Assembly (NCBI GenBank): GCA_016865035.1
Contig: CP018227.1
Coordinates: 1,644,001 to 1,708,000, forward strand
Source of the DNA: Kordiimonadales bacterium IMCC3096
GTDB lineage: Bacteria > Pseudomonadota > Alphaproteobacteria > Minwuiales > Minwuiaceae
Length of the DNA stretch: 64,000 nucleotides
Direction of reading: 5' to 3'
Position 1 is the first letter of the stretch, and each line of letters begins with the position of its first letter. The translations under genes were made by a program, and so were the position numbers. Positions 1-64,000 of this stretch are shown one piece after another. The notes beneath the pieces are model-generated. The model made no database searches and was not told where the DNA came from. It worked only from the letters and a program-made list of their open reading frames with translations.

Positions 1-1487
1 CGCTGGTCGATATCGAAGTTCACCGGCAGGAACATTTCCCGATCCGTACCCTTCAGGTTCGTCGTCAGGAACTTGGTCTGCAGGTTGAACAGCTGTTCAT
101 CGTACTCGATCAGACCTGCCTGGACATCCGCCGAGTGCTGGTCCGCCATGTCACCGGCACTGTCGACATAACCCGACTCCCAGATGCGGTTGCCATCCGG
201 ATCGGTCAGCGCGACGTTCAGCCAGATTTCCGGCTGGGCGCCAAGGCTGCCCGAAGGCAGGTTGTGCCCGGAGTTGATGTTGGTGACCAGATAGTTGAAG
301 TCGAAGTCCTGACCGACCCGCGGGCTGCCATCGAAGAACGGACCATCCAGATGGCTGCCGTTCTCCATCACCGCGCGGCGCAGTTCCCGCTTGTACTCGA
401 GACCTTCGATGTTCTCCTCGATGATCTCACGGGCCTCGAAGCGGTCGTCTTCCGAATCCCAGACTTCAGGGAACTTGACCTCGATCTCGCCATTGTAGAC
501 CTTTTCCTCGAACTCCTCGGTGCCCCACCCGGCGCGGTAGTCGAACTGCAGCCATTCATCAATGGTCCAGTTCTCTGCCGCAGGGTTGTGCGGGAAGATG
601 CCCGGGTGCGCGATCGGATAACCAGGGCCGTAGAAGGCATGGTTGTGACGGACACGGTCAGGATTGATCTCCTCACCATTCACGACAGCAGCCGGGCCGC
701 GGGCATAGCCGTTCGGCAGGCCCGGGTCCTTGCCCATGTGGCATTCCTGGCAGGTGACGCCAGCCGCATTGGCCGGGCTGTCACGATACTGGTCCCAGAC
801 AACCTCCAGCTTGATGCCGAGATTGACCGCCACCTGATGGCAGCTGACACAGAATTCCGACTCGGAGATCTGCGTGAACTTCACCACTTCCGTATGGATC
901 TGGTTGCCACGCTCCTCGTCGCTGGTTGCGACGCGATAGAAGCTCTTGTCGTCCAGAACCTTCTTCAGGCCTTCGCCGTCGGAATTGGTGTAGACCGGCG
1001 AATAGATCTTGCCCGGCTCGATGCGGCGCTCACCGTTTGCCTTGGCGTAGGTATCCTTCACGCGGTGGCAGGTGATGCAGGTGATGCCCTCGCGGGAAAC
1101 CTGGCTGCGTTCCCAGAGCGGGGCCGCACGGCTTTCACCGATCGTCGTGCCGACACTCTGGTGACAGCGCACGCAGAAGGTGCCGATCGTGCCCTGGGTC
1201 AGGTTGGTGATTGCCTGCTCGAACTTGTGGAACATCGGGGAAATCGATGCATAGGCATGGTTCGAAGACGACCATTCCTTGTAGATTTCCTCATGACATG
1301 CCGCACATTTCGAAGCACTCGGGAACACTTCCTCAGAGAAGAGTTCCGTATGGGCTGCGTCGGCGGCACTGGTCTCCTGCGCGTCAACCTGCGTTGACAC
1401 GCTGAAGAACAGCACAGCTGCGAACAGCGAAAGAAACAGACGGGCCGACTTCGTGGCTACACGATGGCCCTCAAACGCGTCTAACAT
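1..1487 (-). CDS. Multiheme cytochrome c (c554-like family), C-terminus beyond the window
   Basis: I read this frame directly on the complement: ATG at 1487, open to the left edge, so the 3' end is missing. A basic start and hydrophobic stretch (about residues 12-35, ending VDAQ) form a signal peptide, so the protein is exported. Five CXXCH heme sites follow: CAACH near 61, CVRCH 105, CITCH 137, CVSCH 213 and CQECH 246. The C-terminal half has no heme motif in view and contains SGHNLPSG, typical of the beta-rich domain at the end of c554-type multiheme cytochromes. An ideal AGGAGG lies inside the last codons of the upstream decaheme gene, whose stop is two bases before this ATG, so the two are translationally coupled. 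Likely a periplasmic electron carrier or terminal reductase/oxidase of the locus; the substrate is unknown. Confidence 0.88.
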   Translation of the reverse strand, partial: MLDAFEGHRVATKSARLFLSLFAAVLFFSVSTQVDAQETSAADAAHTELFSEEVFPSASKCAACHEEIYKEWSSSNHAYASISPMFHKFEQAITNLTQGTIGTFCVRCHQSVGTTIGESRAAPLWERSQVSREGITCITCHRVKDTYAKANGERRIEPGKIYSPVYTNSDGEGLKKVLDDKSFYRVATSDEERGNQIHTEVVKFTQISESEFCVSCHQVAVNLGIKLEVVWDQYRDSPANAAGVTCQECHMGKDPGLPNGYARGPAAVVNGEEINPDRVRHNHAFYGPGYPIAHPGIFPHNPAAENWTIDEWLQFDYRAGWGTEEFEEKVYNGEIEVKFPEVWDSEDDRFEAREIIEENIEGLEYKRELRRAVMENGSHLDGPFFDGSPRVGQDFDFNYLVTNINSGHNLPSGSLGAQPEIWLNVALTDPDGNRIWESGYVDSAGDMADQHSADVQAGLIEYDEQLFNLQTKFLTTNLKGTDREMFLPVNFDIDQ

Positions 1488-1489
1488 CC

Positions 1490-3514
1490 TCAACCTCCTT
1501 CCCTGCCGGTTTCAGATTTTCCCTGGGCTTGATGCTGAAAACCCATCGTCCGATTGAAACCTGGCTCCAGGTGGTACTCATGACAAAGCTGACAGTCCTG
1601 CCGGACCTTGCCCGCAGTATGACACTGCGTGCACGTTTCCTGCGAGACCGGCAGGAAGCCCGGAGCGAATTTCGTTGCGTCGTGTTGCTTGTATGACGCA
1701 GCGAACTCCGCCTGCAGATCCTGCTTGTGGCACGTCGTGCACAGGGTGCCCGGCCCAAGCAGGTTAACATGCGGCCTGTGGTCGTATTCGACGTACGGGC
1801 GATCAGTCACAGATTGATACCCCCATTCCACTTTCAGGCCAGTGATATTCTCGGCTGCTTCCGACCCGCCGTCGGTGACTTGGGTCACAGCGTGGCATTT
1901 CGTGCAGTTACCGAGACCGAATTCGGAGGTCAGCAGGTCGCTCAGTGCCGCCGCCTGCTCGATCACCACATCGTCCGCTTCGGCTGCCTTCGCGGCCTGT
2001 TCGGCATTCATCGCGAAGTCGAACCAGGCGCGGGCGACCGGATCGGCGTGACCACTCGGCTGATAGGTGACGGCCAGGCCATTCGATGACCAGCCGCCGC
2101 CGCGGACCTCGCTCGGCGATTCATGCTCGATCTTCTGCATCCAGGCACAGGCTGCCTGACGCAGGAGTTCACCATCCAGACCGGCGAGCATCATGCCTGT
2201 GCGGTGATCGCCGGGCAGTGCATCGATCCGGTCGAAGATTGCATCGACACCGGATTCAGCCAGTTCGGGATAGAGCGCGCCGATGGCATCCAGGTAGCCG
2301 TCCGGATCATCGTTCGCGACCCCCAGGGTCAGCGCGAGCGCCGCCGGAACATTGTCGCCATTGTCCTCGTAGAAATACTCGTCGGGCTCCAGCTCTTCCA
2401 GTTCCCCGGACTCCGCGGCTTCCCGCAGCAGTTCCACTTCCTCGGGCGTCGGGGCACAGAGTTCCGCCACCGCGTCAGGATCGAACGGGTCTTCCTCCAT
2501 GTAGGGCACATTGATGATCGCAAGCCGACGGTCGACGATTCCACTCAGATGGCAGGAAGCGCAGTTCTGGTCGAAACTGCCCGGCGGCACGGTCAGGCCG
2601 GCCTTCTCGATCTGATGGCAGTCCACACAGCCACGCGTCTCGCCAGCCGGAAGCTTCTCCGGAAAATGCTTGCTGAAGTGGCTTGTGTGATCGAAGGCAA
2701 TTGCCGGACGCATGTCGTGCGGAAAACGGTCGCCGAACGCGGGATGGTCCTTGCCGAAGGACTTGATCGACTGCACGTGGCAACTGTTGCACTGGGCATC
2801 GCGCATCGGTGCGATATTGGCTTCCTGACCCTTGTGCTCCGTGTGGCACATCACGCAGTCGGTCTTCACGTTGGCACTCGGCGAATCAGCCGCGAAGGTT
2901 GCCCCGGCCGCGGCAGTGAAGGTCGCATTGTGCGGCGACGTCGGTGAGCCACCGAAACTGTGGCAGTCGACACAGCTCTCGCCGACCGACTGGTTGGTCA
3001 CGAAGGCATTGGCCCAGGCGACGACGCCCTTGCCATGGTTCTCGTGACAGGCCGCGCAGCCCTTTTCCTCCAGCGCGAAGTTGGAATGCGCACCCGATAG
3101 CGTGCCCGGGCTGATCGAGGACAGGACTGCCTTCTCACCGACGAAGGAATCCGGCGAAAAGTGCAGGAATGCGCCGATGATCGCGATGACGAAGGTCGCT
3201 ACCAGCCAGGAGATCTGCTGGCGGCGGCGGCGCAGCGACGGGCGCGGCTTGCACGGCGGATGCGACTGACAGCAGGAGCCGTCGGGCAGCGGTCCATCCT
3301 TGCACGGCCCGCCGGCACTCGGCGGCCGACGGCATTCCCAGCGGTCACCGTTCCGGAACGGCCGGCACTCGGTCGTACCGCCGCACGAGCCATCGAAATT
3401 CGGCCCGCGGCTGCAGGGTTTGCCGAACGCGCAGGCCCGCCCGCAGACATAGGGAAACGTCGGACGCTCGTAGGCGCTCTTCTGGTAACTGAAGCGATCG
3501 GAGTCTGTAATCAT
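1490..3514 (-). CDS. Membrane-anchored decaheme cytochrome c with Cys-rich cytoplasmic N-terminus
   Basis: 674 residues. Residues 1-100 hold ten cysteines (24, 28, 34, 44, 50, 61, 71, 81, 82, 88), partly in two GP-x-x-DGSC repeats (37-44, 74-81). An RRRR stop-transfer signal and a single membrane helix (about 101-119) put this head in the cytoplasm. The rest is periplasmic with ten CXXCH sites, at 153, 181, 220, 242, 296, 318, 537, 592, 628 and 641; some are followed by extra His (CHENH, CHTEH, CHEYH) as in cytochrome c3/c7-type modules. A heme-free acidic stretch (about 325-530) separates six N-terminal from four C-terminal hemes. Its ATG overlaps the stop of the cytochrome b-like gene (ATGA). 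Inferred role: relay from the membrane subunit to periplasmic cytochromes. The head could bind Fe-S or zinc; no known fold is recognised. Confidence 0.87.
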   Translation of the reverse strand: MITDSDRFSYQKSAYERPTFPYVCGRACAFGKPCSRGPNFDGSCGGTTECRPFRNGDRWECRRPPSAGGPCKDGPLPDGSCCQSHPPCKPRPSLRRRRQQISWLVATFVIAIIGAFLHFSPDSFVGEKAVLSSISPGTLSGAHSNFALEEKGCAACHENHGKGVVAWANAFVTNQSVGESCVDCHSFGGSPTSPHNATFTAAAGATFAADSPSANVKTDCVMCHTEHKGQEANIAPMRDAQCNSCHVQSIKSFGKDHPAFGDRFPHDMRPAIAFDHTSHFSKHFPEKLPAGETRGCVDCHQIEKAGLTVPPGSFDQNCASCHLSGIVDRRLAIINVPYMEEDPFDPDAVAELCAPTPEEVELLREAAESGELEELEPDEYFYEDNGDNVPAALALTLGVANDDPDGYLDAIGALYPELAESGVDAIFDRIDALPGDHRTGMMLAGLDGELLRQAACAWMQKIEHESPSEVRGGGWSSNGLAVTYQPSGHADPVARAWFDFAMNAEQAAKAAEADDVVIEQAAALSDLLTSEFGLGNCTKCHAVTQVTDGGSEAAENITGLKVEWGYQSVTDRPYVEYDHRPHVNLLGPGTLCTTCHKQDLQAEFAASYKQHDATKFAPGFLPVSQETCTQCHTAGKVRQDCQLCHEYHLEPGFNRTMGFQHQAQGKSETGREGG

Positions 3515-4329
3515 AGCAGATACACATGCACCAGAATGATGTGCCAGATCATCACCAGAAATATACCGACGGCGAGAGGCACGTGGAAAAGAAGCCAGAT
3601 CTTGAGAAACCCGTTCACCGCATAGGCGAAATCAATGCGGTTCTTGATCTGCGCCAGATCCTCGAGCTGGCGCAGATAGGTTTCTTCCGTTTCGTCGACA
3701 TAGCGCCGCATGGCGGTGAATTCGCGCCTGATCCAGGCCCGGCCCGACTGCGCGCCGAAGAAATGGCTGAACATGAACCGCGGACGCCGGAAGAACCAGG
3801 CAAGGGTTTCGATGTAGTACTGCGCCAGCGTGTCCGAGGCGGCCTTGTCGGCGGCCTCCTCGACAATCGATTCGGCCTTGTCGCGGATGTCAGAGAGCTC
3901 GTTCGGAATGCGCTCCCAGATGATCTCCATGCCGTTGTCGGTCAGACGCTTCGGCATGATTCGCTGCAGCCAGTAACCGAGGATGCCTGACAGGCTGACC
4001 AGATAGAACAGCGCCGCGAACAGCTGCTCGTAGGCACCATCGGGCCAGAACACGCCATTGGTATGCACGAAGAACACGGCGATCGCGAAAATGCCCGCGA
4101 CGCCATGTGCCGCCGTCCAGTAGGCGCCGCGCCCGAGCGGTATCATCGACAGGCGCTTGCGCATGTTGAACAGGGTCAGAAAGACGAAGATGCCGGCAAG
4201 CGTGTAACCGGTGACAATGGCGGGCTCGCCATTGTGCAGCCAGGTCTGCCACGCATTCCAGGCAACGAGGATGAAGCCCGCGATCGCCGCGAGCCAGAAG
4301 ATGATGAGAGCGCGGTGCAGGGACCTCAT
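3511..4329 (-). CDS. Cytochrome b-like integral membrane electron-transfer subunit
   Basis: 272 residues with five hydrophobic helices: about 7-24, 37-54, 70-95, 102-124 and 240-270. A charged, soluble loop of more than 110 residues (125-238) sits between helices 4 and 5. H75 and H89 lie in helix 3 and H249 and H263 in helix 5, each pair 14 residues apart. That is the spacing expected for bis-His b-type hemes across the membrane, so up to two hemes b are plausible (inference). It starts inside the stop of the Fe-S protein gene and ends inside the start of the decaheme gene, both ATGA overlaps. It is therefore the middle gene of a tightly coupled operon and probably carries electrons between the cytoplasmic Fe-S partner and the periplasmic hemes. 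I cannot place it in a named cytochrome b family. Confidence 0.75.
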   Translation of the reverse strand: MRSLHRALIIFWLAAIAGFILVAWNAWQTWLHNGEPAIVTGYTLAGIFVFLTLFNMRKRLSMIPLGRGAYWTAAHGVAGIFAIAVFFVHTNGVFWPDGAYEQLFAALFYLVSLSGILGYWLQRIMPKRLTDNGMEIIWERIPNELSDIRDKAESIVEEAADKAASDTLAQYYIETLAWFFRRPRFMFSHFFGAQSGRAWIRREFTAMRRYVDETEETYLRQLEDLAQIKNRIDFAYAVNGFLKIWLLFHVPLAVGIFLVMIWHIILVHVYLL

Positions 4330-6002
4330 TGATAGGGACTCCTGAACGGATCCGGGCCGCGGAAGTCGACACGGCGCAGGGCGTCATGCGGACAGGCCCT
4401 CTGGCAGGCCGGGCCACCCGGATTTGTTGAGCAGAAATCGCACTTGGTCGCCTTCATGATCGGCTTGTGCTCGTCATCGACCAGCGGCTCGCCCGAAAGG
4501 TTCGCCACCTGCACCAGACGGATATTGTCGTAGGGGCAGGACGCCGCACAGGTGCCGCAGCCGATGCAGGTGTCATCATTGATGACGACCGAGCCGTCGT
4601 GCATGGAGCGATGGATCGCCCCTGTCGGACAGCCGATCATGCAGACCGGATCAGCGCAGTGCATGCATGAATTGGCGACCATCCAGTTGTCGAATGTCTG
4701 GCCGTGCCGGATGAACCGCGGGTTGCCGCCATGCGTCGAGGCGCAGGCCCGGACACAGTCATCGCAGCGGGTGCAGCGGTTCAGGTCGATCAGCATCGAC
4801 CGGGTGCCATTGATGTAGCGTCGCCCGACGGCCCATTCCTTGAGCGCGTCGGCGCTGATCTCCTCACCGGCCTGATCCTTCAGGCTGGTCCTTGGCGGCG
4901 CCATGTCGGGGAAGACGAACTCCTCCAGCACCTGGCGCGGAATGCGCAGCAGATCGACATAGCCGAGGGCCGTGAGGGAACTGCCGAAGACGATATCCGG
5001 GTCCTGATTCTTCCAGGCGTGATAGAGCTCCTCCAGCCCGAAGAAGTCCCCCGCGCCCAGATAGGTAAGCGTGCGCTCGCCATTGCCGAGATGGGTCGAG
5101 ACCCGCGCGAACCCGGCCCGCACCATCAGGATACCGTCGGGATAATCGCCCTCGTTCGCGATCGGGGTGCCATGCTCCATCTCCCGGCCCTGAGCCAGCA
5201 TGCGCTTGTAGCTGGTGTGCCAGTCGAAGGCGCCGTGGGTCTCGAACAGGGTCCTGTCCGCCACCTTCTTCAACTGCTCAGGTGACAGATGCTTGAACAT
5301 CGGTGATTCGGAGAGGGCATTGCCCAGCGCGTTGTTGCGATAGGCGGTGTCGATCTTGGTCTTCCAGGTGGGGTCGAACCGGCGCAGTTCGCGCAGTCCC
5401 TGCCAGCGAATCTCCAGCACCCGTGCCTCGGTCTCGGCAAAGACGGTTGCGGTCCGCGGAATACGGCCGAGCGCGGCAAGCTCACCGAAGATCATCTCCG
5501 GGCCGAGCTGCGCCGTCTGATGCTTGTCGAGAATGACCGGAATGTCCTGCAGGAACGATGTCGCCCCGCCGGCCGACGAAGCATGCACCTGCTGCGCCGC
5601 ATTGTTGTAGCGGTCCGGGTCGCGCACTTCGGGGCGCCACGAATTGCGCCACAGCTGACTCAGCGCCTCGAAGAAGCCCTTCTTGGAGGCGCTGGCGCGA
5701 CCGAGCAGGTTCTGGGGCAGATCCGGACTGATGACGACGCGCAGGTTGCCGTCGAGAATCAGAAAGGCCGAATTGCCGTAATCCCCTTCGCGGACGACGA
5801 TGTCGCCGGGCTGGAAATTGATGACCCTGGTATCATTGCCCAGGATGCCGCGCAGCGGCGTGTTTCCCGGGAACCGATCTTCGTCAATATCCCCGAAGAT
5901 GGGATATTTCATCAGTTCATCAATGGTCTCATCGGTCATGTCCGGCCCGAACGGTGTGGACCACCGTTGCGGACGGGCCATCGTCTCGACGGCTGTCACC
6001 AT
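4326..6002 (-). CDS. Cyclic-nucleotide-binding / tetra-[4Fe-4S] ferredoxin fusion protein
   Basis: 558 residues, no signal peptide, so cytoplasmic. First cNMP domain about 60-205: PGDIVVREGD near 65 and a phosphate-binding cassette FGELAAL...RIPRTATV near 172-187 with the canonical Glu and Arg. It is interrupted by an insertion at about 95-165. Second cNMP-like domain about 230-365: IANEGDYPDG near 281 and GDFFGLEEL near 318, with a degenerate cassette. Residues 405-540 form a HybA/NrfC-type ferredoxin module with four cysteine sets: 410/413/416/420, 446/449/454/458, 479/482/485/489 and 521/524/533/537, enough for four [4Fe-4S] clusters. A GGAGGG lies 10 bases before the ATG. It is followed with overlap by the cytochrome b-like gene. 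Inference: a cyclic-nucleotide-gated electron donor or acceptor for the membrane cytochromes. Confidence 0.88.
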   Translation of the reverse strand: MVTAVETMARPQRWSTPFGPDMTDETIDELMKYPIFGDIDEDRFPGNTPLRGILGNDTRVINFQPGDIVVREGDYGNSAFLILDGNLRVVISPDLPQNLLGRASASKKGFFEALSQLWRNSWRPEVRDPDRYNNAAQQVHASSAGGATSFLQDIPVILDKHQTAQLGPEMIFGELAALGRIPRTATVFAETEARVLEIRWQGLRELRRFDPTWKTKIDTAYRNNALGNALSESPMFKHLSPEQLKKVADRTLFETHGAFDWHTSYKRMLAQGREMEHGTPIANEGDYPDGILMVRAGFARVSTHLGNGERTLTYLGAGDFFGLEELYHAWKNQDPDIVFGSSLTALGYVDLLRIPRQVLEEFVFPDMAPPRTSLKDQAGEEISADALKEWAVGRRYINGTRSMLIDLNRCTRCDDCVRACASTHGGNPRFIRHGQTFDNWMVANSCMHCADPVCMIGCPTGAIHRSMHDGSVVINDDTCIGCGTCAASCPYDNIRLVQVANLSGEPLVDDEHKPIMKATKCDFCSTNPGGPACQRACPHDALRRVDFRGPDPFRSPYQ

Positions 6003-6139
6003 CTGATCTCAACCCTCCACTGATGCCCATCGCCACACATCGTTCACGTGTGTGCACCCGGAACATCAACCCCTTTTCCCAGCGTCAACAATACCGGCCT
6101 GGATGGCAAGCCCCCGCATGCCGGTACCGGGTGAAACGT

Positions 6140-6176
6140 GGGCGAGGTGGTGCCATATGGCTACACCACCCCGCCC
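6140..6176 (-). terminator. Strong hairpin between the tetraheme cytochrome gene and the Fe-S/cytochrome genes
   Basis: A 13-bp stem with one mismatch (6140-6152 with 6164-6176, GGGCG.GGTGGTG) closes over an 11-base loop that contains CCATATGG. It lies 26 bases past the tetraheme stop in the direction of transcription and has no T-run. It may be a partial terminator or a 3'-stabilising hairpin that leaves the first cytochrome more highly expressed than the four genes behind it (inference). Confidence 0.55.
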
Positions 6177-6201
6177 GTCCGTTCCGATCGTGAGCGGACG
6201 C

Positions 6202-7179
6202 CTACTTGTAGGTAGAGGGCGCCGGCAGCATCGAACCGACCTGGCCGGTCAGATCCATCTGCTCGCTGTAGATCTTCGCCACCAGAGCGCGGGCATTGGC
6301 CTCGCTCGGGTCCGCGATCAGCGCCTCGGCCTCCGGCAGACCGGTTGCCTTCAGCGCCGCCTTGGCCTTCTCCGCACGCTCCTGCTGCACACCGACATAC
6401 TTGGCATGATCGGTCTTGCCCATGGCGTTGCTGGCCTGAACAAGCGAGGCAGCCTGACCGGTGACGAACCAGCGGGACTTCTCGGCCTCGCTCATTTCCT
6501 CATTGTCGGTCGCGCTGTTGTAGAAGCGGTGACGCACCTGACCCTGGCTGTACTGCACCAGCTCGAAGGACGCCTTCAGCGGATGACCCGCGTCGAGCAT
6601 CTTGCCGGCAGTGTCGCCATCCAGGCTGTCCCGCGCCATGCCGTGGCAGTTGAAGCAGTTCGCGGCCACGTCGAAGTTGATGTCGGCAGGCATCGCGGGG
6701 ATGTCCTGGCGCCAGCGCGGCCAGCGCATGCCCGCGTCACGGGACTTCTGATACCGCTCGTTCTTGTGGGCATCGGATTCGTCAGCCTTCTTGGTGCCCT
6801 TCGGCCCATAGACATTGTGAATCTCGATGAACTCGGAACCCGGGCCGTGACAGCTCTCGCACGACGGGCCGAAGTTGTTGCCGACACGTCCGCCGGGCTT
6901 CTTCGGCGCCTGCGTATAGTGACACTGGCCGCAGGTGTCGGAGCGCTTCATGCTCCGCTCGCCCAGCGCATCCGTGACCTTGTCGGCAAGATCCCGCTTG
7001 TGGATATCCTTGTACGACTCGGCGTGCGGCGTGTTTTCCCACACCTTGTATTCCGGCGAATGACAATCCTTGCAGGCATCGGGTCCGACATTGGTCGGCT
7101 GCGCGTTGACCGCAGCACCTGCCACCATGAAGCCTGCCGCCGCGAACAGCGCCAGGCCGAATTTGCGTAGTCCAGACAT
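6202..7179 (-). CDS. Periplasmic tetraheme cytochrome c (cytochrome c554 family)
   Basis: 325 residues from the ATG at 7179. This start is chosen because MSGLRKFG followed by a hydrophobic core and AVNAQ makes a clean signal peptide, and AAGGGG lies upstream; the reading frame runs further upstream but without a signal-like sequence. Four CXXCH motifs: CKDCH at 36, CGQCH 83, CESCH 107 and CFNCH 175, in the order and spacing of c554-type tetraheme proteins. The heme-free C-terminus is helical and rich in Ala and Glu. It is the first gene of the leftward redox cluster and is divergent from the TPR gene at 7384, so the promoter should lie in 7180-7383. Likely a soluble electron shuttle for the decaheme and pentaheme partners; the physiological donor or acceptor is unknown. 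Confidence 0.87.
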   Translation of the reverse strand: MSGLRKFGLALFAAAGFMVAGAAVNAQPTNVGPDACKDCHSPEYKVWENTPHAESYKDIHKRDLADKVTDALGERSMKRSDTCGQCHYTQAPKKPGGRVGNNFGPSCESCHGPGSEFIEIHNVYGPKGTKKADESDAHKNERYQKSRDAGMRWPRWRQDIPAMPADINFDVAANCFNCHGMARDSLDGDTAGKMLDAGHPLKASFELVQYSQGQVRHRFYNSATDNEEMSEAEKSRWFVTGQAASLVQASNAMGKTDHAKYVGVQQERAEKAKAALKATGLPEAEALIADPSEANARALVAKIYSEQMDLTGQVGSMLPAPSTYK

Positions 7180-7383
7180 GAGCACGTCTGCCACCCCTTG
7201 AATCTGTTTACCACCACAGTTCACTGCTGCGCCTGCCCGCCCTGTTGTTGAATTTATCTGGACGGAACGTTTCATGACGCTGCGGCAGTGTAACAGTCCC
7301 CACGCCTGATGAAAGTATTGATTCGTCACGATCTGTCGCCGATATGACCGCTGTCGCACTATTCAACAGATTGGCGGAGCAGG

Positions 7384-7719
7384 ATGCGCAACACATTGAA
7401 CCGGAGATCCGGTGGAGGCTGGCTGATCGTGGTGGCCGTGGCGGCGACCCTTGGCGCGGCGGCCTATGGATACAGCGCAACCACCGCCGGTCAGGCTGAC
7501 CGCGGGGCATTGCCGGCCTCGGCAAGCATCGCCGAGCTGGCGAGCGCGACCGAACGTGATCCGGGCAATGCCGCGCTCTGGAAACAACTGGCACAGGCCC
7601 ATCGCCGTGCGGGCGACCGGCCCGCCGCAATCTCGGCCCTGGTCCGCGCCGCCCGCCTCACGCCGGATGACCGGGAAATCAATGCTGCACTGCGGGACCT
7701 GTCGGACCGCCGTCCCTGA
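7384..7719 (+). CDS. Small membrane-anchored TPR protein
   Basis: 111 residues. After a short basic N-terminus a hydrophobic segment (about 12-32) anchors or exports the protein. Residues 46-105 form about one and a half tetratricopeptide repeats (ERDPGNAALWKQLAQAHRRA, then a second helix pair). This resembles the C-terminal TPR part of CcmH/NrfG-type cytochrome c maturation proteins but is far shorter. GGAGCAGG sits directly before the ATG. It is divergent from the tetraheme gene, so a role in assembling the multiheme cytochromes is possible (inference from context and fold). An antisense frame (7363-7785) is less convincing. Confidence 0.6.
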   Translation: MRNTLNRRSGGGWLIVVAVAATLGAAAYGYSATTAGQADRGALPASASIAELASATERDPGNAALWKQLAQAHRRAGDRPAAISALVRAARLTPDDREINAALRDLSDRRP

Positions 7720-8021
7720 CCCCATCCGGCCGCCCCTGTTTGTGTGTCCTTTGCGCAACATGATGCCCGGAATTGGGGCACCCAAGAGGCAGAAACCCGG
7801 ACATCACGGCCGCGTTACCGATTTATTTATCATTAACATCAATAGTTTAAATGAAATTCAGGCGGTCAGTCGCACTCTCATGGGAACCCGACGACTATTT
7901 GCCGAGACGCTTGCACCGGCCGTCCTGCTGGCGTAACAGACAATCAAGTCGCAAATCGGTGGGGAAGGGCCCCGACGAATGCGACGGAGGAAGTGCGTAT
8001 TTCCTTTAGGAGGGCAATTAA
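7720..8021 (+). promoter_or_regulatory. AT-rich leader/promoter region of the porin gene
   Basis: There is no convincing gene in these 302 bases. A sharply AT-rich island at about 7817-7860, unusual for this genome, lies roughly 170 bases before the porin start and probably marks an UP-element or promoter. An AGGAGGG ribosome site at 8008-8014 precedes the GTG start. No exact -35/-10 pair can be assigned with confidence. Confidence 0.45.
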
Positions 8022-9143
8022 GTGAACCATAAGCACCTGCTCGCTGGTGTTGCAGCTACTGCGCTGCTGACCGCCGGCTCCGCGTTTGCTGCGTCGCATA
8101 GTGGCGACCAGCTCCAGGCTCAGGCCGCCATGATCGACGCTCTGTCGAAGAAGGTGGAACAGCTGAGTGCCAACCAGGACGGCGTTGCCAAGGGTGTCAA
8201 GGGCGTCAGCCTGAAGGTGTCCGGCCAGGTCAACCGCGCCGTGATGTTCGTCAGCGACGGCAATGACAAGTCCGCGTTCAACTATGTTGACAACGACGCC
8301 TCTTCGACCCGCGTTCGCTGGGATGCCTCGGCCAACGTTTCCGATTCCACCAAGGTCGGTACCCGTCTCGAGATGGAAATGGAATCCAACACGTCCGCTG
8401 GTGCGGTCCTGAACGGCAACGCCGGTGGTAACGCTTTCGTTGCCCGCCATGCGTATGTCTACATCCAGGGCGGCTTCGGCACGCTGACCACCGGTCAGCA
8501 GGGTGAGGCGACTGAAGGCCTGCTGCACAGCTCCTTCAACTACGCGTCCCTGGCCGCGATCAACCCGGAAGACACCACCGGTATCGCCAACGCCGGCGTG
8601 AACTTCCTGTCGTTCGGTGACGGTGGCCGTCAGGATGCGATCCGCTATGACACCCCGAGCTTCGGTGGTGCCAAGGCATCCATCTCGACCCGTGACAACG
8701 GTGAAGTGACCGCTGCCATCCGTTATGCCGGTCAGGTTGCCGGTCTGGGCGTTCTCGCTGCCCTTGGCTACGAAGCCAACCCGGGTGCCGGTAACGATCC
8801 GCTGGTCGCCGGTTCCATGGGCATCAACTTCGGTGTTGTCGCGCTGAACGGCTCCTTCGGTACCGAGCTGGATGACGACAACAACGACCGTTTCTACTAC
8901 GCCCTGGGCCTCGCCCATAAGGGTTCGTATGTGGACATGGGCCCGACCTCGCTGGGCGTGCAGTACATGTCCAACAACGGTGGCTTTGACGGCCAGGGCA
9001 ACGTGTACAGCGTTGGCTTCGGTCTGGTGCAGGGTGTCGCGGCTGGTGCCGAGGCCTATGCCCAGCTGACCTTCCACGGTGGTAACGAAGGCGCCGTCGG
9101 CGACGCCGTCGCCAGCATGGTTGGTATGCGCGTCAAGTTCTGA
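8022..9143 (+). CDS. Outer-membrane porin (Gram-negative porin family)
   Basis: 373 residues starting at GTG 8022, eight bases after a perfect AGGAGGG. The signal peptide ends SAFAASHS. A short coiled-coil (about 28-60, QAQAAMIDALSKKVEQLSANQ-like heptads) is followed by alternating beta-strands rich in Gly, Asn and Asp. It ends with an aromatic residue, MRVKF, the Omp85-recognised C-terminus of porins. Codon use is highly biased (GTT, GGT, CTG), unlike its neighbours, which suggests strong expression. It forms general diffusion pores for small hydrophilic solutes; substrate preference cannot be told. Its TGA overlaps the ATG of the small lipoprotein gene, and a strong terminator follows that gene, so the two form one transcript. 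Confidence 0.9.
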   Translation: MNHKHLLAGVAATALLTAGSAFAASHSGDQLQAQAAMIDALSKKVEQLSANQDGVAKGVKGVSLKVSGQVNRAVMFVSDGNDKSAFNYVDNDASSTRVRWDASANVSDSTKVGTRLEMEMESNTSAGAVLNGNAGGNAFVARHAYVYIQGGFGTLTTGQQGEATEGLLHSSFNYASLAAINPEDTTGIANAGVNFLSFGDGGRQDAIRYDTPSFGGAKASISTRDNGEVTAAIRYAGQVAGLGVLAALGYEANPGAGNDPLVAGSMGINFGVVALNGSFGTELDDDNNDRFYYALGLAHKGSYVDMGPTSLGVQYMSNNGGFDGQGNVYSVGFGLVQGVAAGAEAYAQLTFHGGNEGAVGDAVASMVGMRVKF

Positions 9144-9328
9144 TGCGTCATCTTCTTCGCATCGCTTTCGCGAGTGCAGCAGTCGGCCTTCTGGCCGGTT
9201 GCTCGCACACGCCGCTTCAGGAGGAACCGCCTCAGCATGGTGAGATCGCACCCGGTCCGGGTGTTTTCTCCGGTGCAGACGGCTCCTTCACGATCGTCGG
9301 CGATTCGAAGAAGAGAAAGCGTTACTGA
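9143..9328 (+). CDS. Small lipoprotein translationally coupled to the porin
   Basis: 61 residues. It has a type II signal peptide with lipobox LLAGC (Cys20), followed by a Pro/Glu-rich stretch and a short polar tail with GPGVFSGADGSFTIVG, then a basic end. The ATG overlaps the porin stop (TGATG), so it is translated with the porin. Short lipoproteins with a similar GEIxPGPGxFSGxDGxFTI core occur in alphaproteobacteria as uncharacterised proteins (from memory, not searched). It could help porin assembly or sit at the outer membrane; no function is known to me. Confidence 0.75.
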   Translation: MRHLLRIAFASAAVGLLAGCSHTPLQEEPPQHGEIAPGPGVFSGADGSFTIVGDSKKRKRY

Positions 9329-9350
9329 CCGAAGTCACATTCGGTTCGTC

Positions 9351-9380
9351 AAAGGGCGGCTCTCACGAGCCGCCCTTTTT
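9351..9380 (+). terminator. Rho-independent terminator after porin-lipoprotein operon
   Basis: Twelve-base perfect stem AAAGGGCGGCTC / GAGCCGCCCTTT with a TCAC loop, followed by more T residues. It lies 22 bases after the lipoprotein stop. Confidence 0.93.
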
Positions 9381-9471
9381 CGTTTGCGGCATTCCCGGGA
9401 TTGCGGGCCGGCAAGACCGGCACGGGCAGGAAACGGCCGTTCCGACGGTCGGTCGCGGCAGACCGGCCCGC

Positions 9472-10986
9472 TCAGACCGGCATGATGTCGAAGGCGACAC
9501 TGATGCGGTAATCCTGTTCCGCGAACGGAATTGTCCTGTGTCCGAGATATGACGGAAACAGCACGATCAGACCCGGCTGCGGCTTCAGCCGACGCACCGG
9601 CGGTTCGTCCCTGCTCCGCAGCATGTAATAGGCCCGACCGAACTCGATCCAGCCCTCATGCCCCGAGACACCATCCCCGACACCCGGCGGTACCTGCGGA
9701 TAGTAGACACCGCTGAGCCAGCCCGGTGGGTGGAAGTGGACATCGTGGAAACCGCCGCGGTCCATGATGTTTGCCCAGCAGCCGATCCGCGTCCGGTGCG
9801 GACGCTGCGCCAGCCAGGGATGCGCCGGATCGATCGGATGATCCTGTGACCAGCGTGCCACGGCACTCTCGATCACCTTGCGGAAGGCCGCGATCGCGCC
9901 TTCCGGATTCTCGAAGAGTTCGTCGGTGCTCCGCCCCCGGGTCAGGGAGCGATTGAGCGGTGAATACTGCAGCGACGGATGGCCTTCGATCTCCGCCACC
10001 AGCGCGGCGTTGAAGCCCTCCAGCGAATCATACCCGTCCGGTGGCTCGGCGATCGCACTGCTGACCAGTCGCTCCATGGCCATCAGTTCCGCCGCAGCGT
10101 CCCTCTGGCCGATCTCGTTCAGGGCCATGCCCTTGTAGGCGATGGCGGTGGTCCTGCCGGGAAACCGTTCCAGGATGGCATCACAGCGCCGGATGCAGTC
10201 TTCCGGATCGCCTGCGCGAAAGGCCGCAAAGGCGGCAAGCTCGGAAAAGTCAGGTGGTGCCTTGCCCGTGGCAATGACCGGTTCCAGACAGGCCAGTGCC
10301 TCCTCCGGCGCATCGGAACTGGCGAGCGCATGCGCCAGGTCGTAGATCACCGCGCCGTCGCCGGGTGACAGTCGGAGGGCGGCCCGATTGACCACCGCCG
10401 CGTCGGCGAACCGGCCAATCTTCGTCAGCATGTTGCCTAACTGGCGGTGCGCGGAGACATGCGCCGGATTGAGCCTGATCGCCGACTGGTAGGCCCGCTC
10501 GGCGGCCACGTGGTCCCCGACCTTCGAACAGGCCGTCCCCAGCCAGAACGCAAGTTCCGCATTCTCGGGGCTGCCCGCCATTGCCGCCTGCAGATTATCG
10601 ATTGCCGGCGCGGGCTGGTCAGCCTGCACCAGCGCCATCCCGAGCTGGCCCAGCACCTCCATATTGCCCGGCTGCATCGCTTTCGCGCGTTCGAGCTCCG
10701 CAATGGCCGCCGCGAAGTCGCCAACCGACCGCAGCATGGTGCCGAGGTTCAGCGCAATGGCCAGTGCGCCCGGCTCCAGCTTCGCGGCGCGCTTCAGATG
10801 CGTGATCCCGCGCCGGGTCTGACCACTGGCATGCTCCGCCAGTCCCGCCACGAACAGCAGCGACGGGTCACGCGGTGTCTTCTTCAGTGCCCTTGACGCC
10901 CGGCGCGCCGCCTCGCCGGCCTTGCCCTGCTGCACAAGTGCCAGCAGGTCGGAAGCCGAAACGGGGGTGGCGGCACCGGAAGCCAT
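9472..10986 (-). CDS. TPR-repeat protein with C-terminal 2OG-Fe(II) oxygenase domain
   Basis: 504 residues from ATG 10986, preceded by GGGAGAC; the frame continues upstream but has low-complexity Arg/Pro sequence there. Residues about 10-300 are tandem tetratricopeptide repeats. Residues about 380-504 match the putative 2OG-Fe(II) oxygenase family (PF13759-like): HDVHFHPPGWLSGVYY with the metal His, and LFPSYLGHRTIPF...YRISVAFDI with the distal His and the 2-oxoglutarate Arg. This is the layout of TPR-guided hydroxylases, where the repeats bind a protein or peptide substrate (family inference). Substrate unknown. It is followed on the same strand by nothing before the porin terminator and lies 13 bases after the crotonase gene, so the two are probably co-transcribed. 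Confidence 0.85.
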   Translation of the reverse strand: MASGAATPVSASDLLALVQQGKAGEAARRASRALKKTPRDPSLLFVAGLAEHASGQTRRGITHLKRAAKLEPGALAIALNLGTMLRSVGDFAAAIAELERAKAMQPGNMEVLGQLGMALVQADQPAPAIDNLQAAMAGSPENAELAFWLGTACSKVGDHVAAERAYQSAIRLNPAHVSAHRQLGNMLTKIGRFADAAVVNRAALRLSPGDGAVIYDLAHALASSDAPEEALACLEPVIATGKAPPDFSELAAFAAFRAGDPEDCIRRCDAILERFPGRTTAIAYKGMALNEIGQRDAAAELMAMERLVSSAIAEPPDGYDSLEGFNAALVAEIEGHPSLQYSPLNRSLTRGRSTDELFENPEGAIAAFRKVIESAVARWSQDHPIDPAHPWLAQRPHRTRIGCWANIMDRGGFHDVHFHPPGWLSGVYYPQVPPGVGDGVSGHEGWIEFGRAYYMLRSRDEPPVRRLKPQPGLIVLFPSYLGHRTIPFAEQDYRISVAFDIMPV

Positions 10987-10999
10987 GGCCTGTGTCTCC

Positions 11000-11800
11000 C
11001 TATTCGCCCTTGAAGGTTGGTGTGCGCTTCTCGAAGAAGGCTTCCACGGCCTCCGCGTGGTCGGCGGTCTGATGCGCCAGCGCCTGATAGGCGGCGGAAA
11101 GTTCCAGCACACCCTTCAGGTCCGTCTTCTGCCCTTCGCGCAGCAGCCGCTTCGACATGCGCAGCACCTCAGGCGGGTTGCTGGCGATGCGGGCGGCCAG
11201 CGCCTGCGCCTCGGCCAGCAGTTCATCTTCCGGCACGCACTTGCTGGCCAGGCCCCATTCCGCCGCCTGCGGGCCATAGACCCGGTCACCGGTGAAGGTC
11301 ATCTCCGCCGCCCGGCTCATGCCGACGGCGCGCGGCAGCAGGAAGGCACCGCCGTCGCCGGGAATGATGCCCAGCTTCAGGAAGGATTCGGCGAAGAATG
11401 CCTTTTCCGCCACCAGCCGGATGTCGCACATGCAGGCCAGGTCACAGCCCGCGCCCACCGCCGGACCATTGACGGCGGCGATGGTCGGCACCTCCAGTTC
11501 GTACATGGCCAGCGGGATCTTCTGGATGCCGTTGCGATAGCTGTCGCGGGTCTTCATGCCGCCGGAGCCGAAGATACCGGAGCGTTCGCGCATCTGCTTG
11601 ACGTTGCCGCCCGCCGAGAAGGCCCGCCCCTTGCCGGTCAGGATCACGCAGCGGACACTCAGGTCGTTCTGGATGCGATCCGCCGCCGCGACGAAGGCCT
11701 CGAAGGTTTCCTGATAGGACAGGGCATTCATCTGCTCCGGCCGGTTCATGGTCAGTGTCACCACGTGACCGTCCTGTTCGTACAGCAGTTCTTCGCTCAT
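11000..11800 (-). CDS. Enoyl-CoA hydratase/isomerase (crotonase) family, isomerase-like active site
   Basis: 266 residues from ATG 11800, with GGGGAG ten bases upstream; a TTG six codons earlier is less likely. The crotonase fold is clear: RAFSAGGNVKQ and GAGCDLACMCD form the oxyanion hole, then KLGIIPGDGGAFLLPRAVG. Both catalytic glutamates of true hydratases are absent: the GGGCE Glu is Asp here, and the QPE Glu position is Phe. The sequence around SFLKLGIIPGDGG instead resembles PaaG-type isomerases. So a double-bond or epoxide isomerase, or another CoA-ester enzyme, is more likely than a hydratase (inference). Divergent from the IlvD/Edd dehydratase gene at 12025. Confidence 0.85.
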   Translation of the reverse strand: MSEELLYEQDGHVVTLTMNRPEQMNALSYQETFEAFVAAADRIQNDLSVRCVILTGKGRAFSAGGNVKQMRERSGIFGSGGMKTRDSYRNGIQKIPLAMYELEVPTIAAVNGPAVGAGCDLACMCDIRLVAEKAFFAESFLKLGIIPGDGGAFLLPRAVGMSRAAEMTFTGDRVYGPQAAEWGLASKCVPEDELLAEAQALAARIASNPPEVLRMSKRLLREGQKTDLKGVLELSAAYQALAHQTADHAEAVEAFFEKRTPTFKGE

Positions 11801-12024
11801 CCCGTTTTTCCTCCCCAACTGGCTCGCGCTTGCCAGACACTATCGGTCGGCTCATGAGTTGAAAAGCGCGCACGCTGACGCTGGGGATCGCCGCCGGCGC
11901 TGACACGACCCGGAGTGGGCCGGTGCCGCTTCCATCATCTGATGCAACGATCTACTGTTGCATCCGCAAATCGGCAGGAGGCGCACAACGACCTCCGCGA
12001 CAAGGATCATGGGGAGGGTTTCAG

Positions 12025-13755
12025 GTGAGCGAAGACAGCAGGAAATACCGCAGTGCGAACTGGTTCGGGGCCGGGGCCAAGGACGGTTTCAACCATCGCG
12101 CCTGGATGAAGAACCAGGGCACGCCGCATGACGCCTTCGATGGCCGTCCCGTCATCGGCATCTGCAATTCCTGGTCGGAACTGACCCCCTGCAACGCGCA
12201 TCTGCGCGATGTGGCGGAGCGTGTGAAGCGCGGCGTGTGGGAGGCGGGCGGCTTCCCGCTGGAGTTCCCCGTCATGTCACTGGGCGAGACCCTGATGCGC
12301 CCCACCACCATGCTGTTCCGCAACCTGATGGCGATGGATGTGGAGGAATCGATCCGCGCCAATCCGCTGGACGGTGTCGTGCTGCTTTCCGGCTGCGACA
12401 AGACCCAGCCCGCCATGATGATGGGTGCCGCCAGCTGTGACCTGCCCACCGTGGTGATCACCGGCGGACCGATGCTGAACGGCAAGTTCCAGGGCCAGGA
12501 CATCGGCTCCGGCACCGATGTCTGGCGCTTCTCGGAGGATCTGCGGGCCGGCAAGATGACCCTGGCCGACTTCATGGAGGCGGAGAACTGCATGTCCCGC
12601 TCCAACGGTCACTGCATGACCATGGGCACAGCCTCCACCATGGCCTCCATGACCGAATCACTGGGCCTGACCCTGCCCGGCGCCTCCGCCGTGCCGGCCG
12701 TCGATGCCAACCGCTATCGCATCGCGCATCTGGTCGGGCGGCGGATCGTCGAGATGGTGCATGAGGATCTGCGGTTCTCGAAGGTCGTGACCCGCAAGGC
12801 ATTCGAGAATGCCGTGCGCGTCAATGCCGCCATCGGCGGCTCCACCAACGCCATCATCCATCTGATCGCCCTGGCCGGGCGGCTGGGGGTCGAACTGACC
12901 ATCGACGATTTCGACCGTCTGGCGCGCGGCGTGCCGCTGCTGGTCAACCTGATGCCCAACGGCAAGTACCTCATGGAGGACTACTACTATGCCGGGGGCC
13001 TGCCTGTGGTGGTGCGGGCGCTGGCGGAGAACGGGCTGCTCAACGACGATGTGGTCACCGTCAACGGTGCCTCCCTGACCGCCAATGCGGCGGAAGCGCG
13101 GAACTGGAACGATGACGTCATCCGCCCCTTCGACAATCCGCTGAACAAGGATGTGGGCCTTGCCGTGCTGCGCGGCAACCTCGCCCCCGACGGTGCCGTG
13201 ATCAAGCCATCCGCCGCAACCCCGGCCCTGCTGACCCATCGCGGGCGCGCCGTGGTGTTCGAGAGCATCGAGGAGCTGCGCACCAAGGTGGAGGATGACG
13301 ACCTCGACATCGACGAGACCTGCGTCATGGTGCTGAAGGGCGCCGGCCCGAAGGGCTATCCCGGCATGCCCGAGGTGGGCAACTTCCCGCTGCCGGCCAA
13401 GATCCTGCGCAAGGGCATCACCGACATGGTGCGCATCTCCGATGCCCGCATGTCCGGCACGGCCTATGGCGCGGTGGTGCTGCATGTCAGCCCCGAATCC
13501 GCCGCCGGCGGACCGCTGGCGCTGGTGCAGACCGGGGACATGATCGAGCTGGATGTGCCGAACCGCCGCCTGCATCTGGATGTCAGCGACGCCGAGCTGG
13601 CCAGGCGCAAGGCCGCCTGGACACCGCCGCCGACACCGATGGAACGGGGCTATGTGCGCCTGTACCACGATCATGTCATGCAGGCGCATGAGGGCTGTGA
13701 CCTGGACTTCCTGGTGGGCGGCTCCGGCGCACCGATCCCGCGCGAAAGCCACTGA
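12025..13755 (+). CDS. IlvD/Edd family dehydratase, aldonate (L-arabinonate-like) type
   Basis: 576 residues from the GTG at 12025, seven bases after GGGGAGGG; upstream in-frame sequence is not conserved-looking. Cluster and Mg-site regions are present: ICNSWSELTPCN, LLSGCDKTQPAMMMGA and SNGHCMTMGTASTMASM, providing the three cluster cysteines of [2Fe-2S] pentonate dehydratases. The length and the SxSxTxCN-type N-terminus fit sugar-acid dehydratases better than valine-pathway IlvD. The reaction would be aldonate to 2-keto-3-deoxyaldonate plus water in the cytoplasm. One base separates its stop from the DenD-like dehydrogenase, and an aldehyde dehydrogenase lies nearby, which suggests a short sugar-acid oxidation route. 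The exact substrate cannot be told. Confidence 0.88.
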   Translation: MSEDSRKYRSANWFGAGAKDGFNHRAWMKNQGTPHDAFDGRPVIGICNSWSELTPCNAHLRDVAERVKRGVWEAGGFPLEFPVMSLGETLMRPTTMLFRNLMAMDVEESIRANPLDGVVLLSGCDKTQPAMMMGAASCDLPTVVITGGPMLNGKFQGQDIGSGTDVWRFSEDLRAGKMTLADFMEAENCMSRSNGHCMTMGTASTMASMTESLGLTLPGASAVPAVDANRYRIAHLVGRRIVEMVHEDLRFSKVVTRKAFENAVRVNAAIGGSTNAIIHLIALAGRLGVELTIDDFDRLARGVPLLVNLMPNGKYLMEDYYYAGGLPVVVRALAENGLLNDDVVTVNGASLTANAAEARNWNDDVIRPFDNPLNKDVGLAVLRGNLAPDGAVIKPSAATPALLTHRGRAVVFESIEELRTKVEDDDLDIDETCVMVLKGAGPKGYPGMPEVGNFPLPAKILRKGITDMVRISDARMSGTAYGAVVLHVSPESAAGGPLALVQTGDMIELDVPNRRLHLDVSDAELARRKAAWTPPPTPMERGYVRLYHDHVMQAHEGCDLDFLVGGSGAPIPRESH

Positions 13756-13756
13756 C

Positions 13757-14755
13757 ATGCGGGTGGTCATCACCGGCGGTGCCGGTTTCATCGGCAAGCG
13801 GCTGGCGCGTCAGATCCTGCAGCGCGGCAGCCTGACCAACGCGGCGGGGGAGGAGAAACCCGTCACCGCCATCACCCTGTTCGATGTCGTCGAGGCCACA
13901 GGTTTTGAAGACGCGGAGATGGTGAATACGGTGGCCGGTGACATTGCCGACGCGGCCGAGGTCGCGGCGGTCATCGGTGCGGATGCGGAGAGCATCTTCC
14001 ACCTCGCCGCCATCGTCTCGGCGCATGCGGAGGAGGACTATGACCTCGGCATGCGGATCAACCTCGACGGCACCCGCAATGTCATCGCGGCGGCGCGGGC
14101 CATGCCGTCACCGCCGAAGGTGGTGTTCGCCAGTTCGGTTGCGGTCTATGGCGGCACGAACCTGCCCCGTACCGTGACCGACGAGACCCCGATCACGCCA
14201 CAGACCAGCTATGGCGTGGCCAAGGCCTGCGGTGAGCAACTGCTGAACGATGCCTCGCGGAAGGGCTTCCTGGATGCGCGCTCGCTCAGGCTGCCGACCA
14301 TCTGCGTCCGCACCGGCAAGCCCAACCGTGCCGCCTCCACCTGGGCCAGTTCGATGATCCGGGAGCCTCTCTGCGGCATCGACATGGAGGTGCCGGTTTC
14401 CCCGGAAAGCGGCATGGCCCTGATGAGCCCGCGCCGTGTCGTTGATGCCTTCATCACCGCGCACGAAGTCGCGGCATCCGAACTGGGCGACTGGCGCACC
14501 CTGCTGCTGTCGGGGTTCACGGCTACTGCCGCCGAGATGCAGGAAGCGGTGGTCCGCAATCGCGGCAACCGGAAGCTCGGCGAGATCCGCTTCAACCCCG
14601 ATCCGAAGACCCAGGCCATCGTCAATGGCTGGCCCTCCGGCACGAAGGGCGCACGCGCGGAGGCCCTCGGCATCCATACCGACGCCTCCATCGACGAGAT
14701 CGTCCGCCACTTCATCGAGGACGACCTGGACAATCAGATCAGGGGCAACTTCTGA
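13757..14755 (+). CDS. NAD-dependent sugar-acid dehydrogenase/epimerase, DenD-like extended SDR
   Basis: 332 residues. It has an N-terminal Rossmann motif (TGGAGFIGKRLA), a FHLAAIVSAHAEEDYDLGM segment and the catalytic SYGVAK (YxxxK). LPTICVRTGKPNRAAS and the late EVPVSPESGMALMSPRR stretch match the D-erythronate dehydrogenase (DenD) branch of the extended SDRs. The start overlaps nothing but is only one base after the dehydratase stop, so the pair is co-translated. Likely oxidises a hydroxyl of a sugar acid with NAD+. In the classical DenD pathway the partner enzymes are a kinase and an aldolase/decarboxylase; here the partner is a dehydratase, so the substrate may differ. Confidence 0.83.
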   Translation: MRVVITGGAGFIGKRLARQILQRGSLTNAAGEEKPVTAITLFDVVEATGFEDAEMVNTVAGDIADAAEVAAVIGADAESIFHLAAIVSAHAEEDYDLGMRINLDGTRNVIAAARAMPSPPKVVFASSVAVYGGTNLPRTVTDETPITPQTSYGVAKACGEQLLNDASRKGFLDARSLRLPTICVRTGKPNRAASTWASSMIREPLCGIDMEVPVSPESGMALMSPRRVVDAFITAHEVAASELGDWRTLLLSGFTATAAEMQEAVVRNRGNRKLGEIRFNPDPKTQAIVNGWPSGTKGARAEALGIHTDASIDEIVRHFIEDDLDNQIRGNF

Positions 14756-14874
14756 GACACCACGGCAATGCCGCTCCGCACGGGCGAGTTGCCGAAGGTG
14801 ACACCGGTCGGACGTCTGTGGGGTAGTGGCGGCGGGCATCAATGCTTCACCCCTCCCCCACGCCGCTCGCGGAC

Positions 14875-14945
14875 CTGATCCGCGAGCCCAGTCTCCGACG
14901 TCTGCGCGGCACTGCTGGGTACCCGGGTCAAGCCCGGGCACGGCG
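14875..14945 (-). repeat. REP-like palindromic element, copy 1
   Basis: Its reverse complement matches 55546-55616 at most positions. It contains two hairpins: GCTCGCGGA / TCCGCGAGC around a CCTGA loop (starting at about 14866) and CCCGGG / CCCGGG around TCAAG (about 14933-14949). It lies in the convergent gap between the DenD-like gene and the aldehyde dehydrogenase gene. Confidence 0.8.
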
Positions 14946-14984
14946 TCTGTGGGGTGGTGAGGCTTGCAGACCCGGCGACTCACG

Positions 14985-15014
14985 AAAAAGGGCCTGCCGC
15001 TTCCGACAGACCCT
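14985..15014 (-). terminator. Rho-independent terminator for the aldehyde dehydrogenase transcript
   Basis: Read on the minus strand: AGGGUCUGUCG, loop GAAG, CGGCAGGCCCU with two G-U pairs, then UUUUUC. It lies 280 bases downstream of the aldehyde dehydrogenase stop, with the 72-bp tandem array in between. Confidence 0.8.
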
Positions 15015-15038
15015 GATTCTTCAACGTTCCGGACGCGG

Positions 15039-15284
15039 CGGGCTGGCCGACCCGGCCAACCCCAGCCCAGTGCCACGGCTTGCGGCACCGGCGGCGTTCA
15101 CCGGAGACGGCGGGCTGGCCGACCCGGCCAACCCCAGCCCAGTGCCCCGGCTTGCGGCACCGGCGGCGTTCACTGGAGACGGCGGGCTGGCCGACCCGGC
15201 CAACCCCAGCCCAGTGCCCCGGCTTGCGGCACCGGCGGCGTTCACTGGAGACGGCGGGCTGGCCGACCCGGCCAACCCCAGCCC
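15039..15284. repeat. 72-bp tandem repeat, about 3.4 copies, with internal hairpins
   Basis: Units begin at 15039, 15111, 15183 and 15255, exactly 72 bases apart; the fourth stops after 30 bases. Copies differ only at a few positions (for example CACGG/CCCGG, CACCGG/CACTGG). Each unit contains GGGCTGG...CCAGCCC and GTGCC...GGCAC inverted repeats. Because 72 is divisible by three, all frames stay open, but no start or codon bias supports a protein. The rest of the gap 14756-15295 holds the REP-like element and the terminator listed separately. Confidence 0.95.
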
Positions 15285-15295
15285 GCCTGCTCTTA

Positions 15296-16723
15296 CTATG
15301 CCGCGTTGTGGCCCATGATGGCCTTGACCTCGAGGTATTCCTCCAGGCCGTACTCGCCCCACTCGCGCCCGTTGCCGGACTGCTTGTAGCCGCCGAAGGG
15401 GGCGAAGACGTCGGCCATGGCGCCGTTCACATGCACGTTGCCGGTGCGCAGCTGCTTGGCGATGGCCTGGGCGTGTTCCGGTGCGCCGGAGACATAGCCG
15501 GACAGGCCATAGGGCGTGTCATTGGCGATGCTGACCGCGTCCGCGTCGTCCTTGTAGCCAAGGATCGAGAGCACCGGGCCGAAGATTTCCTCACGCGCGA
15601 TGGTCATGTCGTTGGTGACATTGGTGAAGACCGTCGGGCGGGCGAAATAGCCCTTGTTGACGCCTTCCGGCAGGCCGGTACCGCCGACGACCGGGGTCGC
15701 GCCCTCGTCGATGCCCTTCTGGATCAGGCCCTGCACCTTGTCCCACTGCGCCTTGGAGACCAGCGGACCCATGGTGGTGTTCTCGTCCGCCGGATCACCG
15801 ACGCGCACCTTGGCGGCGGCGGCCTTGGCGATCTCGCCGGCTTCCTCCATCCGGTCCATCGGCACCAGCATGCGGGTCGGCGCGTTGCAGGACTGGCCGG
15901 TATTGCCGAAGCACTGCAGCACACCGCCGAACACGGCCTTCTGGAAATCGGCGTCGTCCAGGATGATGTTGGCGGACTTGCCACCCAGTTCCTGCGACAC
16001 GCGCTTCACCGTCGGGGCGGCGTTCTGCGCCACCGCGACACCGGCGCGGGTGGAGCCGGTGAAGGACACCATGTCCACGTCCGGATGGGAACTGATGGCG
16101 GAGCCGACACCCGGGCCGTCACCATTCACCATGTTGAACACGCCCTTCGGCACGCCGGCCTCATGCAGGATCTCGGCGAAGACGATGCCGCTCATCGGCG
16201 CGATCTCGGACGGCTTCAGCACCATGGTGCAGCCTGCGGCCAGCGCCGGGGCGACCTTGGCGGCGATCTGGTTCACCGGCCAGTTCCACGGCGTGATCAT
16301 GCCACAGACACCGATCGGTTCCTTGCTGAGACGCGTGGTGCCACGGTCCTCGTCGAATTCGAACTTGGCCAGCAGCTTCGACATGGTCTTGAAGTGGCCG
16401 ATGCCGGTGGCGGCCTGGACCTTCTGCGCGAAGGTGGCGGGCGCGCCCATTTCCTTCGAGATCGCGTCGGCCATCTCGGCGTAATGGTTCTTGTAGGCGG
16501 CCATGATGGCGTCGAACAGCTCCAGCCGTTCCTGCTTGGTGGTCTGCGACCAGCTCGGGAAGGCGCGCTTGGCGGCCTGCACGGCGCGGTCCACGTCTTC
16601 CGCGTTGCCGAGCGAGATCTGCGCGAAGGCTTCCTCGGTTGCCGGATTGATGACGTCGAAGGGCTTCGGATCGACCGGATCGACCCAGGCACCGTCAATA
16701 TAGAACTTCATGCTGTTGGACAT
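15296..16723 (-). CDS. NAD(P)-dependent aldehyde dehydrogenase
   Basis: 475 residues from ATG 16723, preceded by GAGGAG; the frame extends upstream without homology. The ALDH superfamily signature is intact: TPWNWP (Asn147), Lys170 in VLKPSE, the NAD-binding FTGSTRAG, catalytic Glu245 in QELGGKS and nucleophile Cys279 in GNTGQSC. It ends with the usual PFGGYKQSGNGREWGEYGLEEYLEVK. It oxidises an aldehyde to the carboxylate with NAD(P)+ in the cytoplasm; similar to betaine/gamma-aminobutyraldehyde-type enzymes, but the substrate is not readable. Convergent with the sugar-acid genes, separated by a repeat-filled gap, so it need not belong to that pathway. Confidence 0.92.
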   Translation of the reverse strand: MSNSMKFYIDGAWVDPVDPKPFDVINPATEEAFAQISLGNAEDVDRAVQAAKRAFPSWSQTTKQERLELFDAIMAAYKNHYAEMADAISKEMGAPATFAQKVQAATGIGHFKTMSKLLAKFEFDEDRGTTRLSKEPIGVCGMITPWNWPVNQIAAKVAPALAAGCTMVLKPSEIAPMSGIVFAEILHEAGVPKGVFNMVNGDGPGVGSAISSHPDVDMVSFTGSTRAGVAVAQNAAPTVKRVSQELGGKSANIILDDADFQKAVFGGVLQCFGNTGQSCNAPTRMLVPMDRMEEAGEIAKAAAAKVRVGDPADENTTMGPLVSKAQWDKVQGLIQKGIDEGATPVVGGTGLPEGVNKGYFARPTVFTNVTNDMTIAREEIFGPVLSILGYKDDADAVSIANDTPYGLSGYVSGAPEHAQAIAKQLRTGNVHVNGAMADVFAPFGGYKQSGNGREWGEYGLEEYLEVKAIMGHNAA

Positions 16724-17000
16724 TGTCTGCTTCTCCTCATGCAGGATTCGGGGGCAGGGCTTCCTCCCCTGAAGGCCCCGAAAGAATCTGTCTGAACGCC
16801 ATATGGGGCGCTTGCCTGCAATAAACACGAGATCGGGCACGGTTAACAAGAGACACAACGTCCCGCGCCGGACCGGGCGCCTGCAGATCGAGCGGGGCAA
16901 GCAAGAAGCCCGCTCGCGCGTGGTGACATCGCAGACGCCAGTTGAGGTTGCAAAACACATCCTGTCTACTCGACCTGGCTGTGACGTGGAGAACCGCTCG

Positions 17001-17564
17001 ATGACTGTATTGCGTTCGTGGCTGGCGACCGTTCCACTGGCATGCCTTCTGCTGCTGGCCGCCTGCGACGACCCGGTTTCCGATGCCGCTCTGGCGGCAG
17101 ACTTCCACGACGTCCCGGCAGTCTTCATTTCCGAGGTTGTCCGCCCTGATGAAGCGGGGCGCATGGACCTGACATTGCGGGTCAACATCAGGCAGGATGT
17201 CGCCAATTCGGCGGTTCAAGCCGTCATGCGTGCCCTGCCCGCGCTCTACCGTGGTGAGAGGACGTTCGAATGGTACCGGCTGCCCAAGGAGTTCAGGGCG
17301 GGCAGCACGCAGAAATGCCAGCGCAGGGATTCGCTGGCCGGCGGATCGCCCTCGATGCATTGCGAGCATTCATCGCTCTATGTCGAAGGTGTCTACGGGA
17401 TCTGGCCAGACGAGGGCATACCGCCACCCCCCTACAGATCGAAGTCGGACGCACTGGACGCGCTGCGGTTCGCCCTGAAGGGATCCCCGGAACTGGAGCT
17501 GTTCTATTGCGGACGCACGCCCAATTCCTGTGCACGGATCAGGCTTCCGCCCCTGTCGCTGTAG
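17001..17564 (+). CDS. Lipoprotein of unknown function
   Basis: 187 residues from ATG 17001 (GGAG upstream); a longer frame from 16803 would bury the signal. The N-terminus MTVLRSWLATVPLACLLLLAAC is a lipoprotein signal peptide (first 20 residues then lipobox), with lipidated Cys22. The mature part has four cysteines (KCQRR, MHCEH, FYCGR, SCAR) that could form two disulfides in the periplasm, and a folded mix of strands and helices without repeats. No family recognised. It stands alone between the divergent aldehyde dehydrogenase gene and the sensor kinase gene. Confidence 0.72.
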   Translation: MTVLRSWLATVPLACLLLLAACDDPVSDAALAADFHDVPAVFISEVVRPDEAGRMDLTLRVNIRQDVANSAVQAVMRALPALYRGERTFEWYRLPKEFRAGSTQKCQRRDSLAGGSPSMHCEHSSLYVEGVYGIWPDEGIPPPPYRSKSDALDALRFALKGSPELELFYCGRTPNSCARIRLPPLSL

Positions 17565-17687
17565 TTGATCCGGTAGCCAGCCGGCGCAACCGTCCGGCAT
17601 CACAGGGCGCTGTCGAATCCGGCGCGCACATGATGGCCTTTGCCGGAACTGTGCTACGATGACGTCTGGCATGCCAAGTATGGTGAG

Positions 17688-19568
17688 ATGACAGCACATG
17701 ACGACAGAGTGACCACGGCGGGCCGGGGTGAAACCCGATCCATCGCTGCGCGCGTGTCAGAGAGACTGCGCCGCGGCCGGCGCCCGGCCCGTCTGCGCAC
17801 CTTGCTGTTCGTCGCCTTTACCCTGATCGCCACGATTCCGGTCGGGCTGCTTGCCGCCTGGCAGCAGCAGTCGGCCTACCAGAAGGAACTGGCAGAGGTA
17901 AGTGAGCGGCATTTGCTGATCGCCCGGAATCTCTCTCACGCCCTCGACCGCTACTCCGAGGATGTCGAGGCCGTCTTCGGTCTGGCCGTATCGGAAATGA
18001 AGACTGCCAGTACAGATGTATCCGCCGTCGCGTCCCTGCTCGCCAGGATGGGGTTTCGCCATACCTGCATTGTCGACAGTGCCGGTCGCGTCACCGCCAG
18101 CCTGGATGGCACCGCGCCGGGGGAACCCATCGACCGACAGGTCGGCGACATGAGCGTTCTGCGCCGATTGGCCGAGGCGGCGCCGGGGGGTGAGGCCACG
18201 TTCTCAGGCGTGCAACTCGACCGGAACGGCAAGCCGACCCTGCATATCGTGCAGCAGCTCCCCGAAGGGCACCTCGCCATCGGCACCCTGGGGACGGACT
18301 ATGTCGTGGACGTGCAGCAGCGGGTCGCATTCGGCCAGCGCGGCCATTCCGCGATCGTCGACCAGTTCGGTCACGTCATTGCCCATCCGAACAAGTCCTG
18401 GGAGCAGCAGACCAAGGACATCTCGCGCGTGTCGGCAGTTGCCCGGATGATGAAGGGGGAAACCGGCGTTACCACCTTCTACTCCCCCGCCATGGACGCG
18501 GAGATGATCGCCGGGTTCACCAGTGCACCGCATACCGGCTGGGGTGTGATGGTGCCGCAGCCGCTGGCGGAACTTTCGGCCCATGCCCGAAGCGTGCAAC
18601 TGGTCTCGATCCTGATCGGCGGGCTCGGCCTGCTGGTCGCGATCGTCATTGCCTGGGTCATCGCCCGCTATCTTGCGCGGCCGATCGAGCAGGTGGCGGA
18701 TGTGGCGAGGGCGGTCAGTGCCGGCGACAGCAGCGCCAGGGTGAGCAACCTGCCCCCCCGGACGCCGATGGAAATCGTGGCGATGGCGGAGGCAATCAAC
18801 CAGATGCTGACCGACCTTTCGAACGCCAGTCGCCGGTTGCGGACCGAGGCCGCGCGGGCGGAGGCAGCCAATCAGGCCAAGGGACGGTTCCTGGCCAACA
18901 TGAGCCACGAATTCCGGACCCCCCTGAATGCCATCCTGGGGTTCGCCGAGATTCTGCGTGACCCGAAGATGAACCCCGATGATCACGCCATGACCCAGGA
19001 GTTCTCGAACGATATCCTGCGCGCCGGGCGGCACATGCTGAACATGGTCGAGAACATCCTGGATCTGACACGGGCGGAGGGTGGTCATCTGCACCTCGAA
19101 CTGGCCCCCGTCGATGTGCGGGAGGCTGTCGGCTTCGCCGTCTCGCTGGTGCGCCAGGACGCCAACGCGCGCAACATCACCCTCGGCACGGAGGCGGAAT
19201 CCGACCTGCCGGTGATCAACAGCGACGTCAGCAAGATCCAGCAGATCGTCGTCAACCTGCTGTCCAACGCGGTGAAGTTCACCGACCCCGGCGGGACCAT
19301 ACAGGTCCGGCTGTCACGCGACCCTGACTGGCCGGTCGTCATCCGGGTCATCGATGACGGCATCGGGATCTCTGAGACCGACCTTGCCAAGGTCATGACC
19401 CCCTTCGGCCAGGTCGCGGATGCGCTGACCCGCAATCATGACGGCACCGGTCTCGGACTGGCCCTGACGCAGGAACTGGTGGATCTGCTCAAGGGTCAGG
19501 TCAGCCTGGAATCGACTCTCGGCGAGGGCACGACCGTGACCATCCGGCTACCCGACATCAAGGCCTGA
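17688..19568 (+). CDS. Membrane sensor histidine kinase (dCache-HAMP-HisKA-HATPase)
   Basis: 626 residues from ATG 17688 (GGTGAG just upstream); an earlier TTG at 17640 is possible. A first membrane helix (about 38-58) and a second (about 303-325) flank a periplasmic sensing region with two PAS-like lobes (dCache). A HAMP linker follows (ARYLARPIEQVADVARAV). The H-box FLANMSHEFRTPLNAILGFAE carries the phospho-acceptor His; then the N-box (NLLSNAVKFTDPGG), G1 (DDGIGI) and G2 (GTGLGLAL) of the ATPase domain. No response regulator gene is adjacent, so it is an orphan kinase here. The ligand is unknown. Confidence 0.93.
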   Translation: MTAHDDRVTTAGRGETRSIAARVSERLRRGRRPARLRTLLFVAFTLIATIPVGLLAAWQQQSAYQKELAEVSERHLLIARNLSHALDRYSEDVEAVFGLAVSEMKTASTDVSAVASLLARMGFRHTCIVDSAGRVTASLDGTAPGEPIDRQVGDMSVLRRLAEAAPGGEATFSGVQLDRNGKPTLHIVQQLPEGHLAIGTLGTDYVVDVQQRVAFGQRGHSAIVDQFGHVIAHPNKSWEQQTKDISRVSAVARMMKGETGVTTFYSPAMDAEMIAGFTSAPHTGWGVMVPQPLAELSAHARSVQLVSILIGGLGLLVAIVIAWVIARYLARPIEQVADVARAVSAGDSSARVSNLPPRTPMEIVAMAEAINQMLTDLSNASRRLRTEAARAEAANQAKGRFLANMSHEFRTPLNAILGFAEILRDPKMNPDDHAMTQEFSNDILRAGRHMLNMVENILDLTRAEGGHLHLELAPVDVREAVGFAVSLVRQDANARNITLGTEAESDLPVINSDVSKIQQIVVNLLSNAVKFTDPGGTIQVRLSRDPDWPVVIRVIDDGIGISETDLAKVMTPFGQVADALTRNHDGTGLGLALTQELVDLLKGQVSLESTLGEGTTVTIRLPDIKA

Positions 19569-19585
19569 GCGGCCCGCAGGTGCGC

Positions 19586-20335
19586 TCAGCCGGTCGGGCA
19601 CTGCGCGACCGCCGCGCGATTGCGCCAGTGTTCCAGCAGCTTGTCGAAGTCGACCTGCGGAAAGCCCTGCGGCGGGCGGGCATCGAGGATTCTCAGGATC
19701 ATGGCGCAGCCTTCCCGGCGTTCCTCCAGCCAGAAATGCACATCGGCCAGATACATCATGGCCCAGGCATTTTCCGGCTCGAGCTCCAGCGCCCGGATCA
19801 GCACGGGGCGGGCCTCCTCATGCCGTCGGCCGGCCACCATGTAGCGCCCGTAGTCGGCAAACCGGCCCGGGCGACCCTGCGGCTTGCTGACGGCCTGCGC
19901 GAACCAGTAGTCGATGACCTCCGCAGGCTGGCCCAGTTCGGCCATGGCGACCGCGATGCCGTGATAGACATCGCCATCCTCCGGCGCAAAGCGCCAGGCC
20001 AGGTTGAAGCGGTTGATGGCGGATCCCGGCTGCCGCAGTCCGATCCATTTCCAGCCCAGCCGGATCAGTTCCCGCGCCGTGTCCAGATCGGTGTCCCCGT
20101 CGTGCTGCAGCTTCTCGACGAACTGCGCGTCCGCATCCTCCCGCGCGCCGCTGCGCTCGGCACAGCCGAACAGGGGCCGGGCATCGCCGGGCAGCCGTTC
20201 GTCACCGAAGGCAAACGCCGGATGTTCCTGGGCCAGACAGGTCTCGCGCCAGGAACGCTCCTCCGCATCAGCCGCCGCGCCCAGTGAAAGCACGGCCAGG
20301 GACGCCAGCACGAAACCTGCAATGACGCCCCTCAC
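19586..20335 (-). CDS. Secreted TPR/Sel1-like protein
   Basis: 249 residues, GTG start at 20335 that overlaps the acyl-CoA dehydrogenase stop (GTGA). The signal peptide ends AAADAEE. Residues 70-215 contain helical repeat pairs of TPR type (for example INRFNLAWRFAPEDGDVYHG and LIRALELEPENAWAMMYLAD). A C-terminal segment has HWRNRAAVAQC. It probably acts in the periplasm as a scaffold or binding protein. Its partner is unknown; coupling to the dehydrogenase may be only transcriptional. Confidence 0.72.
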   Translation of the reverse strand: MRGVIAGFVLASLAVLSLGAAADAEERSWRETCLAQEHPAFAFGDERLPGDARPLFGCAERSGAREDADAQFVEKLQHDGDTDLDTARELIRLGWKWIGLRQPGSAINRFNLAWRFAPEDGDVYHGIAVAMAELGQPAEVIDYWFAQAVSKPQGRPGRFADYGRYMVAGRRHEEARPVLIRALELEPENAWAMMYLADVHFWLEERREGCAMILRILDARPPQGFPQVDFDKLLEHWRNRAAVAQCPTG

Positions 20336-21534
20336 AGGCCCAGCACCGCCTTGGCGATGACGTTCTTCTGCACCTCGTTGGTGCCGCCATAGATGGTCGA
20401 TGCGCGCTTCAGCAGATGCTCCGGCATCACCCCGTCCGCATGGGCCGGGCCGACCGGGGACACATTGCCCTGCCAGTTCAGCGCCGTGTGGACATAGGGC
20501 GCACTGTAGTAGCCGATGGCTTCCACCATGGTCTCGTTGATCGACTGCTCGATCTCCGTGCCCCGGATCTTCAGCATGGAGGATTCGGCCCCCGGCGGGC
20601 GACCCGCGGCGGCGTCCGCGAGATTGCGCAGGTTGGTGACCTCCAGCGCCGCAAGCTCGGTCTCGATCTCCGCCACCTTGCGGCGGAACGCCGGGTTCTC
20701 GATCAGGCGTCCGCCACCATCGGCCTCAGCGCCCGCCATCTCCTTCAGCTGTTCCAGCCGCCCCTTGGAGCGACCGACCCCGGCAATACCCGTCCGCTCG
20801 TTGCCCAGCAGGAACTTGGCGCAGGTCCAGCCCTTGCCCTCCTCCCCGATCAGGCAATCCAGCGGCACCTTCACATCGTCCAGGAAGACCTCGTTCAGAT
20901 AGTGGTAGCCGTCCATGGAGACGATGGGCTTCACCGTGACCCCCGGCGTGCGCATGTCGATCAGCAGGAAGGAAATGCCTTGCTGCGGCTTCTCCGCGGT
21001 TGGATCGGTGCGGACCAGCGTGAACATCCAGTTCGCCCGGTGCGCGCCGGACGTCCAGATCTTGTGGCCATCGACCACATAGTGATCCCCCTCCCGCCGG
21101 GCCTTCGTCGCCAGTCGCGCCAGATCCGACCCGGCCCCGCGCTCCGAATAGCCCTGGCACCACCAGTCCTCCGTCGAGAGGATGCGCGGCAGGAACCGTT
21201 CCTTCTGCGCCGGTGTGCCGAAGGTATAGATGACCGGTCCGACCATGGTGATGCCGAAGGGGATGATGCGCGGACAGTCGGCGCGGGCGCATTCCTCGTC
21301 GAAGATGAACCGCTGTGCGGCGTTCCAGCCGGTGCCGCCATATTCCACGGGCCAGCCGGGCGCGATCCAGCCACGCTCGTACAGGATCTTCTGCCAGCGC
21401 AGGTAATCGTCCTTCGGCAGGTAGGACCAGCCGATGCGGGCACGCTCCCGAATGTCGCTCGGCACCTTTTCCCGCAGGAACGTCCGCACTTCCTCGCGAA
21501 AGGCGATCTCTTCCGAAGTGAAAGACAGATCCAT
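20332..21534 (-). CDS. Acyl-CoA dehydrogenase
   Basis: 400 residues. The full acyl-CoA dehydrogenase fold is present: N-terminal helical domain, WWCQGYSERGAGSDL FAD/substrate loop, beta-domain, and C-terminal helices ending LLKRASTIYGGTNEVQKNVIAKAVLGL. It oxidises an acyl-CoA to the 2-enoyl-CoA and passes electrons to ETF. The length and spacing suit the short FadE-type subunits that often act on branched, cyclic or steroid-side-chain acyl groups. No second subunit is next to it, so substrate type is open. It is followed by the secreted TPR gene with overlapping codons. Confidence 0.9.
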   Translation of the reverse strand: MDLSFTSEEIAFREEVRTFLREKVPSDIRERARIGWSYLPKDDYLRWQKILYERGWIAPGWPVEYGGTGWNAAQRFIFDEECARADCPRIIPFGITMVGPVIYTFGTPAQKERFLPRILSTEDWWCQGYSERGAGSDLARLATKARREGDHYVVDGHKIWTSGAHRANWMFTLVRTDPTAEKPQQGISFLLIDMRTPGVTVKPIVSMDGYHYLNEVFLDDVKVPLDCLIGEEGKGWTCAKFLLGNERTGIAGVGRSKGRLEQLKEMAGAEADGGGRLIENPAFRRKVAEIETELAALEVTNLRNLADAAAGRPPGAESSMLKIRGTEIEQSINETMVEAIGYYSAPYVHTALNWQGNVSPVGPAHADGVMPEHLLKRASTIYGGTNEVQKNVIAKAVLGL

Positions 21535-21635
21535 GTTCCCGATCCTCCCCGATCATCTGTATGTCGCCGGGCGCAGACAGACCGTGCGCGGGCGGGAAAC
21601 ATTCATAGCGCAAGCCCGGGCCGGGCGAAAAGCCC

Positions 21636-23096
21636 TCACGGGTCGCGCAGCGCCGCATCAAGGCACGCGACGGCCTGCGCGATCCGGGCCGCATCGAACC
21701 CGGCAAAGCCCAGGATCAGTCCCTGGCGGGGCGGCTCGGCGACATAGAAGGGGCTGAGCGGGCGCACGGTCACACCGGCAGCCGCCGCCCGCCGGGCCGC
21801 CGCCACATCCGTCATGCGCGCGTCGAGTGCCGGTGTGGACCAGGCAATGGCGTGCATGCCGCTGTCCACCTCCTGCAGGGTCAGCAGGTCGGCCATACGT
21901 TCCATTGCCACGGCCAGCGCCCGATAGCGCTGACCGTAGAGCCGTCGCATGCGCCGCAGATGGGTCGCGAAACCGCCACTGGTGATGAACTCCGCCAGGG
22001 CCGGCTGCGCAATGATGGATGTGGCCGGTGCGCGGACCCGCAGGGTCGCGTGAAACCGGTCGAGTGTCCGCAGCGGCACCACCAGGTAACTGATGCGCAG
22101 GGACCGGAACAGGACCTTGGAAAAGCTGCCGAGATAGACCACGCGCCCCTCACGATCCAGGTTGGCCAGGGCCTCCAGCGGGCTGCCGCGGTAACGGTAC
22201 TCGCTGTCGAAATCATCCTCGATCACGAACCGGTCCGCGGCCCCCGCCCACTGCAGCAGCGCCAGTCGGCGGGGCAGCGTCATGGTGACCCCCAGCGGAA
22301 ACTGCCGCGACGGGGTGACGACGATCCCCCTGACCTGATCGCCCTCCGGCAGCAGGTCGGTGCACAGCCCCTCCGCATCCACCGCGACATGCTCCACCGT
22401 CTGCCCCGCCTCGGCCAGCACCGCGCGCATGTCCTGATAGCCGGGATCCTCCATCACCACCGTGGCCTGGCCGGGAAACAGGGCAGCCAGCACCAGCCGC
22501 AGCGACTCCGCCGAGCTGGAGGTGATGATGATCTGGTCCGGCATCACATCCAGCCCGCGCCAGACCTTCAGATGATCGGCGATGGCTTCGCGCAGCACCG
22601 GCAGGCCGAAGGGATCGCCACGCTCCAGATGTGCGGGATCCAGACTTTGAAAGCCCCGCTGCAGCAACCGGCCCCACTCCCTGCGTTCCACGGCGCCGAG
22701 GTCCGGCACCATGTGGGCCAGCGGACGGGGGGGTTCCGGGGCGGGCAGCGGCCCCCTTCCGGGCGTGCCGGCGCCGCGCGCGACCGTCGCGCCCGTCAGC
22801 AGTTCCGGTACCAGTTCCGCCACGAAGGTGCCCGCCCCGCGGCGCTGCTCGACATAGCCCTCGCTCTGCAACTGGTCATAGGCGGCGACGACGGTCGTGC
22901 GGGACAGGCCCAGTTCCGCGGCAAGGTCACGGCTGGAGGGCAATCGCGTCCCGGAGCGCAGGCGCGCATCCAGGATGAGATCCCGCACCTGATCGTAGAG
23001 TTGCATGAAGACAGGCCGGGCGCGGGACCGCTCCACACTGATGGTCAGCAGGGCGGCCGGGGTGGTCAGCAGGGACGCGGGCGGGAGGTCGGGCAT
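21636..23096 (-). CDS. MocR/PdxR-type transcription regulator (GntR wHTH + aminotransferase-like domain)
   Basis: 486 residues from ATG 23096. Residues 20-95 form a GntR winged helix (LPSSRDLAAELGLSRTTVVAAYDQL). After a Pro-rich linker, residues about 130-486 are a fold-type I aminotransferase domain, with the PLP-lysine in YLGSFSKVLFRSLRISY. Such regulators sense PLP or amino-acid-PLP adducts and usually control a divergent neighbour. Here that neighbour is a pyridoxamine 5'-phosphate oxidase-family flavoprotein, and the shared 99-base gap carries a clean inverted repeat (23123-23146). Likely regulates vitamin B6-related functions or the adjacent enzyme. Confidence 0.9.
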   Translation of the reverse strand: MPDLPPASLLTTPAALLTISVERSRARPVFMQLYDQVRDLILDARLRSGTRLPSSRDLAAELGLSRTTVVAAYDQLQSEGYVEQRRGAGTFVAELVPELLTGATVARGAGTPGRGPLPAPEPPRPLAHMVPDLGAVERREWGRLLQRGFQSLDPAHLERGDPFGLPVLREAIADHLKVWRGLDVMPDQIIITSSSAESLRLVLAALFPGQATVVMEDPGYQDMRAVLAEAGQTVEHVAVDAEGLCTDLLPEGDQVRGIVVTPSRQFPLGVTMTLPRRLALLQWAGAADRFVIEDDFDSEYRYRGSPLEALANLDREGRVVYLGSFSKVLFRSLRISYLVVPLRTLDRFHATLRVRAPATSIIAQPALAEFITSGGFATHLRRMRRLYGQRYRALAVAMERMADLLTLQEVDSGMHAIAWSTPALDARMTDVAAARRAAAAGVTVRPLSPFYVAEPPRQGLILGFAGFDAARIAQAVACLDAALRDP

Positions 23097-23122
23097 GAAT
23101 TGGACTGGCAGATTTACTGTGA

Positions 23123-23146
23123 ATTGGCACTTTCTACCATGCCAAT
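23123..23146. promoter_or_regulatory. Candidate MocR operator (ATTGGCA-N10-TGCCAAT)
   Basis: Perfect 7-bp inverted repeat centred in the gap between the divergent regulator and PNPOx-family genes. A related half-site, ATTGGACTGGCAG, lies just to the left at about 23099-23111. Position and symmetry fit an operator for the MocR-type protein. Confidence 0.65.
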
Positions 23147-23195
23147 CGAACGCTATCCAGCAACGGAACGGCCACCCAACCGATGGAGAGATGAC

Positions 23196-23858
23196 ATGGC
23201 ACGCGAGACCAAGGCCCCCAGTGAACGGACCCGTGTGAAGCGCCTCAACGAGCGTGCGGTCTATGACCGGCAGGGCATCGACGCCATTCTGGATGCGCAG
23301 CCGCTGTGCCACGTCGGATATGTGCGCGACGGCCAGCCGTTCGTGACACCGACGTTTCAGTGGCGCGAAGGGGATCATGTCTACTTCCACGGCTCCTCCG
23401 CCAGTCAGGCGCTGCGCAACGCAAGGGATGCCGACGTCTGCCTCACGGTTTCCTGCTTCGACGGTCTGGTGCTGGCGCGTTCCGGCATGCACCACTCCGC
23501 CAACTACCGTTCGGTCATGATCCTGGGCCGACCCACGCTGATCGAGGACCCGGAGCTCAAGAGCACGCTGGTGAACAACTTCATCGAAGGGCTGTTTCCC
23601 GGTCGTGTCGAGACCCTGCGCCCCAACAATGCGCAGGAGATCAAGGCGACTTCGGTGCTGTCGCTGCCGATCAGCGAGGCATCGGCGAAGGTACGTACCG
23701 GCAACCCGGTCGATGATGAGGAGGACTATGCCCTGCCGATCTGGGCGGGGGTCATCCCGCTGCACACCGCGGTCGGCACACCATACGACGACGGGCGTGT
23801 GCTCGACGGGGTTGAAGTACCGGATCACGTGCTGAATTTCGGCAAGAACCTGTTTTGA
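23196..23858 (+). CDS. Pyridoxamine 5'-phosphate oxidase-family flavin-binding protein
   Basis: 220 residues from ATG 23196, six bases after GGAGAG. It has the split-barrel FMN-binding fold of the PNPOx-like superfamily: LCHVGYVRDGQPFVTPTF, HVYFHGSSASQALRN and CLTVSCFDGLVLARSG, then MHHSANYRSVMILG. This is the NimA/Pfam Pyridox_ox_2 branch rather than true PdxH. Such proteins bind FMN or F420/heme and reduce small molecules. It is divergent from the MocR gene and shares the inverted-repeat operator, which ties it to B6 or amine metabolism (inference). Confidence 0.88.
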   Translation: MARETKAPSERTRVKRLNERAVYDRQGIDAILDAQPLCHVGYVRDGQPFVTPTFQWREGDHVYFHGSSASQALRNARDADVCLTVSCFDGLVLARSGMHHSANYRSVMILGRPTLIEDPELKSTLVNNFIEGLFPGRVETLRPNNAQEIKATSVLSLPISEASAKVRTGNPVDDEEDYALPIWAGVIPLHTAVGTPYDDGRVLDGVEVPDHVLNFGKNLF

Positions 23859-23999
23859 CGCCGGGATGGGCCGGTACGAAAACCTCCACTGTACCGGCTC
23901 ATCTGCATGCTTACCCCATGACACCCATCACGCAGGCAGCGTTCGACAGCCATTGATGATCATGATACCACGGGCGTGGAACCGCGCGGGGTAGCAATC

Positions 24000-24461
24000 A
24001 TGGCCGGGCATGCTGCGGATGAACTGGATATCCGAGATCAGCAGCTGAGAGATCTGTACACCTACTGGCAGAAGATGCGAGGGGACAGGCGAATTCCGTC
24101 CCGTTCAGCCTTCGATCCGGTACAGGTTCCCCGTATTCTGCCCAATCTGATCCTGCTGGACGTGGAACCGGACACCGGGCGGCTGGCCGTGCGGGTCCTG
24201 GGCACGCGCGTCGCAACCGTCTATGGCAAGGACTATACCGGTCACTATCTGGACGAGGTCTATTTCGGCGACAATACCACCAGTGTGCTGGAAGACTATG
24301 GCACCTGCGCGCGGGAAGGCATACCGGTGCTGGGGGAGCGCAACTTCCGCAATGTCAGGGATGTCGTCTATCGCATGGAGCGGCTGATCCTGCCGTTCTC
24401 CGACGATGGCGGGGTGGTCAACAAGCTGATCTCCGGCCTGCATTTCATCGAGCTTAACTGA
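24000..24461 (+). CDS. PAS-domain protein (PAS_5-like)
   Basis: 153 residues from ATG 24000; a GTG at 23976 would add eight residues and cannot be excluded. The sequence VPRILPNLILLDVEPDTGRLAVRVLGTRVA followed by GKDYTGHYLDEV is typical of the single-domain PAS_5 proteins numerous in Rhodospirillales and relatives (my quotation is split: first half VPRILPNLILLDVE, second half DTGRLAVRVLGTRVA). No output domain is attached. Possibly a sensor or signalling adaptor. It lies 17 bases before the asparaginase gene and may be co-transcribed with it. Confidence 0.82.
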   Translation: MAGHAADELDIRDQQLRDLYTYWQKMRGDRRIPSRSAFDPVQVPRILPNLILLDVEPDTGRLAVRVLGTRVATVYGKDYTGHYLDEVYFGDNTTSVLEDYGTCAREGIPVLGERNFRNVRDVVYRMERLILPFSDDGGVVNKLISGLHFIELN

Positions 24462-24478
24462 CCCCGGGACGACCAGTG

Positions 24479-25492
24479 ATGAGCAATTCCGCGCCAATCG
24501 AGATCGTGGCCACGCGTGGCGGCGTGGTCGAGAGTACGCATCAGGTCCATGCCGTCATCGCCGGCCCGGACGGCGTCGCGACGCATGTCTTCGGCCAGGC
24601 CGACAGGCCGACCTTCCCCCGTTCGGCGATCAAGGCCATGCAGGCGCTGCCGCTGGTCGAGAGCGGTGCGGCGCGGGCATATGGCCTGTCGCCTGCAGAA
24701 CTGGCACTTTCCTGCGCCTCCCACGAAGGCGAGGAATTCCATGTCGGTGCGGTGGGCGCGTGGCTGACACGCCTGGGCCTGACGGAGGAGGCGCTTGTCT
24801 GCGGGCCGCAATGGCCGCGCCGCTTCGATGACCAGGCGACGCTGATCCGCGAGGGCCAGCAGCCGGTGCGCCGCCACAACAACTGCTCCGGCAAGCATTC
24901 GGGCATGCTGACCACCGCGCTGCACCTGGGCGATCCGGTGCGCCACTATCAGGACCGGCGGCATCCGGTCCAGCAACGGATCTTCGCTGCCATCGGCGAG
25001 ATGGCGGACGTCGACCTGTCCGACACGCCGTTCGGCATCGACGGCTGTTCCGCGCCCAACCCGAACCTGCCGCTGTCGGCGGTCGCGGTGGCTGCAGCAC
25101 GACTGGCTGAAGGCGATACGGGGCGGCTTGGCGCGACTCGGGCAGAGGCGTGCCGCACCCTCTGTCATGCCATGCAGGCCCACCCGGAGATGATCGGCGG
25201 GACGGAACGCGTGGATACCGACCTGATCCGTGCCTCCGGCGGGCGCATCCTGTCGAAGACCGGGGCGGAAGGCGTCTACGTCGTCTATCTGCCGGAACGG
25301 AAGCTCGGCATCGCGCTGAAGGCGGAGGACGGGGCGTCCCGTGCCTCGGCTGCGGCCCTCTGGTCGGTGCTCGATACCCTCGGGCTGCTGGATGACGGAA
25401 TCCGCACGGCCATGACCGGCCATTGCCGCCCGCCGCTGCGCAACTGGGACGGGCTGGTCACCGGGCAATTGCTGGACGCGCGGGAACTCTGA
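24479..25492 (+). CDS. Asparaginase, Rhizobium etli type
   Basis: 337 residues from ATG 24479 (a GTG directly before it is an alternative). It belongs to the asparaginase II family of ReAIV/ReAV type, unrelated to E. coli AnsA/B. Catalytic elements are visible: the Ser-x-x-Lys pair in FPRSAIKAMQ, the zinc ligands Cys and Lys in NNCSGKHSGML, and the third ligand Cys in GIDGCSAPNPNLPL. It hydrolyses L-asparagine to aspartate and ammonia in the cytoplasm. The neighbouring PAS-domain gene upstream is probably in the same transcript. Confidence 0.92.
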   Translation: MSNSAPIEIVATRGGVVESTHQVHAVIAGPDGVATHVFGQADRPTFPRSAIKAMQALPLVESGAARAYGLSPAELALSCASHEGEEFHVGAVGAWLTRLGLTEEALVCGPQWPRRFDDQATLIREGQQPVRRHNNCSGKHSGMLTTALHLGDPVRHYQDRRHPVQQRIFAAIGEMADVDLSDTPFGIDGCSAPNPNLPLSAVAVAAARLAEGDTGRLGATRAEACRTLCHAMQAHPEMIGGTERVDTDLIRASGGRILSKTGAEGVYVVYLPERKLGIALKAEDGASRASAAALWSVLDTLGLLDDGIRTAMTGHCRPPLRNWDGLVTGQLLDAREL

Positions 25493-25598
25493 CCCCCTGC
25501 CATCGCACCGGCATATCCGGCCCGCATTCATGCGTGCAGACGAGTCCCCGCGCAGAAGGTAGGTTCGCAACCAGGACTGCTGAAGGGGAGGGCACGCC

Positions 25599-26453
25599 AT
25601 GGCCACAGAGGCAAAATACGGATTCACCGAAGCCGACATGCTGGAAACGCCGCTGTCGTTCCGCGACGGACTGTTCGCGGGCAAGACCGTTCTGGTCTCC
25701 GGTGCCGGCAGCGGGTTCGGCAAGGCCATGGCCATCGTCTTCGCCCGGCTGGGGGCCAGCCTCTACCTCTGCGGCCGCAAGCAGGAGAAACTGGACCGCA
25801 CGGCGGAGCTGATCGCCGGGCTGGGCCGGGACGTGGAGACCCGTGCGCTGACCATCCGCGACGCGGAAGCCGTCGACGACATGGTGGGCGCAGCCTTCGA
25901 GCGGTTCGGCGGCCTGGACCTGCAGATCAACAATGCCGGCGGCCAGTTCGCGCAGGACGCCATCGACTTCTCCGTCAAGGGCTGGAACGCGGTGATCGAC
26001 ACCAACCTGAACGGCACCTGGTACATGATGCAGGCGGCGGCGAAACGCTGGCGCGACCGGGGCCAGCCGGGCAGCATCGTCAACATCACCGCCAGCGTTG
26101 ATCGCGGCATCCCGCAGATGGCCCATACGGCGGCGTCCCGCTCCGCGGTCAACACGCTGTCGAAGACCGTGGCAACCGAATGGGCCCCTTACAACATCCG
26201 GGTGAACTGCCTCGGCATCGGCACGATCGCCAGCAGCGGCTTCGAGAACTACACCGACGCAGGACGCGAGACCTTCAAGGATTCAAATCCCATGAAGAAG
26301 GTCGGGGATCTCTGGGACGTGGCGGAGACGGCGGTCTTCGTCGGCGGCCCGACAGGCAAGTTCATGAACGGCGAGATCGTGCATGTGGATGGCGGTTCCC
26401 GCATGTGGGGCGACCACTGGGGTGCGGGACGCCCGGCCTACTTCGAACGCTGA
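25599..26453 (+). CDS. SDR-family oxidoreductase (2,4-dienoyl-CoA reductase-like) lacking YxxxK
   Basis: 284 residues. The Rossmann motif is SGAGSGFGKAMA, followed by NNAGG and a well-formed late DGGSRMWG. At the usual Tyr-x-x-x-Lys position the sequence is HTAASRSAVNTLSK: Tyr is replaced by Thr and Lys by Arg. This pattern also occurs in SDRs akin to peroxisomal 2,4-dienoyl-CoA reductases, which lack the Tyr. So an enoyl- or dienoyl-CoA reductase is a reasonable guess, but a non-enzymatic role is possible. Followed 20 bases later by an MFS transporter gene. Confidence 0.85.
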   Translation: MATEAKYGFTEADMLETPLSFRDGLFAGKTVLVSGAGSGFGKAMAIVFARLGASLYLCGRKQEKLDRTAELIAGLGRDVETRALTIRDAEAVDDMVGAAFERFGGLDLQINNAGGQFAQDAIDFSVKGWNAVIDTNLNGTWYMMQAAAKRWRDRGQPGSIVNITASVDRGIPQMAHTAASRSAVNTLSKTVATEWAPYNIRVNCLGIGTIASSGFENYTDAGRETFKDSNPMKKVGDLWDVAETAVFVGGPTGKFMNGEIVHVDGGSRMWGDHWGAGRPAYFER

Positions 26454-26473
26454 GACGAACCGGATACCCTTGC

Positions 26474-27721
26474 TTGAACTCCTATCTCTCCTTCATCGCC
26501 GCCAACCGGCGCTTCCTGTCGTTCGGCGTCACGGCGGCGTTCCTGTCCAGCTTTGGCCAGACCTTCTTCATCGCCCTGTTCGGCGGGGCATGGCGGGCGG
26601 AGTTCGGGCTCAGCCACGGTGACTTCGGGACGCTCTATTCGCTGGGCACGCTCTGCGCCGGACTGACGCTGATCTGGCTGGGACGGAAGATCGATCATGT
26701 CGATCTGACCCGCTACACACTGATGGTCTCCGCCGGACTGGCGGCGGCCTGCCTACTGACCGCGATCGTTCCCTCCGCCATCTTCCTCGGCCTTGTCTTC
26801 TATCTGCTGCGCCTGACCGGACAGGGGCTGATGAGCCATGTCTCCATCATTGCCATGGCGCGCTACTTCGACCGCGCACGGGGCAAGGCGGTCAGCCTGG
26901 CGGCCCTGGGGCATCCGCTGGGGGAGGCCATCTTTCCCCCCATGGCGGTCATCCTGCTGGGTCTGATTGGCTGGCGCTGGACCTGGGGCGGCTTCGGCAT
27001 CGTGCTGCTGGTCGGGGTGGCACCGCTGATGATCTGGCTGCTGCGCGGACAGGCGGAACGGGAGACGGCGCGACAGGCCGGTCTGACCGACGCGATGCAG
27101 GCAGGCGCCCGCCCTGCCCGGTCCCGCACCCTGTCGGAGGTCGTGCGCGACCCCGTCTTCTACCCGCAGGTCCTCGCCATGATGGCCCCGGCCTTCATCT
27201 CCACCGGCCTGTTCTTCCATCAGGTGCATCTGGCTGAGGTGAAGGGATGGAGCCTGGAATGGCTGGCGAGCTGCTTCGTCGGTTTCGCCATTGCCCAGGC
27301 CCTGTCCAGCCTGATCACGGGCAACCTCGTCGACCGTGTCGGCGGCATCCGCCTGCTGCCCTTCTACCTGCCGGCGCTGGGTCTCTCGGCGCTGAGCCTG
27401 ATCGTCACCGACCATGCCCTGGGGGCGCTGGTCTACATGGTTCTGGTCGGCACCACCGCCGGTGCCGGATTCACCCTGATGGGCGCGGTATTCGCCGAGA
27501 TGCACGGCACCGGCCACCTTGGCGCGATCCGCAGCCTGATCCAGGCCACGATGGTGATGGCCACCGCCGCGTCCCCGATCTGTTTCGGCCTGCTGCTGGA
27601 TGCCGGGATCAGCTTCGACATGCTGGCGGCGGGCTGTGTGGGCTATGTCGCCGTCGGTGTGGTGATCCTCAGCCTGCTGCAGCCTGCCCTGCGCGCACGG
27701 CGCGACGCCCTCACCAGATAG
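26474..27721 (+). CDS. Major facilitator superfamily transporter
   Basis: About 415 residues from a TTG at 26474 (LNSYLSFIAANRRFLSFG); no better start or strong ribosome site is seen, and the frame is also open through the SDR gene, so the N-terminus is uncertain. Twelve hydrophobic helices in two halves with a cytoplasmic loop (about 195-225, ERETARQAG...) are clear, and motif A-like LGRKIDHVDLTR follows helix 2. A predicted secondary transporter of the inner membrane, monocarboxylate-porter-like; substrate unknown. Its end overlaps the 3' end of ubiB by 11 bases, tail to tail. Confidence 0.85.
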   Translation: MNSYLSFIAANRRFLSFGVTAAFLSSFGQTFFIALFGGAWRAEFGLSHGDFGTLYSLGTLCAGLTLIWLGRKIDHVDLTRYTLMVSAGLAAACLLTAIVPSAIFLGLVFYLLRLTGQGLMSHVSIIAMARYFDRARGKAVSLAALGHPLGEAIFPPMAVILLGLIGWRWTWGGFGIVLLVGVAPLMIWLLRGQAERETARQAGLTDAMQAGARPARSRTLSEVVRDPVFYPQVLAMMAPAFISTGLFFHQVHLAEVKGWSLEWLASCFVGFAIAQALSSLITGNLVDRVGGIRLLPFYLPALGLSALSLIVTDHALGALVYMVLVGTTAGAGFTLMGAVFAEMHGTGHLGAIRSLIQATMVMATAASPICFGLLLDAGISFDMLAAGCVGYVAVGVVILSLLQPALRARRDALTR

Positions 27722-29261
27722 CGTCACCGAGCAGCAGCGCCACGAGAAGTCCCCCGGCAACACCGGCAATTCCGGCAGCCACCGCCCAGCCAGCCGTCAC
27801 CGAACCCGGCGTTTCCGCCGGTTTCACCTCGACCGCCTCCATCCGGTCGAAGGCCCGCTCCGCCCGCTCCAGCAGGCGCGGCACCTTCTCCACGATGTCC
27901 AGGGTGTCGGTGATGAACCCGGCGATCCGCGCCTCCGGTCCCAGGTTGTCCCGTGCCCAGCCCTCGATCACCGGCTGCGAGGCGCTCCAGAAGTTGATGT
28001 CCGGATCGATGCCGCGCGACACGCCCTCCACCGTCACCATGGTCTTCTGCAGCAGCAGCAGCTCGGTGCGCGTCTCCATGGCGAAGGTCTCGGTCACCCG
28101 GAACAGCTGCGCCATCAGCCGCCCGATGGAGATCTCGCTGACCGGCTTGCCACGGATCGGCGCACCGATGGAGCGGCAGGCCTGCGCGAAAAGATCGACG
28201 GAAGTCTCCGGCGGCACGTAACCGGCGGCGATATGCACCTCAGCCGCACGGCGATAGTCCCCGGCGATGAAGGACCCCAGCATCTCCGCCATGAACAGTC
28301 GGGTACGGTGGTCCAGACGCCCCATGATGCCGTAATCGACGGCCACCACCGTGCCGTCCGGATCGACGAACAGGTTCCCCTGGTGCATGTCGGCGTGAAA
28401 GAAGCCATGCGCCAGGCTCTGGCGCAGGAAGATGCGAATGACGCGTTCCGCCAGCGCCGGACGGTCAATCCCGGCGGCATCCAGCGCCGCATTGTCGCCG
28501 ATGGGCACGGACTCGATCCGTTCCATGGTCATGACACGGCCTGCCGTGCGTTCCCAGTCGATCAGCGGCGTGCGGAAGTCCGGGTCCTGCTGGAAGACCT
28601 CCCCCATCTCGTCGGCGGCGGCGGCCTCCAGCCTCAGATCCATCTCCAGCGCCACGGACTGCTGCAGGGTGCGGACAATGTCCACGGGACGCAGCCGTTT
28701 CAGTTTCGGGTCGGCGCGCTCCGCGATCCGGGCGAGCCAGAAGAACAGGTCCATGTCCTGCTGCAGCTTCTCCTCGATGCCGGGGCGCAGCACCTTGACG
28801 GCGACCTTCGCGGGGCCTTCCGGGGTGGCGACGGTCGCGAAGTGGACCTGGGCGATGGAGGCGGCGGCGACGGGCTTGCGCCCGAAATCGACGAAAAGAT
28901 CCTCCAGCGGGTGTTCCAGTTCGCTTTCGATGGTCTGGCGGGCCTCATCGAAGCTGAATTCGGGCAGCCGGTCCCGCAGCCGCCCCAGGTCATCGGCAAT
29001 GCCTTCGCCCAGAAGATCGGCGCGGACGGAGAGCGCCTGCCCCAGCTTGATGAAGGATGGCCCCAGATCCTCCAGCGCCGCGGCCAGCCGCTCCCCCGGT
29101 CGCCGGTCGCGATTGCGCCGCGACCGTCCCGCGAACAGCCGCGCCAGACGCAGCACCAGCGGGGGGGCGTCCAGCCGCTCCAGCGGGAACAGGGCGTCAT
29201 GCTTCTGCAGGGTCCGCGCAATGAAGACCAGCCGCGCGACATAGGTCAGGCGTCTGATCAT
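27711..29261 (-). CDS. ubiB: UbiB ubiquinone biosynthesis protein kinase-like ATPase
   Basis: 516 residues. All UbiB marks are present: KLGQALSVRADLL (KxGQ motif), the Ala-rich loop AAASIAQVHFA in place of the kinase P-loop, AVKVLRPG with the catalytic-site Lys, and HADMHQGNLFVD / VAVDYGIMG for the metal sites. Two C-terminal hydrophobic helices (about 473-512) anchor it at the inner membrane. It helps extract or position ubiquinone intermediates for the Ubi enzymes. Three bases separate its ATG from the ubiE stop, so the order ubiE-ubiB is one operon. Confidence 0.95.
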   Translation of the reverse strand: MIRRLTYVARLVFIARTLQKHDALFPLERLDAPPLVLRLARLFAGRSRRNRDRRPGERLAAALEDLGPSFIKLGQALSVRADLLGEGIADDLGRLRDRLPEFSFDEARQTIESELEHPLEDLFVDFGRKPVAAASIAQVHFATVATPEGPAKVAVKVLRPGIEEKLQQDMDLFFWLARIAERADPKLKRLRPVDIVRTLQQSVALEMDLRLEAAAADEMGEVFQQDPDFRTPLIDWERTAGRVMTMERIESVPIGDNAALDAAGIDRPALAERVIRIFLRQSLAHGFFHADMHQGNLFVDPDGTVVAVDYGIMGRLDHRTRLFMAEMLGSFIAGDYRRAAEVHIAAGYVPPETSVDLFAQACRSIGAPIRGKPVSEISIGRLMAQLFRVTETFAMETRTELLLLQKTMVTVEGVSRGIDPDINFWSASQPVIEGWARDNLGPEARIAGFITDTLDIVEKVPRLLERAERAFDRMEAVEVKPAETPGSVTAGWAVAAGIAGVAGGLLVALLLGDAIW

Positions 29262-29264
29262 CCG

Positions 29265-30044
29265 CTAGATTCGCCAGCCGCGATGGATGGCGGCGATTCC
29301 CCCCGTCAGGGCATCGAAACCGACCCGTCGCAGTCCCGCGTCGCTGATCATGGCCGCAAAGTCATCCGGTGCCGGAAAGCGGCGGATGCTCTCCGCCAGA
29401 TACTGATAGGCGTCCGGGTCGTCGGCGATCATCTTGCCGATGCGCGGCATGGCCTGGAACGACCATGCGTCATAGAATGGCTTCAGCGCCGCCGCCGAGA
29501 CGGTGGAGAATTCGAGGCAGAAGAAACGCCCGCCGGGCCGCAGCACGCGGCGGATCTCCCGCAGCGCCAGGTCGATGCGGGTCACGTTGCGGATACCGAA
29601 GGCGATGGTGACCGCGTCGAACTGCGCATCGCCGAACGGCAGCGCCTCGGCGTCACCCACGGTCCAGTCGATGCCCCGGAACAGGCCCTGATCCAGCAGC
29701 CGGTCGCGCCCGACCTGCACCATGGAAGGGTTGATGTCGCACAGCGTCACATGGGCCGCGCCATCGGTGCGGCGGTGGATCAGCCGCGCGATGTCGCCGG
29801 TGCCGCCTGCCAGGTCCAGCACCTTCTCCCCCGCCCTGGGACGCAGAGCGGTGACGAACCGGTCCTTCCAGATGCGATGCACCCCCAGCGACAGGACATC
29901 GTTCATCACGTCGTAGCGTGCCGCTACGGAATGAAAGACCTGCCCCACGAGCCCGGCCTTCTCCGCCTCCGGCACCTCCCGGAAGCCGAAGGAGGCCATG
30001 GATTCACCATCGCTGTTTCGTGTCTCGACCATGCGGCGCACCAT
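29265..30044 (-). CDS. ubiE: UbiE ubiquinone/menaquinone C-methyltransferase
   Basis: 259 residues from ATG 30044; a second ATG at 30032 is also possible. The SAM-binding LDLAGGTGDIA and the UbiE signatures (VARYDVMND near the start, DAVTIAFGIRNVTR, RVLRPGGRFFCLEFS) are clear. It methylates C5 of the ubiquinone ring precursor with SAM in the cytoplasm at the membrane face. It is divergent from mutM across about 35 bases and leads into ubiB. This mutM/ubiE-ubiB head-to-head layout is common in alphaproteobacteria. Confidence 0.95.
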   Translation of the reverse strand: MVRRMVETRNSDGESMASFGFREVPEAEKAGLVGQVFHSVAARYDVMNDVLSLGVHRIWKDRFVTALRPRAGEKVLDLAGGTGDIARLIHRRTDGAAHVTLCDINPSMVQVGRDRLLDQGLFRGIDWTVGDAEALPFGDAQFDAVTIAFGIRNVTRIDLALREIRRVLRPGGRFFCLEFSTVSAAALKPFYDAWSFQAMPRIGKMIADDPDAYQYLAESIRRFPAPDDFAAMISDAGLRRVGFDALTGGIAAIHRGWRI

Positions 30045-30079
30045 AGCGGAGCCGCCGGGGCCACGCTACAGTGCCCCCC

Positions 30080-30910
30080 ATGCCGGAGCTTCCCGAAGTA
30101 GAGACCGTTCGTCGCGGGCTGGACCGTCGCCTGACAGGGCGGCGCCTGACCCATGTGGCCGTGAACCGGCCGGACCTGCGCTTCCCGCTGCCCCCCGATC
30201 TGGGCGTACGCCTGACGGGCCGCCGGGTGGAGGCCATGCGCCGCCGCGCCAAGTACCTGCTGTATGATCTGGACAATGGCGAGACCCTGATCGGCCACCT
30301 GGGCATGTCGGGGCGGATGCATATCCATGATGCCCGCCCCAACAGTCAGCAGCCGCACGAGCATATCGTCTTCACCGTCGATGACGGCACGGTGGTGATC
30401 TTCCAGGACCATCGCCGCTTCGGCTATTTCGATCTCTGCCCGACCGCCGCGCTGGACGATCACCGCTTCTTCCGCGATCTGGGACCGGAACCGCTGGGCG
30501 ACGCCTTCTCCGGCGCCAGCCTGTCCGCCGCCATCGCCACGAAGCGCACCCCCATCAAGTCGGCCCTGCTGGACCAGCGCGTGGTCGCCGGGCTGGGCAA
30601 CATCTATGTCTGCGAGGCGCTGTTCCGCGCCGGTATCTCCCCCACCCGGCTGGCCATGACCGTGTCCGGCCGCCGCGCCGCGCGCCTGGTGCCGGAGATC
30701 AAGGATGTGCTGACGGAGGCCATCGCGGCCGGCGGATCGACGCTGCGCGACTATGTTCAGGCCTCCGGCGAGCTTGGATACTTCCAGCATGACTTCCGCG
30801 CCTACGGGCAGGAGGGGAAGCCCTGTCGCAAGCCGAAGTGCCGTGGCACCATTGCCCGGATCGTCCAGTCGGGGCGTTCGACCTTCCACTGTCCGGTGTG
30901 CCAGCGATGA
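30080..30910 (+). CDS. mutM: Formamidopyrimidine-DNA glycosylase (Fpg/MutM)
   Basis: 276 residues. The ATG at 30080, not the GTG at 30071, is the true start because the mature N-terminal Pro is catalytic: MPELPEVETVRRGL. Glu3 and the beta-elimination Lys57 (mature numbering, in RRRAKYLL) are present. The C-terminus carries a zinc finger: CRKPKC and CPVC. It excises 8-oxoguanine and formamidopyrimidines and nicks the AP site. Its TGA overlaps the ATG of the small secreted protein gene, so the two are co-translated. Confidence 0.96.
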   Translation: MPELPEVETVRRGLDRRLTGRRLTHVAVNRPDLRFPLPPDLGVRLTGRRVEAMRRRAKYLLYDLDNGETLIGHLGMSGRMHIHDARPNSQQPHEHIVFTVDDGTVVIFQDHRRFGYFDLCPTAALDDHRFFRDLGPEPLGDAFSGASLSAAIATKRTPIKSALLDQRVVAGLGNIYVCEALFRAGISPTRLAMTVSGRRAARLVPEIKDVLTEAIAAGGSTLRDYVQASGELGYFQHDFRAYGQEGKPCRKPKCRGTIARIVQSGRSTFHCPVCQR

Positions 30911-31254
30911 AACAGGTCCCGCTGATCCTTCTGTCCCTGATCCTGTTCGCGGGCAGCGCCCTTGGCGAACCCTGGCTGGACCAGCTCGAGATTCCGCTGG
31001 CGGAAGGGCTGGTGGAGGATGACGCGGCGGGTACGGTCTTCGAGACCGCCACGGGCCGCGTCGTGGTGGTGGAGGCGCGCGGCGATGTTGCGGCGGCGAC
31101 AGTGGAGCAGTACTACGTGCGGGTGCTGCCGGAGCTTGGCTGGCGCGCCATCGGGGCAAACCGGTTCCTGCGCGATGGCGAGGCGCTGACCCTTGCCGTC
31201 ACGGCCAGCGACGGGGAGACACTTGTGATTTTCCGGCTTTCGCCCGAGGGCTGA
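30907..31254 (+). CDS. Small secreted protein coupled to mutM
   Basis: 115 residues from ATG 30907 (overlaps mutM TGA). A signal peptide (MKQVPLILLSLILFAGSALGEP) ends at about residue 20 and the rest is a compact alpha/beta domain: FETATGRVVVVEARGD, YYVRVLPELGWRAI and LTLAVTASDGETLVIFRL. Proteins of this size and pattern sit between mutM and an enoyl-CoA hydratase gene in several alphaproteobacteria (recalled, not searched). Function unknown. Confidence 0.8.
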   Translation: MKQVPLILLSLILFAGSALGEPWLDQLEIPLAEGLVEDDAAGTVFETATGRVVVVEARGDVAAATVEQYYVRVLPELGWRAIGANRFLRDGEALTLAVTASDGETLVIFRLSPEG

Positions 31255-31299
31255 GCCAGACCGAACAGTCAACTGACACGACCATGGGGAGACCTGAAG

Positions 31300-32076
31300 A
31301 TGAGCTATGGATGCATCCTGACCGACACGCGCGGTCCCGTCGGCCTGATCACGCTGAACCGGCCGGACGCGCTGAATGCGCTGAACAAGCAGCTGATGGA
31401 CGAACTGTCCCAGGCGCTGGACGGCTACGAGGCGGATGACGCCATCGGCTGCGTGGTCATCACCGGCTCGGTCAAGGCCTTCGCCGCGGGCGCCGACATC
31501 AAGGAGATGCAGCCCAAGTCCTACATGGATGCCTACAAGGAAGACTTCATCACCGCGAACTGGGAGCGTGTCACCCGCTGCCGCAAGCCGGTCATCGCGG
31601 CAGTGAACGGCTACGCACTCGGCGGCGGCTGCGAACTGGCGATGATGTGCGACTTCATCCTGGCCGGCGACGGTGCCAAGTTCGGCCAGCCGGAGATCAA
31701 CCTGGGTGTCATCCCCGGCTCCGGCGGCACCCAGCGCCTGACCCGCTTCGTCGGCAAGTCGAAGGCCATGGAGATGGTGCTGACCGCGCGCATGATGGAC
31801 GCCGAGGAGGCCGAGCGTTCCGGCCTGGTGAGCCGCATCATCCCCTCCGACGATCTGGTGGAGGAGGCGCTGAAGGTCGCCACCCGCATCGCCGAACTGT
31901 CCCGCCCGTCCGTCATGATGGCCAAGGAAGCGGTGAACAAGGCCTACGAGAGCATGATGCGCGAAGGCGTGATGTTCGAACGTCGCCTGTTCCACTCCCT
32001 CTTCGCCACCGACGACCAGAGCGAGGGCATGGCCGCCTTCGCCGAGAAGCGGAAGCCGAAGTTCACCCACAAGTAG
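31300..32076 (+). CDS. Enoyl-CoA hydratase
   Basis: 258 residues. Both catalytic glutamates of 2-enoyl-CoA hydratases are in place: [11 protein letters not shown] and [10 protein letters not shown]. The oxyanion-hole residues are in [11 protein letters not shown] and the helix around [22 protein letters not shown] matches mitochondrial/short-chain hydratases. It adds water to trans-2-enoyl-CoA in fatty-acid or amino-acid degradation. Unlike the crotonase at 11000-11800, this one should be a true hydratase. It follows the mutM-small-protein pair and is followed by a strong hairpin shared with the convergent GST gene. Confidence 0.93.
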
Positions 32077-32088
32077 GCTGCAGGGAAC

Positions 32089-32113
32089 GGGTGCCGCCGG
32101 ATGTGCGGCACCC
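32089..32113. terminator. Bidirectional hairpin between convergent hydratase and GST genes
   Basis: Nine-base perfect stem GGGTGCCGC / GCGGCACCC with a seven-base loop, between the stop at 32076 and the GST stop at 32127. There is no T-run on either side, so termination efficiency is unsure. Confidence 0.6.
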
Positions 32114-32126
32114 CACCCCACTCGCG

Positions 32127-32792
32127 TCAGAGCGCGTCGATGTCGCTGATCGCCCAGGTCTCGCTGGCCGCGCGTTCGGACCATTCACGCATCAGCGGAT
32201 GGTTCATCACGGCGGCGCAATAGGCTGTCGCCTGCGGATCCAGCGGTGCGCCATAGCTGACGAAGCGGCTGACCACGGGCGCATACATGGCGTCCGCAGC
32301 GCACCAGTCACCGAACAGGAACGGTCCGTCGTCCCCGGACCCTTTCGCGCCGAAACGCGCCCGGCAGTCGGCCCAGATGGCGCTGATCCGGGCGATGTCC
32401 GCGGCGACGGCGGCGTCAGGCGCCAGTGCCGGCCCCTTGCGTTTCAGGTTCATCGGCCAGGCCCCGCGCAGGGCCTGGAATCCGGCATGCATTTCCGCCG
32501 AAACCGACCGCGCCACCGCGCGGGCCGCCGCATCGGCGGGCCAGAGACCGGCATCCGGTGCCTGCTCCGCGCAATATTCCGCAATCGCCAGACTGTCCCA
32601 GACGGTCAGACCGTCCACCACCAGCGTCGGCACCTTGCCGGAGGGTGAATGCTTCCCGATCGCGGCAGCCGTGTCAGGTGTGCGCAGGGGGATGACGATC
32701 TCCTCCACAGCCAGTCCCGCCTGGCGGACCAGCAGCCAGCCGCGCAATGACCAGGACGAATAGATCCGATTGCCAAGCACCAGGGTGGCCAT
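32127..32792 (-). CDS. Glutathione S-transferase family protein
   Basis: 221 residues. It has an N-terminal thioredoxin-like domain with RIYSSWSLRGWLLVRQAG (Ser in place of the tau-class catalytic residue), the cis-Pro in GKVPTL and the glutathione-binding WDSLAIAEY. An all-helical C-terminal domain contains PFLFGDWCAADAMYAPVV. The sequence around the first helix matches a bacterial GST branch. Probable glutathione-dependent conjugation or isomerisation. The substrate is unknown. Convergent to the hydratase gene and separated by a hairpin. Confidence 0.88.
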   Translation of the reverse strand: MATLVLGNRIYSSWSLRGWLLVRQAGLAVEEIVIPLRTPDTAAAIGKHSPSGKVPTLVVDGLTVWDSLAIAEYCAEQAPDAGLWPADAAARAVARSVSAEMHAGFQALRGAWPMNLKRKGPALAPDAAVAADIARISAIWADCRARFGAKGSGDDGPFLFGDWCAADAMYAPVVSRFVSYGAPLDPQATAYCAAVMNHPLMREWSERAASETWAISDIDAL

Positions 32793-32887
32793 CCCGAACT
32801 CTCCTGCACATGAGCCATGCGCGTCTCCATCTGCCGGTTCACGCGCGTCCGGTTGCGGTTTAGCATTGGCTCAAGGGGAGGACTACC

Positions 32888-34162
32888 ATGGAAGCAATCG
32901 CGATCACCGGCACCGGTGTCGTCTCGTCCCTCGGCAGCAATGTGCCGAAGTTCCACACCAACGTCATGGCCGGGGCTACGGGTATCGGCGTGGCCCCCTG
33001 GTATGATCCGGCGCGGGATCCGCGCAAGATCTTCTGGGGCGTGGTCACCGACTTCGACCCGGACGACTGGATGTCGCCGAAGGTCGCCGAAGGCTCCGAC
33101 ATGTTCGCCCAGTTCGCCATAGCCGCCGCACGCCAGGCAATGCAGCAGGCGGGACTGGATGGCGGCGGCTTCGACGCGGAACGGACGGGTGTCGTCCATG
33201 GCACCTCCGGCGGTGGCGTCCGTGCGTTCCAGAAGGCGCAGTACATGCTGGATACCCAGGGACCGACGGCGGTGCCGCGCAAGACCCAGCTTCAGGTCTG
33301 GGCCAACATGGCGGCGGCGCAGGTGGCGCTGCATTACAGGCTGCACGGCCCCAATCTGACCGTGACCACCGCCTGCGCCAGTTCGCTGGATGCCATCGGC
33401 ACGGCGGCGAACCTGATCCGCGCAGGCGAGGCCGATGTGATCGTCGCGGGCGGCACGGAGGGCGGGCTGGCCCTGTCCGACGGCACCCAGGACGGCGATT
33501 TCGTGCCGGCCATGTACTACGCCGGCGGCGCCTATGGCATGGAGGGACCGATCGAGGACCCGAAGCGTGCCATGCTGCCCTTCGACGTCAACCGCTCCGG
33601 CATCGTGGTCGGCGAAGGCTCGGCAATGATCGTGCTGGAACGGGAAAGCCATGCGAAGGCCCGAGGTGCCAGGATACTTGGCTACCTGCGCGGCTATGGC
33701 TCGCTGGCCGACAGCTATCACCCCTCCTCCCCCGACCCGAGCGGGGAATGGGAGGCCCGCGCCATGCAGAAGGCCCTGCGCAGCGCCGGAATCGGCCCGA
33801 CCGATGTCGGTGGCCTGTTCGCCCATGCGACGGCCACACCGAAGGGCGACACGGCGGAGATCAATGCGATCAACCTGGTGCACGGCAAGGCCTCCGGTCG
33901 GGCGGCACCGCTGCCGGTCACCGGGCTGAAGGGCCACACCGGCCATTCCGGGGCCTCATCGGGCGGCATGGCCCTGATCGAGGGGCTGCTGGGCATGGCC
34001 GATGGCCGCTTCGCCCATACCGCCAATACCACGGACCCCGATCCTGCCGCCGAGTTCGAGATCGTCACGGGCCGTCCGAAGGACCTGGATTTCGATGTGG
34101 TGCAGGTCAATTCCTTCGGCTTCGGGGGGCAGAATGCCTCCATGATCGTGACACGGAGCTGA
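32888..34162 (+). CDS. Beta-ketoacyl-ACP synthase II-like enzyme
   Basis: 424 residues. The condensing-enzyme triad is intact: nucleophile Cys in TACASSLDAIG, first His in AHATATPKGD and second His in GHTGHSGASSGG, followed by VNSFGFGGQNAS. It extends an acyl chain with malonyl-ACP. The N-terminus (MEAIAITGTGVVSSLG) is FabF-like. It is followed five bases later by an acyl-CoA ligase gene, unlike the housekeeping fab cluster, which suggests a dedicated fatty-acid or lipid-modification path rather than primary synthesis (inference). Confidence 0.88.
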   Translation: MEAIAITGTGVVSSLGSNVPKFHTNVMAGATGIGVAPWYDPARDPRKIFWGVVTDFDPDDWMSPKVAEGSDMFAQFAIAAARQAMQQAGLDGGGFDAERTGVVHGTSGGGVRAFQKAQYMLDTQGPTAVPRKTQLQVWANMAAAQVALHYRLHGPNLTVTTACASSLDAIGTAANLIRAGEADVIVAGGTEGGLALSDGTQDGDFVPAMYYAGGAYGMEGPIEDPKRAMLPFDVNRSGIVVGEGSAMIVLERESHAKARGARILGYLRGYGSLADSYHPSSPDPSGEWEARAMQKALRSAGIGPTDVGGLFAHATATPKGDTAEINAINLVHGKASGRAAPLPVTGLKGHTGHSGASSGGMALIEGLLGMADGRFAHTANTTDPDPAAEFEIVTGRPKDLDFDVVQVNSFGFGGQNASMIVTRS

Positions 34163-34167
34163 TCGCC

Positions 34168-35682
34168 ATGCGCCTGACCCTTGCCGAGACCATCCTCAAC
34201 CGCTGCATCAATCACCCCGACCGCATCGCCATCGAGGTGCTGCAGGGCGGCCCGACGCTCACCTACGGCCAGGTCCGGGACCGCATCCTGGCGCTGGCCG
34301 ACGCGATCGCCGGGGTGGGCGCCGGACGGCACGGCCGGATGGTCGGCATCCTGCTGCCCAACGCGTCGGATCACGTGCTGGCCTACATGGCCTGTCAGTG
34401 GGCCGAGGCCGGGGCGGTGCCGGTGAACAGCCGCATGGCCCCGCCGGAGATGCAGTTCGTGATCGAGGATTCGGACGCCAAGCTGATCCTTGCCGCCGAA
34501 CCCTACATGGAGGCGGCGCGGACCCTCGCGGCTGCCACCGGTGCCACCGTGATCGATGCCGACAGCATCGATACGCCGGACCGGTCCGGTCCGCTGGTGT
34601 TCGGCGAATCAGGGCGCGGCGCGGAACATGCGGTGGTCGGCTATACCTCCGGCACCACGGGTTTCCCGAAGGGTGCGCTCTATTCCAACGACCACTACCT
34701 GACATCCTGCATGCGCTGGGGCTGGGAGTTCGGCCTGACCGCCCGCGACGTGATGCTGGTGCCGGGGCCGCTGTTTCACCTGTCCTATGCCGGGCTGTCC
34801 TTCGCGGCGCTGGCCATCGGTGCCCGCATCCGCATCATGCAGAGCTTCGAGGCGCCGCTGGCCATGGAAGAGCTGGCGAAGCGGAGCACCTTCGCCTTCC
34901 TCGTCCCCTCCATGACCACGATGATCGCGGAGGAATGGCGCAGGCAGGACTGTCCGCCGATCAGTGCCTTCCGCTTCATGATCTCCTCCGGCGCGCCGGG
35001 ACCGCTGTCCCTGACAAAGCAGTGCCTGGAGATGTTCCCCAACGCCCAGATCGCGGAGGCCTATGGCTGGACGGAGGGGGGCTGGGTCACCTTCGAGGTC
35101 AAGGACCGGGAGACCCTGCTGGCCCATTCGGTCGGCTGGCCCACCTTCGGCAACGAGGTCGCGGTATTCGACGAGGCGGGACAACCCTGCCCGGTGGGCG
35201 AACCGGGGGAAGTCGGCGTCAAGGCGCTGACCCATTTCTCCGGCTACCTCGGACGCGACGACGCGACGGAGGCCGCATGGCACCGCCCGGAGGGCCACGC
35301 GCAGGGCTATGTCATGTCCGGCGATGTCGGCATCTGGCAGCCGGACGGGCGGCTCTGCATCGTGGACCGGAAGAAGGACATGATCATCTCCGGCGGGGAG
35401 AACATCTATACCGCGGAGGTGGAGCGCATCCTGCACGAACACCCCGACATCATCGAGGCGGCGGTGGTCGGCCTGCCCGATGACCGCTGGGGCGAACTGG
35501 TCACCGCCATGATCGTCAGCCGCGACCCGGAGCTGCAGCCGGACGCGGTGGAGAAGTTCTGCCGCGAACGGCTGGCGGGCTACAAGGTGCCGCGCCGGGT
35601 CATCGTGACGGCTGAACTGCCCCGCAACCCCATGGGCAAGGTGCAGAAGTTCCGCATCATCGAGGCACTCACGGGCACCTGA
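34168..35682 (+). CDS. Acyl-CoA synthetase (AMP-forming ligase family)
   Basis: 504 residues from ATG 34168. AMP-binding signatures: VVGYTSGTTGFPKGAL (P-loop), EAYGWTEGGW (A5), SGDVGIWQPDGRLCIVDR (A7) and ISGGENIYTAEVE, and the adenylation Lys in NPMGKVQKFR near the C-terminus. It activates a carboxylic acid to acyl-AMP and then acyl-CoA. Medium-chain or aromatic acids are possible; chain length is not readable. The gene follows the ketoacyl synthase after five bases and is convergent with the esterase gene. Confidence 0.92.
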   Translation: MRLTLAETILNRCINHPDRIAIEVLQGGPTLTYGQVRDRILALADAIAGVGAGRHGRMVGILLPNASDHVLAYMACQWAEAGAVPVNSRMAPPEMQFVIEDSDAKLILAAEPYMEAARTLAAATGATVIDADSIDTPDRSGPLVFGESGRGAEHAVVGYTSGTTGFPKGALYSNDHYLTSCMRWGWEFGLTARDVMLVPGPLFHLSYAGLSFAALAIGARIRIMQSFEAPLAMEELAKRSTFAFLVPSMTTMIAEEWRRQDCPPISAFRFMISSGAPGPLSLTKQCLEMFPNAQIAEAYGWTEGGWVTFEVKDRETLLAHSVGWPTFGNEVAVFDEAGQPCPVGEPGEVGVKALTHFSGYLGRDDATEAAWHRPEGHAQGYVMSGDVGIWQPDGRLCIVDRKKDMIISGGENIYTAEVERILHEHPDIIEAAVVGLPDDRWGELVTAMIVSRDPELQPDAVEKFCRERLAGYKVPRRVIVTAELPRNPMGKVQKFRIIEALTGT

Positions 35683-35696
35683 GACCGGTCGCCTGT

Positions 35697-36722
35697 TCAG
35701 AGGCCCCAGTGACGCCGGGCGTAGTCCGCACCTTCGCGGATGGCTTCCAGCCCCTCCGGGATCGCCTTGGTCAGCATCATGAAGCCATGGATCTGGCCCG
35801 GATATTCGTGGTGCGTGGTATGGACCCCGGCATCGCGCAGGCGGTTGGCGTAGTCCAGCGCCTCGTCGCGCAGCGGATCGAACCCGGCGGTCTGGATCAG
35901 TGCCGGCGGCTGGCCTTCCAGACTGTCGGCCAGCAGGGGGGAGGCGCGCACGTCCTTCCCGTCCGATTCCTGCGTCAGATACTGGTCGCGGTACCAGATC
36001 ACCCGGTCGCGCGGGATGATCGCGCCCTCGACGAATTCATCATGGGAGGCGGCGGTCATGGCAAAATCGGTGGCCGGATAGATCAGCCACTGGAAGTCCG
36101 GCACCGGCTGTCCCGCGGCTGCGGCCTGCTGGCTGACCGCAATCGAGAGATTGCCCCCCGCCGAGTCACCGCCGACAGCCACCCGTGCCGGATCGCCACC
36201 GATCTCCGCCGCATGCTCGCGCAGCCAGCCATATGCGGCGATGCAGTCGTTCAGGCCACCGGGAAACTTCGTCTCCGGCGCCAGCCGGTAGTCGATGGCC
36301 ACCACCATCGCCCCGGACCATCTGGCGAAATGGGCACAGAGACCATGGTGCGATTCCAGGTCACCCTGGACCCAGCCGCCGCCATGGAAGAAGGCCAGCA
36401 CCGGCAGCGGCCCGTCCCTGTCGGCATAGACGCGCGCATTCACCGGCCCCTCGGCCCCCGGCACCTGAATGTCCTCGATCCGCTTCAGTTCCGGCGCGGG
36501 CGTGTCGAGCAGCTGCACCAGCGTGCGGATCTGCTGGCGCAGTTCCGGCAGCGGCGGGAAATAGCCGGGCACGCGGACGGAGCGGGAGAATTCCGCCACC
36601 ACCTGCGCCTTGGGGTCCATGACACGGCCCTTGCTGCGTTCCCGCTTGCCCTCCAGCATCGGCAGGATCTGTTCAGCCGGCATCAGGCAGTGCTGCAGTT
36701 CGAAGGCGGGTGTGTCGGTCAT
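35697..36722 (-). CDS. Alpha/beta-hydrolase, hormone-sensitive-lipase family esterase
   Basis: 341 residues from ATG 36722, which has GGGGAG eight bases before it; the longer frame from 36875 is not supported. HGGGW oxyanion motif, nucleophile Ser in GDSAGGN, Asp in GFDPLRDE and His in GQIHGF give the complete HSL-family triad. The enzyme should hydrolyse short acyl esters in the cytoplasm. Convergent with the acyl-CoA synthetase. Divergent from the ABC transporter ATPase gene, with a 107-base gap. Confidence 0.93.
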   Translation of the reverse strand: MTDTPAFELQHCLMPAEQILPMLEGKRERSKGRVMDPKAQVVAEFSRSVRVPGYFPPLPELRQQIRTLVQLLDTPAPELKRIEDIQVPGAEGPVNARVYADRDGPLPVLAFFHGGGWVQGDLESHHGLCAHFARWSGAMVVAIDYRLAPETKFPGGLNDCIAAYGWLREHAAEIGGDPARVAVGGDSAGGNLSIAVSQQAAAAGQPVPDFQWLIYPATDFAMTAASHDEFVEGAIIPRDRVIWYRDQYLTQESDGKDVRASPLLADSLEGQPPALIQTAGFDPLRDEALDYANRLRDAGVHTTHHEYPGQIHGFMMLTKAIPEGLEAIREGADYARRHWGL

Positions 36723-36829
36723 GTCAGTGCTCCCCATGTGCAAACCGGGCGGGAGCATACCGGCATTCGATCCGGTTTGGCAGCACCGGTATGGCATCGG
36801 TTCCGATCCGCGTGTATTGCTTGGAACCC

Positions 36830-38356
36830 ATGACCACGACCCCGCTTCTGCAACTCGACAGCCTGACCCGTTCATTTCCCGGGATCGTGGCCAACAACAG
36901 GATCGACCTGACCGTCGGGCCGGGCACGATTCACGCCCTGCTGGGGGAGAATGGTGCGGGCAAGTCGACGCTGGTGAAGATGATCTATGGCGCGCTGCGC
37001 CCCGACAGCGGGCGCATGCGGTTCGACGGTCGACCCTATGCCCCCGCCAACCCGGCTGCGGCGCGGGCCACCGGTGTCGGCATGGTGTTCCAGCATTTCT
37101 CCCTGTTCGAAGCGATGACGGTGGCGGAGAACATCGCCGTCGCCCTGCCTGCCGATCTGGCCGGGTCGGATCTGCCGGACCGGATCCGCGATGTCTCGGC
37201 CTCCTACGGTCTGGTGCTCGACCCCTTCAGCCGGGTGGACCAGCTGTCGGTCGGGGAACGCCAGCGGGTGGAGATCGTGCGCTGCCTGCTGCAGTCGCCG
37301 CGGCTGATCATCATGGACGAGCCGACGTCGGTCCTGACCCCGGGGGAGGTCGGGCGGCTGTTCACGGTCCTGCGCAAGCTGCGCGACGAGGGCCGTTCCA
37401 TCCTCTACATCTCCCACAAGCTGCGGGAGATCCGGAATCTCTGCAGCCACGCCACGATCCTGCGGCGCGGCAGGGTGGTCGGCACCTGCGACCCGGGGGC
37501 GGAGACACCTGAATCGCTGGCCGAGATGATGATCGGCAACGCGGTCCGCCGCCATATCCGCAAGGTGCAGGAACCGGGGGCGGTACGGCTGTCGATCGAT
37601 CACCTGACCCTGCCGGCAGCGACAGAGTTCGGTGTGGACCTGAAGGACATCTCGCTGGACGTGCGGGCGGGGGAGATCATCGGCATCGCCGGGGTGGCGG
37701 GCAACGGCCAGGACGAACTGATGGCCGCGCTGATCGGGGAACGGCGCAGCGCGACCCCGGATGCGGTCAGCCTGGATGGCGCGCCGGTCGGCACCCTGGG
37801 CCCGACACGTCGCCGCGCCATGGGCATGGCCTTCGTGCCGGAGGAACGGCTGGGTCACGGGGCCGCCGCCGCCATGAGCCTGACCGAGAACACCCTGATT
37901 TCGGCCCGGGGACGACGCAACCTGGAGCGCCGGGGCGTCCTGGACTTCGGTGCCGCGAAGCGTTTCGCGGCGGAGATCGTGAGTGCCTTCAACGTTGCCA
38001 CCACGGCAGTGACCCGCCAGGCCGGCAGCCTGTCCGGCGGCAACCTGCAGAAGTTCGTCATCGGACGGGAGATCCTGCAGGGACCGACCGTGCTGATCGC
38101 CGCGCAACCGACCTGGGGTGTCGATGCGAAATCGGCGGCCGAGATCCACACGGCCCTGGACCAGCTTGCCCGCGCCGGAGCCGCCATCCTGATCATCAGC
38201 CAGGACCTGGACGAGTTGCTGTCGATCTGTGACCGCTTTGCCGTCCTGGCCGGCGGCACCCTTTCCGCCCCCCGCGCCAGCGCCGACGTGACAGTGGCAG
38301 AGATCGGCATCCTGATGGGCGGCGCGGCGCGCGAACAGCAGGACGACGCCGCATGA
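36830..38356 (+). CDS. Nucleoside/simple-sugar ABC transporter, double ATPase subunit
   Basis: 508 residues from ATG 36830. It has two fused nucleotide-binding domains: the first with Walker A GENGAGKST, signature LSVGERQRVEI and Walker B LIIMDEPTSVL; the second is degenerate, with GVAGNGQDE and LSGGNLQKFV but a Walker B-like VLIAAQPTWGVD that lacks the catalytic Glu, as usual in this family (RbsA/NupA-like). It powers import by the two permeases encoded after it with overlapping codons. The substrate-binding protein gene (BmpA-like) is not adjacent. Confidence 0.93.
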   Translation: MTTTPLLQLDSLTRSFPGIVANNRIDLTVGPGTIHALLGENGAGKSTLVKMIYGALRPDSGRMRFDGRPYAPANPAAARATGVGMVFQHFSLFEAMTVAENIAVALPADLAGSDLPDRIRDVSASYGLVLDPFSRVDQLSVGERQRVEIVRCLLQSPRLIIMDEPTSVLTPGEVGRLFTVLRKLRDEGRSILYISHKLREIRNLCSHATILRRGRVVGTCDPGAETPESLAEMMIGNAVRRHIRKVQEPGAVRLSIDHLTLPAATEFGVDLKDISLDVRAGEIIGIAGVAGNGQDELMAALIGERRSATPDAVSLDGAPVGTLGPTRRRAMGMAFVPEERLGHGAAAAMSLTENTLISARGRRNLERRGVLDFGAAKRFAAEIVSAFNVATTAVTRQAGSLSGGNLQKFVIGREILQGPTVLIAAQPTWGVDAKSAAEIHTALDQLARAGAAILIISQDLDELLSICDRFAVLAGGTLSAPRASADVTVAEIGILMGGAAREQQDDAA

Positions 38357-39426
38357 TCCGGCTGGAGCGGCGGCCCGAGACGTCCCGCATCATGCTCTGG
38401 CTGACGCCGGTGCTGGCCCTGGTCCTGACGATCCTGGTCGGCATGGTGCTGTTCGCGATGCTCGGCAAGGACCCGCTGCAGACCGTGGCAGTGATCTTCG
38501 TCAGCCCCTTCTCCGACCTCTACAACCTTTCCGAACTGCTGGTGAAGGCGACGCCGCTGATCCTGATCGCCATCGGTCTCTCGCTCGGGTTCCGTGCCGG
38601 AATCTGGAACATCGGCGCGGAGGGGCAGTTCACCATCGGCGCGCTGGCGGGGGGCGCGGTCGGTCTGGCCTTTCACGGCACCGACGGCCTCTGGCTGATG
38701 CCGCTGATGTGGATCACCGGCTGTGCCGCCGGCATGGCCTGGGCCGCCATTCCGGCCTTCCTGCGCACCCGCTTCGGGGCCAACGAGATCCTGGTCAGCC
38801 TGATGCTGGTCTATGTCGCGACCCTGCTGCTCTCGGCGCTGGTCACCGGACCGCTGAGGGATCCGGACGGTTTCAACTTCCCCGAAAGCCGCCTGTTCGA
38901 AGGCTCCGCCGCCATGCCGCTGCTGATGGAGGGCACGCGGGCGCACATCGGCTTCTTCGCGGCGCTGGTGGCCGCGTTCGTGGCCTGGCTGCTGCTGGGT
39001 CGCCATGTCGTCGGCTTCCAGATCCGGCTGCTGGGGGAGGCCCCGCGCGCCGCCCGCTTCGCCGGATTTGTCGAGGCGCGGGTGATCTGGTTCTGCCTGC
39101 TGGTCTCCGGCGGGCTGGCCGGACTGGCCGGACTGTTCGAGGCAACGGGGCCGGTGGGACAACTGGTTCCCAGCCTGCCGGTCGGCTATGGCTTCACCGC
39201 GATCATCGTTGCCTTCCTGGGGCGTCTCAATCCGCTGGGTATCATCATCGCCGGATTCGTCATGGCGGTGACCTATCTGGGGGGCGAGGCCGCAGAGATC
39301 ACCATGCAACTGCCCAACGCCGTCACCGCCGTGTTCCAGGGACTACTGCTGTTCTTCCTGCTCGGCATGGATGTCCTGTCCACCTATCGCTTTCGCCTGC
39401 GCAGGCGGGTGCGGGAGGTCGCCTGA
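38353..39426 (+). CDS. ABC transporter permease (nucleoside/sugar, first subunit)
   Basis: 357 residues with eight to ten hydrophobic helices, first at about 15-40 and then from 58 on. The GFRAGIWNIGAEGQFTIGAL segment is the signature of the BmpA-type nucleoside transporter permeases (NupP/YufP). The start overlaps the ATPase stop (ATGA) and the stop overlaps the second permease start (TGATG). It sits in the inner membrane as one half of the transport channel. Confidence 0.92.
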   Translation: MIRLERRPETSRIMLWLTPVLALVLTILVGMVLFAMLGKDPLQTVAVIFVSPFSDLYNLSELLVKATPLILIAIGLSLGFRAGIWNIGAEGQFTIGALAGGAVGLAFHGTDGLWLMPLMWITGCAAGMAWAAIPAFLRTRFGANEILVSLMLVYVATLLLSALVTGPLRDPDGFNFPESRLFEGSAAMPLLMEGTRAHIGFFAALVAAFVAWLLLGRHVVGFQIRLLGEAPRAARFAGFVEARVIWFCLLVSGGLAGLAGLFEATGPVGQLVPSLPVGYGFTAIIVAFLGRLNPLGIIIAGFVMAVTYLGGEAAEITMQLPNAVTAVFQGLLLFFLLGMDVLSTYRFRLRRRVREVA

Positions 39427-40346
39427 TGGAACTGGCCATCAACATCATCCTCGGCATGATGCTCGCCGCGACACCGCTGCTGTTCGCCGCCACGGGGGAA
39501 CTGGTGGTGGAGCGTGCGGGGGTGCTGAACCTCGGTGTGGAGGGGATGATGGTGATCGGCGCCGTCGCCGGATTCATCGTCACCGCGGAGAGCGGATCGC
39601 ATCTGGCCGGTATCGTGGGTGCGGCGATTGCCGGCGCGGCCATGGCGCTGCTGTTCGGGCTGATGACGCAGGTCCTGCTGGCAAATCAGGTCGCCTCCGG
39701 CCTGGCGCTGACCATCTTCGGGCTGGGCCTGTCGGCATTGCTCGGCAGTGGCTATTCGGGACTCTCCATACCCGCGCTGGCCCGCATCGAGATCCCGGTG
39801 CTGACCGACATTCCCTTCTTCGGACCATTGCTGTTCCGTCATGAGCCCATGTTCTACCTGTCCATCCTGCTGCTGGTGCTGACCGGCTGGTTCCTGACCC
39901 GCACACGCGCCGGACTGATCCTGAAGGCGGTGGGGGAGAACCATGACGCCGCCCACGCCATCGGGCATCCGGTGGTGCTGATCCGGCTGCTTGCGCTGGC
40001 CTGGGGGGGTGCGCTGGCCGGACTGGGCGGTGCCTATCTCTCCATCGCGCGGACACCGCTGTGGTCGGAGGAGATGACGGCGGGCCGCGGCTGGATCGCG
40101 CTGGCCATCGTGGTCTTCGCGGGCTGGCGGACGAACCGGGCACTGCTGGGGGCCTACCTGTTCGGCGGCGTCACCATCCTGCAGCTGCACGTGCAGGGTC
40201 TGGGGATCGCGATCCCGTCGCAGTACCTGTCGATGCTGCCCTATCTGGTGACCATCGCGGTACTGGTCGCCATCTCCGCCAGCCCGACACGGGCCATGCT
40301 GCGCGCGCCGGGCAGCCTGGGCAGGACCTTCCACGCCCAGGGCTGA
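39426..40346 (+). CDS. ABC transporter permease (nucleoside/sugar, second subunit)
   Basis: 306 residues, eight or more hydrophobic helices. The motif AGVLNLGVEGMMVIGAVAGF is typical of the YufQ/NupQ-type second permease and GRGWIALAIVVFAGW of the coupling region. It pairs with the permease before it to form the transmembrane channel. The operon ends here: a long inverted repeat follows (40350-40455), then the agmatine deiminase-like gene. Confidence 0.92.
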   Translation: MELAINIILGMMLAATPLLFAATGELVVERAGVLNLGVEGMMVIGAVAGFIVTAESGSHLAGIVGAAIAGAAMALLFGLMTQVLLANQVASGLALTIFGLGLSALLGSGYSGLSIPALARIEIPVLTDIPFFGPLLFRHEPMFYLSILLLVLTGWFLTRTRAGLILKAVGENHDAAHAIGHPVVLIRLLALAWGGALAGLGGAYLSIARTPLWSEEMTAGRGWIALAIVVFAGWRTNRALLGAYLFGGVTILQLHVQGLGIAIPSQYLSMLPYLVTIAVLVAISASPTRAMLRAPGSLGRTFHAQG

Positions 40347-40349
40347 GGA

Positions 40350-40455
40350 GGAGTCTGTTTGCTGCCTTTTCCGTCCCTCTCCCCCACCCGGCCACCCATC
40401 AAGGATACTACCGTGGGGGACCGGGTAGGGGAGAGGAACGGGGAGAACAGACTCC
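40350..40455. repeat. 106-bp composite inverted repeat (long hairpin)
   Basis: Perfect outer arms (40350-40359 GGAGTCTGTT with 40446-40455 AACAGACTCC) enclose inner arms 40371-40391 and 40421-40441, which pair over 21 bases with two mismatches (CCTCTCCCC-type). It lies between the permease stop and the next gene and could end transcription, or be a small miniature-element relic. Confidence 0.85.
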
Positions 40456-40500
40456 GGACTCCCGGCTTTCCTTCCGGTGAAAATGCAATAGGCTTCGGCC

Positions 40501-41517
40501 ATGGATGAAGAAAACCCCTCCTTCGAAGGCTACTTCCCGGTCCCCGACTGGGCGGCACATACGCGTACCTGGATGGCCTGGCCGACAGACCCGACGGAGA
40601 TGCCGGCCGGGCTGCTGGAAAGCCGCGTCGCCTTCGCCCAGATCGCCCGCACGATTGCCGCCTTCGAGCCGGTGCGGATGATCGTGCCGGAGCCGGACAT
40701 GAAGGAAACCGCCCTGACCCTCGGCCCGAAGGTCGAACTGGTGCCGCATGACGTCGCCCACGGCTGGATAAGGGATCTGGCACCGACGTTCCTGGTGAAC
40801 GAGCAGGCGCGGACCAAGGGCGTGGCGTGGAAGTTCAATGGCTGGGGCGGGCGCCACATCGTGCATGAGGAAGACCACGGCTTTGCCGAGGAACTGGTGC
40901 GTCTGATGCAGGTACCCTATTACCGCGGCCCCATCGTTCTGGAGGGCGGTGCCGTGCAGACCGACGGTCTGGGAACGGCGCTGGTCAGCGAGCAGACCCT
41001 GATGAGCCCGAACCGCAATCCGCTGGTGGGGCGGCGCGACATCGAAGAGATCCTGATGAACTTCTTCGGCATCGTCCGCGTGATCTGGCTCGGCGAAGGC
41101 ATCAGCGGCCTGGTCGGCGGCGGCGGCCACGTCGGCCGCTTCTGCCGCTTCATTGCGCCCGGCAAGGTCCTGCTGCATTCGCCCGCCGACCCGGAGCATC
41201 CCGATTTCCGCGCCATGCAGGACAATGTGCAGCGGCTGCGCGCGGCCACGGATCCCTTCGACCGGCCCATCGAGATGCTGGAAGTGCCGGTGCCGGAGGC
41301 CATCGGCCCCGCGTCCATGACCTATTGCGGCTTCTATCTCGCCAATGGGGCGGTGCTGATCCCCCGCTTCGATGACCCGCGCGATGCGGAGGCCTTTGAC
41401 CTGATCGCAGGCTGTTTCCCCGACCGGAAAGCCGTGCCGGTCGATGGCGAAGTGGTGGGCGGTGCGATACATCATCTGGCTCTGGGTGAGCCGGTGGGAG
41501 ACCACCTGGCCACCTGA
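40501..41517 (+). CDS. Agmatine deiminase-family protein with altered active site
   Basis: 338 residues. The fold of agmatine deiminases (guanidine-modifying pentein family) is evident: WAAHTRTWMAWP, GWIRDLAPTFLV near 89, VLEGGAVQTDG near 147, MSPNRNPLVGR, and FYLANGAVLIPRF. But active-site residues differ from the plant/bacterial enzymes: the EGGSIHxDG segment reads EGGAVQTDG (His to Gln), the GDxDTNGHID loop reads GLVGGGGHVG (both Asp lost, His210 retained), and the catalytic Cys of GGxIHC is His (His325 in GGAIHHLA). A normal N-carbamoylputrescine product is therefore unlikely. It may bind a guanidine or be a pseudoenzyme. Follows the ABC transporter across a 154-base hairpin gap. Confidence 0.85.
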   Translation: MDEENPSFEGYFPVPDWAAHTRTWMAWPTDPTEMPAGLLESRVAFAQIARTIAAFEPVRMIVPEPDMKETALTLGPKVELVPHDVAHGWIRDLAPTFLVNEQARTKGVAWKFNGWGGRHIVHEEDHGFAEELVRLMQVPYYRGPIVLEGGAVQTDGLGTALVSEQTLMSPNRNPLVGRRDIEEILMNFFGIVRVIWLGEGISGLVGGGGHVGRFCRFIAPGKVLLHSPADPEHPDFRAMQDNVQRLRAATDPFDRPIEMLEVPVPEAIGPASMTYCGFYLANGAVLIPRFDDPRDAEAFDLIAGCFPDRKAVPVDGEVVGGAIHHLALGEPVGDHLAT

Positions 41518-41559
41518 ACGGCCAGGGAAGAACAAGCGAAACGAAACGGGGGAAACGGA

Positions 41560-42300
41560 ATGGCTGGACGTCTGCAGGGCAAGAAGTGCTTCGTCACCGC
41601 AGCGGCACAGGGTATCGGCCGGGCAACGGTGGAGGCCTGGTCGGCCGAGGGCGCGACCATCATCGCGACGGATCTGAACGCGGAGAAGCTGGCGGAACTC
41701 GATGGCCTGCCCGGGGTCGAGACCCACCCGCTGGACGTCACCGACCAGGCCGCCGTGGCGGCTATGGCGGCGAAGGTCGGGGCGGTGGACGTGCTGTTCA
41801 ACTGCGCCGGCTATGTCGATCACGGATCCCTGCTGGACACCACGATGAAGGGTTGGGACTTCAGTTTCGAGCTGAACTGCCGGTCGCTGTTCGTGGTGAC
41901 CCAGGCCTTCATGCCGGCGATGCTGGCGAACGGCGGCGGCTCCATCATCAACATGGCCTCCGTCGTCAGTTCGGAGATGGGGGTGGTCAACCGCTGCGCC
42001 TATGGCGCCACCAAGGGCGCGGTGATCGGTTTCACCAAGTCGGTGGCGGCGGACTACATCGGTGACGGCATCCGCTGCAACGCCATCTGCCCGGCCACCG
42101 TGCAGACCCCGTCGCTGGATGACCGCATCAATGCGTTCGATGACCCCGTCCAGGCGCGCAAGGACTTCGTGTCGCGCCAGAAGATGGGTCGCCTCGCCCG
42201 CGCCGACGAGATCGCGTCACTGGCCACCTATCTGGCCGCCGACGAGAGCCAGTACGTCACCGGACAGGCCATGGTGATCGACGGCGGTATGCACCTGTAG
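41560..42300 (+). CDS. SDR dehydrogenase, BDH2/DHRS6-like
   Basis: 246 residues. Rossmann motif TAAAQGIGRATVEA, NCAG, the catalytic Tyr-Lys in AYGATKGAVIGFTK, and SVAADYIGDGIRCN. Alignment in my memory with human BDH2 (cytosolic type 2 (R)-beta-hydroxybutyrate / 4-oxo-L-proline reductase) is close throughout, including GVVNRC and CPATVQTPSL. It may therefore reduce 4-oxoproline or oxidise a 3-hydroxy acid with NAD(H); inference only. Ten bases separate it from the acyl-CoA synthetase gene, which suggests co-transcription and an acid-activation pathway. Confidence 0.88.
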   Translation: MAGRLQGKKCFVTAAAQGIGRATVEAWSAEGATIIATDLNAEKLAELDGLPGVETHPLDVTDQAAVAAMAAKVGAVDVLFNCAGYVDHGSLLDTTMKGWDFSFELNCRSLFVVTQAFMPAMLANGGGSIINMASVVSSEMGVVNRCAYGATKGAVIGFTKSVAADYIGDGIRCNAICPATVQTPSLDDRINAFDDPVQARKDFVSRQKMGRLARADEIASLATYLAADESQYVTGQAMVIDGGMHL

Positions 42301-42309
42301 GGCGATCAA

Positions 42310-43833
42310 ATGGATCTGGCGCACTGGATCGAGGGCTGGGCCGGACAGGCACCGGACAAGCCCGCCATCATCACCGACGATGAGACACTGACCTATGCCG
42401 GCTTCGCCGCGGCCATCGACCGGGCGGCGCGGGCGTTGCGGCACGAACTGGGGGTCAGGGCCGGGGACCGTGTGGCGCATCTGGGCGAGAACTCCGTCGC
42501 GGAACTGGTGCTGTTCTTCGCCTGCGCCCGGGCGGGTGTCAGCCTGGTCACGCTGAACTGGCGGCTGGCCCCGCCCGAACACGGGTTTCAGCTTGCCGAC
42601 AGCGGTGCCGGCGTGCTGTTCGCCGATCCCGGTTTCATTCCCCACGCCGACGCCATTCCCGACACATTGCCCGGCCTGAAACATGTTTCCCTCGGCCCGG
42701 CGGAGGGGCGGTGGAGTGCCTGGAGTGACCATCTGGCGGCGGCCGCATCGGGTGCCGCCATCGCGCCGGAGGCCAGCCATGAAACACCGGTGCTGCTGGT
42801 CTATACCTCCGGCACCACGGGCCGCCCGAAGGGCGCGGTGCTGACCCAGGGCAATGTCTTCTGGAACGCGGTCAACGCGACCCATGCGCATGACATGGTC
42901 AGCAGCGATCTGGTCCTGACCAACCTGCCGCTGTTCCACGTCGGCGGGCTGAACAACCAGACCACGCCCGCGTTTCATGCCGGGGCGACGGTCTATCTGC
43001 AGCCGCGTTTCGACCCTGCGATGACGCTGGGCGCCATCGACCGGCTGCGCCCGACACTGGCGCTGGCCGTGCCCGCGATGATGCAGGCCCTGACCGATCA
43101 CCCGGGCTGGGCCACCACCGACCTGTCATCGCTGCGACTGGTGATGGCCGGATCGACCACGGTGCCCACGGCACTGATCGAGCGGTTTCACGCGCGCGGG
43201 GTGCCGATTGGCCAGATCTACGGCTCCACCGAGACCTCACCGCTGGCCATCGTGCTGCGCGGACAGGATGCGCTGGACCATGTCGGCTCCTGCGGGCGAC
43301 CGGCAGTGCATGTGCAGGTGCGCGTCGTGGACAATGACGGGCGCGACGTGGCGGAGGGAGATGCCGGGGAGATCCTGGTGCGCGGCCCCAGCGTCTTCTC
43401 CGGCTACTGGCAGAACCCGGACGCGACGGCGGAGGCCTTCGTCGAGGGCGGCTGGTTCCGCATGGGCGACATCGGCCGCCGCGATACGGACGGCTTCTAC
43501 CGCATCGAGGACCGGGCCAAGGACGTGGTGATTTCGGGTGGGGAGAATATCTACCCCGCCGAACTGGAACAGGTGCTGGCGGCACACGCCGACCTGGCCG
43601 AGTTCGCCGTCGTGGGCCGCCCCGATCCGCGCTGGGGCGAAGTCCCCGTGATCTTCGCCGTCCCGCGGGAGGGGCAGACCCTTGATGCCCCGGCCCTGCT
43701 CGCCCTGTTCCACAACCGCCTCGCCCGCTACAAGCACCCGAAGGACGTCATCCCCATCGACGCCCTGCCCCGCAACGCGCTGGGCAAGGTGCTGAAATAC
43801 GAACTCAGGGCGATGTTGGCGAAGGCAGGGTGA
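42310..43833 (+). CDS. Acyl-CoA synthetase (AMP-forming ligase family)
   Basis: 507 residues. AMP-binding motifs: LLVYTSGTTGRPKGAVLT, IGQIYGSTETSPL, MGDIGRRDTDGFYRIEDRAKD, ISGGENIYPAELE, and LPRNALGKVLKYEL with the catalytic Lys. It activates an acid to its CoA ester and is not the same gene as the one at 34168. The 3' end overlaps the vapC coding end by 29 bases, tail to tail. Preceded by the BDH2-like dehydrogenase, so a joint degradative role for a hydroxy or keto acid is plausible. Confidence 0.93.
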   Translation: MDLAHWIEGWAGQAPDKPAIITDDETLTYAGFAAAIDRAARALRHELGVRAGDRVAHLGENSVAELVLFFACARAGVSLVTLNWRLAPPEHGFQLADSGAGVLFADPGFIPHADAIPDTLPGLKHVSLGPAEGRWSAWSDHLAAAASGAAIAPEASHETPVLLVYTSGTTGRPKGAVLTQGNVFWNAVNATHAHDMVSSDLVLTNLPLFHVGGLNNQTTPAFHAGATVYLQPRFDPAMTLGAIDRLRPTLALAVPAMMQALTDHPGWATTDLSSLRLVMAGSTTVPTALIERFHARGVPIGQIYGSTETSPLAIVLRGQDALDHVGSCGRPAVHVQVRVVDNDGRDVAEGDAGEILVRGPSVFSGYWQNPDATAEAFVEGGWFRMGDIGRRDTDGFYRIEDRAKDVVISGGENIYPAELEQVLAAHADLAEFAVVGRPDPRWGEVPVIFAVPREGQTLDAPALLALFHNRLARYKHPKDVIPIDALPRNALGKVLKYELRAMLAKAG

Positions 43834-44218
43834 CAGCTGACTCCACGTCGGTGTGGATGAAGTCATTGCCCTTGAACAGCAGAGCCCGGCCCGTATCGAC
43901 CGCCAGGGCATAGGCAAGACAGTCGCCGAAATTGAGGCTGGCCCGATGGTTGCCGCGACCGAAACGGCGATAGGCTTCGCGTGCCATCTGTGCCTGGACC
44001 GCAGTCACTGGCATGATGTCGATCTGGGCCAGTTCAATGAAACGGTCGAAGCTTCGCACCGCCAACTCATCGCCGACATTGTCGATCCGCACCGCTGCCT
44101 CGACGTGGTTCACGGCCGATATGCCGACTTCAGCCGTTCCGGCTATTGCATCGGCAAACAGTTGTGCTTCCGGTTCCTGGAACAGGATCGCAAGAATGGC
44201 GGAGGCATCGACGATCAT
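43805..44218 (-). CDS. vapC: VapC-type PIN-domain toxin
   Basis: 137 residues from ATG 44218. PIN-domain acidic residues Asp4 (MIVDASAI), Glu40 (NHVEAAVR), Asp99 (NFGDCLAY) and Asp119 (KGNDFIHT) make up the Mg-dependent ribonuclease site. The start overlaps the VapB stop (ATGA). It cleaves RNA, commonly tRNA, when unbalanced by the antitoxin. The C-terminal tail overlaps the acyl-CoA synthetase gene end. Confidence 0.92.
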   Translation of the reverse strand: MIVDASAILAILFQEPEAQLFADAIAGTAEVGISAVNHVEAAVRIDNVGDELAVRSFDRFIELAQIDIMPVTAVQAQMAREAYRRFGRGNHRASLNFGDCLAYALAVDTGRALLFKGNDFIHTDVESAVTLPSPTSP

Positions 44219-44466
44219 TCCGGCAGGCCGTCCTCGCCATAAAGCTCGTCGTGATCGCCGGATACGGCATGCCCGCGGACGTGTCCGGCGCACTCCGCTC
44301 CGATCTGCATCAGAGCGTTGGACAGGGCCTGCCTGTCCTGTGTTCTTCGAACCTCGCGAAGCCTTTGACGCAAGGCGTCAAGCACGACGCGGGTCTTGCT
44401 GTCACCTGTAAGTGCGGACAGTTCCGTTGCCAGTCGGAAGACTTCCTCGTTCTTGATATTCAGCAT
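44215..44466 (-). CDS. vapB: VapB-type antitoxin (PSK transcription-factor family)
   Basis: 83 residues. MLNIKNEEVFRLATELSALTGDSKTRVVLDALRQRL matches the Rv0623-like ribbon-helix-helix antitoxin family (split here: MLNIKNEEVFRLATELSALT, then GDSKTRVVLDALRQRL). An acidic C-terminal half binds the toxin. The operator lies directly upstream (44480-44507). Precedes vapC with an ATGA overlap, the usual antitoxin-first order, and autoregulates the pair. Confidence 0.9.
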   Translation of the reverse strand: MLNIKNEEVFRLATELSALTGDSKTRVVLDALRQRLREVRRTQDRQALSNALMQIGAECAGHVRGHAVSGDHDELYGEDGLPE

Positions 44467-44479
44467 GGTCCAGGCCCGT

Positions 44480-44507
44480 TTCTACCATCCAGAACAGAAT
44501 TCTACCA
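44480..44507 (-). promoter_or_regulatory. Candidate VapB operator: two TGGTAGAA half-sites 20 bp apart
   Basis: TGGTAGAA occurs twice on the minus strand at 44507-44500 and 44487-44480, 20 bases apart (two helix turns), 14 bases before the antitoxin ATG. The first overlaps TAGAAT, a possible -10 element. Confidence 0.6.
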
Positions 44508-44554
44508 ATCTGGTCCCTGGCAAGGCAATTGCAATGTAGGCGGCTTCCGGAACA

Positions 44555-45727
44555 TCACCCGCCCAGCAGGGCGCCGGTGATGCTGTTCAGCAGCAGGCGG
44601 CCCCGGGGGTGGACGCGCAGCGTGCCATTGATGGTTTCGATCAGGCCGTCCTCGGTCAGCCGGTGCGCGGCGGTCGGGTCCAGCAGGCGGTCGAGGGACT
44701 GGCCGCCGGTGCGGGCCTGAAACATGTCGCCGGCAATGCCGTCCGCCAGCCGCAGGCCCATCATCAGGGCTTCCTCGGCCTGTTCCTCCGTCGGGAGGGC
44801 GCGCGCCTCCGCGAGGGCGGTGCCACCTGCCTCCACCGCTTCCAGCCAGGCCTCCGGCTTGCGGTGGTTGGCGGTCGCATGGCGCTGGCCATCCTGAGAC
44901 ACCGGTCGCCCGTGCGCGCCGGGGCCGACACCGATCCAGGAGCCATATTGCCAGTAGAGCAGATTGTGGCGGCATTCCCCGCCGGGGCGGGCGTGGTTCG
45001 ATGTTTCGTAGGCGGGCAGACCGGCATCCGCCGTGATCCCGGCCGTCAGCTCGAACAGGTCCGCCGCCCGGTCGTCGTCCATCGGATCGAAGACACCGCG
45101 CTTCACCTGCCCCGCGAAGCCGGTATTGGGCTCGATGGTCAACTGGTAGAGCGACAGGTGATCCCCGGCCAGATCCAGCGCCGCGGCCAGCATCGCCCGC
45201 CACTCGGCCTCCGTCTGGTCGGGCAGGGCATAGATCAGGTCGAAGGAGAAACGGTCGAAGGCGGAAGCCGCCACGGCGATACCGCGTTTCGCGGCCTCCG
45301 CATCATGCGCGCGCCCCAGAAACCGAAGCGCCCTGTCGTCAAGGCTCTGCACCCCCAGGCTGACCCGGTTGACGCCCGCGCTGCGGAAATCCCGGAACCG
45401 CCCGACCTCGATGGAGGACGGATTGGCCTCCAGCGTGATCTCGACATCCGCCGCGAGGCCGAAGCTGTCATCGATCTGCGCCAGCACGGCGGCGACGGTG
45501 GCAGGCGGCATCAGCGACGGGGTGCCGCCCCCCAGGAAGACCGTGTCCACGGCCTGTTTCGGGACACGCTCCGCCCAGGCCCGGATCTCCGCCAGCAGCG
45601 CCGCACGCCAGCGGTCCTGATCGACGGTTTCACGGACATGGCTGTTGAAGTCGCAATAGGGGCATTTGGAGACACAGAACGGCCAGTGGACATAGACCCC
45701 GAAGGCCGGTGCAGCGACATGTTTCAT
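44555..45727 (-). CDS. hemW: HemW-like radical SAM heme chaperone
   Basis: 390 residues. The radical-SAM cysteines are in CVSKCPYCDF near residue 18 (CxxxCxxC followed by DF), plus GGGTPS, LEANP and VSLGVQSL, and the late RHNLLYWQYGSWIGVGPGAHG. Formerly named oxygen-independent coproporphyrinogen oxidase-like; true HemN needs an extra Cys-rich signature (CxxxCxxCxC) that is not present, so the HemW name is preferred. It hands heme to client proteins. Overlaps the aminopeptidase stop by ATGA. Confidence 0.92.
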   Translation of the reverse strand: MKHVAAPAFGVYVHWPFCVSKCPYCDFNSHVRETVDQDRWRAALLAEIRAWAERVPKQAVDTVFLGGGTPSLMPPATVAAVLAQIDDSFGLAADVEITLEANPSSIEVGRFRDFRSAGVNRVSLGVQSLDDRALRFLGRAHDAEAAKRGIAVAASAFDRFSFDLIYALPDQTEAEWRAMLAAALDLAGDHLSLYQLTIEPNTGFAGQVKRGVFDPMDDDRAADLFELTAGITADAGLPAYETSNHARPGGECRHNLLYWQYGSWIGVGPGAHGRPVSQDGQRHATANHRKPEAWLEAVEAGGTALAEARALPTEEQAEEALMMGLRLADGIAGDMFQARTGGQSLDRLLDPTAAHRLTEDGLIETINGTLRVHPRGRLLLNSITGALLGG

Positions 45728-47499
45728 CCCGGCAGGGGCTGCGTCGCCGCCGCCAGCCAGCCCGCCGTCTCCGCATCCAGCAGCGGCGTCAGGGTTTCTG
45801 CCACACGGGCGTGATAGCGGTCGATCCAGCCCCGTTCCGCCGCCGTCAGCATCCCGGTGACGATCAGACGGCGGTCGATGGGGGCCAGTGTCAGGGTCTC
45901 GAATTCCAGTGTCGGCCGCTCCCCGCCCTCGATCACCGTCGCCACGACGGTCACCAGATTCTCGATGCGGATGCCATAGGCCCCGGCCTTGTAGTAGCCG
46001 GGCTCGTTGGAGACGATCATGCCGGGCTGCAGGGCCACCGCACTGTGGACCTTGGAAATCCGATGCGGCCCCTCATGCACACTCAGGTAGCTGCCGACGC
46101 CGTGGCCGGTACCATGGTCGAAGTCCAGCCCCGCCTGCCACAGCGGCGCGCGGGCCATGGGATCAAGCTGGCTGCCCGTCGTGCCCGCCGGAAACCGTGC
46201 CATGGCCAGCGCCACATGGCCCTGCAGCACGCGGGTGAAACGGTCCCGCATCTCCGGGCTGGGATCGCCGATGGCGATGGTGCGGGTGATGTCGGTGGTG
46301 CCGTCGAGATACTGCGCCCCGGAATCCACCAGGAACAGCTCCCCCGGCTGAAGCTGCCGGTTGGTCTCCGGTGTCACGCGGTAATGCACGATAGCCCCGT
46401 TGGGTCCGGAGCCGGAAATGGTGTCGAAGGACAGGTCGCGGATCAGGTCATTCCGGCGGCGAAAGCCCTCCAGCGTTTCCGCTGCCGTGATCTCGTCCAC
46501 CGACCCGTCGCCTGCATGGGCGTCCAGCCAGGCGAGGAAACGCACGACCGCCGCCCCGTCACGGACATGGGCGTCGCGGCTGCCCTGCACCTCCACCGGA
46601 TTCTTGCAGGCCTTGGGCAGCATGGTCGGGTCCTCGCCCAGCACCACCTCCGCGCCCACGTCGCGCAATCGCTCCGTCACCGCCTTCACGGCGCTGGGCC
46701 GGTCCACCAGCACATGCTTGCCCGCCAACGCCGTCAGACCATCGGCAAAGGCGGCCTTCGGGGCGATGGAAACGGCATTGCCCATGTGCGTGCGGGCCGC
46801 GTCGGTGATCTTCTGCGGGTCCATGAACAGGTTGACGCGCGCATCGCCATGCAGCACCGCAAAGCCCAGCGGCAGCGGCGTGCGGGGTACGTCGCCACCC
46901 CGGATGTTCAGCAGCCAGGCAATGGACTCCGGCAGGGTGAGCACGGCGGCGTCCGCGCCCTGCTGCTTCACGATCTCCGCGATGCGCTGGCGCTTGGCCT
47001 CCGCCGTCTCGCCTGCGCGTTCCAGATCATGCGGCACGACCGGTGCCATCGGCGGCGCGGGCCGGTCCTGCCAGATCAGATCGACGGGATTGCGGGCGAC
47101 CGGCACCAGCTCCGCGCCCGCCGCATCCACGGCCTTGCCGATTGCCGCCAGGCCCGCCGCCGTATGCAGCCAGGGGTCGAAACCCAGTCGCTGCCCGGGC
47201 TTCAGCACGTCCCGCAGCCAGTCGCTTGCCGGCTCCTCGGTGACATGGCGGATATCGAAGATGTCCAGATCCACCTGGTCGCGAACAGCCAGCGTGTACC
47301 GGCCGTCCACGAACATGGCGGCGCGTTCTGCCAGCACGATGGCCAGGCCGGCGGACCCGGTGAAGCCGGTCAGCCAGGCCAGCCGCTCCGCATTCGCGGG
47401 CACCCACTCGCCAAAATGCTCGTCATTGCGCGGGACCAGGAACCCATGGATCCCGGTGGCCTGCATCTCCGCCCGCAGGCGGTTCACGCGATCAGACAC
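45724..47499 (-). CDS. M24-family aminopeptidase P
   Basis: 591 residues, as expected for the long (about 600 residue) Xaa-Pro aminopeptidases with an N-terminal creatinase-like domain. Metal-binding residues: FLVDSGAQYLDGTTDITRT (two Asp), HGTGHGVGSYLSVHEGP (His) and IVSNEPGYYKAGAYGIRIEN (two Glu). It removes N-terminal residues preceding proline in the cytoplasm. Its stop overlaps the hemW start by ATGA, and the ATG is 63 bases past the prmA stop. Confidence 0.94.
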   Translation of the reverse strand: MSDRVNRLRAEMQATGIHGFLVPRNDEHFGEWVPANAERLAWLTGFTGSAGLAIVLAERAAMFVDGRYTLAVRDQVDLDIFDIRHVTEEPASDWLRDVLKPGQRLGFDPWLHTAAGLAAIGKAVDAAGAELVPVARNPVDLIWQDRPAPPMAPVVPHDLERAGETAEAKRQRIAEIVKQQGADAAVLTLPESIAWLLNIRGGDVPRTPLPLGFAVLHGDARVNLFMDPQKITDAARTHMGNAVSIAPKAAFADGLTALAGKHVLVDRPSAVKAVTERLRDVGAEVVLGEDPTMLPKACKNPVEVQGSRDAHVRDGAAVVRFLAWLDAHAGDGSVDEITAAETLEGFRRRNDLIRDLSFDTISGSGPNGAIVHYRVTPETNRQLQPGELFLVDSGAQYLDGTTDITRTIAIGDPSPEMRDRFTRVLQGHVALAMARFPAGTTGSQLDPMARAPLWQAGLDFDHGTGHGVGSYLSVHEGPHRISKVHSAVALQPGMIVSNEPGYYKAGAYGIRIENLVTVVATVIEGGERPTLEFETLTLAPIDRRLIVTGMLTAAERGWIDRYHARVAETLTPLLDAETAGWLAAATQPLPG

Positions 47500-47562
47500 G
47501 TCTGTACTCCAGCTATGGCAAGGGCGTCGGCCGGTGCAGCCGTCACATCGGAAATCTGCCTG

Positions 47563-48432
47563 CTACCCTACCCGACCCGAGGGCCGCCGCAACCGCAGCA
47601 CCGACCATTCGTTCTGCCTGTGATGCGTCACCAGTTTCAGGCCGAGCCGACAATAGCGCGTCAGCACCATCGGCACCTGCCGGGTCAGGATACCCGCCAG
47701 GATCAGATCACCCCCCGGTGCCACATGGCCCGCGATCATGCGCGACATGCTGGCCAGGGGCCGGGCGAGGATATTGGCGAAGACCAGATCGTAGGGACCG
47801 CCGTCACGCACCAGCCGGTGACGGGTGCCGTCGGCAACGGCGAACCGCGTCAGATGCTTCGCATCATTCAGCTCCGCATTCTCGATGGCAACGGTCACCG
47901 AGACCGCATCAATGTCGGTGCCGACGCCCTGCGCCCCGGTCAGCCGGGCCGCGGCGATGGCCAGGATTCCGGCCCCCGTGCCCACATCCAGGACGCGGCG
48001 GATGCGCCGTTGCCGGGCGAGCTGCTGCAGCAGGATCATGCAGCCTTCGGTGCTCTCGTGCCGTCCGGTGCCAAAGGCCTGTCCGGCCTCGATCACCAGA
48101 TCGATGCGCCCGGTGATGGCCGGGGTGTCCCAGCCGCCACGGACCCGGAACCGACCGATGTCGAGCGCGGGCAGCGCCGCCTGCGACTCGGCCACCCAGT
48201 CGCGCATCTCCAGCGGTGCGACCTCGCTCTCCCCCGGCACGGGCCAGTGGGCGAGGTCGGGTTCATGATCGACGATCGCGGTCACCCGCCAGCGTCCGTC
48301 CTCTGACTTGAAGACGGAAGTGGAGAGCGGCAGGTCGCCCAGCGCCGCCTCCACCGCCTGCATCGTCGGCAGGTCGGTCAGGGTGATGACCTGCCAGTAG
48401 GCATCTTCCGCGCTGTCGTTCGTGGCGTTCAT
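47563..48432 (-). CDS. prmA: Ribosomal protein L11 methyltransferase
   Basis: 289 residues. The PrmA signature motifs: AFGTGRHESTEGCM (SAM-binding entry), VLDVGTGAGILAIAAA and VFANILARPL. It trimethylates L11 in E. coli. The N-terminal ribosome-binding domain is present (MNATNDSAEDAYWQV...). Preceded by cysK, 25 bases upstream, in a leftward gene run. Confidence 0.93.
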   Translation of the reverse strand: MNATNDSAEDAYWQVITLTDLPTMQAVEAALGDLPLSTSVFKSEDGRWRVTAIVDHEPDLAHWPVPGESEVAPLEMRDWVAESQAALPALDIGRFRVRGGWDTPAITGRIDLVIEAGQAFGTGRHESTEGCMILLQQLARQRRIRRVLDVGTGAGILAIAAARLTGAQGVGTDIDAVSVTVAIENAELNDAKHLTRFAVADGTRHRLVRDGGPYDLVFANILARPLASMSRMIAGHVAPGGDLILAGILTRQVPMVLTRYCRLGLKLVTHHRQNEWSVLRLRRPSGRVG

Positions 48433-48457
48433 GCCGTTGCCGTCCGGTTGCGCAATC

Positions 48458-49423
48458 TCACAGCCCGTCGAACAGTGCTGTCGAGAGATAGCGCTCGGCG
48501 AAGGACGGCAGGATCACGACAATCACCTTGCCCGCCATGTCGGCCCGCTGCGCCACTTCCAGCGCCGCCGCGACGGCGGCACCGGAGGAGATGCCGACGG
48601 GAATGCCTTCCTCCCGCGCCAGACGGCGGGCGGTCTCGAACGCGGTTTCATTGCCGATGGTCAGCACCTCGTCCACCAGCGCGGTATCGAGGTTCTCCGG
48701 CACGAAACCGGCGCCGATACCCTGGATCTTGTGCGGGCCGGGATTGCCGCCGGACAGTACCGGGCTGTCCTCCGGCTCCACCACCACCAGCTTCATGGCC
48801 GGATTGCGCTGCTTCAGCACGCGACCGATGCCGGTGGCCGTGCCGCCGGTCCCGACGCCGGAAATCACCACGTCCACATTGCCCGCTGTGTCGGCCCAGA
48901 TCTCCTCCGCCGTCGTGGCGACATGGATCGCGGGATTGGCCGGGTTGGCGAACTGCTGCGGCATCACCGCGCCGGGCGTTGCCTCCACCATCTCCTTGGC
49001 CTTGGCAATGGCTCCGGGCATGCCCTTCTCCGGCGGGGTGAGTTCCAGGGTCGCGCCCAGCAGCTTCAGCATCCGCCGACGCTCGACCGACATGCTCTCC
49101 GGCATCACCAGGGTCAGCGGATAGCCCTTGGCGGCGGCGACGAAGGCCAGCGCGATACCGGTATTGCCCGACGTCGGCTCGATGATCTGACCGCCCGGCT
49201 TCAGGGTGCCATCGGCCTCCATCGCCTCGATCATGGCGACGCCGATCCGGTCCTTCACAGACGACAGCGGATTGAAGAACTCCAGCTTGGCGAGCACCTG
49301 CGCGCCCTCGGCGACGCCAGCGGTGATCCGGTTCAGGCGGACCAGCGGGGTCGAGCCGATGGTGTCGGTGATGGATTCGTAGATGCGACCGCGCGGGGCG
49401 GTGAAACGTTGGTCCGTACTCAT
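48458..49423 (-). CDS. cysK: Cysteine synthase (O-acetylserine sulfhydrylase)
   Basis: 321 residues. PLP-binding Lys in [25 protein letters not shown] and the phosphate loop [10 protein letters not shown]. It makes cysteine from O-acetylserine and sulfide. The neighbour upstream on the same strand is an Rrf2-type regulator, 61 bases away, consistent with CymR-like control of cysteine synthesis (inference). Confidence 0.95.
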
Positions 49424-49484
49424 GATGTACTGCTCCCCCGGAGTTGATTGCTCTTCTGTTCAGTTGATCAGATAAGGCTGACCG

Positions 49485-49937
49485 TCAGATCGTGAAGTCC
49501 CGTGATGCACGGCTGGCGCGCGCAACGCCCGCGTCCTGGGCGCGACGGCAGAGATCCTCCAGCGTCACGGTCTCCAGACGCTCCATGATCTCGTCCTGAA
49601 TCTCGCTCCAGAACGGACGGATGATCTCCTGACCCAGCGGCGAACCGCCCTGGTCCTGTTCCTCATCCTCTGCGGCGATGATGCGGATGATCTCCGCCAC
49701 GCTGATGCGCCGCCGTTCCCGCGCCAGGGTATAGCCGCCGCGCGGCCCGCGCACCCCCTTCAGGATACCGGCGCGCACCAGTTGCTGCATCGCCTGCTCC
49801 AGATAGCGGGGCGGGATGCCCTGCCGGTCGGTGATGTCCTTCGACTGCACCGGGTCGGGCCGGGCGTTGTAGGCAATGTCCACCACCGCATCCAGGGCAT
49901 AGAGGGTCTTCTTCGGCAGCCGCAGTGCATCCCTCAT
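49485..49937 (-). CDS. Rrf2-family regulator without the IscR cluster cysteines
   Basis: 150 residues: an N-terminal winged helix ([22 protein letters not shown], split at the AL) and [24 protein letters not shown]. Only one cysteine is found (Cys in DLCRR near 130), so an IscR-type [2Fe-2S] site is unlikely; a cysteine-metabolism sensor of the CymR kind is the better fit. Coding start overlaps the dut stop (ATGA). Together with cysK next to it, this suggests regulation of cysteine synthesis. Confidence 0.85.
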
Positions 49938-50401
49938 GCGGATCGTCCCCCCGTCGAACCAAAGCCGCCCGCACCGCGTTGCGTGTCCGCCAGCGCGTCG
50001 CGTTCCTGCCAGTTGCCGCGCGCGACCTTGGCCACCACCATCTGCGCGATCCTGTCGCCATGGCTGATCCGAAACGGCGCGTCCCCGTGATTGATCAGGA
50101 TGACACCCACCTCGCCCCGATAGTCCGCATCCACCGTGCCGGGCGTGTTCAGCACCGTCACGCCGTGCTTCAGTGCCATGCCGGAACGGGGCCGGACCTG
50201 CGCCTCGTACCCCGCAGGCAGCGCGATGGCGATCCCGGTCGGCACCAGCGCCCGCCCGCCCCGTGCGTCCAGGGTCAGACTGCCGTCCGTCAGCGCCGCC
50301 CGCAGGTCCATGCCCGCCGCGCCATCGGTTTCATAGGCCGGCAGGGGCAGGTCGGCACCATGCGCCAGCCGCCGGATCTCGATGGAGACATCCTGGATCA
50401 T
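49934..50401 (-). CDS. dut: Deoxyuridine 5'-triphosphate nucleotidohydrolase
   Basis: 155 residues. All five trimeric-dUTPase motifs: [40 protein letters not shown] and [10 protein letters not shown]. It converts dUTP to dUMP and pyrophosphate. Overlaps coaBC's stop and the Rrf2 gene's start, each by ATGA, so coaBC-dut-rrf2 are translated as a coupled set. Confidence 0.95.
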
Positions 50402-51624
50402 GCGCGCCCCAGATGCCGGGCGATGCGCCGGGCCAGCCGTTCCGCCACCTGCTGCTTGCTGAGGGGCGGCCAGACATCCGGCTCCCCACCCGAGATCAGG
50501 GTGACGCTGTTGTTGTCACCGCCGAAGGTGCCGGTGGCGGGACTGACGTCATTGGCCAGGATCCAGTCACAGCCCTTGCGCTGCCGCTTGGCGACCGCAT
50601 GTTCGATGACCTTCTCGGTCTCGGCGGCAAAGCCGATGACAAGACCGGGCCGGTCCTTCGCCCGTCCCGACAGCGTGGCGAGAATGTCCGGATTCTCCGC
50701 GAAGGCCAGGCTGGGCGGGCCGCTGCCCTTCTCCTTCTTCAGTTTCTCCCCCGCCTCCGTCGCGACCCGCCAGTCGGCCACGGCGGCGGCGCAGACAGCA
50801 ATGTCCGCAGGCAGGGCCGCCTCGCAGGCGTCCAGCATCTGCCGCGCGGTCTCGACCCTGCGGATCTCCACACCGGCCGGATCAGGCTGGTGCGTCGGGC
50901 CGCTGACCAGCACCGTCTCCGCCCCCGCCGCTGCCAGGGCCGCGGCAATGGCATGGCCCTGCTTGCCGGAGGATCGGTTGGCGATATAGCGGACGGGATC
51001 GATGGGTTCATGCGTCGGGCCGGAGGTGACCAGGGCACGCAGGCCCTGAAGCGGGCGCGGTCCGAAATGCGCCTCCAGCGCCGCGACGATCTCCAGCGGT
51101 TCCGCCATGCGGCCCGGTCCGAACTCGCCGCAGGCCATGTTGCCCTCGTTCGGGCCGACCACCATCACCCCATCCCCCTGCAGGACCGCCAGATTGCGCT
51201 GCGTTGCCGGATGCAGCCACATGCGCACGTTCATGGCCGGGGCCAGCATGACCGGCTTGTCGGTGGCCAGCAGCAGCGTCGCCGCCAGATCGGGCGCCAT
51301 TCCGGCAGCCATGCGGCCCATCAGATTGGCGGTCGCCGGGGCGACGAGAACGATGTCGGCCTGGCGCGAGAGCTGGATATGCCCCATCTCCGATTCATCG
51401 GTCAGGTCGAACAGGTCCGTGAAGACCCGGTCCTCCGACAGCGACGACAGCGCCAGCGGGGTCGTGAACTCGTGGCCTGCCCGGGTCAGCACGCAGCGCA
51501 CGGCGGCCCCCCTTTCGCGCAGCCGCCGGATCAGATCCGGCGCCTTCACGGCGGCAATGCCACCGCCGACGATCAGCAGGACGCGGCGACCGGCAAGCGG
51601 CGAGGCACCAATCGGGACCGTCAT
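50398..51624 (-). CDS. coaBC: Phosphopantothenoylcysteine decarboxylase / phosphopantothenate-cysteine ligase
   Basis: 408 residues from ATG 51624 (a TTG six bases earlier is possible). CoaC half: [16 protein letters not shown], the active-site His in [27 protein letters not shown] with the catalytic Cys. CoaB half: [36 protein letters not shown] and NDV near the C-terminus. It uses CTP to couple 4'-phosphopantothenate with cysteine, then decarboxylates it. First gene of the coaBC-dut-rrf2 coupled set, divergent from the sdh operon. Confidence 0.95.
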
Positions 51625-51984
51625 GGGCAAATGTCCAATTCACGAAATGCGCGTGTGGATCGCATATAAACCCGAATGCGCCGCACCGGCAACCGGAAGC
51701 CGTCCCGTACCGCCGCCCCGACGTCAAAGATCAAGGATTGATGACCATCAACAAGTGCTTGGTTGGCCGAAGCTTCGTTTGACAGGACTGCCCCTGTAAC
51801 CGCAAACTGATCTCCTGCGCGGTCGGGGGGCCGGAAACATCAATCTGATTCCCGCCGATCACGCTGAGGATTGGGGGATGGCACGGCACGTTCGAGGGTC
51901 GGACGGCGCGCCATCATTTTCCCACGTGGTCTTCCTTGGACATGCACTGTCCGGAGCCCGTGGCAGGCAAGCAGGGGGTCAGAC
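51625..51984. promoter_or_regulatory. Shared upstream region of coaBC and the sdhCDAB operon
   Basis: No gene is evident in these 360 bases. A TTGACA at 51779-51784 is a possible -35 for sdhC, but no matching -10 is seen at the right distance, so the promoter cannot be fixed. A GGGGG run at 51974-51978 precedes the sdhC ATG. No riboswitch was recognised. Confidence 0.35.
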
Positions 51985-52374
51985 ATGGCGAACACGAATC
52001 GCCCGTTGTCACCGCATCTACAGGTCTATCGTCCCCAGCTCACGTCCATGCTGTCGATCCTGCATCGCGGTACGGGTGTTGCGCTGGCCGGTGGCCTCAT
52101 CCTGATGCTCTGGTGGCTGGTCGCATTGGCGAGCGGACCGGAATATTACGATTATGTCATGGGGATCGCGGGCAGCATCATCGGCCGGCTGGTCATGCTG
52201 GGCTTCACCTGGGCGCTGTTCTTCCACCTCTGCAACGGCCTGCGCCATCTCTACTGGGATGCGGGCTGGGGCTTCGAGATCGCGTCCGTATATCGCAGTG
52301 GCTACATGGTGGTGATCGGGGCAACGGTCCTGACCGTACTTGCATGGATTGCCGCTTACGGATGGGGAGGCTGA
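51985..52374 (+). CDS. sdhC: Succinate dehydrogenase cytochrome b556 subunit
   Basis: 129 residues from ATG 51985. [20 protein letters not shown] and [11 protein letters not shown] are the SdhC signature; heme-ligand His in [13 protein letters not shown]. Three membrane helices. First gene of the sdhCDAB operon; followed two bases later by sdhD. It binds heme b with SdhD and carries the ubiquinone site. Confidence 0.94.
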
Positions 52375-52376
52375 TC

Positions 52377-52766
52377 ATGCAGAAGTCGCGTCTGAATACA
52401 CCGCTGAAGAACGTCCGTGGCCTGGGCTCGGCCCGCGACGGGACCGAGCACTGGTGGATGCAGCGGGTAACGGCTATCGCGCTGTTGCCGCTGGTCTTTG
52501 CCTTCGTCGTGCTGGCGATCCGCCTGACCAAGGCTGACTATCTGACTGCCGATGGCGTCGTCGGCCACCCGGTGGTTGCCGGTGTGCTGCTGCTGCTGAT
52601 CGTCGCCGTCTTCTGGCACCTGAAGCTGGGCTTGCAGGTGGTGATCGAGGATTACGTGCACGGCCATGCGCCGAAGCTGTTCCTCATGTTCGTCAATACG
52701 TTCGGCTGCTGGATCGGTGCCCTGATCTGCGCGCTTGCCGTCCTCAAGATTGCCTTCGGGGGTTGA
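52377..52766 (+). CDS. sdhD: Succinate dehydrogenase hydrophobic membrane anchor
   Basis: 129 residues. [24 protein letters not shown], split here as [16 protein letters not shown] and WWMQRVTA, matches alphaproteobacterial Sdh[19 protein letters not shown] carries the heme-ligand His. Three helices. It anchors SdhA/B to the membrane and completes the quinone site. Five bases separate its stop from sdhA. Confidence 0.93.
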
Positions 52767-52771
52767 GCACG

Positions 52772-54565
52772 ATGTCAGATGCTTACGAGATTACAGAGCA
52801 CAAGTTCGATGTGGTGGTGGTTGGTGCCGGCGGTGCCGGACTACGCGCCGCCATGGGCTGTGCGGAGGCCGGGCTGAACACGGCCTGCGTCACCAAGGTG
52901 TTCCCGACGCGGTCGCACACGGTTGCAGCGCAGGGCGGCATCTCCGCCTCGCTGGGCAACATGGGCCCCGACAACTGGCGCTGGCACATGTACGACACCG
53001 TCAAGGGGTCGGACTGGCTGGGTGACCAGGACGCCATCGAGTACATGGTGCGCGATGCCGTCAACGCGGTGCTGGAACTGGAGCACTTCGGTGTGCCCTT
53101 CAGCCGTACCGACGAGGGGCGGATATACCAGCGCGCCTTCGGCGGCATGACCACGGAGTTCGGTGAGGGCCCGGCCGCGCAGCGGACCTGTGCCGCCGCC
53201 GACCGTACCGGTCACGCCATGCTGCACACGCTCTATGGCCAGTCGCTGAAGAACGACACGCATTTCTTCATCGAGTATTTCGCCATCGACCTGATCATGG
53301 ACGAGGAAGGCGCCTGCACCGGCGTGCTCTGCTGGGACCTGTCCGACGGCTCCCTGCACCTGTTCCGGGCGCAGATGGTCATCCTGGCCACCGGCGGCTA
53401 TGGCCGCGCCTACTTCTCCTGCACCTCGGCCCATACCTGCACCGGCGACGGTGGCGGCATGGTGCTGCGCGCGGGCCTGCCGCTGCAGGATCTGGAGTTC
53501 GTGCAGTTCCATCCCACCGGCATCTACGGTGCGGGCTGCCTGATCACCGAGGGCGTCCGTGGCGAGGGCGGCTATCTGGTCAATTCGGAGGGTGAGCGCT
53601 TCATGGAGCGCTATGCCCCCTCCGCCAAGGACTTGGCCAGCCGTGACGTCGTCTCCCGCGCCATGACCATGGAGATCCGGGAGGGCCGTGGCGTCGGCAA
53701 GGACGGCGACCACATCTTCCTGCACCTGGATCACCTGGACAAGGACATCATCGCCGAGCGCCTGCCGGGCATCTCGGAATCGGCGCACATCTTCGCCGGT
53801 GTCGATGTGAACAAGGAACCGATCCCCGTGCTGCCGACCGTGCACTACAACATGGGCGGTATCCAGACGAACTACAAAGGCGAGGTGCTGACGCTGCGTG
53901 ACGGTGATCCGGACGCGGTGGTGCCGGGCCTGATGGCCGCCGGCGAGGCTGCCTGCGTCTCAGTCCATGGTGCCAACCGGCTCGGCTCCAACTCCCTGAT
54001 CGATCTGGTGGTGTTCGGGCGGGCCTGTGCCAAGCGCTGCTCGGAGATCCTGGAACCTGGTGCCCAGCACAAGGACACCAACAAGGAATCGCTCAACAAG
54101 GCGCTGGACCGCTTCGACAGGATGCGCCACGCCAAGGGCGACATGCCGACGTCCCGCATCCGCAACAACATGCAGCGCGTGATGCAGAACAACTGCGCCG
54201 TCTTCCGCACCTCCGAGGTGCTGGCGGAGGGCAAGGGGCTGATCGACGAGGTCTATACCCAGATGCCGTCGATCGGCGTTCAGGACCGCAGCCTGGTCTG
54301 GAACTCCGACCTGGTGGAGGCGCTGGAACTCGACAACCTGATCCGTCAGGCGGTCGTGACCATGCATTCCGCCGAGAACCGCAAGGAGAGCCGCGGCGCC
54401 CACGCGCACGAGGACTTCTCCGACCGCGACGACGAGAACTGGATGAAGCATACGCTGAGCTGGTTCGATGAGGACGGCAAGGTCACCATCGACTACCGCC
54501 CGGTGCACACCTACACCCTCTCCAACGAGATGGAGTATGTGAAGCCGAAGGCGCGCGTTTACTGA
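52772..54565 (+). CDS. sdhA: Succinate dehydrogenase flavoprotein subunit
   Basis: 597 residues from ATG 52772. FAD-binding [12 protein letters not shown], the covalent-FAD His in [11 protein letters not shown], the active-site [21 protein letters not shown] and the late [11 protein letters not shown]. It oxidises succinate to fumarate and passes electrons to the Fe-S subunit. A TTG nine bases upstream is the alternative start. Part of the sdhCDAB operon. Confidence 0.96.
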
Positions 54566-54624
54566 TCGAGCACCGGAATTCCCGGGCCGGATAGTTTCTC
54601 CGGCCCCGGATTGGGGGACACGAC

Positions 54625-55410
54625 ATGGTCGAATTCAATCTACCGGCTAATTCCCGGATCAAGTCCAACGGCAAGACCTGGCCGAAGGTCGGGGACGGCA
54701 GCAACACGAAGAAGTTCAAGATCTACCGCTATGACCCGGACTCGGGCGAGAATCCCCGGGTCGATACCTATGAGGTCGATCTCGACGACTGCGGCCCGAT
54801 GATCCTGGACGCACTGATCCGCATCAAGGACGAGGTCGATCCGACCCTGACCTTCCGCCGCTCCTGCCGGGAGGGGATCTGCGGTTCCTGTGCCATGAAC
54901 ATCGACGGCACCAACACCCTGGCCTGCACCAAGGGCATCCAGGAGGTGAAGGGAGATGTGAAGATCTATCCCCTGCCGCATCTGGAGGTGATCAAGGATC
55001 TGGTCGGCGACCTGACCCATTTCTACGCCCAGTATGCCTCCATCGAGCCCTGGATGCAGACCAAGACGCCGGCCCCGCCGGATCGGGAGCGGCTGCAGGA
55101 TCGCGATGACCGCGTGAAGATCGACGGCCTGTACGAGTGCATCCTGTGCGCCTGCTGCGCCACGTCCTGCCCCAGCTACTGGTGGAACGGCGACCGCTAT
55201 CTCGGCCCCGCCGTGCTGTTGCAGGCCTATCGCTGGGTCATCGACAGCCGCGACGAGGCAACGGGCGACCGGCTGGACAAGCTGGAAGATCCGTTCAAGC
55301 TCTATCGCTGCCACACCATCATGAACTGCGCCAGGACCTGTCCGAAGGGCCTGAATCCCGGCCGGGCCATCGCGGAACTGAAGAAGATGATGGTGGAGCG
55401 CAAGCTCTGA
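54625..55410 (+). CDS. sdhB: Succinate dehydrogenase iron-sulfur subunit
   Basis: 261 residues. [2Fe-2S] site: [15 protein letters not shown] and the fourth Cys in NTLAC. [4Fe-4S] and [3Fe-4S] site: [16 protein letters not shown] and [17 protein letters not shown]. It is the electron wire from FAD to quinone. Final gene of the operon; a strong hairpin terminator follows at 55459. Confidence 0.96.
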
Positions 55411-55458
55411 GCGCTGTGGCCCCCTGACGGGCCGCCCCGCGTTTCGATATCCACGCTG

Positions 55459-55492
55459 AACGGCGCATCCGGATCCTCCCGGATGCGCCGTT
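55459..55492 (+). terminator. Terminator after the sdhCDAB operon
   Basis: A 14-bp perfect stem (AACGGCGCATCCGG with CCGGATGCGCCGTT) and six-base loop, then a weak T-rich run TTCCTCGTTC. It lies 48 bases after the sdhB stop. Confidence 0.85.
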
Positions 55493-55545
55493 CCTCGTTC
55501 CGGCCCTCTCTTGGCTGCATGTGTCACCAGCCACCCCAAGACTCA

Positions 55546-55701
55546 CGCCGTACCCGGGCTTGACCCGGGTACCCGGCAGTGCCGCACAGACCTCTGAGAC
55601 CGGGCTCTCGGGTCAAGCCCGAGAGCGACGTGGTGTTGTGGAGGTATCGTAGCATCTGCGCCATCCCCCCACTGACGCCGCCGCCGGACTTGATCCGGCG
55701 G
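55546..55701. repeat. REP-like palindromic cluster, copy 2 plus extra hairpins
   Basis: Bases 55546-55616 match the reverse complement of 14875-14945. There are three hairpins, each with a CTTGA or TCAAG loop: TACCCGGG stem (55551-55571), CTCTCGGG/CCCGAGAG (55605-55625) and CCGCCGGA/TCCGGCGG (55681-55701). The stems differ in sequence but stay paired. The remainder of 55411-55804 shows no gene apart from the sdh terminator. Confidence 0.85.
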
Positions 55702-55804
55702 CCCACCAGCCCCGCCACCCCACCGAAACGCTGACACCTGACCGTTCGGACAGGTACAGTTCCGGCTCCGGCTGCATCAGGATGGGACTGACGGAGGGAA
55801 CCGG

Positions 55805-56563
55805 ATGACAGGACAGGGACCGGATCTGGAGTTCGAGCGCCAGATGGCCGATGCCATCTCGCTGGATGACCTGGGCGACGCGCTGGAATATCGCGTGCGG
55901 GCCATGGGCTACGCGGGATTCGTCTATTACACCCACAGGCGCATGCCACTGGACGAGGTCGCGGCGGGGGAGGCCTTCGTCCTGTCCCGCGGCCCGGCGT
56001 TCCTGAAGGCGTTCGAGGCGATCTACTACAGCCGCCGCATGTTCCGTTTCGATCCGATGCTGCAACTGGTGTCGGAACGGCATGCCCCCTTCACCACCCT
56101 GGCCGAGCGCTCACAGATGGCGCTGACCCGGCGGCAGCGCTGGATCTGGGCACTGGAGAAGCGGTTCGGCATCAAGTACGATCTGTTCATCCCCATGAAC
56201 ACGCCGCTCAGGACCCAGGCGCTCTATCTGTTCATGCTGGGCGATCCGGCGGGGGCGGCGGAGACCATTGAGGCGACCACCGACGAGTTGCACCGGCTGG
56301 CGCTGCGCTTCACGGTCAGCATCGCCGACTATCTGGTGCTGGGCGGGGAGAACGAACTGGCGGACATGGTCTTCTCCCGCCGGGAACAGGAATGCCTGCT
56401 CTGGATGTCGAAGGGCCGCAGCAATGCGGAGATCGGCGAGATCCTGGGGATCAGCGAGCGCACGGTGAAGTTTCACGTCGCCAACCTGATGAAGAAACTC
56501 AACGCCGCCAACCGCACCGAAGCCATCGCCATCGCCGCCCGCTCCGGCTGGCTGACGAACTGA
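55805..56563 (+). CDS. LuxR-family regulator without a cognate synthase (solo)
   Basis: 252 residues. An N-terminal autoinducer-binding-like domain (about 20-165) and a GerE helix-turn-helix: FSRREQECLLWMSKGRSNAE...ISERTVKFHVANLMKKLNA. By alignment with TraR the conserved Tyr61, Asp70 and Pro71 (in YYSRRMFRFDP) are kept, but Trp57 is Phe and Trp85 is Thr or Phe, and no luxI neighbour is present. Such solos sense foreign acyl-homoserine lactones or other small molecules. It faces infC tail to tail across a hairpin. Confidence 0.88.
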   Translation: MTGQGPDLEFERQMADAISLDDLGDALEYRVRAMGYAGFVYYTHRRMPLDEVAAGEAFVLSRGPAFLKAFEAIYYSRRMFRFDPMLQLVSERHAPFTTLAERSQMALTRRQRWIWALEKRFGIKYDLFIPMNTPLRTQALYLFMLGDPAGAAETIEATTDELHRLALRFTVSIADYLVLGGENELADMVFSRREQECLLWMSKGRSNAEIGEILGISERTVKFHVANLMKKLNAANRTEAIAIAARSGWLTN

Positions 56564-56604
56564 CCCTGCGGGAACGGACAAAGGACCACCCCGCACGCTT
56601 CTGC

Positions 56605-56626
56605 TCCTCCCCCATCAGGGGGAGGA
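56605..56626. terminator. Palindromic hairpin between convergent LuxR solo and infC
   Basis: A nine-base perfect stem TCCTCCCCC / GGGGGAGGA with an ATCA loop, at 56605-56626, between the 3' ends of the two genes. It is related in style to the inner arms at 40371-40441. Likely a shared bidirectional terminator or small repeat. Confidence 0.7.
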
Positions 56627-56663
56627 CAGGAGTTGGTGGTGGTTTTCGGCAGGGCCGGGGGGA

Positions 56664-57200
56664 TCAGCGGGGTGCGATCACCATGACCATCTGGCGGCCT
56701 TCGGTCTTGGGGTGCTGCTCGACCTTGGCGGTTTCCTTCATCTCTTCCTGCACGCGGATCATCACGTCCAGGCCGAGATTCTGATGCGCCATCTCGCGGC
56801 CACGGAACCGCATGGTCACCTTGACCTTGTCGCCTTCTTCAATGAATTCCACGACCTTCTTCATCTTGGTCTCGTAGTCGTGGTCATCGATGTTCGGGCG
56901 CATCTTGATTTCCTTCACCTCCTGCGTCTTCTGCTTCTTGCGGGCGGCGTTGGCTTTCTTCTGCGCTTCATACTTGAACTTGCCGAGGTCCATCAGCTTG
57001 CAGACCGGCGGGCGCATGTTCGGGGAAACCTCGACAAGGTCCAGTCCGATGGTGCGCGCAGCCTTCAGCGCGTCGACCGTCGCGACGACCCCGTGATTGT
57101 TCCCCTCGTGATCGATCAGGCGGATTTCCCGGACTTCGATACGTTCGTTGGCGCGCGGTCCGTCCCGGACGGGCGCGGCATTCATTGGCGGACGGGCTAT
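56664..57200 (-). CDS. infC: Translation initiation factor IF-3, probable ATA start
   Basis: 178 residues if it starts at the ATA at 57200; the first ATG is five codons later at 57185. AAAGGGG is placed six bases before the ATA but far too distant from the ATG, which makes the ATA the better start. The product reads (I/M)[20 protein letters not shown], and [30 protein letters not shown] and the C-terminal [10 protein letters not shown] are clear. Rare starts are the known basis of IF-3 autoregulation. It lies 89 bases after thrS on the same strand. The rpmI-rplT genes that usually follow are not here. Confidence 0.92.
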
Positions 57201-57289
57201 GGGTTTCCCCTTTCAGTCAGTGATCAACAGGTTACAGGTCGGAAGGTGGCTTCGGGCCGAATAGAGCACGGCCCGAGGCAACGCGGCAG

Positions 57290-59236
57290 TTATACCATAC
57301 TGCCGGGCATTACCGCCTCCTCCTTAAGGATAGCAAGCGCGTCTTCAAGGGCAAGAACTTGTTGGCGCTTGTCGCCAAGTCGGCGGACGGACACGGTGCC
57401 CTGCTCCGCCTCGTTCTTGCCCACCACCAGCATGACCGGCACCTTGGCGAGACTGTGCTCCCGGACCTTGTAGTTGATCTTCTCGTTCCGCAGATCGCTT
57501 TCAACCCTGAGACCGGCCTTCTTCGCGGCGGCCACGACTTCGGCCGCATAGACGTCCGCGTCCTGGGTGATCGTCGCGACCATGGCCTGCACCGGTGAGA
57601 GCCAGAGCGGGAACTTGCCGGCGAAATTCTCGATCAGGATTCCGGCAAAGCGCTCGAACGAGCCCAGGATGGCCCGGTGCAGCATGACCGGGCGATGGCG
57701 CTCGCCATCCTCCCCGATGTAACTGGCATCCAGCCGCTCCGGCAGCACGAAATCCACCTGCAGCGTGCCGCACTGCCAGTCGCGACCGATGGCATCCCGC
57801 AGCACGAACTCCAGCTTCGGACCATAGAAGGCGCCTTCGCCGGGGTTCATCTCGTAGGGCAGGCCCACTTCCTCGATGGCTTCGCGCAGCGCCGCCTCCG
57901 CCTTGTCCCAGGTCTCGTCGGACCCGGCACGCACCGGTGGCCGGTCGGAGAATTTCACCCGCACGTCCTCGAACCCGAAGTCCCTGTAGATCGTGGTCAG
58001 CAGGTCGCAGAAGATCGCGCTCTCGCTGTTGATCTGGTCCTCGGCGCAGAAGATGTGGGCGTCATCCTGGGTGAAGTTGCGCACCCGCATCAGGCCATGC
58101 AGAGCCCCCGACGGCTCATAGCGGTGGCAGCAGCCGAATTCCGCCATGCGCATCGGCAGGTCGCGATAGCTCTTCAGCCCCTGGCGGAAGATCTGCACGT
58201 GGCCCGGGCAGTTCATGGGCTTCAGCGCATAGTTCCGCTCGTCCGCGTCGGAGGTGAACATGTGCTCGCGGAACTTCTCCCAGTGGCCGGAGGCCTCCCA
58301 GAGTTTCCTGTCGACAAGCTGCGGAGTCTTCACTTCCCGATAGCCGGCCGCATCCAGCCGCTGACGCATGTAGCGTTCCAGCGCCAGATAGAAGGTCCAG
58401 CCCTTCGGGTGCCAGAAGGCCATGCCCGGCGCTTCCTCCTGCATGTGGAACAGCGACATCTCGCGTCCCAGGCGGCGGTGATCGCGCTTCTCCGCCTCCT
58501 CCAGCATGGTGAGGTAGGCCTTCAGCTCCTTGTCCGTGCGCCAGCAGGTGCCATAGACCCGCTGCAGCATCGGGTTGCGGGAATCGCCGCGCCAGTAGGC
58601 CCCGGCCAGCTTGGTCAGCTTGAAGGCATGACCCAGCCGCGCGGTGGAGGCCAGATGCGGGCCGATGCAGAGGTCCATCCAGTCGCCCTGGGCATAGATG
58701 GAGATCGGCTCGTCCTCCGGCAGATCCTCGATGATCTCCGCCTTGTAGTGCTCGCCCTGGTCGCGGAAGTGGCGAATGGCGTCGTCGCGCGCCCAGACCG
58801 AGCGCTCGATGGGCAGGTCGCGGTCCACGATCTCGTGCATCCGCTGCTCCATCGCCTCGACGTCTTCCGGCGTGAAGGGCTCGTCGCGGGCAAAGTCGTA
58901 GTAGAAGCCGTTCTCGATCGACGGACCGATGGTGACCTGGGTGTCGGGGAACAGTTCCTGCGCCGCCTGCGCCAGCACATGCGCCGCGTCGTGGCGCAGC
59001 AGGGGCAGCACCACGTCGTCGGGCGACTTCGCGGTCACGATCTCGATCTGCGCATCCTGCTCGATGGGTCGCTTCAGGTCGCGCAGCTCACCGTCGATCT
59101 TCACCGCCAGCGCGGCCTTGGCCAGGCCCGGACCGATGGCTGCCGCCACATCCAGACCGGTCGGCGTCCGCTCGAACGTCAGGGCATTGCCGTCGGGCAA
59201 GGTGACGTTGATCGCGGCCTGGGCCTGGGTGGTCAT
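57290..59236 (-). CDS. thrS: Threonyl-tRNA synthetase
   Basis: 648 residues. TGS domain at the N-terminus, editing-site [11 protein letters not shown], class II catalytic motifs NCPGHVQIF (zinc Cys) and [20 protein letters not shown] (split: [20 protein letters not shown]), and a C-terminal anticodon domain. GAAGGAGAG precedes the ATG. It charges tRNA-Thr. Followed by infC; a terminator of the previous transcript lies upstream (59388-59420). Confidence 0.96.
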
Positions 59237-59387
59237 CGGCTCTCTCCTTCAGTCAAAGAGCGGTTCGGAGTTACCTGCGCTCTTTTAGAGTGGAGCCGTG
59301 AAAGGTCAAGCGAACAGCGGGAAGACGCAGGTGAATTGCGTCAATCGCCGCTGCCCGGACACACATGGCGCGCCAGGAAAGAAGCAG

Positions 59388-59420
59388 AAAAAACCGGCCG
59401 CGACAGAGGTCGCGACCGGC
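59388..59420 (-). terminator. Rho-independent terminator after the acetolactate synthase-like gene
   Basis: Read on the minus strand: GCCGGTCGCGAC, loop CTCT, GTCGCGGCCGGT and a TTTTT run. Begins 59 bases past the stop at 59479, so it isolates thrS-infC from the gene before. Confidence 0.92.
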
Positions 59421-59478
59421 TCTTCATTCCTGTCGTGCAGGGGGCAATGCCAGCGGCACCGCCCCGACACGTGCCGGA

Positions 59479-61143
59479 TCAGATGACGGCGTCGATCTCG
59501 CCCAGACGCTTGGTCATCTTCACGTTCTCGGCGTAGTCGATCGGCAGGGCGATCAGCGCCGGACCATCCTGCTGGAAGGCTTCTTCCAGGGCAGGCTTGA
59601 GTTCGGCGGCCGACGTCAGGTTACGGCCCCAGATGCCGAAGCTCTTCGCCATCATGGCGAAGTCCGGATTGGTGAACTTCAGCTCCGAATGCTTGCCGTC
59701 GAACTGGTTCTGCTGCTTCCACTTGATCAGGCCGTACTCGCTGTCGCACCAGACCATCCAGACCACGTTCAGCTTCAGCCGGGCCGCGGTTTCGATGTCC
59801 TGCACGTTCATCATGAAGCCGGCATCGCCGTTGATCGCCAGCACCCGGCTTTCGGGCTTGGCGAACTTGGCGCCGATGGAGCCCGGCATGGCAAAGCCCA
59901 TGGTGCAGAAGCCGTTGGAGATCAGGCAGGTGTTCGGCGTATCGCACTGGTAGTAGCGGCTGATCCACATCTTGTGGGCACCCACGTCGGACAGCAGGAT
60001 GTCTTCCTCGCCCATCACCTCACGCACGTCCCAGAGAACCTTCTGCGGCTTCATCGGGAAGGCGTCGGAGTCCTTCTCCATGGCGAAGTCGTCCAGGATG
60101 CGCTGGCGCAGCGGCTGCACCTTGGCAATGTCGAACGGCGGCTTGGAAACGCCCCGGTCATCCAGTTCCTTGTTCACCTGCCAGAGGGCATCGGCGATGT
60201 CGCCCTGCACGTCGACGGTGGCGTCATAGTCGGTGTCGACCTCCGCCGGCCAGAAGTCGATATGCACGATCTTCTTGCCCTTGGTCTTGTTCCAGTGGCT
60301 CGGGCTGTATTCGACCAGGTCATAGCCGACCGAGATGATGGTGTCGCAGGCATCAATGGCGACGTTCGCATGGTCCTTGCCCTGCAGGCCCATGGTGAAC
60401 AGGCAGTACTCGGACGAACGCGGCACCGCGCCCTTGCCCATGAAGGTATTGATCACACCGATGCCCAGCTTCTCCGCCATGATGGCGAGCTGCGCCGCGG
60501 CGCGCTTCCGGATGGCGCCGTTGCCGGCCAGGATCATCGGGTTCTTCGCCGCCAGGATGACGTCGACGGCTTCCTTGATCGCCTTGTGGTCGGCACCCGG
60601 ACGGCGGGTCCGCACCGGCTTCATCGGCTTGGCGGCGGCTTCCGGCACATCGTTCTTGGCCAGATCCTCGGGCAGCTCGATCAGCACCGCACCCGGCTTC
60701 TCCTGCTCGGCGACCTTGAACGCCTTGCGCACGATCTCGGGGATCGCACCGGCGTTGGACACGGTCTGCGCCCACTTGGTGATCGGACGGAACATGGCGA
60801 TGGAGTCCATGTTCTGGTGGCTTTCCTTGTGCAGGCGGTAGGTACCGGCCTGGCCAATGATGCCAACCAGCGGCGCACGGTCCATGTTGGCATCGGCAAT
60901 ACCGGTGACCAGGTTGGTCGCGCCCGGGCCCAGCGTGGCAAGGCAGACACCCGCCTTGCCCGTCAGGCGGCCATAGACGTCGGCCATGAAGGCCGCGGCC
61001 TGCTCATGCCGACACAGGATGAAATCGATCTTGCTGTCGAGCAGCGAGATCATGGTGTCCGCGTTTTCCTCACCCGGCACACCGAAGATGCGCTCGACAC
61101 CCTCTTCTTCCAGACAGCGTACAAAAAGATCCGAAGCTTTCAT
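59479..61143 (-). CDS. Thiamine-pyrophosphate enzyme, acetolactate synthase-like
   Basis: 554 residues. TPP-enzyme architecture: N-terminal Pyr domain with the catalytic Glu in CRHEQAAAFMADVYGR, LGPGATNLVTGIADANMDR, and the PP domain with GDAGFMMNVQDIETA followed by the metal-binding segment. It matches the acetolactate-synthase-like branch related to AlsS. It joins two pyruvates, or pyruvate with another 2-oxoacid. No small regulatory subunit is adjacent, and no ilvC/ilvN, so a catabolic role is possible. Confidence 0.9.
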   Translation of the reverse strand: MKASDLFVRCLEEEGVERIFGVPGEENADTMISLLDSKIDFILCRHEQAAAFMADVYGRLTGKAGVCLATLGPGATNLVTGIADANMDRAPLVGIIGQAGTYRLHKESHQNMDSIAMFRPITKWAQTVSNAGAIPEIVRKAFKVAEQEKPGAVLIELPEDLAKNDVPEAAAKPMKPVRTRRPGADHKAIKEAVDVILAAKNPMILAGNGAIRKRAAAQLAIMAEKLGIGVINTFMGKGAVPRSSEYCLFTMGLQGKDHANVAIDACDTIISVGYDLVEYSPSHWNKTKGKKIVHIDFWPAEVDTDYDATVDVQGDIADALWQVNKELDDRGVSKPPFDIAKVQPLRQRILDDFAMEKDSDAFPMKPQKVLWDVREVMGEEDILLSDVGAHKMWISRYYQCDTPNTCLISNGFCTMGFAMPGSIGAKFAKPESRVLAINGDAGFMMNVQDIETAARLKLNVVWMVWCDSEYGLIKWKQQNQFDGKHSELKFTNPDFAMMAKSFGIWGRNLTSAAELKPALEEAFQQDGPALIALPIDYAENVKMTKRLGEIDAVI

Positions 61144-61204
61144 TGTTCAACCCTCCAATGCGGCATCCCGTACCGCGAAACCCCAAGACCCGGAACGGGC
61201 AAGG

Positions 61205-61405
61205 TCATCCCCCGTCCTGTTCCGTTTCCCCTTTCGCCAGTTGCTTGCCGTCCAGCAAGTCCTGACGCCTGTTGCTTTCGGTTTCCTGACGCCGCCGCTC
61301 GGCATCCGTTCGTCCGAAAAGTACCCTGTTCTCCGCAGCCCGCACGGCCTTGGCCTTGCGGTCACGGTTCTTTCTCTCTCGACGGAGATTGATCAGCTCT
61401 GCCAT
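61205..61405 (-). CDS. DUF4169-family small protein
   Basis: 66 residues from ATG 61405. MAELINLRRERKNRDRKAKA and FGRTDAERRRQE with LLDGKQL match the DUF4169 family of alphaproteobacterial small basic proteins (recalled). It is highly charged and largely helical. Function unknown. Sits 61 bases upstream of the acetolactate synthase-like gene. Confidence 0.85.
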   Translation of the reverse strand: MAELINLRRERKNRDRKAKAVRAAENRVLFGRTDAERRRQETESNRRQDLLDGKQLAKGETEQDGG

Positions 61406-61744
61406 GGCTCCACTCCCTGTGACCGTTCCGGCCTGGGTTCGATGCAGATCCACTCGGCACCGGACCAGACCCGTGGTCCGGGCATCGATGCGTTGAAACA
61501 CACGTTACGCGCAGTCTGAATGCCAACCCCCTGTCATTCAGAAAAAAGCTTAGCTGAAAGTCCCGTTGACGCAAGGTCTGCAACCGGCATGGTGTCGGTC
61601 ATCACCATCAATGGCGCGTCGGGGAGACAAGGTCTCCGGTGCCGAGAGGAACAGGAGCGGACTGGCTGAATGGCGTACGGAAGCGACCGGGTGGTCGGCA
61701 ACAGGGTGAAACAGGCATGAGGCACCGGTCATGAGTCACCGGGC
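61406..61744. other. Intergenic gap between divergent genes, nothing specific seen
   Basis: Promoters for the DUF4169 gene (left) and the AsmA-family gene (right) should be here. I see no gene, hairpin with T-run or repeat that I can support. Only a short AT-rich segment near 61539-61560 stands out. Confidence 0.5.
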
Positions 61745-64000
61745 ATGAGAGGTCTGATCGCCGCGCTTGCCGGGCTTGCCGTGCTGGTTGTTGCCGGCCT
61801 TTTCGCCGCGCCCTTCCTGATCGATGCGGAAAGCCATCGCGACACGATTGCCCGGCAGGCCCGCGCCCTGCTGGGACAGCCCGTGACGCTGGACGGCCCC
61901 ATCGGGTTCCGCCTGCTGCCCACCCCGCGGTTGCGGGCTGAGGCTGTGGCCGTGCAGGCGGTGGAGTCCGACCTGCCGCCGGTGCTGCTGGCCCGCGCCG
62001 TCGATATCCGCCTGTCGATCTCCAGCCTGCTGCTGGGCGATGTGGTGGCGAACCGGGTCACCCTGATCCGTCCGCAGCTCAATCTGGTGACCCTGGCGAA
62101 CGGGCGGCGCAATCATGCGGGGATCGGGCATCTGACCGACATGCTGGGCCAGCCGGGGGGCGAAGGCGCCGTTGGTGCCGCCGCCGATGCACCGATCCGG
62201 CACGTGGATTTCGTCGATGGGCTGATCGACCTGAAGAACGCCAGGACCGGTGTCGATGTCACCCTGACGGAAATGGCCGGGACGCTGGAGGCGGAACGGG
62301 AGGGCAGACCGCCAACCCTGCGCATGGCCGGGCGCATGGTCGGGCTGCCGCTGGCGGTGGAGGTCAATGCGACCGCCCCGGCCAGCGGCACCCGCCTGTC
62401 GGTGGTGCTGAACGATGAAACCGGCGGCACGGCGACATTCCGGGGGAAGGTCACGCCCGAGGCACCGGGGCGGATGCGCGGATCCCTGACGGCAGAAACA
62501 CCGGACCTGCTCGCCAGCCTGCGCCTGCTCGGCATCGACCTGACCGATGACCGGATTCCCGATCCCGTGCCGGGCAACATCATTGGCGACATGACCTTCA
62601 CCGACGAAGGCGCGGTGATGGAGAAGATGACCTTCGACATCGCGGGGATCGAGGGCCGGGGCCGGGTCACCGCCACCCTGCCCACCGGGCCGGGCGCAGG
62701 GGATGCGCCGGTCCTGGATATCAGCATCGGGTTCGAGCAACTGAACGGCGATGACCTGCTGCGCCGCGCCAGGCCCCTGCTGTCCGGTGACGGCCCCCCC
62801 GGGCCGACCCTGCCGACCGGGATCACGGCGGCGCTGCGCCTGGATGTGGGCGTGGTCTCGCTCGGCGGCAGCCAGCTGCGCCAGCTCGCCTTTGACGCGG
62901 CCCTGTCACGGGGGGACCTGACGATCGGCCGGCTCAGCACGCTGCTGCCGGGCGGGTCCGATCTCGCCTTCACCGGCAAGCTGCGGACCCCGACCGGGCA
63001 CCCGCGCCTGGACGGCACCCTGGAAGCCGCGACCGACAACCTGCGCGCGCTGCTGGACTGGAGCGGGCTGACGGTCACGGACCGGGCGGCGGACCGGCTG
63101 CGCAACGCCAGCATCACCGCCACCATCAGCGCCACCGACGACGTGATACAGGCCTATGGGCTGGACATGCGGCTGGACCGGTCGCGGGTCAGTGGCGGAT
63201 TCGCCGTGGCGGTGCGCGATCGCCCCTCCTTCAGTCTCGACCTGCGCGTCGACCAGCTCAACGCCGATGCCTACCTGCAGGCGCTGGGACTGGACGGGCA
63301 TGTGCGCCGCATCAGCGGCGTCGATGGGCCGCCGGATGTGAGCTTCCTCAGCGGCCTGGATACCAACAGCAGGCTTGCCGTGGATCAGCTCTGGCTGAAC
63401 GGGCGCACCTACAGCGACCTCACGCTGGACGCCAGCCTGATCGGCGGCCAGCTTTCCCTCAACGGCCTGCAGCTCTACCTGCCCGGCGGGGCACGCCTGA
63501 CGCTGGACGGGTCGCTGGACAATCCGGAGGACCCCCGGTTTGCCCTCAACGGGACGGGCTCGGGCGATGACCTGCGCGCGGTGCTGCTGGCCTTCGGCCT
63601 GCCGCTGGACAGTGTCGCCGCGCGGTTCGGGGCATTCGAGACCGGGTTCAGCCTGGAGGGTTCCCTTGACGCCGTGCAACTGACCAGCCGGATCGAGCTT
63701 TCCGCTGCCCGGCTGTCGGTAGAGGGCGGCGCGACCGGCTGGCTGACCGATCCGCGCTTCGACCTGACGGTGGCGGTGGACAACGCGCGGCTGCTGTCGG
63801 GGCTGGATCTGCTGTTCCCCGACCTGCGCTGGCCCGACCATCTGGACGACACGATGGTCGCCGACCTGCGGCTCGACGGTACGGTCGCCGACTATCGCCT
63901 GCTGGGTCATGTCGATGCCCTGTCGGCCCGGATGGAACTGGACGGCAGCATCAGCGGGCCGCCGGAACAGCGGCGCTTCCGGGGGGGCGTGGCGCTGCGG
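61745..64000 (+). CDS. AsmA-family protein, C-terminus beyond the window
   Basis: I read this frame directly: ATG 61745 (MRGLIAALAGLAVLVVAGLF), open to the right edge for 752 codons, so the 3' end is missing. One N-terminal membrane helix (about 3-25), then DAESHRDTIARQARALLGQPV and VTLDGPIGFRLLPTPRLRA, the start of AsmA/TamB-like repeats. Long periplasmic beta-rich repeats follow, for example IRHVDFVDGLIDLKNARTG and VSFLSGLDTNSRLAVDQLWL. These proteins transport or organise lipids between membranes. No stop codon is seen. Confidence 0.9.
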   Translation, partial: MRGLIAALAGLAVLVVAGLFAAPFLIDAESHRDTIARQARALLGQPVTLDGPIGFRLLPTPRLRAEAVAVQAVESDLPPVLLARAVDIRLSISSLLLGDVVANRVTLIRPQLNLVTLANGRRNHAGIGHLTDMLGQPGGEGAVGAAADAPIRHVDFVDGLIDLKNARTGVDVTLTEMAGTLEAEREGRPPTLRMAGRMVGLPLAVEVNATAPASGTRLSVVLNDETGGTATFRGKVTPEAPGRMRGSLTAETPDLLASLRLLGIDLTDDRIPDPVPGNIIGDMTFTDEGAVMEKMTFDIAGIEGRGRVTATLPTGPGAGDAPVLDISIGFEQLNGDDLLRRARPLLSGDGPPGPTLPTGITAALRLDVGVVSLGGSQLRQLAFDAALSRGDLTIGRLSTLLPGGSDLAFTGKLRTPTGHPRLDGTLEAATDNLRALLDWSGLTVTDRAADRLRNASITATISATDDVIQAYGLDMRLDRSRVSGGFAVAVRDRPSFSLDLRVDQLNADAYLQALGLDGHVRRISGVDGPPDVSFLSGLDTNSRLAVDQLWLNGRTYSDLTLDASLIGGQLSLNGLQLYLPGGARLTLDGSLDNPEDPRFALNGTGSGDDLRAVLLAFGLPLDSVAARFGAFETGFSLEGSLDAVQLTSRIELSAARLSVEGGATGWLTDPRFDLTVAVDNARLLSGLDLLFPDLRWPDHLDDTMVADLRLDGTVADYRLLGHVDALSARMELDGSISGPPEQRRFRGGVALR

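Follow-up and report, generated by a model that had tools for sequence, protein, structure and literature searches.

We identified, in a relative of Minwuia (Alphaproteobacteria), an operon of seven genes that is real, conserved, larger than first reported and already named as the putative conduit cluster PCC4. We put at roughly one half the probability that it encodes a PCC4-type trans-envelope conduit joining cytoplasmic NAD(P)H to the periplasm and outer membrane, with outward electron flow favoured in this host. The window, the whole stretch of DNA that was analysed, spans 64,000 nucleotides (C1:1644001-1708000 of a complete 4.29 Mb genome); positions without the prefix C1 are counted within it, and all seven genes are on the minus strand.

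In transcription order, the operon begins with a periplasmic tetraheme c-type cytochrome (g1, 6202..7179, start ATG at 7179), followed by a cytoplasmic protein that combines two cNMP domains with four [4Fe-4S] motifs (g2, 4326..6002), a five-helix inner-membrane protein (g3, 3511..4329), an inner-membrane-anchored decaheme c-type cytochrome (g4, 1490..3514) and a pentaheme c-type cytochrome (g5, 1..1487), which the window edge cuts. The first-pass annotation had placed these five genes correctly and they are real, but they are not the full set: it counted five because the window's left edge interrupts the operon. Beyond that edge, on the same strand, g5 ends after a further 288 bases (C1:1643712) and is followed by a predicted outer-membrane barrel (g6, C1:1642103-1643641) and an FAD/NAD/[2Fe-2S] reductase (g7, C1:1640738-1642018). 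The tight junctions noted earlier for the last four of the five genes are indeed there, with ATGA overlaps at g2/g3 and g3/g4 and a two-base gap between g4 and g5; the ATG of g5 at 1487 (alternatively a TTG at 1493) is preceded by AAGGAGG. Among complete homologues drawn from 80 named loci, g1 has 4 heme motifs in 66/70, g4 has 10 in 70/72 and g5 has 5 in 55/58, and comparison with the two closest Minwuia loci gives dN/dS values of 0.005-0.094 across the seven genes, with g2 and g7 lowest. These held heme counts and low ratios exclude a chance origin.

Searches for CRP/FNR boxes 5' of g1, in the host and four relatives, and for sigma-70-type promoters returned no match, and no match was found that would indicate plasmid carriage of the operon. 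The g1-g2 spacer (6003-6201) folds as RNA better than its shuffles (z -2.65) and holds one weak terminator-like site; it may permit separate levels of g1 and the remaining genes. Two divergently transcribed genes adjoin the operon, encoding a small TPR-like protein (7384-7719) and a Gram-negative porin (8022-9143, PF13609), and an intergenic tandem repeat of 72 bases (3.6 copies, 97% identity) occupies 15029-15284. Outside the window, a CRP/FNR-type cNMP domain is encoded about 1.2 kb from one of the host's two heme-copper oxidase genes (C1:3347697-3350450), perhaps marking a low-oxygen regulatory spot.

The cytoplasmic protein g2 is the cNMP-ferredoxin fusion that had been described initially, combining two cNMP domains with 16 cysteines arranged as four [4Fe-4S] motifs; its Pfam matches include PF00027 (93 bits) and PF13247 (36 bits, above cut-off). 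The 16 cysteines, which lie in the ferredoxin part (4365..4799), are kept in 103-104 of 104 homologues. cNMP domain 1 (5361..5819) is split by a large insertion and carries the cassette FGELAALGRIPRTATV, in which F172, G173, E174, A177, R180 and R183 are identical in 104/104 homologues. In known cNMP domains, the cassette Glu and Arg (here Glu174 and Arg183) contact ribose and phosphate, and the presence of both residues is what is looked for in a cyclic-nucleotide-responsive protein. Domain 2 (4914..5186, PF00027 at residues 273-363) is degenerate: it lacks the equivalent cassette Arg, and its cassette varies among homologues. The two domains could instead be ligand-free structural relics in an otherwise unregulated conduit, as the decay of domain 2 and the insertion in domain 1 would allow, yet the invariance of Glu174 and Arg183 and the recurrence of cNMP domains in fused sister proteins run counter to this, and we consider it rather doubtful. 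Judging from the intact cassette of domain 1, gating of the conduit by a cyclic nucleotide may be proposed. A family search found 16 class III cyclase domains in the host genome, making a ligand for g2 plausible.

The reductase g7 (426 aa) consists of an N-terminal membrane helix, an FAD/NAD domain and a C-terminal [2Fe-2S] domain, and falls in the NADH-oxidising class of flavohemoprotein, NqrF and phthalate dioxygenase reductase. A second type of flavoprotein accompanies the cNMP-ferredoxin module in other Pseudomonadota, where six loci (L146-L150, L153) encode a Pyr_redox_3 NAD(P)H flavoprotein fused to two cNMP domains and Fer4. This fusion gene is followed by one for a membrane protein with two WX3HX13H motifs in L146-L148, whereas in L149 and L150 the membrane protein is itself fused on; in L153 it was not called. 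A decaheme cytochrome with an FHA-like cytoplasmic domain is encoded nearby. These sister sets thus share with the present one an NAD(P)H flavoprotein, two cNMP domains, Fer4, a WX3HX13H protein and a decaheme, but their flavoprotein is fused and of a fold unrelated to g7, and they have no g1, g5 or g6 nearby. That two different flavoprotein folds stand beside the same type of cNMP-FeS module suggests that the partner in the cytoplasm is NAD(P)H, and the fusions lend domain-fusion support to a step from flavoprotein to Fe-S clusters. It is possible, if on the doubtful side, that the separate-subunit PCC4 and the fused form are two versions of one NAD(P)H-driven conduit family that is allosterically switched by a cyclic nucleotide; we know of no electron-transfer chain that is gated in this way. 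In a survey of Gallionellaceae, 27 genomes of iron oxidisers are listed with a ten-heme 'Forkhead-associated protein' (PMC10734462), which is perhaps the FHA-decaheme of the sister sets.

As the first-pass annotation had it, g4 is a membrane-anchored decaheme cytochrome, with a cytoplasmic N-terminus, one membrane helix and ten CxxCH motifs, the latter kept in 95-101 of 102 homologues. By profile, part of it is weakly similar (E 1e-6) to 6r2q_A, which we take to be MtrA, although the structure-database label differs. The cytoplasmic N-terminus is an eight-Cys domain (3251..3445) whose Cys 24, 34, 44, 50, 61, 71, 81 and 88 are kept in 97-100 of 102 homologues. This tail is absent from the decahemes of the two loci without g2. 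In one of them (L048), which has a seven-gene-like set without g2 and g7, a PF16697 (FHA-like) domain replaces the tail (L048:7273-9411); in the other (L152), the decaheme starts at the membrane helix, and g6 and g5 diverge from a Fer2-FAD-NAD gene, g1, g3 and g4. Two loci are suggestive of a coupling between the eight-Cys tail and g2.

Five hydrophobic segments and two WX3HX13H motifs back the proposal that g3 is a b-type membrane subunit. The protein also carries an SGILG motif, which fits SGXXG, and a large loop that is predicted to be cytoplasmic. Its four motif histidines (H75/H89 and H249/H263) are invariant in 19 diverse homologues and are predicted to hold two b hemes. Two His pairs of this type are the two-heme-b pattern of cytochrome b and ferric reductases, and WX3HX13H pairs are found in quinone-active cytochromes b as well. 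g3 belongs to no known family, with no Pfam match at E 0.01, PF01794 included, and only chance matches by sequence in the PDB.

All seven genes are linked in 42/48 well-flanked loci from several phyla, and g2-g3-g4 are present in 48/48. In the remaining six (L080, L083, L086, L121, L127, L128), this core occurs without linked g5 and g6, indicating that the inner part can stand apart from the outer one. The genes occur in several orders, among them 1234567, 5612347 and 5671234, and in most of the loci L026-L049 the seven are neighbours, with heme counts of 4, 10 and 5. The decaheme gene is present in 7/7 sampled genomes of the genus, 0/2 other genera of the family and 23/289 genomes of the class (3 of them weakly), the cNMP-ferredoxin gene in 20/289. 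The co-occurrence of these two genes, which had been put forward as a check on the original proposal, holds: 19/20 class genomes with the cNMP-ferredoxin also have the decaheme (E < 1e-30), and the genes are adjacent. The exceptions are a genome with the variant locus L048 described above, which lacks g2 (G127), and a 74% complete bin (G134). A scan of 84,980 species genomes recovered 397 stretches coding for g2 relatives, which occur, among others, in marine nitrite oxidisers and in heterotrophs. Among the best 80 of the 397 are Minwuia thermotolerans, many Alpha-, Beta- and Gammaproteobacteria, Nitrospinaceae, Verrucomicrobia, SAR324, Zixibacteria, Poribacteria and Omnitrophica; almost every one is a MAG, and isolated odd taxa may therefore reflect binning errors. 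In a tree of g2, Nitrospinota and Verrucomicrobiota each cluster amid Pseudomonadota, a pattern that neither proves nor excludes transfer.

The path suggested at first, which leads from [4Fe-4S] clusters in the cytoplasm via a membrane subunit to periplasmic or outer cytochromes, is borne out by these loci as linked and conserved. From the gene content, linkage, cofactor motifs and conservation that are read in the sequence, we infer an order of transfer, a direction, an acceptor and a mode of regulation. NADH would reduce the FAD and [2Fe-2S] of the membrane-anchored g7, which would pass electrons to the four [4Fe-4S] clusters of g2; at this step, the eight-Cys tail of g4 may contribute a further cluster or a docking site. 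The electrons would then cross the inner membrane over the two b hemes of g3, enter the ten c hemes of g4, and move on to the tetraheme g1 and the pentaheme g5 and from these to the barrel g6 or the cell surface. Domain 1 of g2 would probably tune the cytoplasmic entry step as a cyclic-nucleotide sensor. Outward flow in this host would, when oxygen is low, dump the reducing power of NADH on an acceptor outside the cell or in the periplasm.

The direction is inferred from three points. Family searches found no RuBisCO and two heme-copper oxidases in the host genome, and NAD+ reduction by donors at the Fe(II) level is a strongly uphill reaction. Outward flow through g3 would cost membrane potential and thus would not by itself be an energy-conserving respiration, so redox disposal or electron transfer to an external acceptor is a better fit than energy conservation. 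As published, PCC4 is instead a system of uptake, in which electrons from extracellular Fe(II) or Mn(II) would pass through the outer cytochromes to g4, g3 and the quinone pool, a model proposed from iron-oxidising hosts and their habitats (He et al. 2017, PMC5566968); g2 and g7 could then divert some electrons to cytoplasmic carriers. The occurrence of the set in autotrophs and chemolithotrophs such as Nitrospina and, according to He et al., in iron oxidisers suits uptake and counts against the outward model, and the WX3HX13H pairs of g3 are common to quinone-active cytochromes b. A quinone-only route, however, needs neither an invariant cytoplasmic Fe-S protein nor an NADH reductase, and the thermodynamic barrier and the missing RuBisCO named above also weigh against uptake in this host, where we think it unlikely. 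The cNMP cassette, the eight-Cys tail and the flavoprotein fusions favour an NAD(P)H-linked, possibly nucleotide-regulated path over the quinone model.

The outer components bear on whether electrons leave the cell. With a signal peptide and the four CxxCH motifs already counted in the first annotation, g1 belongs to the cytochrome c554 family (PF13435, 49.8 bits), and its nearest structure is cytochrome c554 itself (1bvb; profile, E 3e-13). The 'pentaheme-or-larger' cytochrome turns out to be pentaheme and no larger, as the complete g5 (593 aa) has exactly 5 CxxCH motifs. Its nearest structure is 5ze8, the pentaheme cytochrome c552 of Thermochromatium tepidum (profile E 1e-14), which its predicted model, a weak one (pLDDT 61) used for this match only, also matches; the C-terminal half of g5 is large, conserved and heme-free. 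The N-terminus of g5 in two Nitrospinaceae loci (L091 and L101) resembles a lipoprotein signal, with a Cys after the hydrophobic stretch, which would tether g5 to a membrane there. The barrel g6 (512 aa) has a signal peptide and a C-terminal Phe that is nearly invariant in homologues. It is predicted to form 18-19 strands with an OprD/MOMP fold (pLDDT 75.8), and the best fold matches of the model are MOMP, OccK/OprD-type porins and AlgE, with Z about 26 to MOMP and the OccK porins; by sequence, g6 has only chance matches in the PDB. MtrB is absent among the fold matches listed, an absence that is no exclusion. In its predicted fold, g6 thus looks like an ordinary substrate porin and not visibly like MtrB, which argues against a conduit, and the six of 48 loci without linked g5 and g6 argue against a seven-gene wire, since the outer part can be missing from the neighbourhood of the inner one.

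These features would suit a small-molecule reductase, in which NADH electrons would end at periplasmic g1 and g5, g6 would admit the substrate and no electrons would leave the cell. Besides the resemblance of g6 to substrate-specific porins, both g1 and g5 are related to cytochrome c554 and other nitrogen- and sulfur-cycle cytochromes, and the heme-free half of g5 could bind substrate. A porin-like fold is nevertheless to be expected of most 18-strand barrels and so is little informative, and the heme motifs listed for g1 and g5 are all CxxCH, with no unusual catalytic-type motif seen in either, leaving this explanation distinctly unlikely. An unnamed new complex, finally, was rejected because the gene set matches PCC4 subgroup II.

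If NAD(P)H does feed the set, its conserved cytoplasmic half (NADH reductase, cNMP-ferredoxin and eight-Cys tail) would amount to an alternative model of PCC4 that bypasses the quinone pool, a direct line from NAD(P)H to the outside that may obey a second messenger. Should the gating be true, a second messenger would directly decide the export of cytoplasmic reducing power. As g2 relatives are widespread, reading the electron flow in the wrong direction would lead to many uncultured bacteria being taken for iron oxidisers in error.

We compared the set with known systems. Like MtrAB, MtoAB and PioAB, it combines a decaheme cytochrome with an outer-membrane barrel. In those systems, however, the decaheme is soluble or lipid-anchored and is inserted in the barrel, whereas g4 has an inner-membrane helix, and the MtrB barrel has 26 to 28 strands against the 18-19 predicted for g6. 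Cytochrome c552 of T. tepidum is pentaheme like g5, but g5 is longer and the identity is low. The proposed path would be analogous to that of NOX/FRD proteins, from NAD(P)H through FAD and two b hemes on HX13H pairs to the far side of the membrane; it differs in that g3 lacks PF01794 and in that separate subunits, Fe-S clusters and c hemes would take part.

The closest likeness is to PCC4, the tentative name given by He, Barco, Emerson and Roden in 2017 to a putative conduit cluster that comprises a porin, cytochromes with 4, 5 and 10 hemes, a conserved protein of the inner membrane and further redox proteins (PMC5566968), so the complex is not the undescribed one that the first-pass annotation took it for; an earlier description under a name was what that annotation had itself given as grounds for refutation. 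The main text of the paper describes membrane proteins with five TM segments, two WX3HX13H motifs and SGXXG, for which an exchange of electrons with quinone was proposed. It distinguishes two subgroups: in subgroup II, a pfam13247 Fe-S gene lies upstream of the gene for the membrane protein, whereas subgroup I (Hyphomicrobium) has no such gene, its genes run in other directions and the domains of its accessory redox gene are arranged differently (PMC5566968). Subgroup I, which L152 resembles, shares g1, g3, g4, g5, g6 and the Fer2-FAD-NAD gene with the present set, without the cNMP-ferredoxin and eight-Cys tail and with other gene directions and reductase domain order. Set against the published description, the operon agrees with subgroup II in almost all the features compared: three multiheme cytochromes with 4, 5 and 10 motifs, an outer-membrane porin (the predicted g6 barrel), a five-TM protein with SGXXG and two WX3HX13H motifs (g3), and a PF13247 gene directly upstream of it (g2, overlapping g3 by ATGA). 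The accessory redox gene is described as preceding g1 in subgroup II, whereas g7 comes last here, after the barrel; a g7-type gene precedes g1 in L033, L043-L047 and others. All three cytochromes are called periplasmic in the main text, whereas g4 appears to be anchored in the inner membrane, and flow is modelled there from an external donor to quinone, with no mention of NADH entry or of the eight-Cys tail (PMC5566968). Neither that text nor the literature searched mentions cNMP domains in the Fe-S protein. The cNMP domains, the eight-Cys tail and the NADH-linked features are newly recognised candidate features of PCC4 subgroup II.

Follow-up and report, generated by a model that had tools for sequence, protein, structure and literature searches.

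Can a bacterial second messenger act directly on a protein that carries electrons, rather than on transcription? Where cyclic nucleotides are known to control respiration in bacteria, they do so by way of transcription factors. The question is raised by a gene at 4326..6002 on the minus strand of the window (the whole 64,000-nucleotide stretch of DNA that was analyzed), the strand that also carries the other cluster genes within the window. The open reading frame is complete, begins with ATG downstream from a GGAGGG-like sequence that resembles a ribosome-binding site, and encodes 558 amino acids. Its product has tandem cNMP-binding (CNB) domains followed by a C-terminal ferredoxin with 16 cysteines for four [4Fe-4S] clusters. 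The Pfam cNMP_binding model matches with E=1.1e-26 in three stretches that represent two domains, the first in two pieces; the PF00027 score for the whole protein is 93 bits against a cut-off of 27.5. Several Fer4 and other four-iron ferredoxin models match residues 441-542, and the helix-turn-helix domain of CRP/FNR transcription factors has no Pfam match in the protein, whose C-terminus is the ferredoxin. No signal peptide (Tat and Sec signals were both considered) or transmembrane segment was found, and the N-terminus is not hydrophobic, with a highest 19-residue mean of -0.25 in the first 60 residues. The fusion is therefore cytosolic, which places it in the compartment of cyclic nucleotides.

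Full-length homologs with 40-65% identity are present in 20 of 289 Alphaproteobacteria genomes, in 10 further genomes of the same phylum outside the class, and in metagenome-assembled genomes labelled Zixiibacteriota and Planctomycetales. Because they recur in this way, the fusion is not a product of chance. An earlier reading made from the sequence alone had described two cNMP-binding domains and a ferredoxin in one reading frame, and the Pfam matches, the 558-residue frame and the full-length homologs bear this out. An apparent TAG codon in two of the homologs (G080 and G195) was taken to be an alignment overrun past the natural stop, because the aligned proteins reach the normal C-terminus. 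A search of a plasmid collection yielded no relatives.

Whether this protein could respond to a ligand depends on its CNB domains. The first domain, CNB1, opens with residues ~55-92 (5727..5840), which were recognized by Pfam PF00027 and by a PDB profile match to PKG. It is interrupted by an insert at residues 93-162 (5517..5726) and resumes at residues ~163-206 (5385..5516), which are followed by a near-invariant RWQGLR motif. The second half holds the phosphate-binding cassette FGELAALGRIPRTATVFA at residues 172-189 (5436..5489), which includes Glu174 and Arg183. The insert of about 70 residues, which the sequence-only reading had already noticed, is placed in the hairpin immediately preceding the cassette strand; it is common to all relatives of the window type and moderately conserved (LGR..KG..QLW.N..PEVR...FLQDIP).

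No part of CNB1 is better conserved than the cassette. Among 28 relatives at 40-95% identity, the glutamate is kept in 27 and the arginine in all 28, the sole exception being a methionine in place of the glutamate at locus L032. Thus the earlier statement that the first domain retains both residues holds, and loss of the cassette in close homologs, which had been named beforehand as a finding that would count against direct action of a second messenger on the protein, was looked for and not seen. Per-column entropy among 22 diverse sequences is 0.70 bits for the cassette, compared with 1.22 and 1.03 for the two halves of CNB1, 2.06 for the insert, 1.68 for CNB2, and 2.00 for the cassette-equivalent positions of CNB2. 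When the Glu/Arg pair was compared with random pairs of CNB1 columns, 6% of pairs were as conserved, which is only suggestive of selective conservation because much of CNB1 is conserved. By the presence of both residues, CNB1 is predicted to be competent for ligand binding. The residue that follows the arginine varies among relatives (T, S, A or N), and a preference for cAMP or cGMP therefore cannot be read from the sequence.

The second domain, CNB2 (residues ~240-365; 4908..5285), was identified by Pfam, alignment and fold match, and has lost both cassette residues. At the equivalent positions, glutamate occurs in 0 of 22 sequences and no arginine is conserved; the loss extends to every relative of the window type. 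Structure prediction, which had been proposed as a check, was carried out with AlphaFold from seven sequences and gave a weak model (mean pLDDT 50.8) in which both CNB folds can still be recognized. In this low-confidence model, residues 18-226 and 219-405 each resemble CNB structures with Z of about 14-15, both matching PKG, PKA-R and the M. loti CNB domain, and the top Foldseek matches of the model are tandem PKG and PKA-R. The insert, with pLDDT below 50, flanks the putative ligand site. Like PKA regulatory subunits and PKG, the fusion places tandem CNB domains N-terminal to the part that would be regulated, and its CNB1 shares the PRTATV cassette with PKG. It differs from both in that its output is a ferredoxin rather than a kinase, only the CNB1 cassette is intact, and CNB1 carries an insert.

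The ferredoxin occupies residues 401-546 (4365..4802). All 16 cysteines of the fusion lie within residues 410-537 and form four motifs, in order Cx2Cx2Cx3C, Cx2Cx4Cx3C, Cx2Cx2Cx3C and Cx2Cx8Cx3C, just as expected from the earlier count of four clusters. The same reading had called the domain HybA-like, and the ferredoxin fold and four-motif layout justify the term, but orthology to HybA does not hold. HybA is the exported (Tat) ferredoxin subunit of hydrogenase-2. In NCBIfam, the ferredoxin part scores best against AegA, DmsB, HybA and HydN, in each case well under the cut-off (56.5 of 263 bits for HybA), and the low score together with the lack of a Tat or Sec signal rules out a HybA ortholog. 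The fusion thus has the 16-cysteine, four-cluster layout in common with the HybA, NrfC and DmsB subunits, whereas it is cytosolic, has no export signal, is joined to CNB domains and falls under every curated cut-off. In a profile search of the PDB, the best sequence match of the ferredoxin is HycB3 of HDCR (7qv7), with E=2.9e-24.

In dozens of bacterial genomes, the fusion gene is clustered with genes for a putative electron wire that leads from NADH across the inner membrane to multiheme cytochromes. Directly downstream in the window is a gene for an inner-membrane protein of 272 aa with 4-5 transmembrane segments (3511..4329), whose start shares four bases with the stop of the fusion; the next two genes likewise overlap. 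These encode a decaheme c-type cytochrome of 674 aa (1490..3514), with a Cys-rich N-terminal domain, one transmembrane helix and 10 CXXCH motifs, and a pentaheme cytochrome of 593 aa (five CXXCH; 1..1493) that runs off the left window edge and is complete as L010:9712-11493. A tetraheme cytochrome c554-like protein with a signal peptide and four CXXCH is located at 6202..7179 (its frame is open to 7359, and the ATG at 7179 is preferred). Beyond the window edge are an outer-membrane barrel of ~500 aa (L010:8103-9641) and an FAD/NAD/2Fe-2S reductase (L010:6738-8018). All seven, the fusion included, recur among the 24 loci compared, although this type of barrel and pentaheme was not found near L056-L058 and L061, which lie in the phylum outside the class.

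No Pfam model matches the membrane protein. However, all of the 28 sequences, including those of a distant sister type, share His 75, 89, 249 and 263 (numbered as in the window protein), which form two pairs with a spacing of 14 in two helices. Diheme b cytochromes classically bind their hemes through such an arrangement. One sister protein also gives a weak match to cytochrome b561, and we predict from these residues that the membrane protein is a diheme cytochrome b. Among the other partners, the reductase shows similarity to flavohemoprotein over the FAD/NAD part (273 bits, under the cut-off) and to a 2Fe-2S domain, the pentaheme resembles ExtKL (NF040886, 2.4e-15), and a low-confidence model of the barrel (pLDDT 48.9) is all-beta and matches porins with E of about 1e-9. 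Multihemes with 10, 5 and 4 CXXCH beside an outer-membrane barrel recall the porin-cytochrome conduits of the Mtr/Ext type, and to judge from these components the cluster is probably an extracellular conduit. It is distinguished from Mtr/Ext systems in that all matches fall under the family cut-offs and that the predicted electron entry at the inner membrane is by way of NADH, Fe-S and diheme b components, where Mtr/Ext systems use a quinol oxidase (CymA or CbcL, for example).

The tie between the membrane protein and the CNB domains is close. A profile search found the membrane protein in 39 of 289 Alphaproteobacteria genomes, and 38 of these also carry a tandem-CNB ferredoxin (24 recovered by the fusion-homolog search as well, 13 by reading loci, and G120). 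Two genomes had at first appeared to hold the membrane protein without a CNB partner. In G120, the conduit genes (L107) and a Pyr_redox-CNB-ferredoxin gene (G120:C7:45686-48058) are on different contigs, the only separated case seen; the lone exception, G224, is a draft of 450 contigs. Among the 289 genomes, none clearly has a conduit of this kind that lacks CNB domains. At L059 (G290), the tandem-CNB ferredoxin and tetraheme are present, but a downstream b protein and decaheme were looked for and not found, which may reflect either a rearrangement or an assembly break.

Searches with the window protein also yield proteins of ~800 aa in which a Pyr_redox domain, found at L066, L067 and L070, precedes two CNB domains and a four-cluster ferredoxin. 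In these relatives, both CNB cassettes are intact in 19 of 19. Their genes are followed by the same kind of b protein and then by a decaheme with an FHA domain, and in one case the same pentaheme (60% identity) and barrel (47%) are present as well. A third arrangement occurs at a planctomycete locus (L063:3690-11468), which encodes a NuoE-NuoF fusion, a NuoG-like/CNB/CNB/ferredoxin protein, a b protein, a decaheme and a tetraheme. In the tree, the window type forms one clade (100/99) and the Pyr_redox type another (100/100), and L063 is on a long branch whose placement is unsure. Three NADH modules thus surround one core: a Hmp-like FAD/NAD/2Fe-2S protein in trans, Pyr_redox in cis, and NuoEF with a NuoG-like part. 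This comparison indicates that the NADH module changes while the tandem-CNB ferredoxin, b protein and decaheme stay together.

We therefore favor a reading in which a transmembrane electron conduit from NAD(P)H to multihemes takes its input through the fusion, as a cytosolic unit gated by a second messenger; to this reading we assign a probability of about 0.55. It is favored because the cassette and the cluster are conserved, the genes co-occur and the sister architectures share a core, features that, like the domains and the heme ligands, can be read in the sequences themselves. Ligand binding, gating, electron direction and the identity of the final acceptor are the parts that we infer. In the proposed scheme, NAD(P)H would reduce the FAD/2Fe-2S reductase of the cluster, and the four [4Fe-4S] clusters of the fusion would relay the electrons to the 272-aa membrane protein with its two b hemes. 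The decaheme, tetraheme and pentaheme c cytochromes would receive them next, and the barrel would probably lead them on to the outer membrane. When CNB1 binds cAMP or cGMP, the helices that follow the cassette, in the RWQGLR region, would move. CNB2 would serve as a structural relay without ligand, and the resulting change in how the clusters dock or are spaced would switch electron flow. Reverse flow, with electron uptake to NAD+, is also conceivable. The messenger is likely made by the cell itself, because its genome has 16 class III cyclase matches and eight other genes with CNB domains. Counting against the proposal are the degenerate CNB2, the insert beside the ligand site and the methionine at L032; moreover, a conserved cassette can bind another nucleotide.

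It is also conceivable, if unlikely, that the CNB domains are purely a scaffold that docks the ferredoxin to the b protein or the reductase and binds no small ligand. CNB folds often have a structural role, the insert may offer a surface for docking, and CNB2 has dispensed with its cassette throughout the window type; yet the best-conserved stretch of CNB1 is its cassette, both cassettes persist in all the Pyr_redox relatives, and a scaffold does not need the phosphate arginine. Quite unlikely is a role in which CNB1 binds a cyclic nucleotide that controls assembly, localization or stability of the complex and not electron flow: domain order and gene overlap do fit a complex subunit, and the FHA domain of the sister-type decaheme is cytosolic and of a kind usual in protein docking, but in every one of the three architectures the CNB domains lie next to the clusters. 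Least probable is another ligand for CNB1, such as c-di-GMP or a nucleoside as in some CNB proteins. The variable residue after the arginine leaves room for it, and trypanosome PKA is reported to bind nucleosides (PMC10959531). However, cyclic phosphate and ribose are bound through the same canonical Glu and Arg, and the cassette is similar to the consensus of PKG and bacterial channels (PMC2246266, Table 1).

Fusions of CNB domains with oxidoreductases were listed before. The 'Bact_Pyrredox' CNB family 13 (Kannan et al. 2007, Table 1; PMC2246266) comprises tandem CNB domains tied to a pyridine-nucleotide, NAD(P)H oxidoreductase, with the cassette GEMGLISGRRRGATVRA as in L066-L070, and its table mentions neither ferredoxin nor cytochromes. 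The members found here end in a four-cluster ferredoxin and adjoin a b protein and decaheme. The window fusion shares the tandem CNB domains, but it has no Pfam match to an N-terminal Pyr_redox domain, is accompanied by a separate FAD/2Fe-2S reductase in the cluster, has a degenerate CNB2 and a CNB1 insert, and belongs to its own clade. The tandem-CNB ferredoxin without Pyr_redox, its cluster and the gating hypothesis appear undescribed, and no description of a CNB-ferredoxin/multiheme cluster was found in the open-license literature; the joining of CNB domains to an oxidoreductase was itself on record. The idea of the sequence-only reading, direct action of a second messenger on an electron carrier, gains from the gene context and the sister types with both cassettes intact, and gating is the part that stays conjectural.

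A broader statement, that widespread respiratory conduits running from NAD(P)H through four [4Fe-4S] clusters, diheme b and multiheme c to the outer membrane are switched post-translationally by cAMP or cGMP via tandem CNB domains built into a ferredoxin, is tentative and falls somewhat short of an even chance. Second messengers gate ions in CNG channels, whereas here one would gate electron flow directly. If the gating proposal is true, the probably extracellular conduit would come under immediate and reversible control from a sensor placed within its electron path, which would also provide an electrical read-out of a second messenger and explain what the 'Bact_Pyrredox' family may be for. 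The near-absolute co-occurrence with the diheme b protein and decaheme makes the idea directly testable.

Several smaller observations concern the cytochromes and their surroundings. CRP- and FNR-like sites show no excess over chance in the window, and none is at the operon start. The decaheme begins with a conserved Cys-rich domain (window 3230-3450) that has about eight conserved cysteines and CxxGPxxxGxC repeats and precedes the transmembrane helix; it is probably cytosolic and might hold a further metal site or serve in docking. The FHA domain stands at this place in the sister type. In a survey of Gallionellaceae, 27 of 87 iron oxidizers were listed with a 'forkhead-associated protein' of ten hemes (PMC10734462), which, we infer, may be the sister-type decaheme. 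In MarineAlpha9, the decaheme (L007:8004-10526) carries a long acidic tandem repeat, DDEIDLG, between heme groups. On the strand opposite to the cytochrome cluster, the translation of a reading frame at 8022-9143 (plus strand) looks like an outer-membrane porin.

Follow-up and report, generated by a model that had tools for sequence, protein, structure and literature searches.

In the bacterial genus Minwuia, an agmatine deiminase (AguA) of the family has, as judged from its aligned residues, lost the positions needed for catalysis and for agmatine recognition alike, and its gene is nevertheless under strong purifying selection with a conserved pocket. The protein, P0001, is best explained (probability about 0.62) as a pseudo-deiminase that descended in place from the family AguA and works as a non-hydrolytic ligand binder, either a soluble sensor or an adaptor. 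Its gene was analysed within a 64,000-nt stretch of the Kordiimonadales bacterium IMCC3096 chromosome (contig CP018227.1, positions 1,644,001 to 1,708,000), which is called the window below; positions of the features are collected in Table 1.

The P0001 open reading frame starts with ATG and is the sole PF04371 gene of its own 4.29-Mb genome. P0001 belongs to the Pfam family PF04371 (277.2 bits against a cut-off of 25, covering residues 15–324) but stays below the cut-off of the AguA equivalog model TIGR03380 (226.8 against 381.8 bits). By inspection, the protein has neither a hydrophobic N-terminus nor a signal peptide. A promoter scan upstream of the gene found none, and no Rfam element, including the guanidine riboswitch, reached the gathering threshold within the 64-kb window. 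An AF2 model built from 35 sequences (pLDDT 89.8, pTM 0.90) matches the agmatine deiminase structure 3h7c with a TM score of 0.93 in Foldseek and 1vkp with a Z score of 47.0 and an rmsd of 1.7 over 333 residues; the predicted structure is the AgDI fold, a five-bladed alpha/beta propeller of the pentein/GME superfamily.

Table 1. Positions of the P0001 gene, its active-site residues and its neighbours in the window; those of the last three rows refer to the loci named.
Feature	Position	Strand	Basis or remark
ABC importer: ATPase (start taken as ATG at 36830) and two permeases	36830..40346	+	neighbour; partnership putative
Putative pseudo-agmatine deiminase gene (P0001, 338 aa)	40501..41517	+	ORF and PF04371 match
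His87, replaces Asp (the D of DDxW) of DDxWxRD	40759..40761	+	7/7 Minwuia; Asp in 126/136 others, His in 0
Arg91-Asp92 of WxRD, retained	40771..40776	+	same in 143/143 rows
Longest invariant Minwuia run, residues 110-132, with His119, His122, His126	40828..40896	+	alignment
Glu148, retained	40942..40944	+	same in 143/143 rows
Gln153, family-variable position	40957..40959	+	His in 72/136 others
GLVGGGGHVG loop: acids gone, His210 retained, Asp→Gly212	41107..41136	+	alignment
Gly277, replaces Cys-assisting Asn (PPAD Asn297)	41329..41331	+	7/7 Minwuia; Asn in 127/136 others
His325, replaces nucleophile Cys	41473..41475	+	7/7 Minwuia; Cys in 122/136 others, His in 0
SDR oxidoreductase gene, 42 bp downstream of the P0001 gene	41560..42300	+	linked in 5/7 Minwuia
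Acyl-CoA ligase-like gene	42310..43833	+	linked in 5/7 Minwuia
Second PF04371 gene, L075	3164-4162	-	G001
Second PF04371 gene, L076	940-1944	+	G004
Second PF04371 gene, L077	3976-4938	+	G005

Active-site columns were read from an alignment of 143 proteins, seven from Minwuia and 136 other homologues; the latter came from homologue searches that included the best 30 loci and 60 further matches of one search and, since only 60 further matches were taken, weak matches are under-represented among them. The key residues of P0001 are His87, Trp89, Arg91, Asp92, Glu148, Gln153, His210, Gly212, Gly277, His324 and His325, and its motifs are HGWIRD (87–92), EGGAVQTDG (148–156), GLVGGGGHVG (203–212) and GGAIHHL (320–326). 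An earlier note, made from the sequence of this gene, had claimed that the catalytic residues are lost, and the alignment agrees. The nucleophile Cys is His325 in all seven Minwuia proteins and, in the PF04371 alignment that the note had proposed as a check, His at this column defines the clade; the other homologues carry Cys (122), Arg (5), Ser (5) or Ala (3) there, with one truncated row. The acidic loop GDxDTNGHID has become GLVGGGGHVG as described, with His210 kept and the catalytic/guanidinium Asp after GHx, which is Asp in 123 of the 136 others, changed to Gly212 in 7/7 Minwuia, and the WxRD stretch is intact. To these, two losses absent from the note are added, Asn→Gly277 and Asp→His87. 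The note also read Gln153 as the replacement of an active-site His; the change itself is present, but column 153 is variable in the family (among the 136, Asp in 18, Glu in 17, Ser in 10 and other residues in the remainder, besides His), so that Gln153 is no marker of catalytic loss. Altogether, the general acid/base His210 and the first guanidinium Asp92 of AguA are found in all seven Minwuia proteins, whereas the nucleophile Cys, the guanidinium Asp and the Asn that assists the Cys are absent from all of them. All three are retained by each of six extra non-Minwuia homologues (L243–L248) from a phylum-wide profile search.

The functional weight of these positions comes from characterized relatives. 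According to a figure legend in PMC4487231, Cys351, His236, Asn297, Asp238 and Asp130 of PPAD are equivalent to Cys357, His218, Asn306, Asp220 and Asp96 of AgDI, and the AgDI numbers (Cys357, Asp220, Asn306) refer to the E. faecalis enzyme. Passages of the same paper report that mutation of Cys351, Asp238, His236 or Asn297 abolishes PPAD activity and term Asp130 indispensable (PMC4487231), and mutants Cys357Ala/Ser, Asp262Asn, Asn311Asp and His260Asn/Phe of NnhA are described as having no activity in passages of PMC11659421. Passages of PMC6447857 describe how Medicago AIH binds agmatine: Asp220 and, via water, Asp89 hold the terminal amine of the substrate, and Asp218 lies near a water. These three acids correspond to Gly206, His87 and Leu204 of P0001 (204 and 206 were located by residue count relative to the aligned His); P0001 also lacks the counterparts of MtAIH Cys366 and Asp226, the AguA nucleophile and guanidinium/catalytic Asp. 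P0001 is thus predicted to have no deiminase activity.

The altered residue pattern is identical in 7/7 Minwuia genomes examined, that of the window and six others, in which the proteins are 71–97% identical, the 97%-identical relatives being those of Minwuia sp. and Minwuia thermotolerans. A sequencing error at the Cys or Asp codons, which the earlier note had named as the observation that would overturn its claim, is ruled out by this sharing. By the Nei–Gojobori method, dN/dS between the P0001 gene and its six orthologues is 0.038–0.240, similar to that of its neighbours, the linked permeases and SDR (0.046–0.131); rows with dN/dS >1 (HSL in G004, ABC ATPase in G005) were set aside and read as misaligned or truncated CDS. 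The low ratios (0.04–0.24) and the pattern fixed in seven genomes rule out random decay, in line with what the note had supposed. Invariant positions in the seven Minwuia rows amount to 216/338 overall and 58/68 in motif segments (hypergeometric p 1.5e-5, for segments that were chosen by hand and include fold-determining residues). The longest invariant run, residues 110–132 (WKFNGWGGRHIVHEEDHGFAEEL; permutation p 0.0027), contains three His, whose columns 119, 122 and 126 hold His in 7, 44 and none of the 136 others. In AIH, a flexible repeat-II stretch (122–136) adjoins the active site, according to passages of PMC6447857, and in our reading the run of P0001 corresponds to this stretch. P0001 therefore shares three marks of a RESC5-like pseudoenzyme: the nucleophile is absent, the gene is under purifying selection and the pocket is conserved.

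Descent from AguA can be followed in the gene order. Two Minwuia genomes, G006 and G003, form the deepest branch of the genus, and their P0001-type locus is colinear with the loci of G008 and G007 from the same family, in the order 2-hydroxyacid dehydrogenase, a protein of ~250 aa, the deiminase gene and a cyclase-like gene, with a RidA-like gene in addition in G008 (names given by eye). The G008 locus, from a sister genus, holds a deiminase (L009) that passes the AguA equivalog cut-off (384.2 against 381.8) and is adjoined by AguB (457.4 against a cut-off of 410.25). In a tree of 43 rows chosen by hand, the seven Minwuia proteins are sister to L009 with support of 96/90, on a stem of 1.76 compared with 0.16 for L009, and this grouping agrees with the gene order. 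L021 from the other sister genus lies outside the grouping in the best 43-row tree, and a grouping with L021 is not rejected (p-AU 0.277). The position beside L009 is specific to the 43-row tree; larger quick trees place Minwuia elsewhere. In a 141-row quick tree it joins the Cys-less L167 and L178 (SH-aLRT 91), and without these two and six other long rows it joins L019 (82), and both placements were flagged as long branches meeting and set aside. L155 (truncated) and L040 (overlong start) had been dropped before tree building. The remaining five Minwuia genomes have the gene between the ABC importer and the SDR and acyl-CoA ligase genes, a different setting which indicates that it has moved there. 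The shared locus, the sister grouping with L009 and the lack of AguB together identify P0001 as an AguA that evolved in place.

No AguB above the TIGR03381 cut-off was found in any of the seven Minwuia genomes. Such an AguB is present in 3 of the 13 non-Minwuia genomes that carry a Cys-less homologue and in 41/60 further genomes, 59 of which have a Cys-bearing row. Its presence thus differs between Cys-less and Cys-bearing rows (3/20 vs 41/59; Fisher p 4.4e-5 for 79 rows, phylogenetically uncorrected and leaving out G125, whose row L155 is not in the tree), and phylogenetically independent pairs number only 4–5, so that this comparison cannot reach 0.05. Because AguB coexists with a Cys-less homologue in G045, G261 and G334, the coupling between absence of AguB and loss of Cys is only a tendency; in the data gathered, a canonical second PF04371 copy (L195) occurs among these three only in G045. 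PF02784 decarboxylases are present in 9/9 family genomes. A second PF04371 gene is absent from 4/7 Minwuia genomes, and an obligate prozyme role for P0001 was rejected on this ground. The second gene of G001, G004 and G005 has canonical catalytic residues, falls on another tree branch and lies near acyl-CoA ligase homologues, and the score of L075 does not reach the AguA cut-off (224.1 against 381.8).

Loss of the nucleophile is not confined to Minwuia. The Cys is missing in 13/136 non-Minwuia homologues, all in Alphaproteobacteria and belonging to groups f38, f10, f68, f116, f125 and f35, and parsimony on the 141-row tree requires at least five changes between Cys and non-Cys, Minwuia included. 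Annotation as agmatine deiminase from PF04371 is therefore unsafe in Alphaproteobacteria. Several Cys-less groups (L207–L218) have recurring RidA-like, HIT-like and GNAT-like neighbours (names given by eye), and no AguB match occurs in their twelve longer neighbourhoods. L157 (G279) keeps the Cys with Gln, Asn and Asp at the His, Asp and Asn columns, and its close kin L142 and L148 are without Cys, indicating that the Cys can be the last residue lost.

On the Minwuia stem, AguB would have been lost before or together with the residue losses in the P0001 ancestor (Cys→His325, Asp→Gly212, Asn→Gly277, Asp→His87, Asp→Leu204 and Asp→Gly206), after which P0001 would have come under strong purifying selection. 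The present protein would be a five-bladed pentein, soluble and located in the cytosol, whose remodelled, less acidic and His-rich pocket binds a ligand without hydrolysing it, the guanidinium floor probably being filled by His325, and it would act through binding, in a regulatory capacity, as a sensor or adaptor. The change of the cation-binding acids to His, Leu and Gly suggests such a role and a ligand that is different and less cationic; this ligand is probably not agmatine.

Against this reading, the retained His210, Asp92 and Glu148 together with the new His325 might permit a different chemistry. P0001 might be a new enzyme that acts on another substrate, its pocket having gained a catalytic or metal site rich in His (His87, His119/122/126, His210 and His325 with Asp92 or Glu148); this seems unlikely. 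His87, His126 and His325 are invariant and clade-specific (each in 0/136 others), His119 is invariant and found in 7/136 others, the family His210 is kept, conservation is highest in the pocket segments, and a Zn-bound pentein, DDAH-1 (7usz, by its entry title), is among the structural matches of the model, whereas the total His content of the Minwuia proteins, 12–15, is within the family range (mean 8.9, maximum 17). Somewhat more doubtful is the related proposal that, by Cys→His and acids→Gly/His, a Cys-dependent guanidine hydrolase turned in place into a His-rich protein that would bind a metal or cofactor and might be a metalloenzyme. If true, the metal site would be new chemistry in the pentein fold, confined to one bacterial genus. 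A lower likelihood still attaches to a purely structural or protein-binding scaffold, with a vestigial pocket and a fold retained to serve a partner: Arg91, Asp92 and Glu148 are constant even in all Cys-less rows, so that some of the pocket conservation may be structural, but His87, His126, GGGGHVG, Gly277 and His325 are invariant in Minwuia despite differing from the ancestral state. It is very improbable that a substitute nucleophile lets P0001 still hydrolyse agmatine or some other guanidine compound; in favour of this, His210 and Asp92 are kept. The equivalents of Cys, Asp and Asn, all gone here, are each essential in the PPAD and NnhA mutants described above, the amine-reading acids are gone as well and the genus is without AguB; the suggestion in the earlier note of a hydrolase for another guanidine compound is disfavoured on the same mutant evidence.

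Least probable of all is a role with the neighbouring ABC importer, either as its ligand-binding component or as its regulator. The earlier note had drawn attention to this importer as lacking a binding protein. The importer adjoins the P0001-type gene in 5/7 Minwuia genomes, and the absence of a binding-protein gene is true of the window. It is misleading, however, for the chromosome. The importer is unlinked to the P0001-type gene in G003 and G006, and importer orthologues in G006 and G003 (74%) and in G007 (59%) each lie beside a gene for a Bmp-type binding protein. A Bmp orthologue 77.6, 79.0 and 69.2% identical to those of G006, G003 and G007 is encoded in the genome of the window outside it (G000:C1:2236515-2237330), and appears to have become separated from the importer in this lineage. 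The binding protein thus seems to have parted from the importer rather than to have been succeeded by P0001, which by inspection lacks an export signal and is not constantly linked to the importer; P0001 as the substrate-binding protein of the importer was rejected. A palindrome with 49-nt arms (window 40350–40462), a dispersed repeat, also stands between the importer and the P0001 gene. It has 72 match rows in its own genome, both strands counted, and a similar hairpin occupies the same gap in G001 and is absent from G002, G004 and G005. Around 32888–35682 and 41560–43833, the window has a ketoacyl synthase, two acyl-CoA ligase-like genes and the SDR, which possibly form a lipid or secondary-metabolite cluster.

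With P0001 as a non-hydrolytic binder, the locus offers a positional example of a polyamine-metabolism enzyme that lost catalysis and was kept under selection, while a sister genus retains a working-looking aguA-aguB pair. That the altered pocket has stayed nearly unchanged suggests an old enzyme given a new job, and what dead penteins bind becomes a directly testable question. In the open-access literature, we found no report of a catalytically dead agmatine deiminase or its pseudogene, nor of a bacterial agmatine deiminase, restricted to one genus, in which Cys→His goes along with a remodelled pocket that is conserved.

Dead penteins as such are already a known kind. The eIF6/IF6 proteins are non-enzymatic penteins. 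PMC11659421 lists them in the superfamily to which P0001 belongs. Their family is a different one, and no evidence for a ribosomal role of P0001 was found here. NnhA, a 2-nitroimidazole hydrolase, is a member of the GME superfamily recruited to a new substrate which, unlike P0001, keeps the Cys-His-Asp-Asn machinery, according to the same passages (PMC11659421). With AguA (AIH; TIGR03380, PF04371), P0001 shares the fold, the residues Trp89, Arg91, Asp92, Glu148, His210 and His324, and vertical descent from the sister-genus AguA, whereas the Cys, guanidinium Asp, assisting Asn and amine-reading acids of AguA are all missing from P0001 and AguB from its genus. The other Cys-less PF04371 proteins of Alphaproteobacteria are likewise AguA-related with the nucleophile gone; they differ in that Cys became Ser, Ala or Arg but never His, Asp87 is mostly kept and the clades are separate. 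A precedent is RESC5 of Trypanosoma brucei, a structure of which (8dpk) is among the Foldseek matches of the P0001 model. As described in passages of PMC9980740, RESC5 is a pentein that lacks the catalytic Cys and His, has a conserved pocket and is adapted to a non-catalytic role; it is DDAH-like and eukaryotic, has Ala and Pro in place of Cys and His, and keeps most substrate-binding residues. P0001 resembles it in combining the pentein fold and a conserved pocket with the absence of a nucleophile, but differs in that His210 is kept, the Cys became His and the substrate-binding acids are lost.
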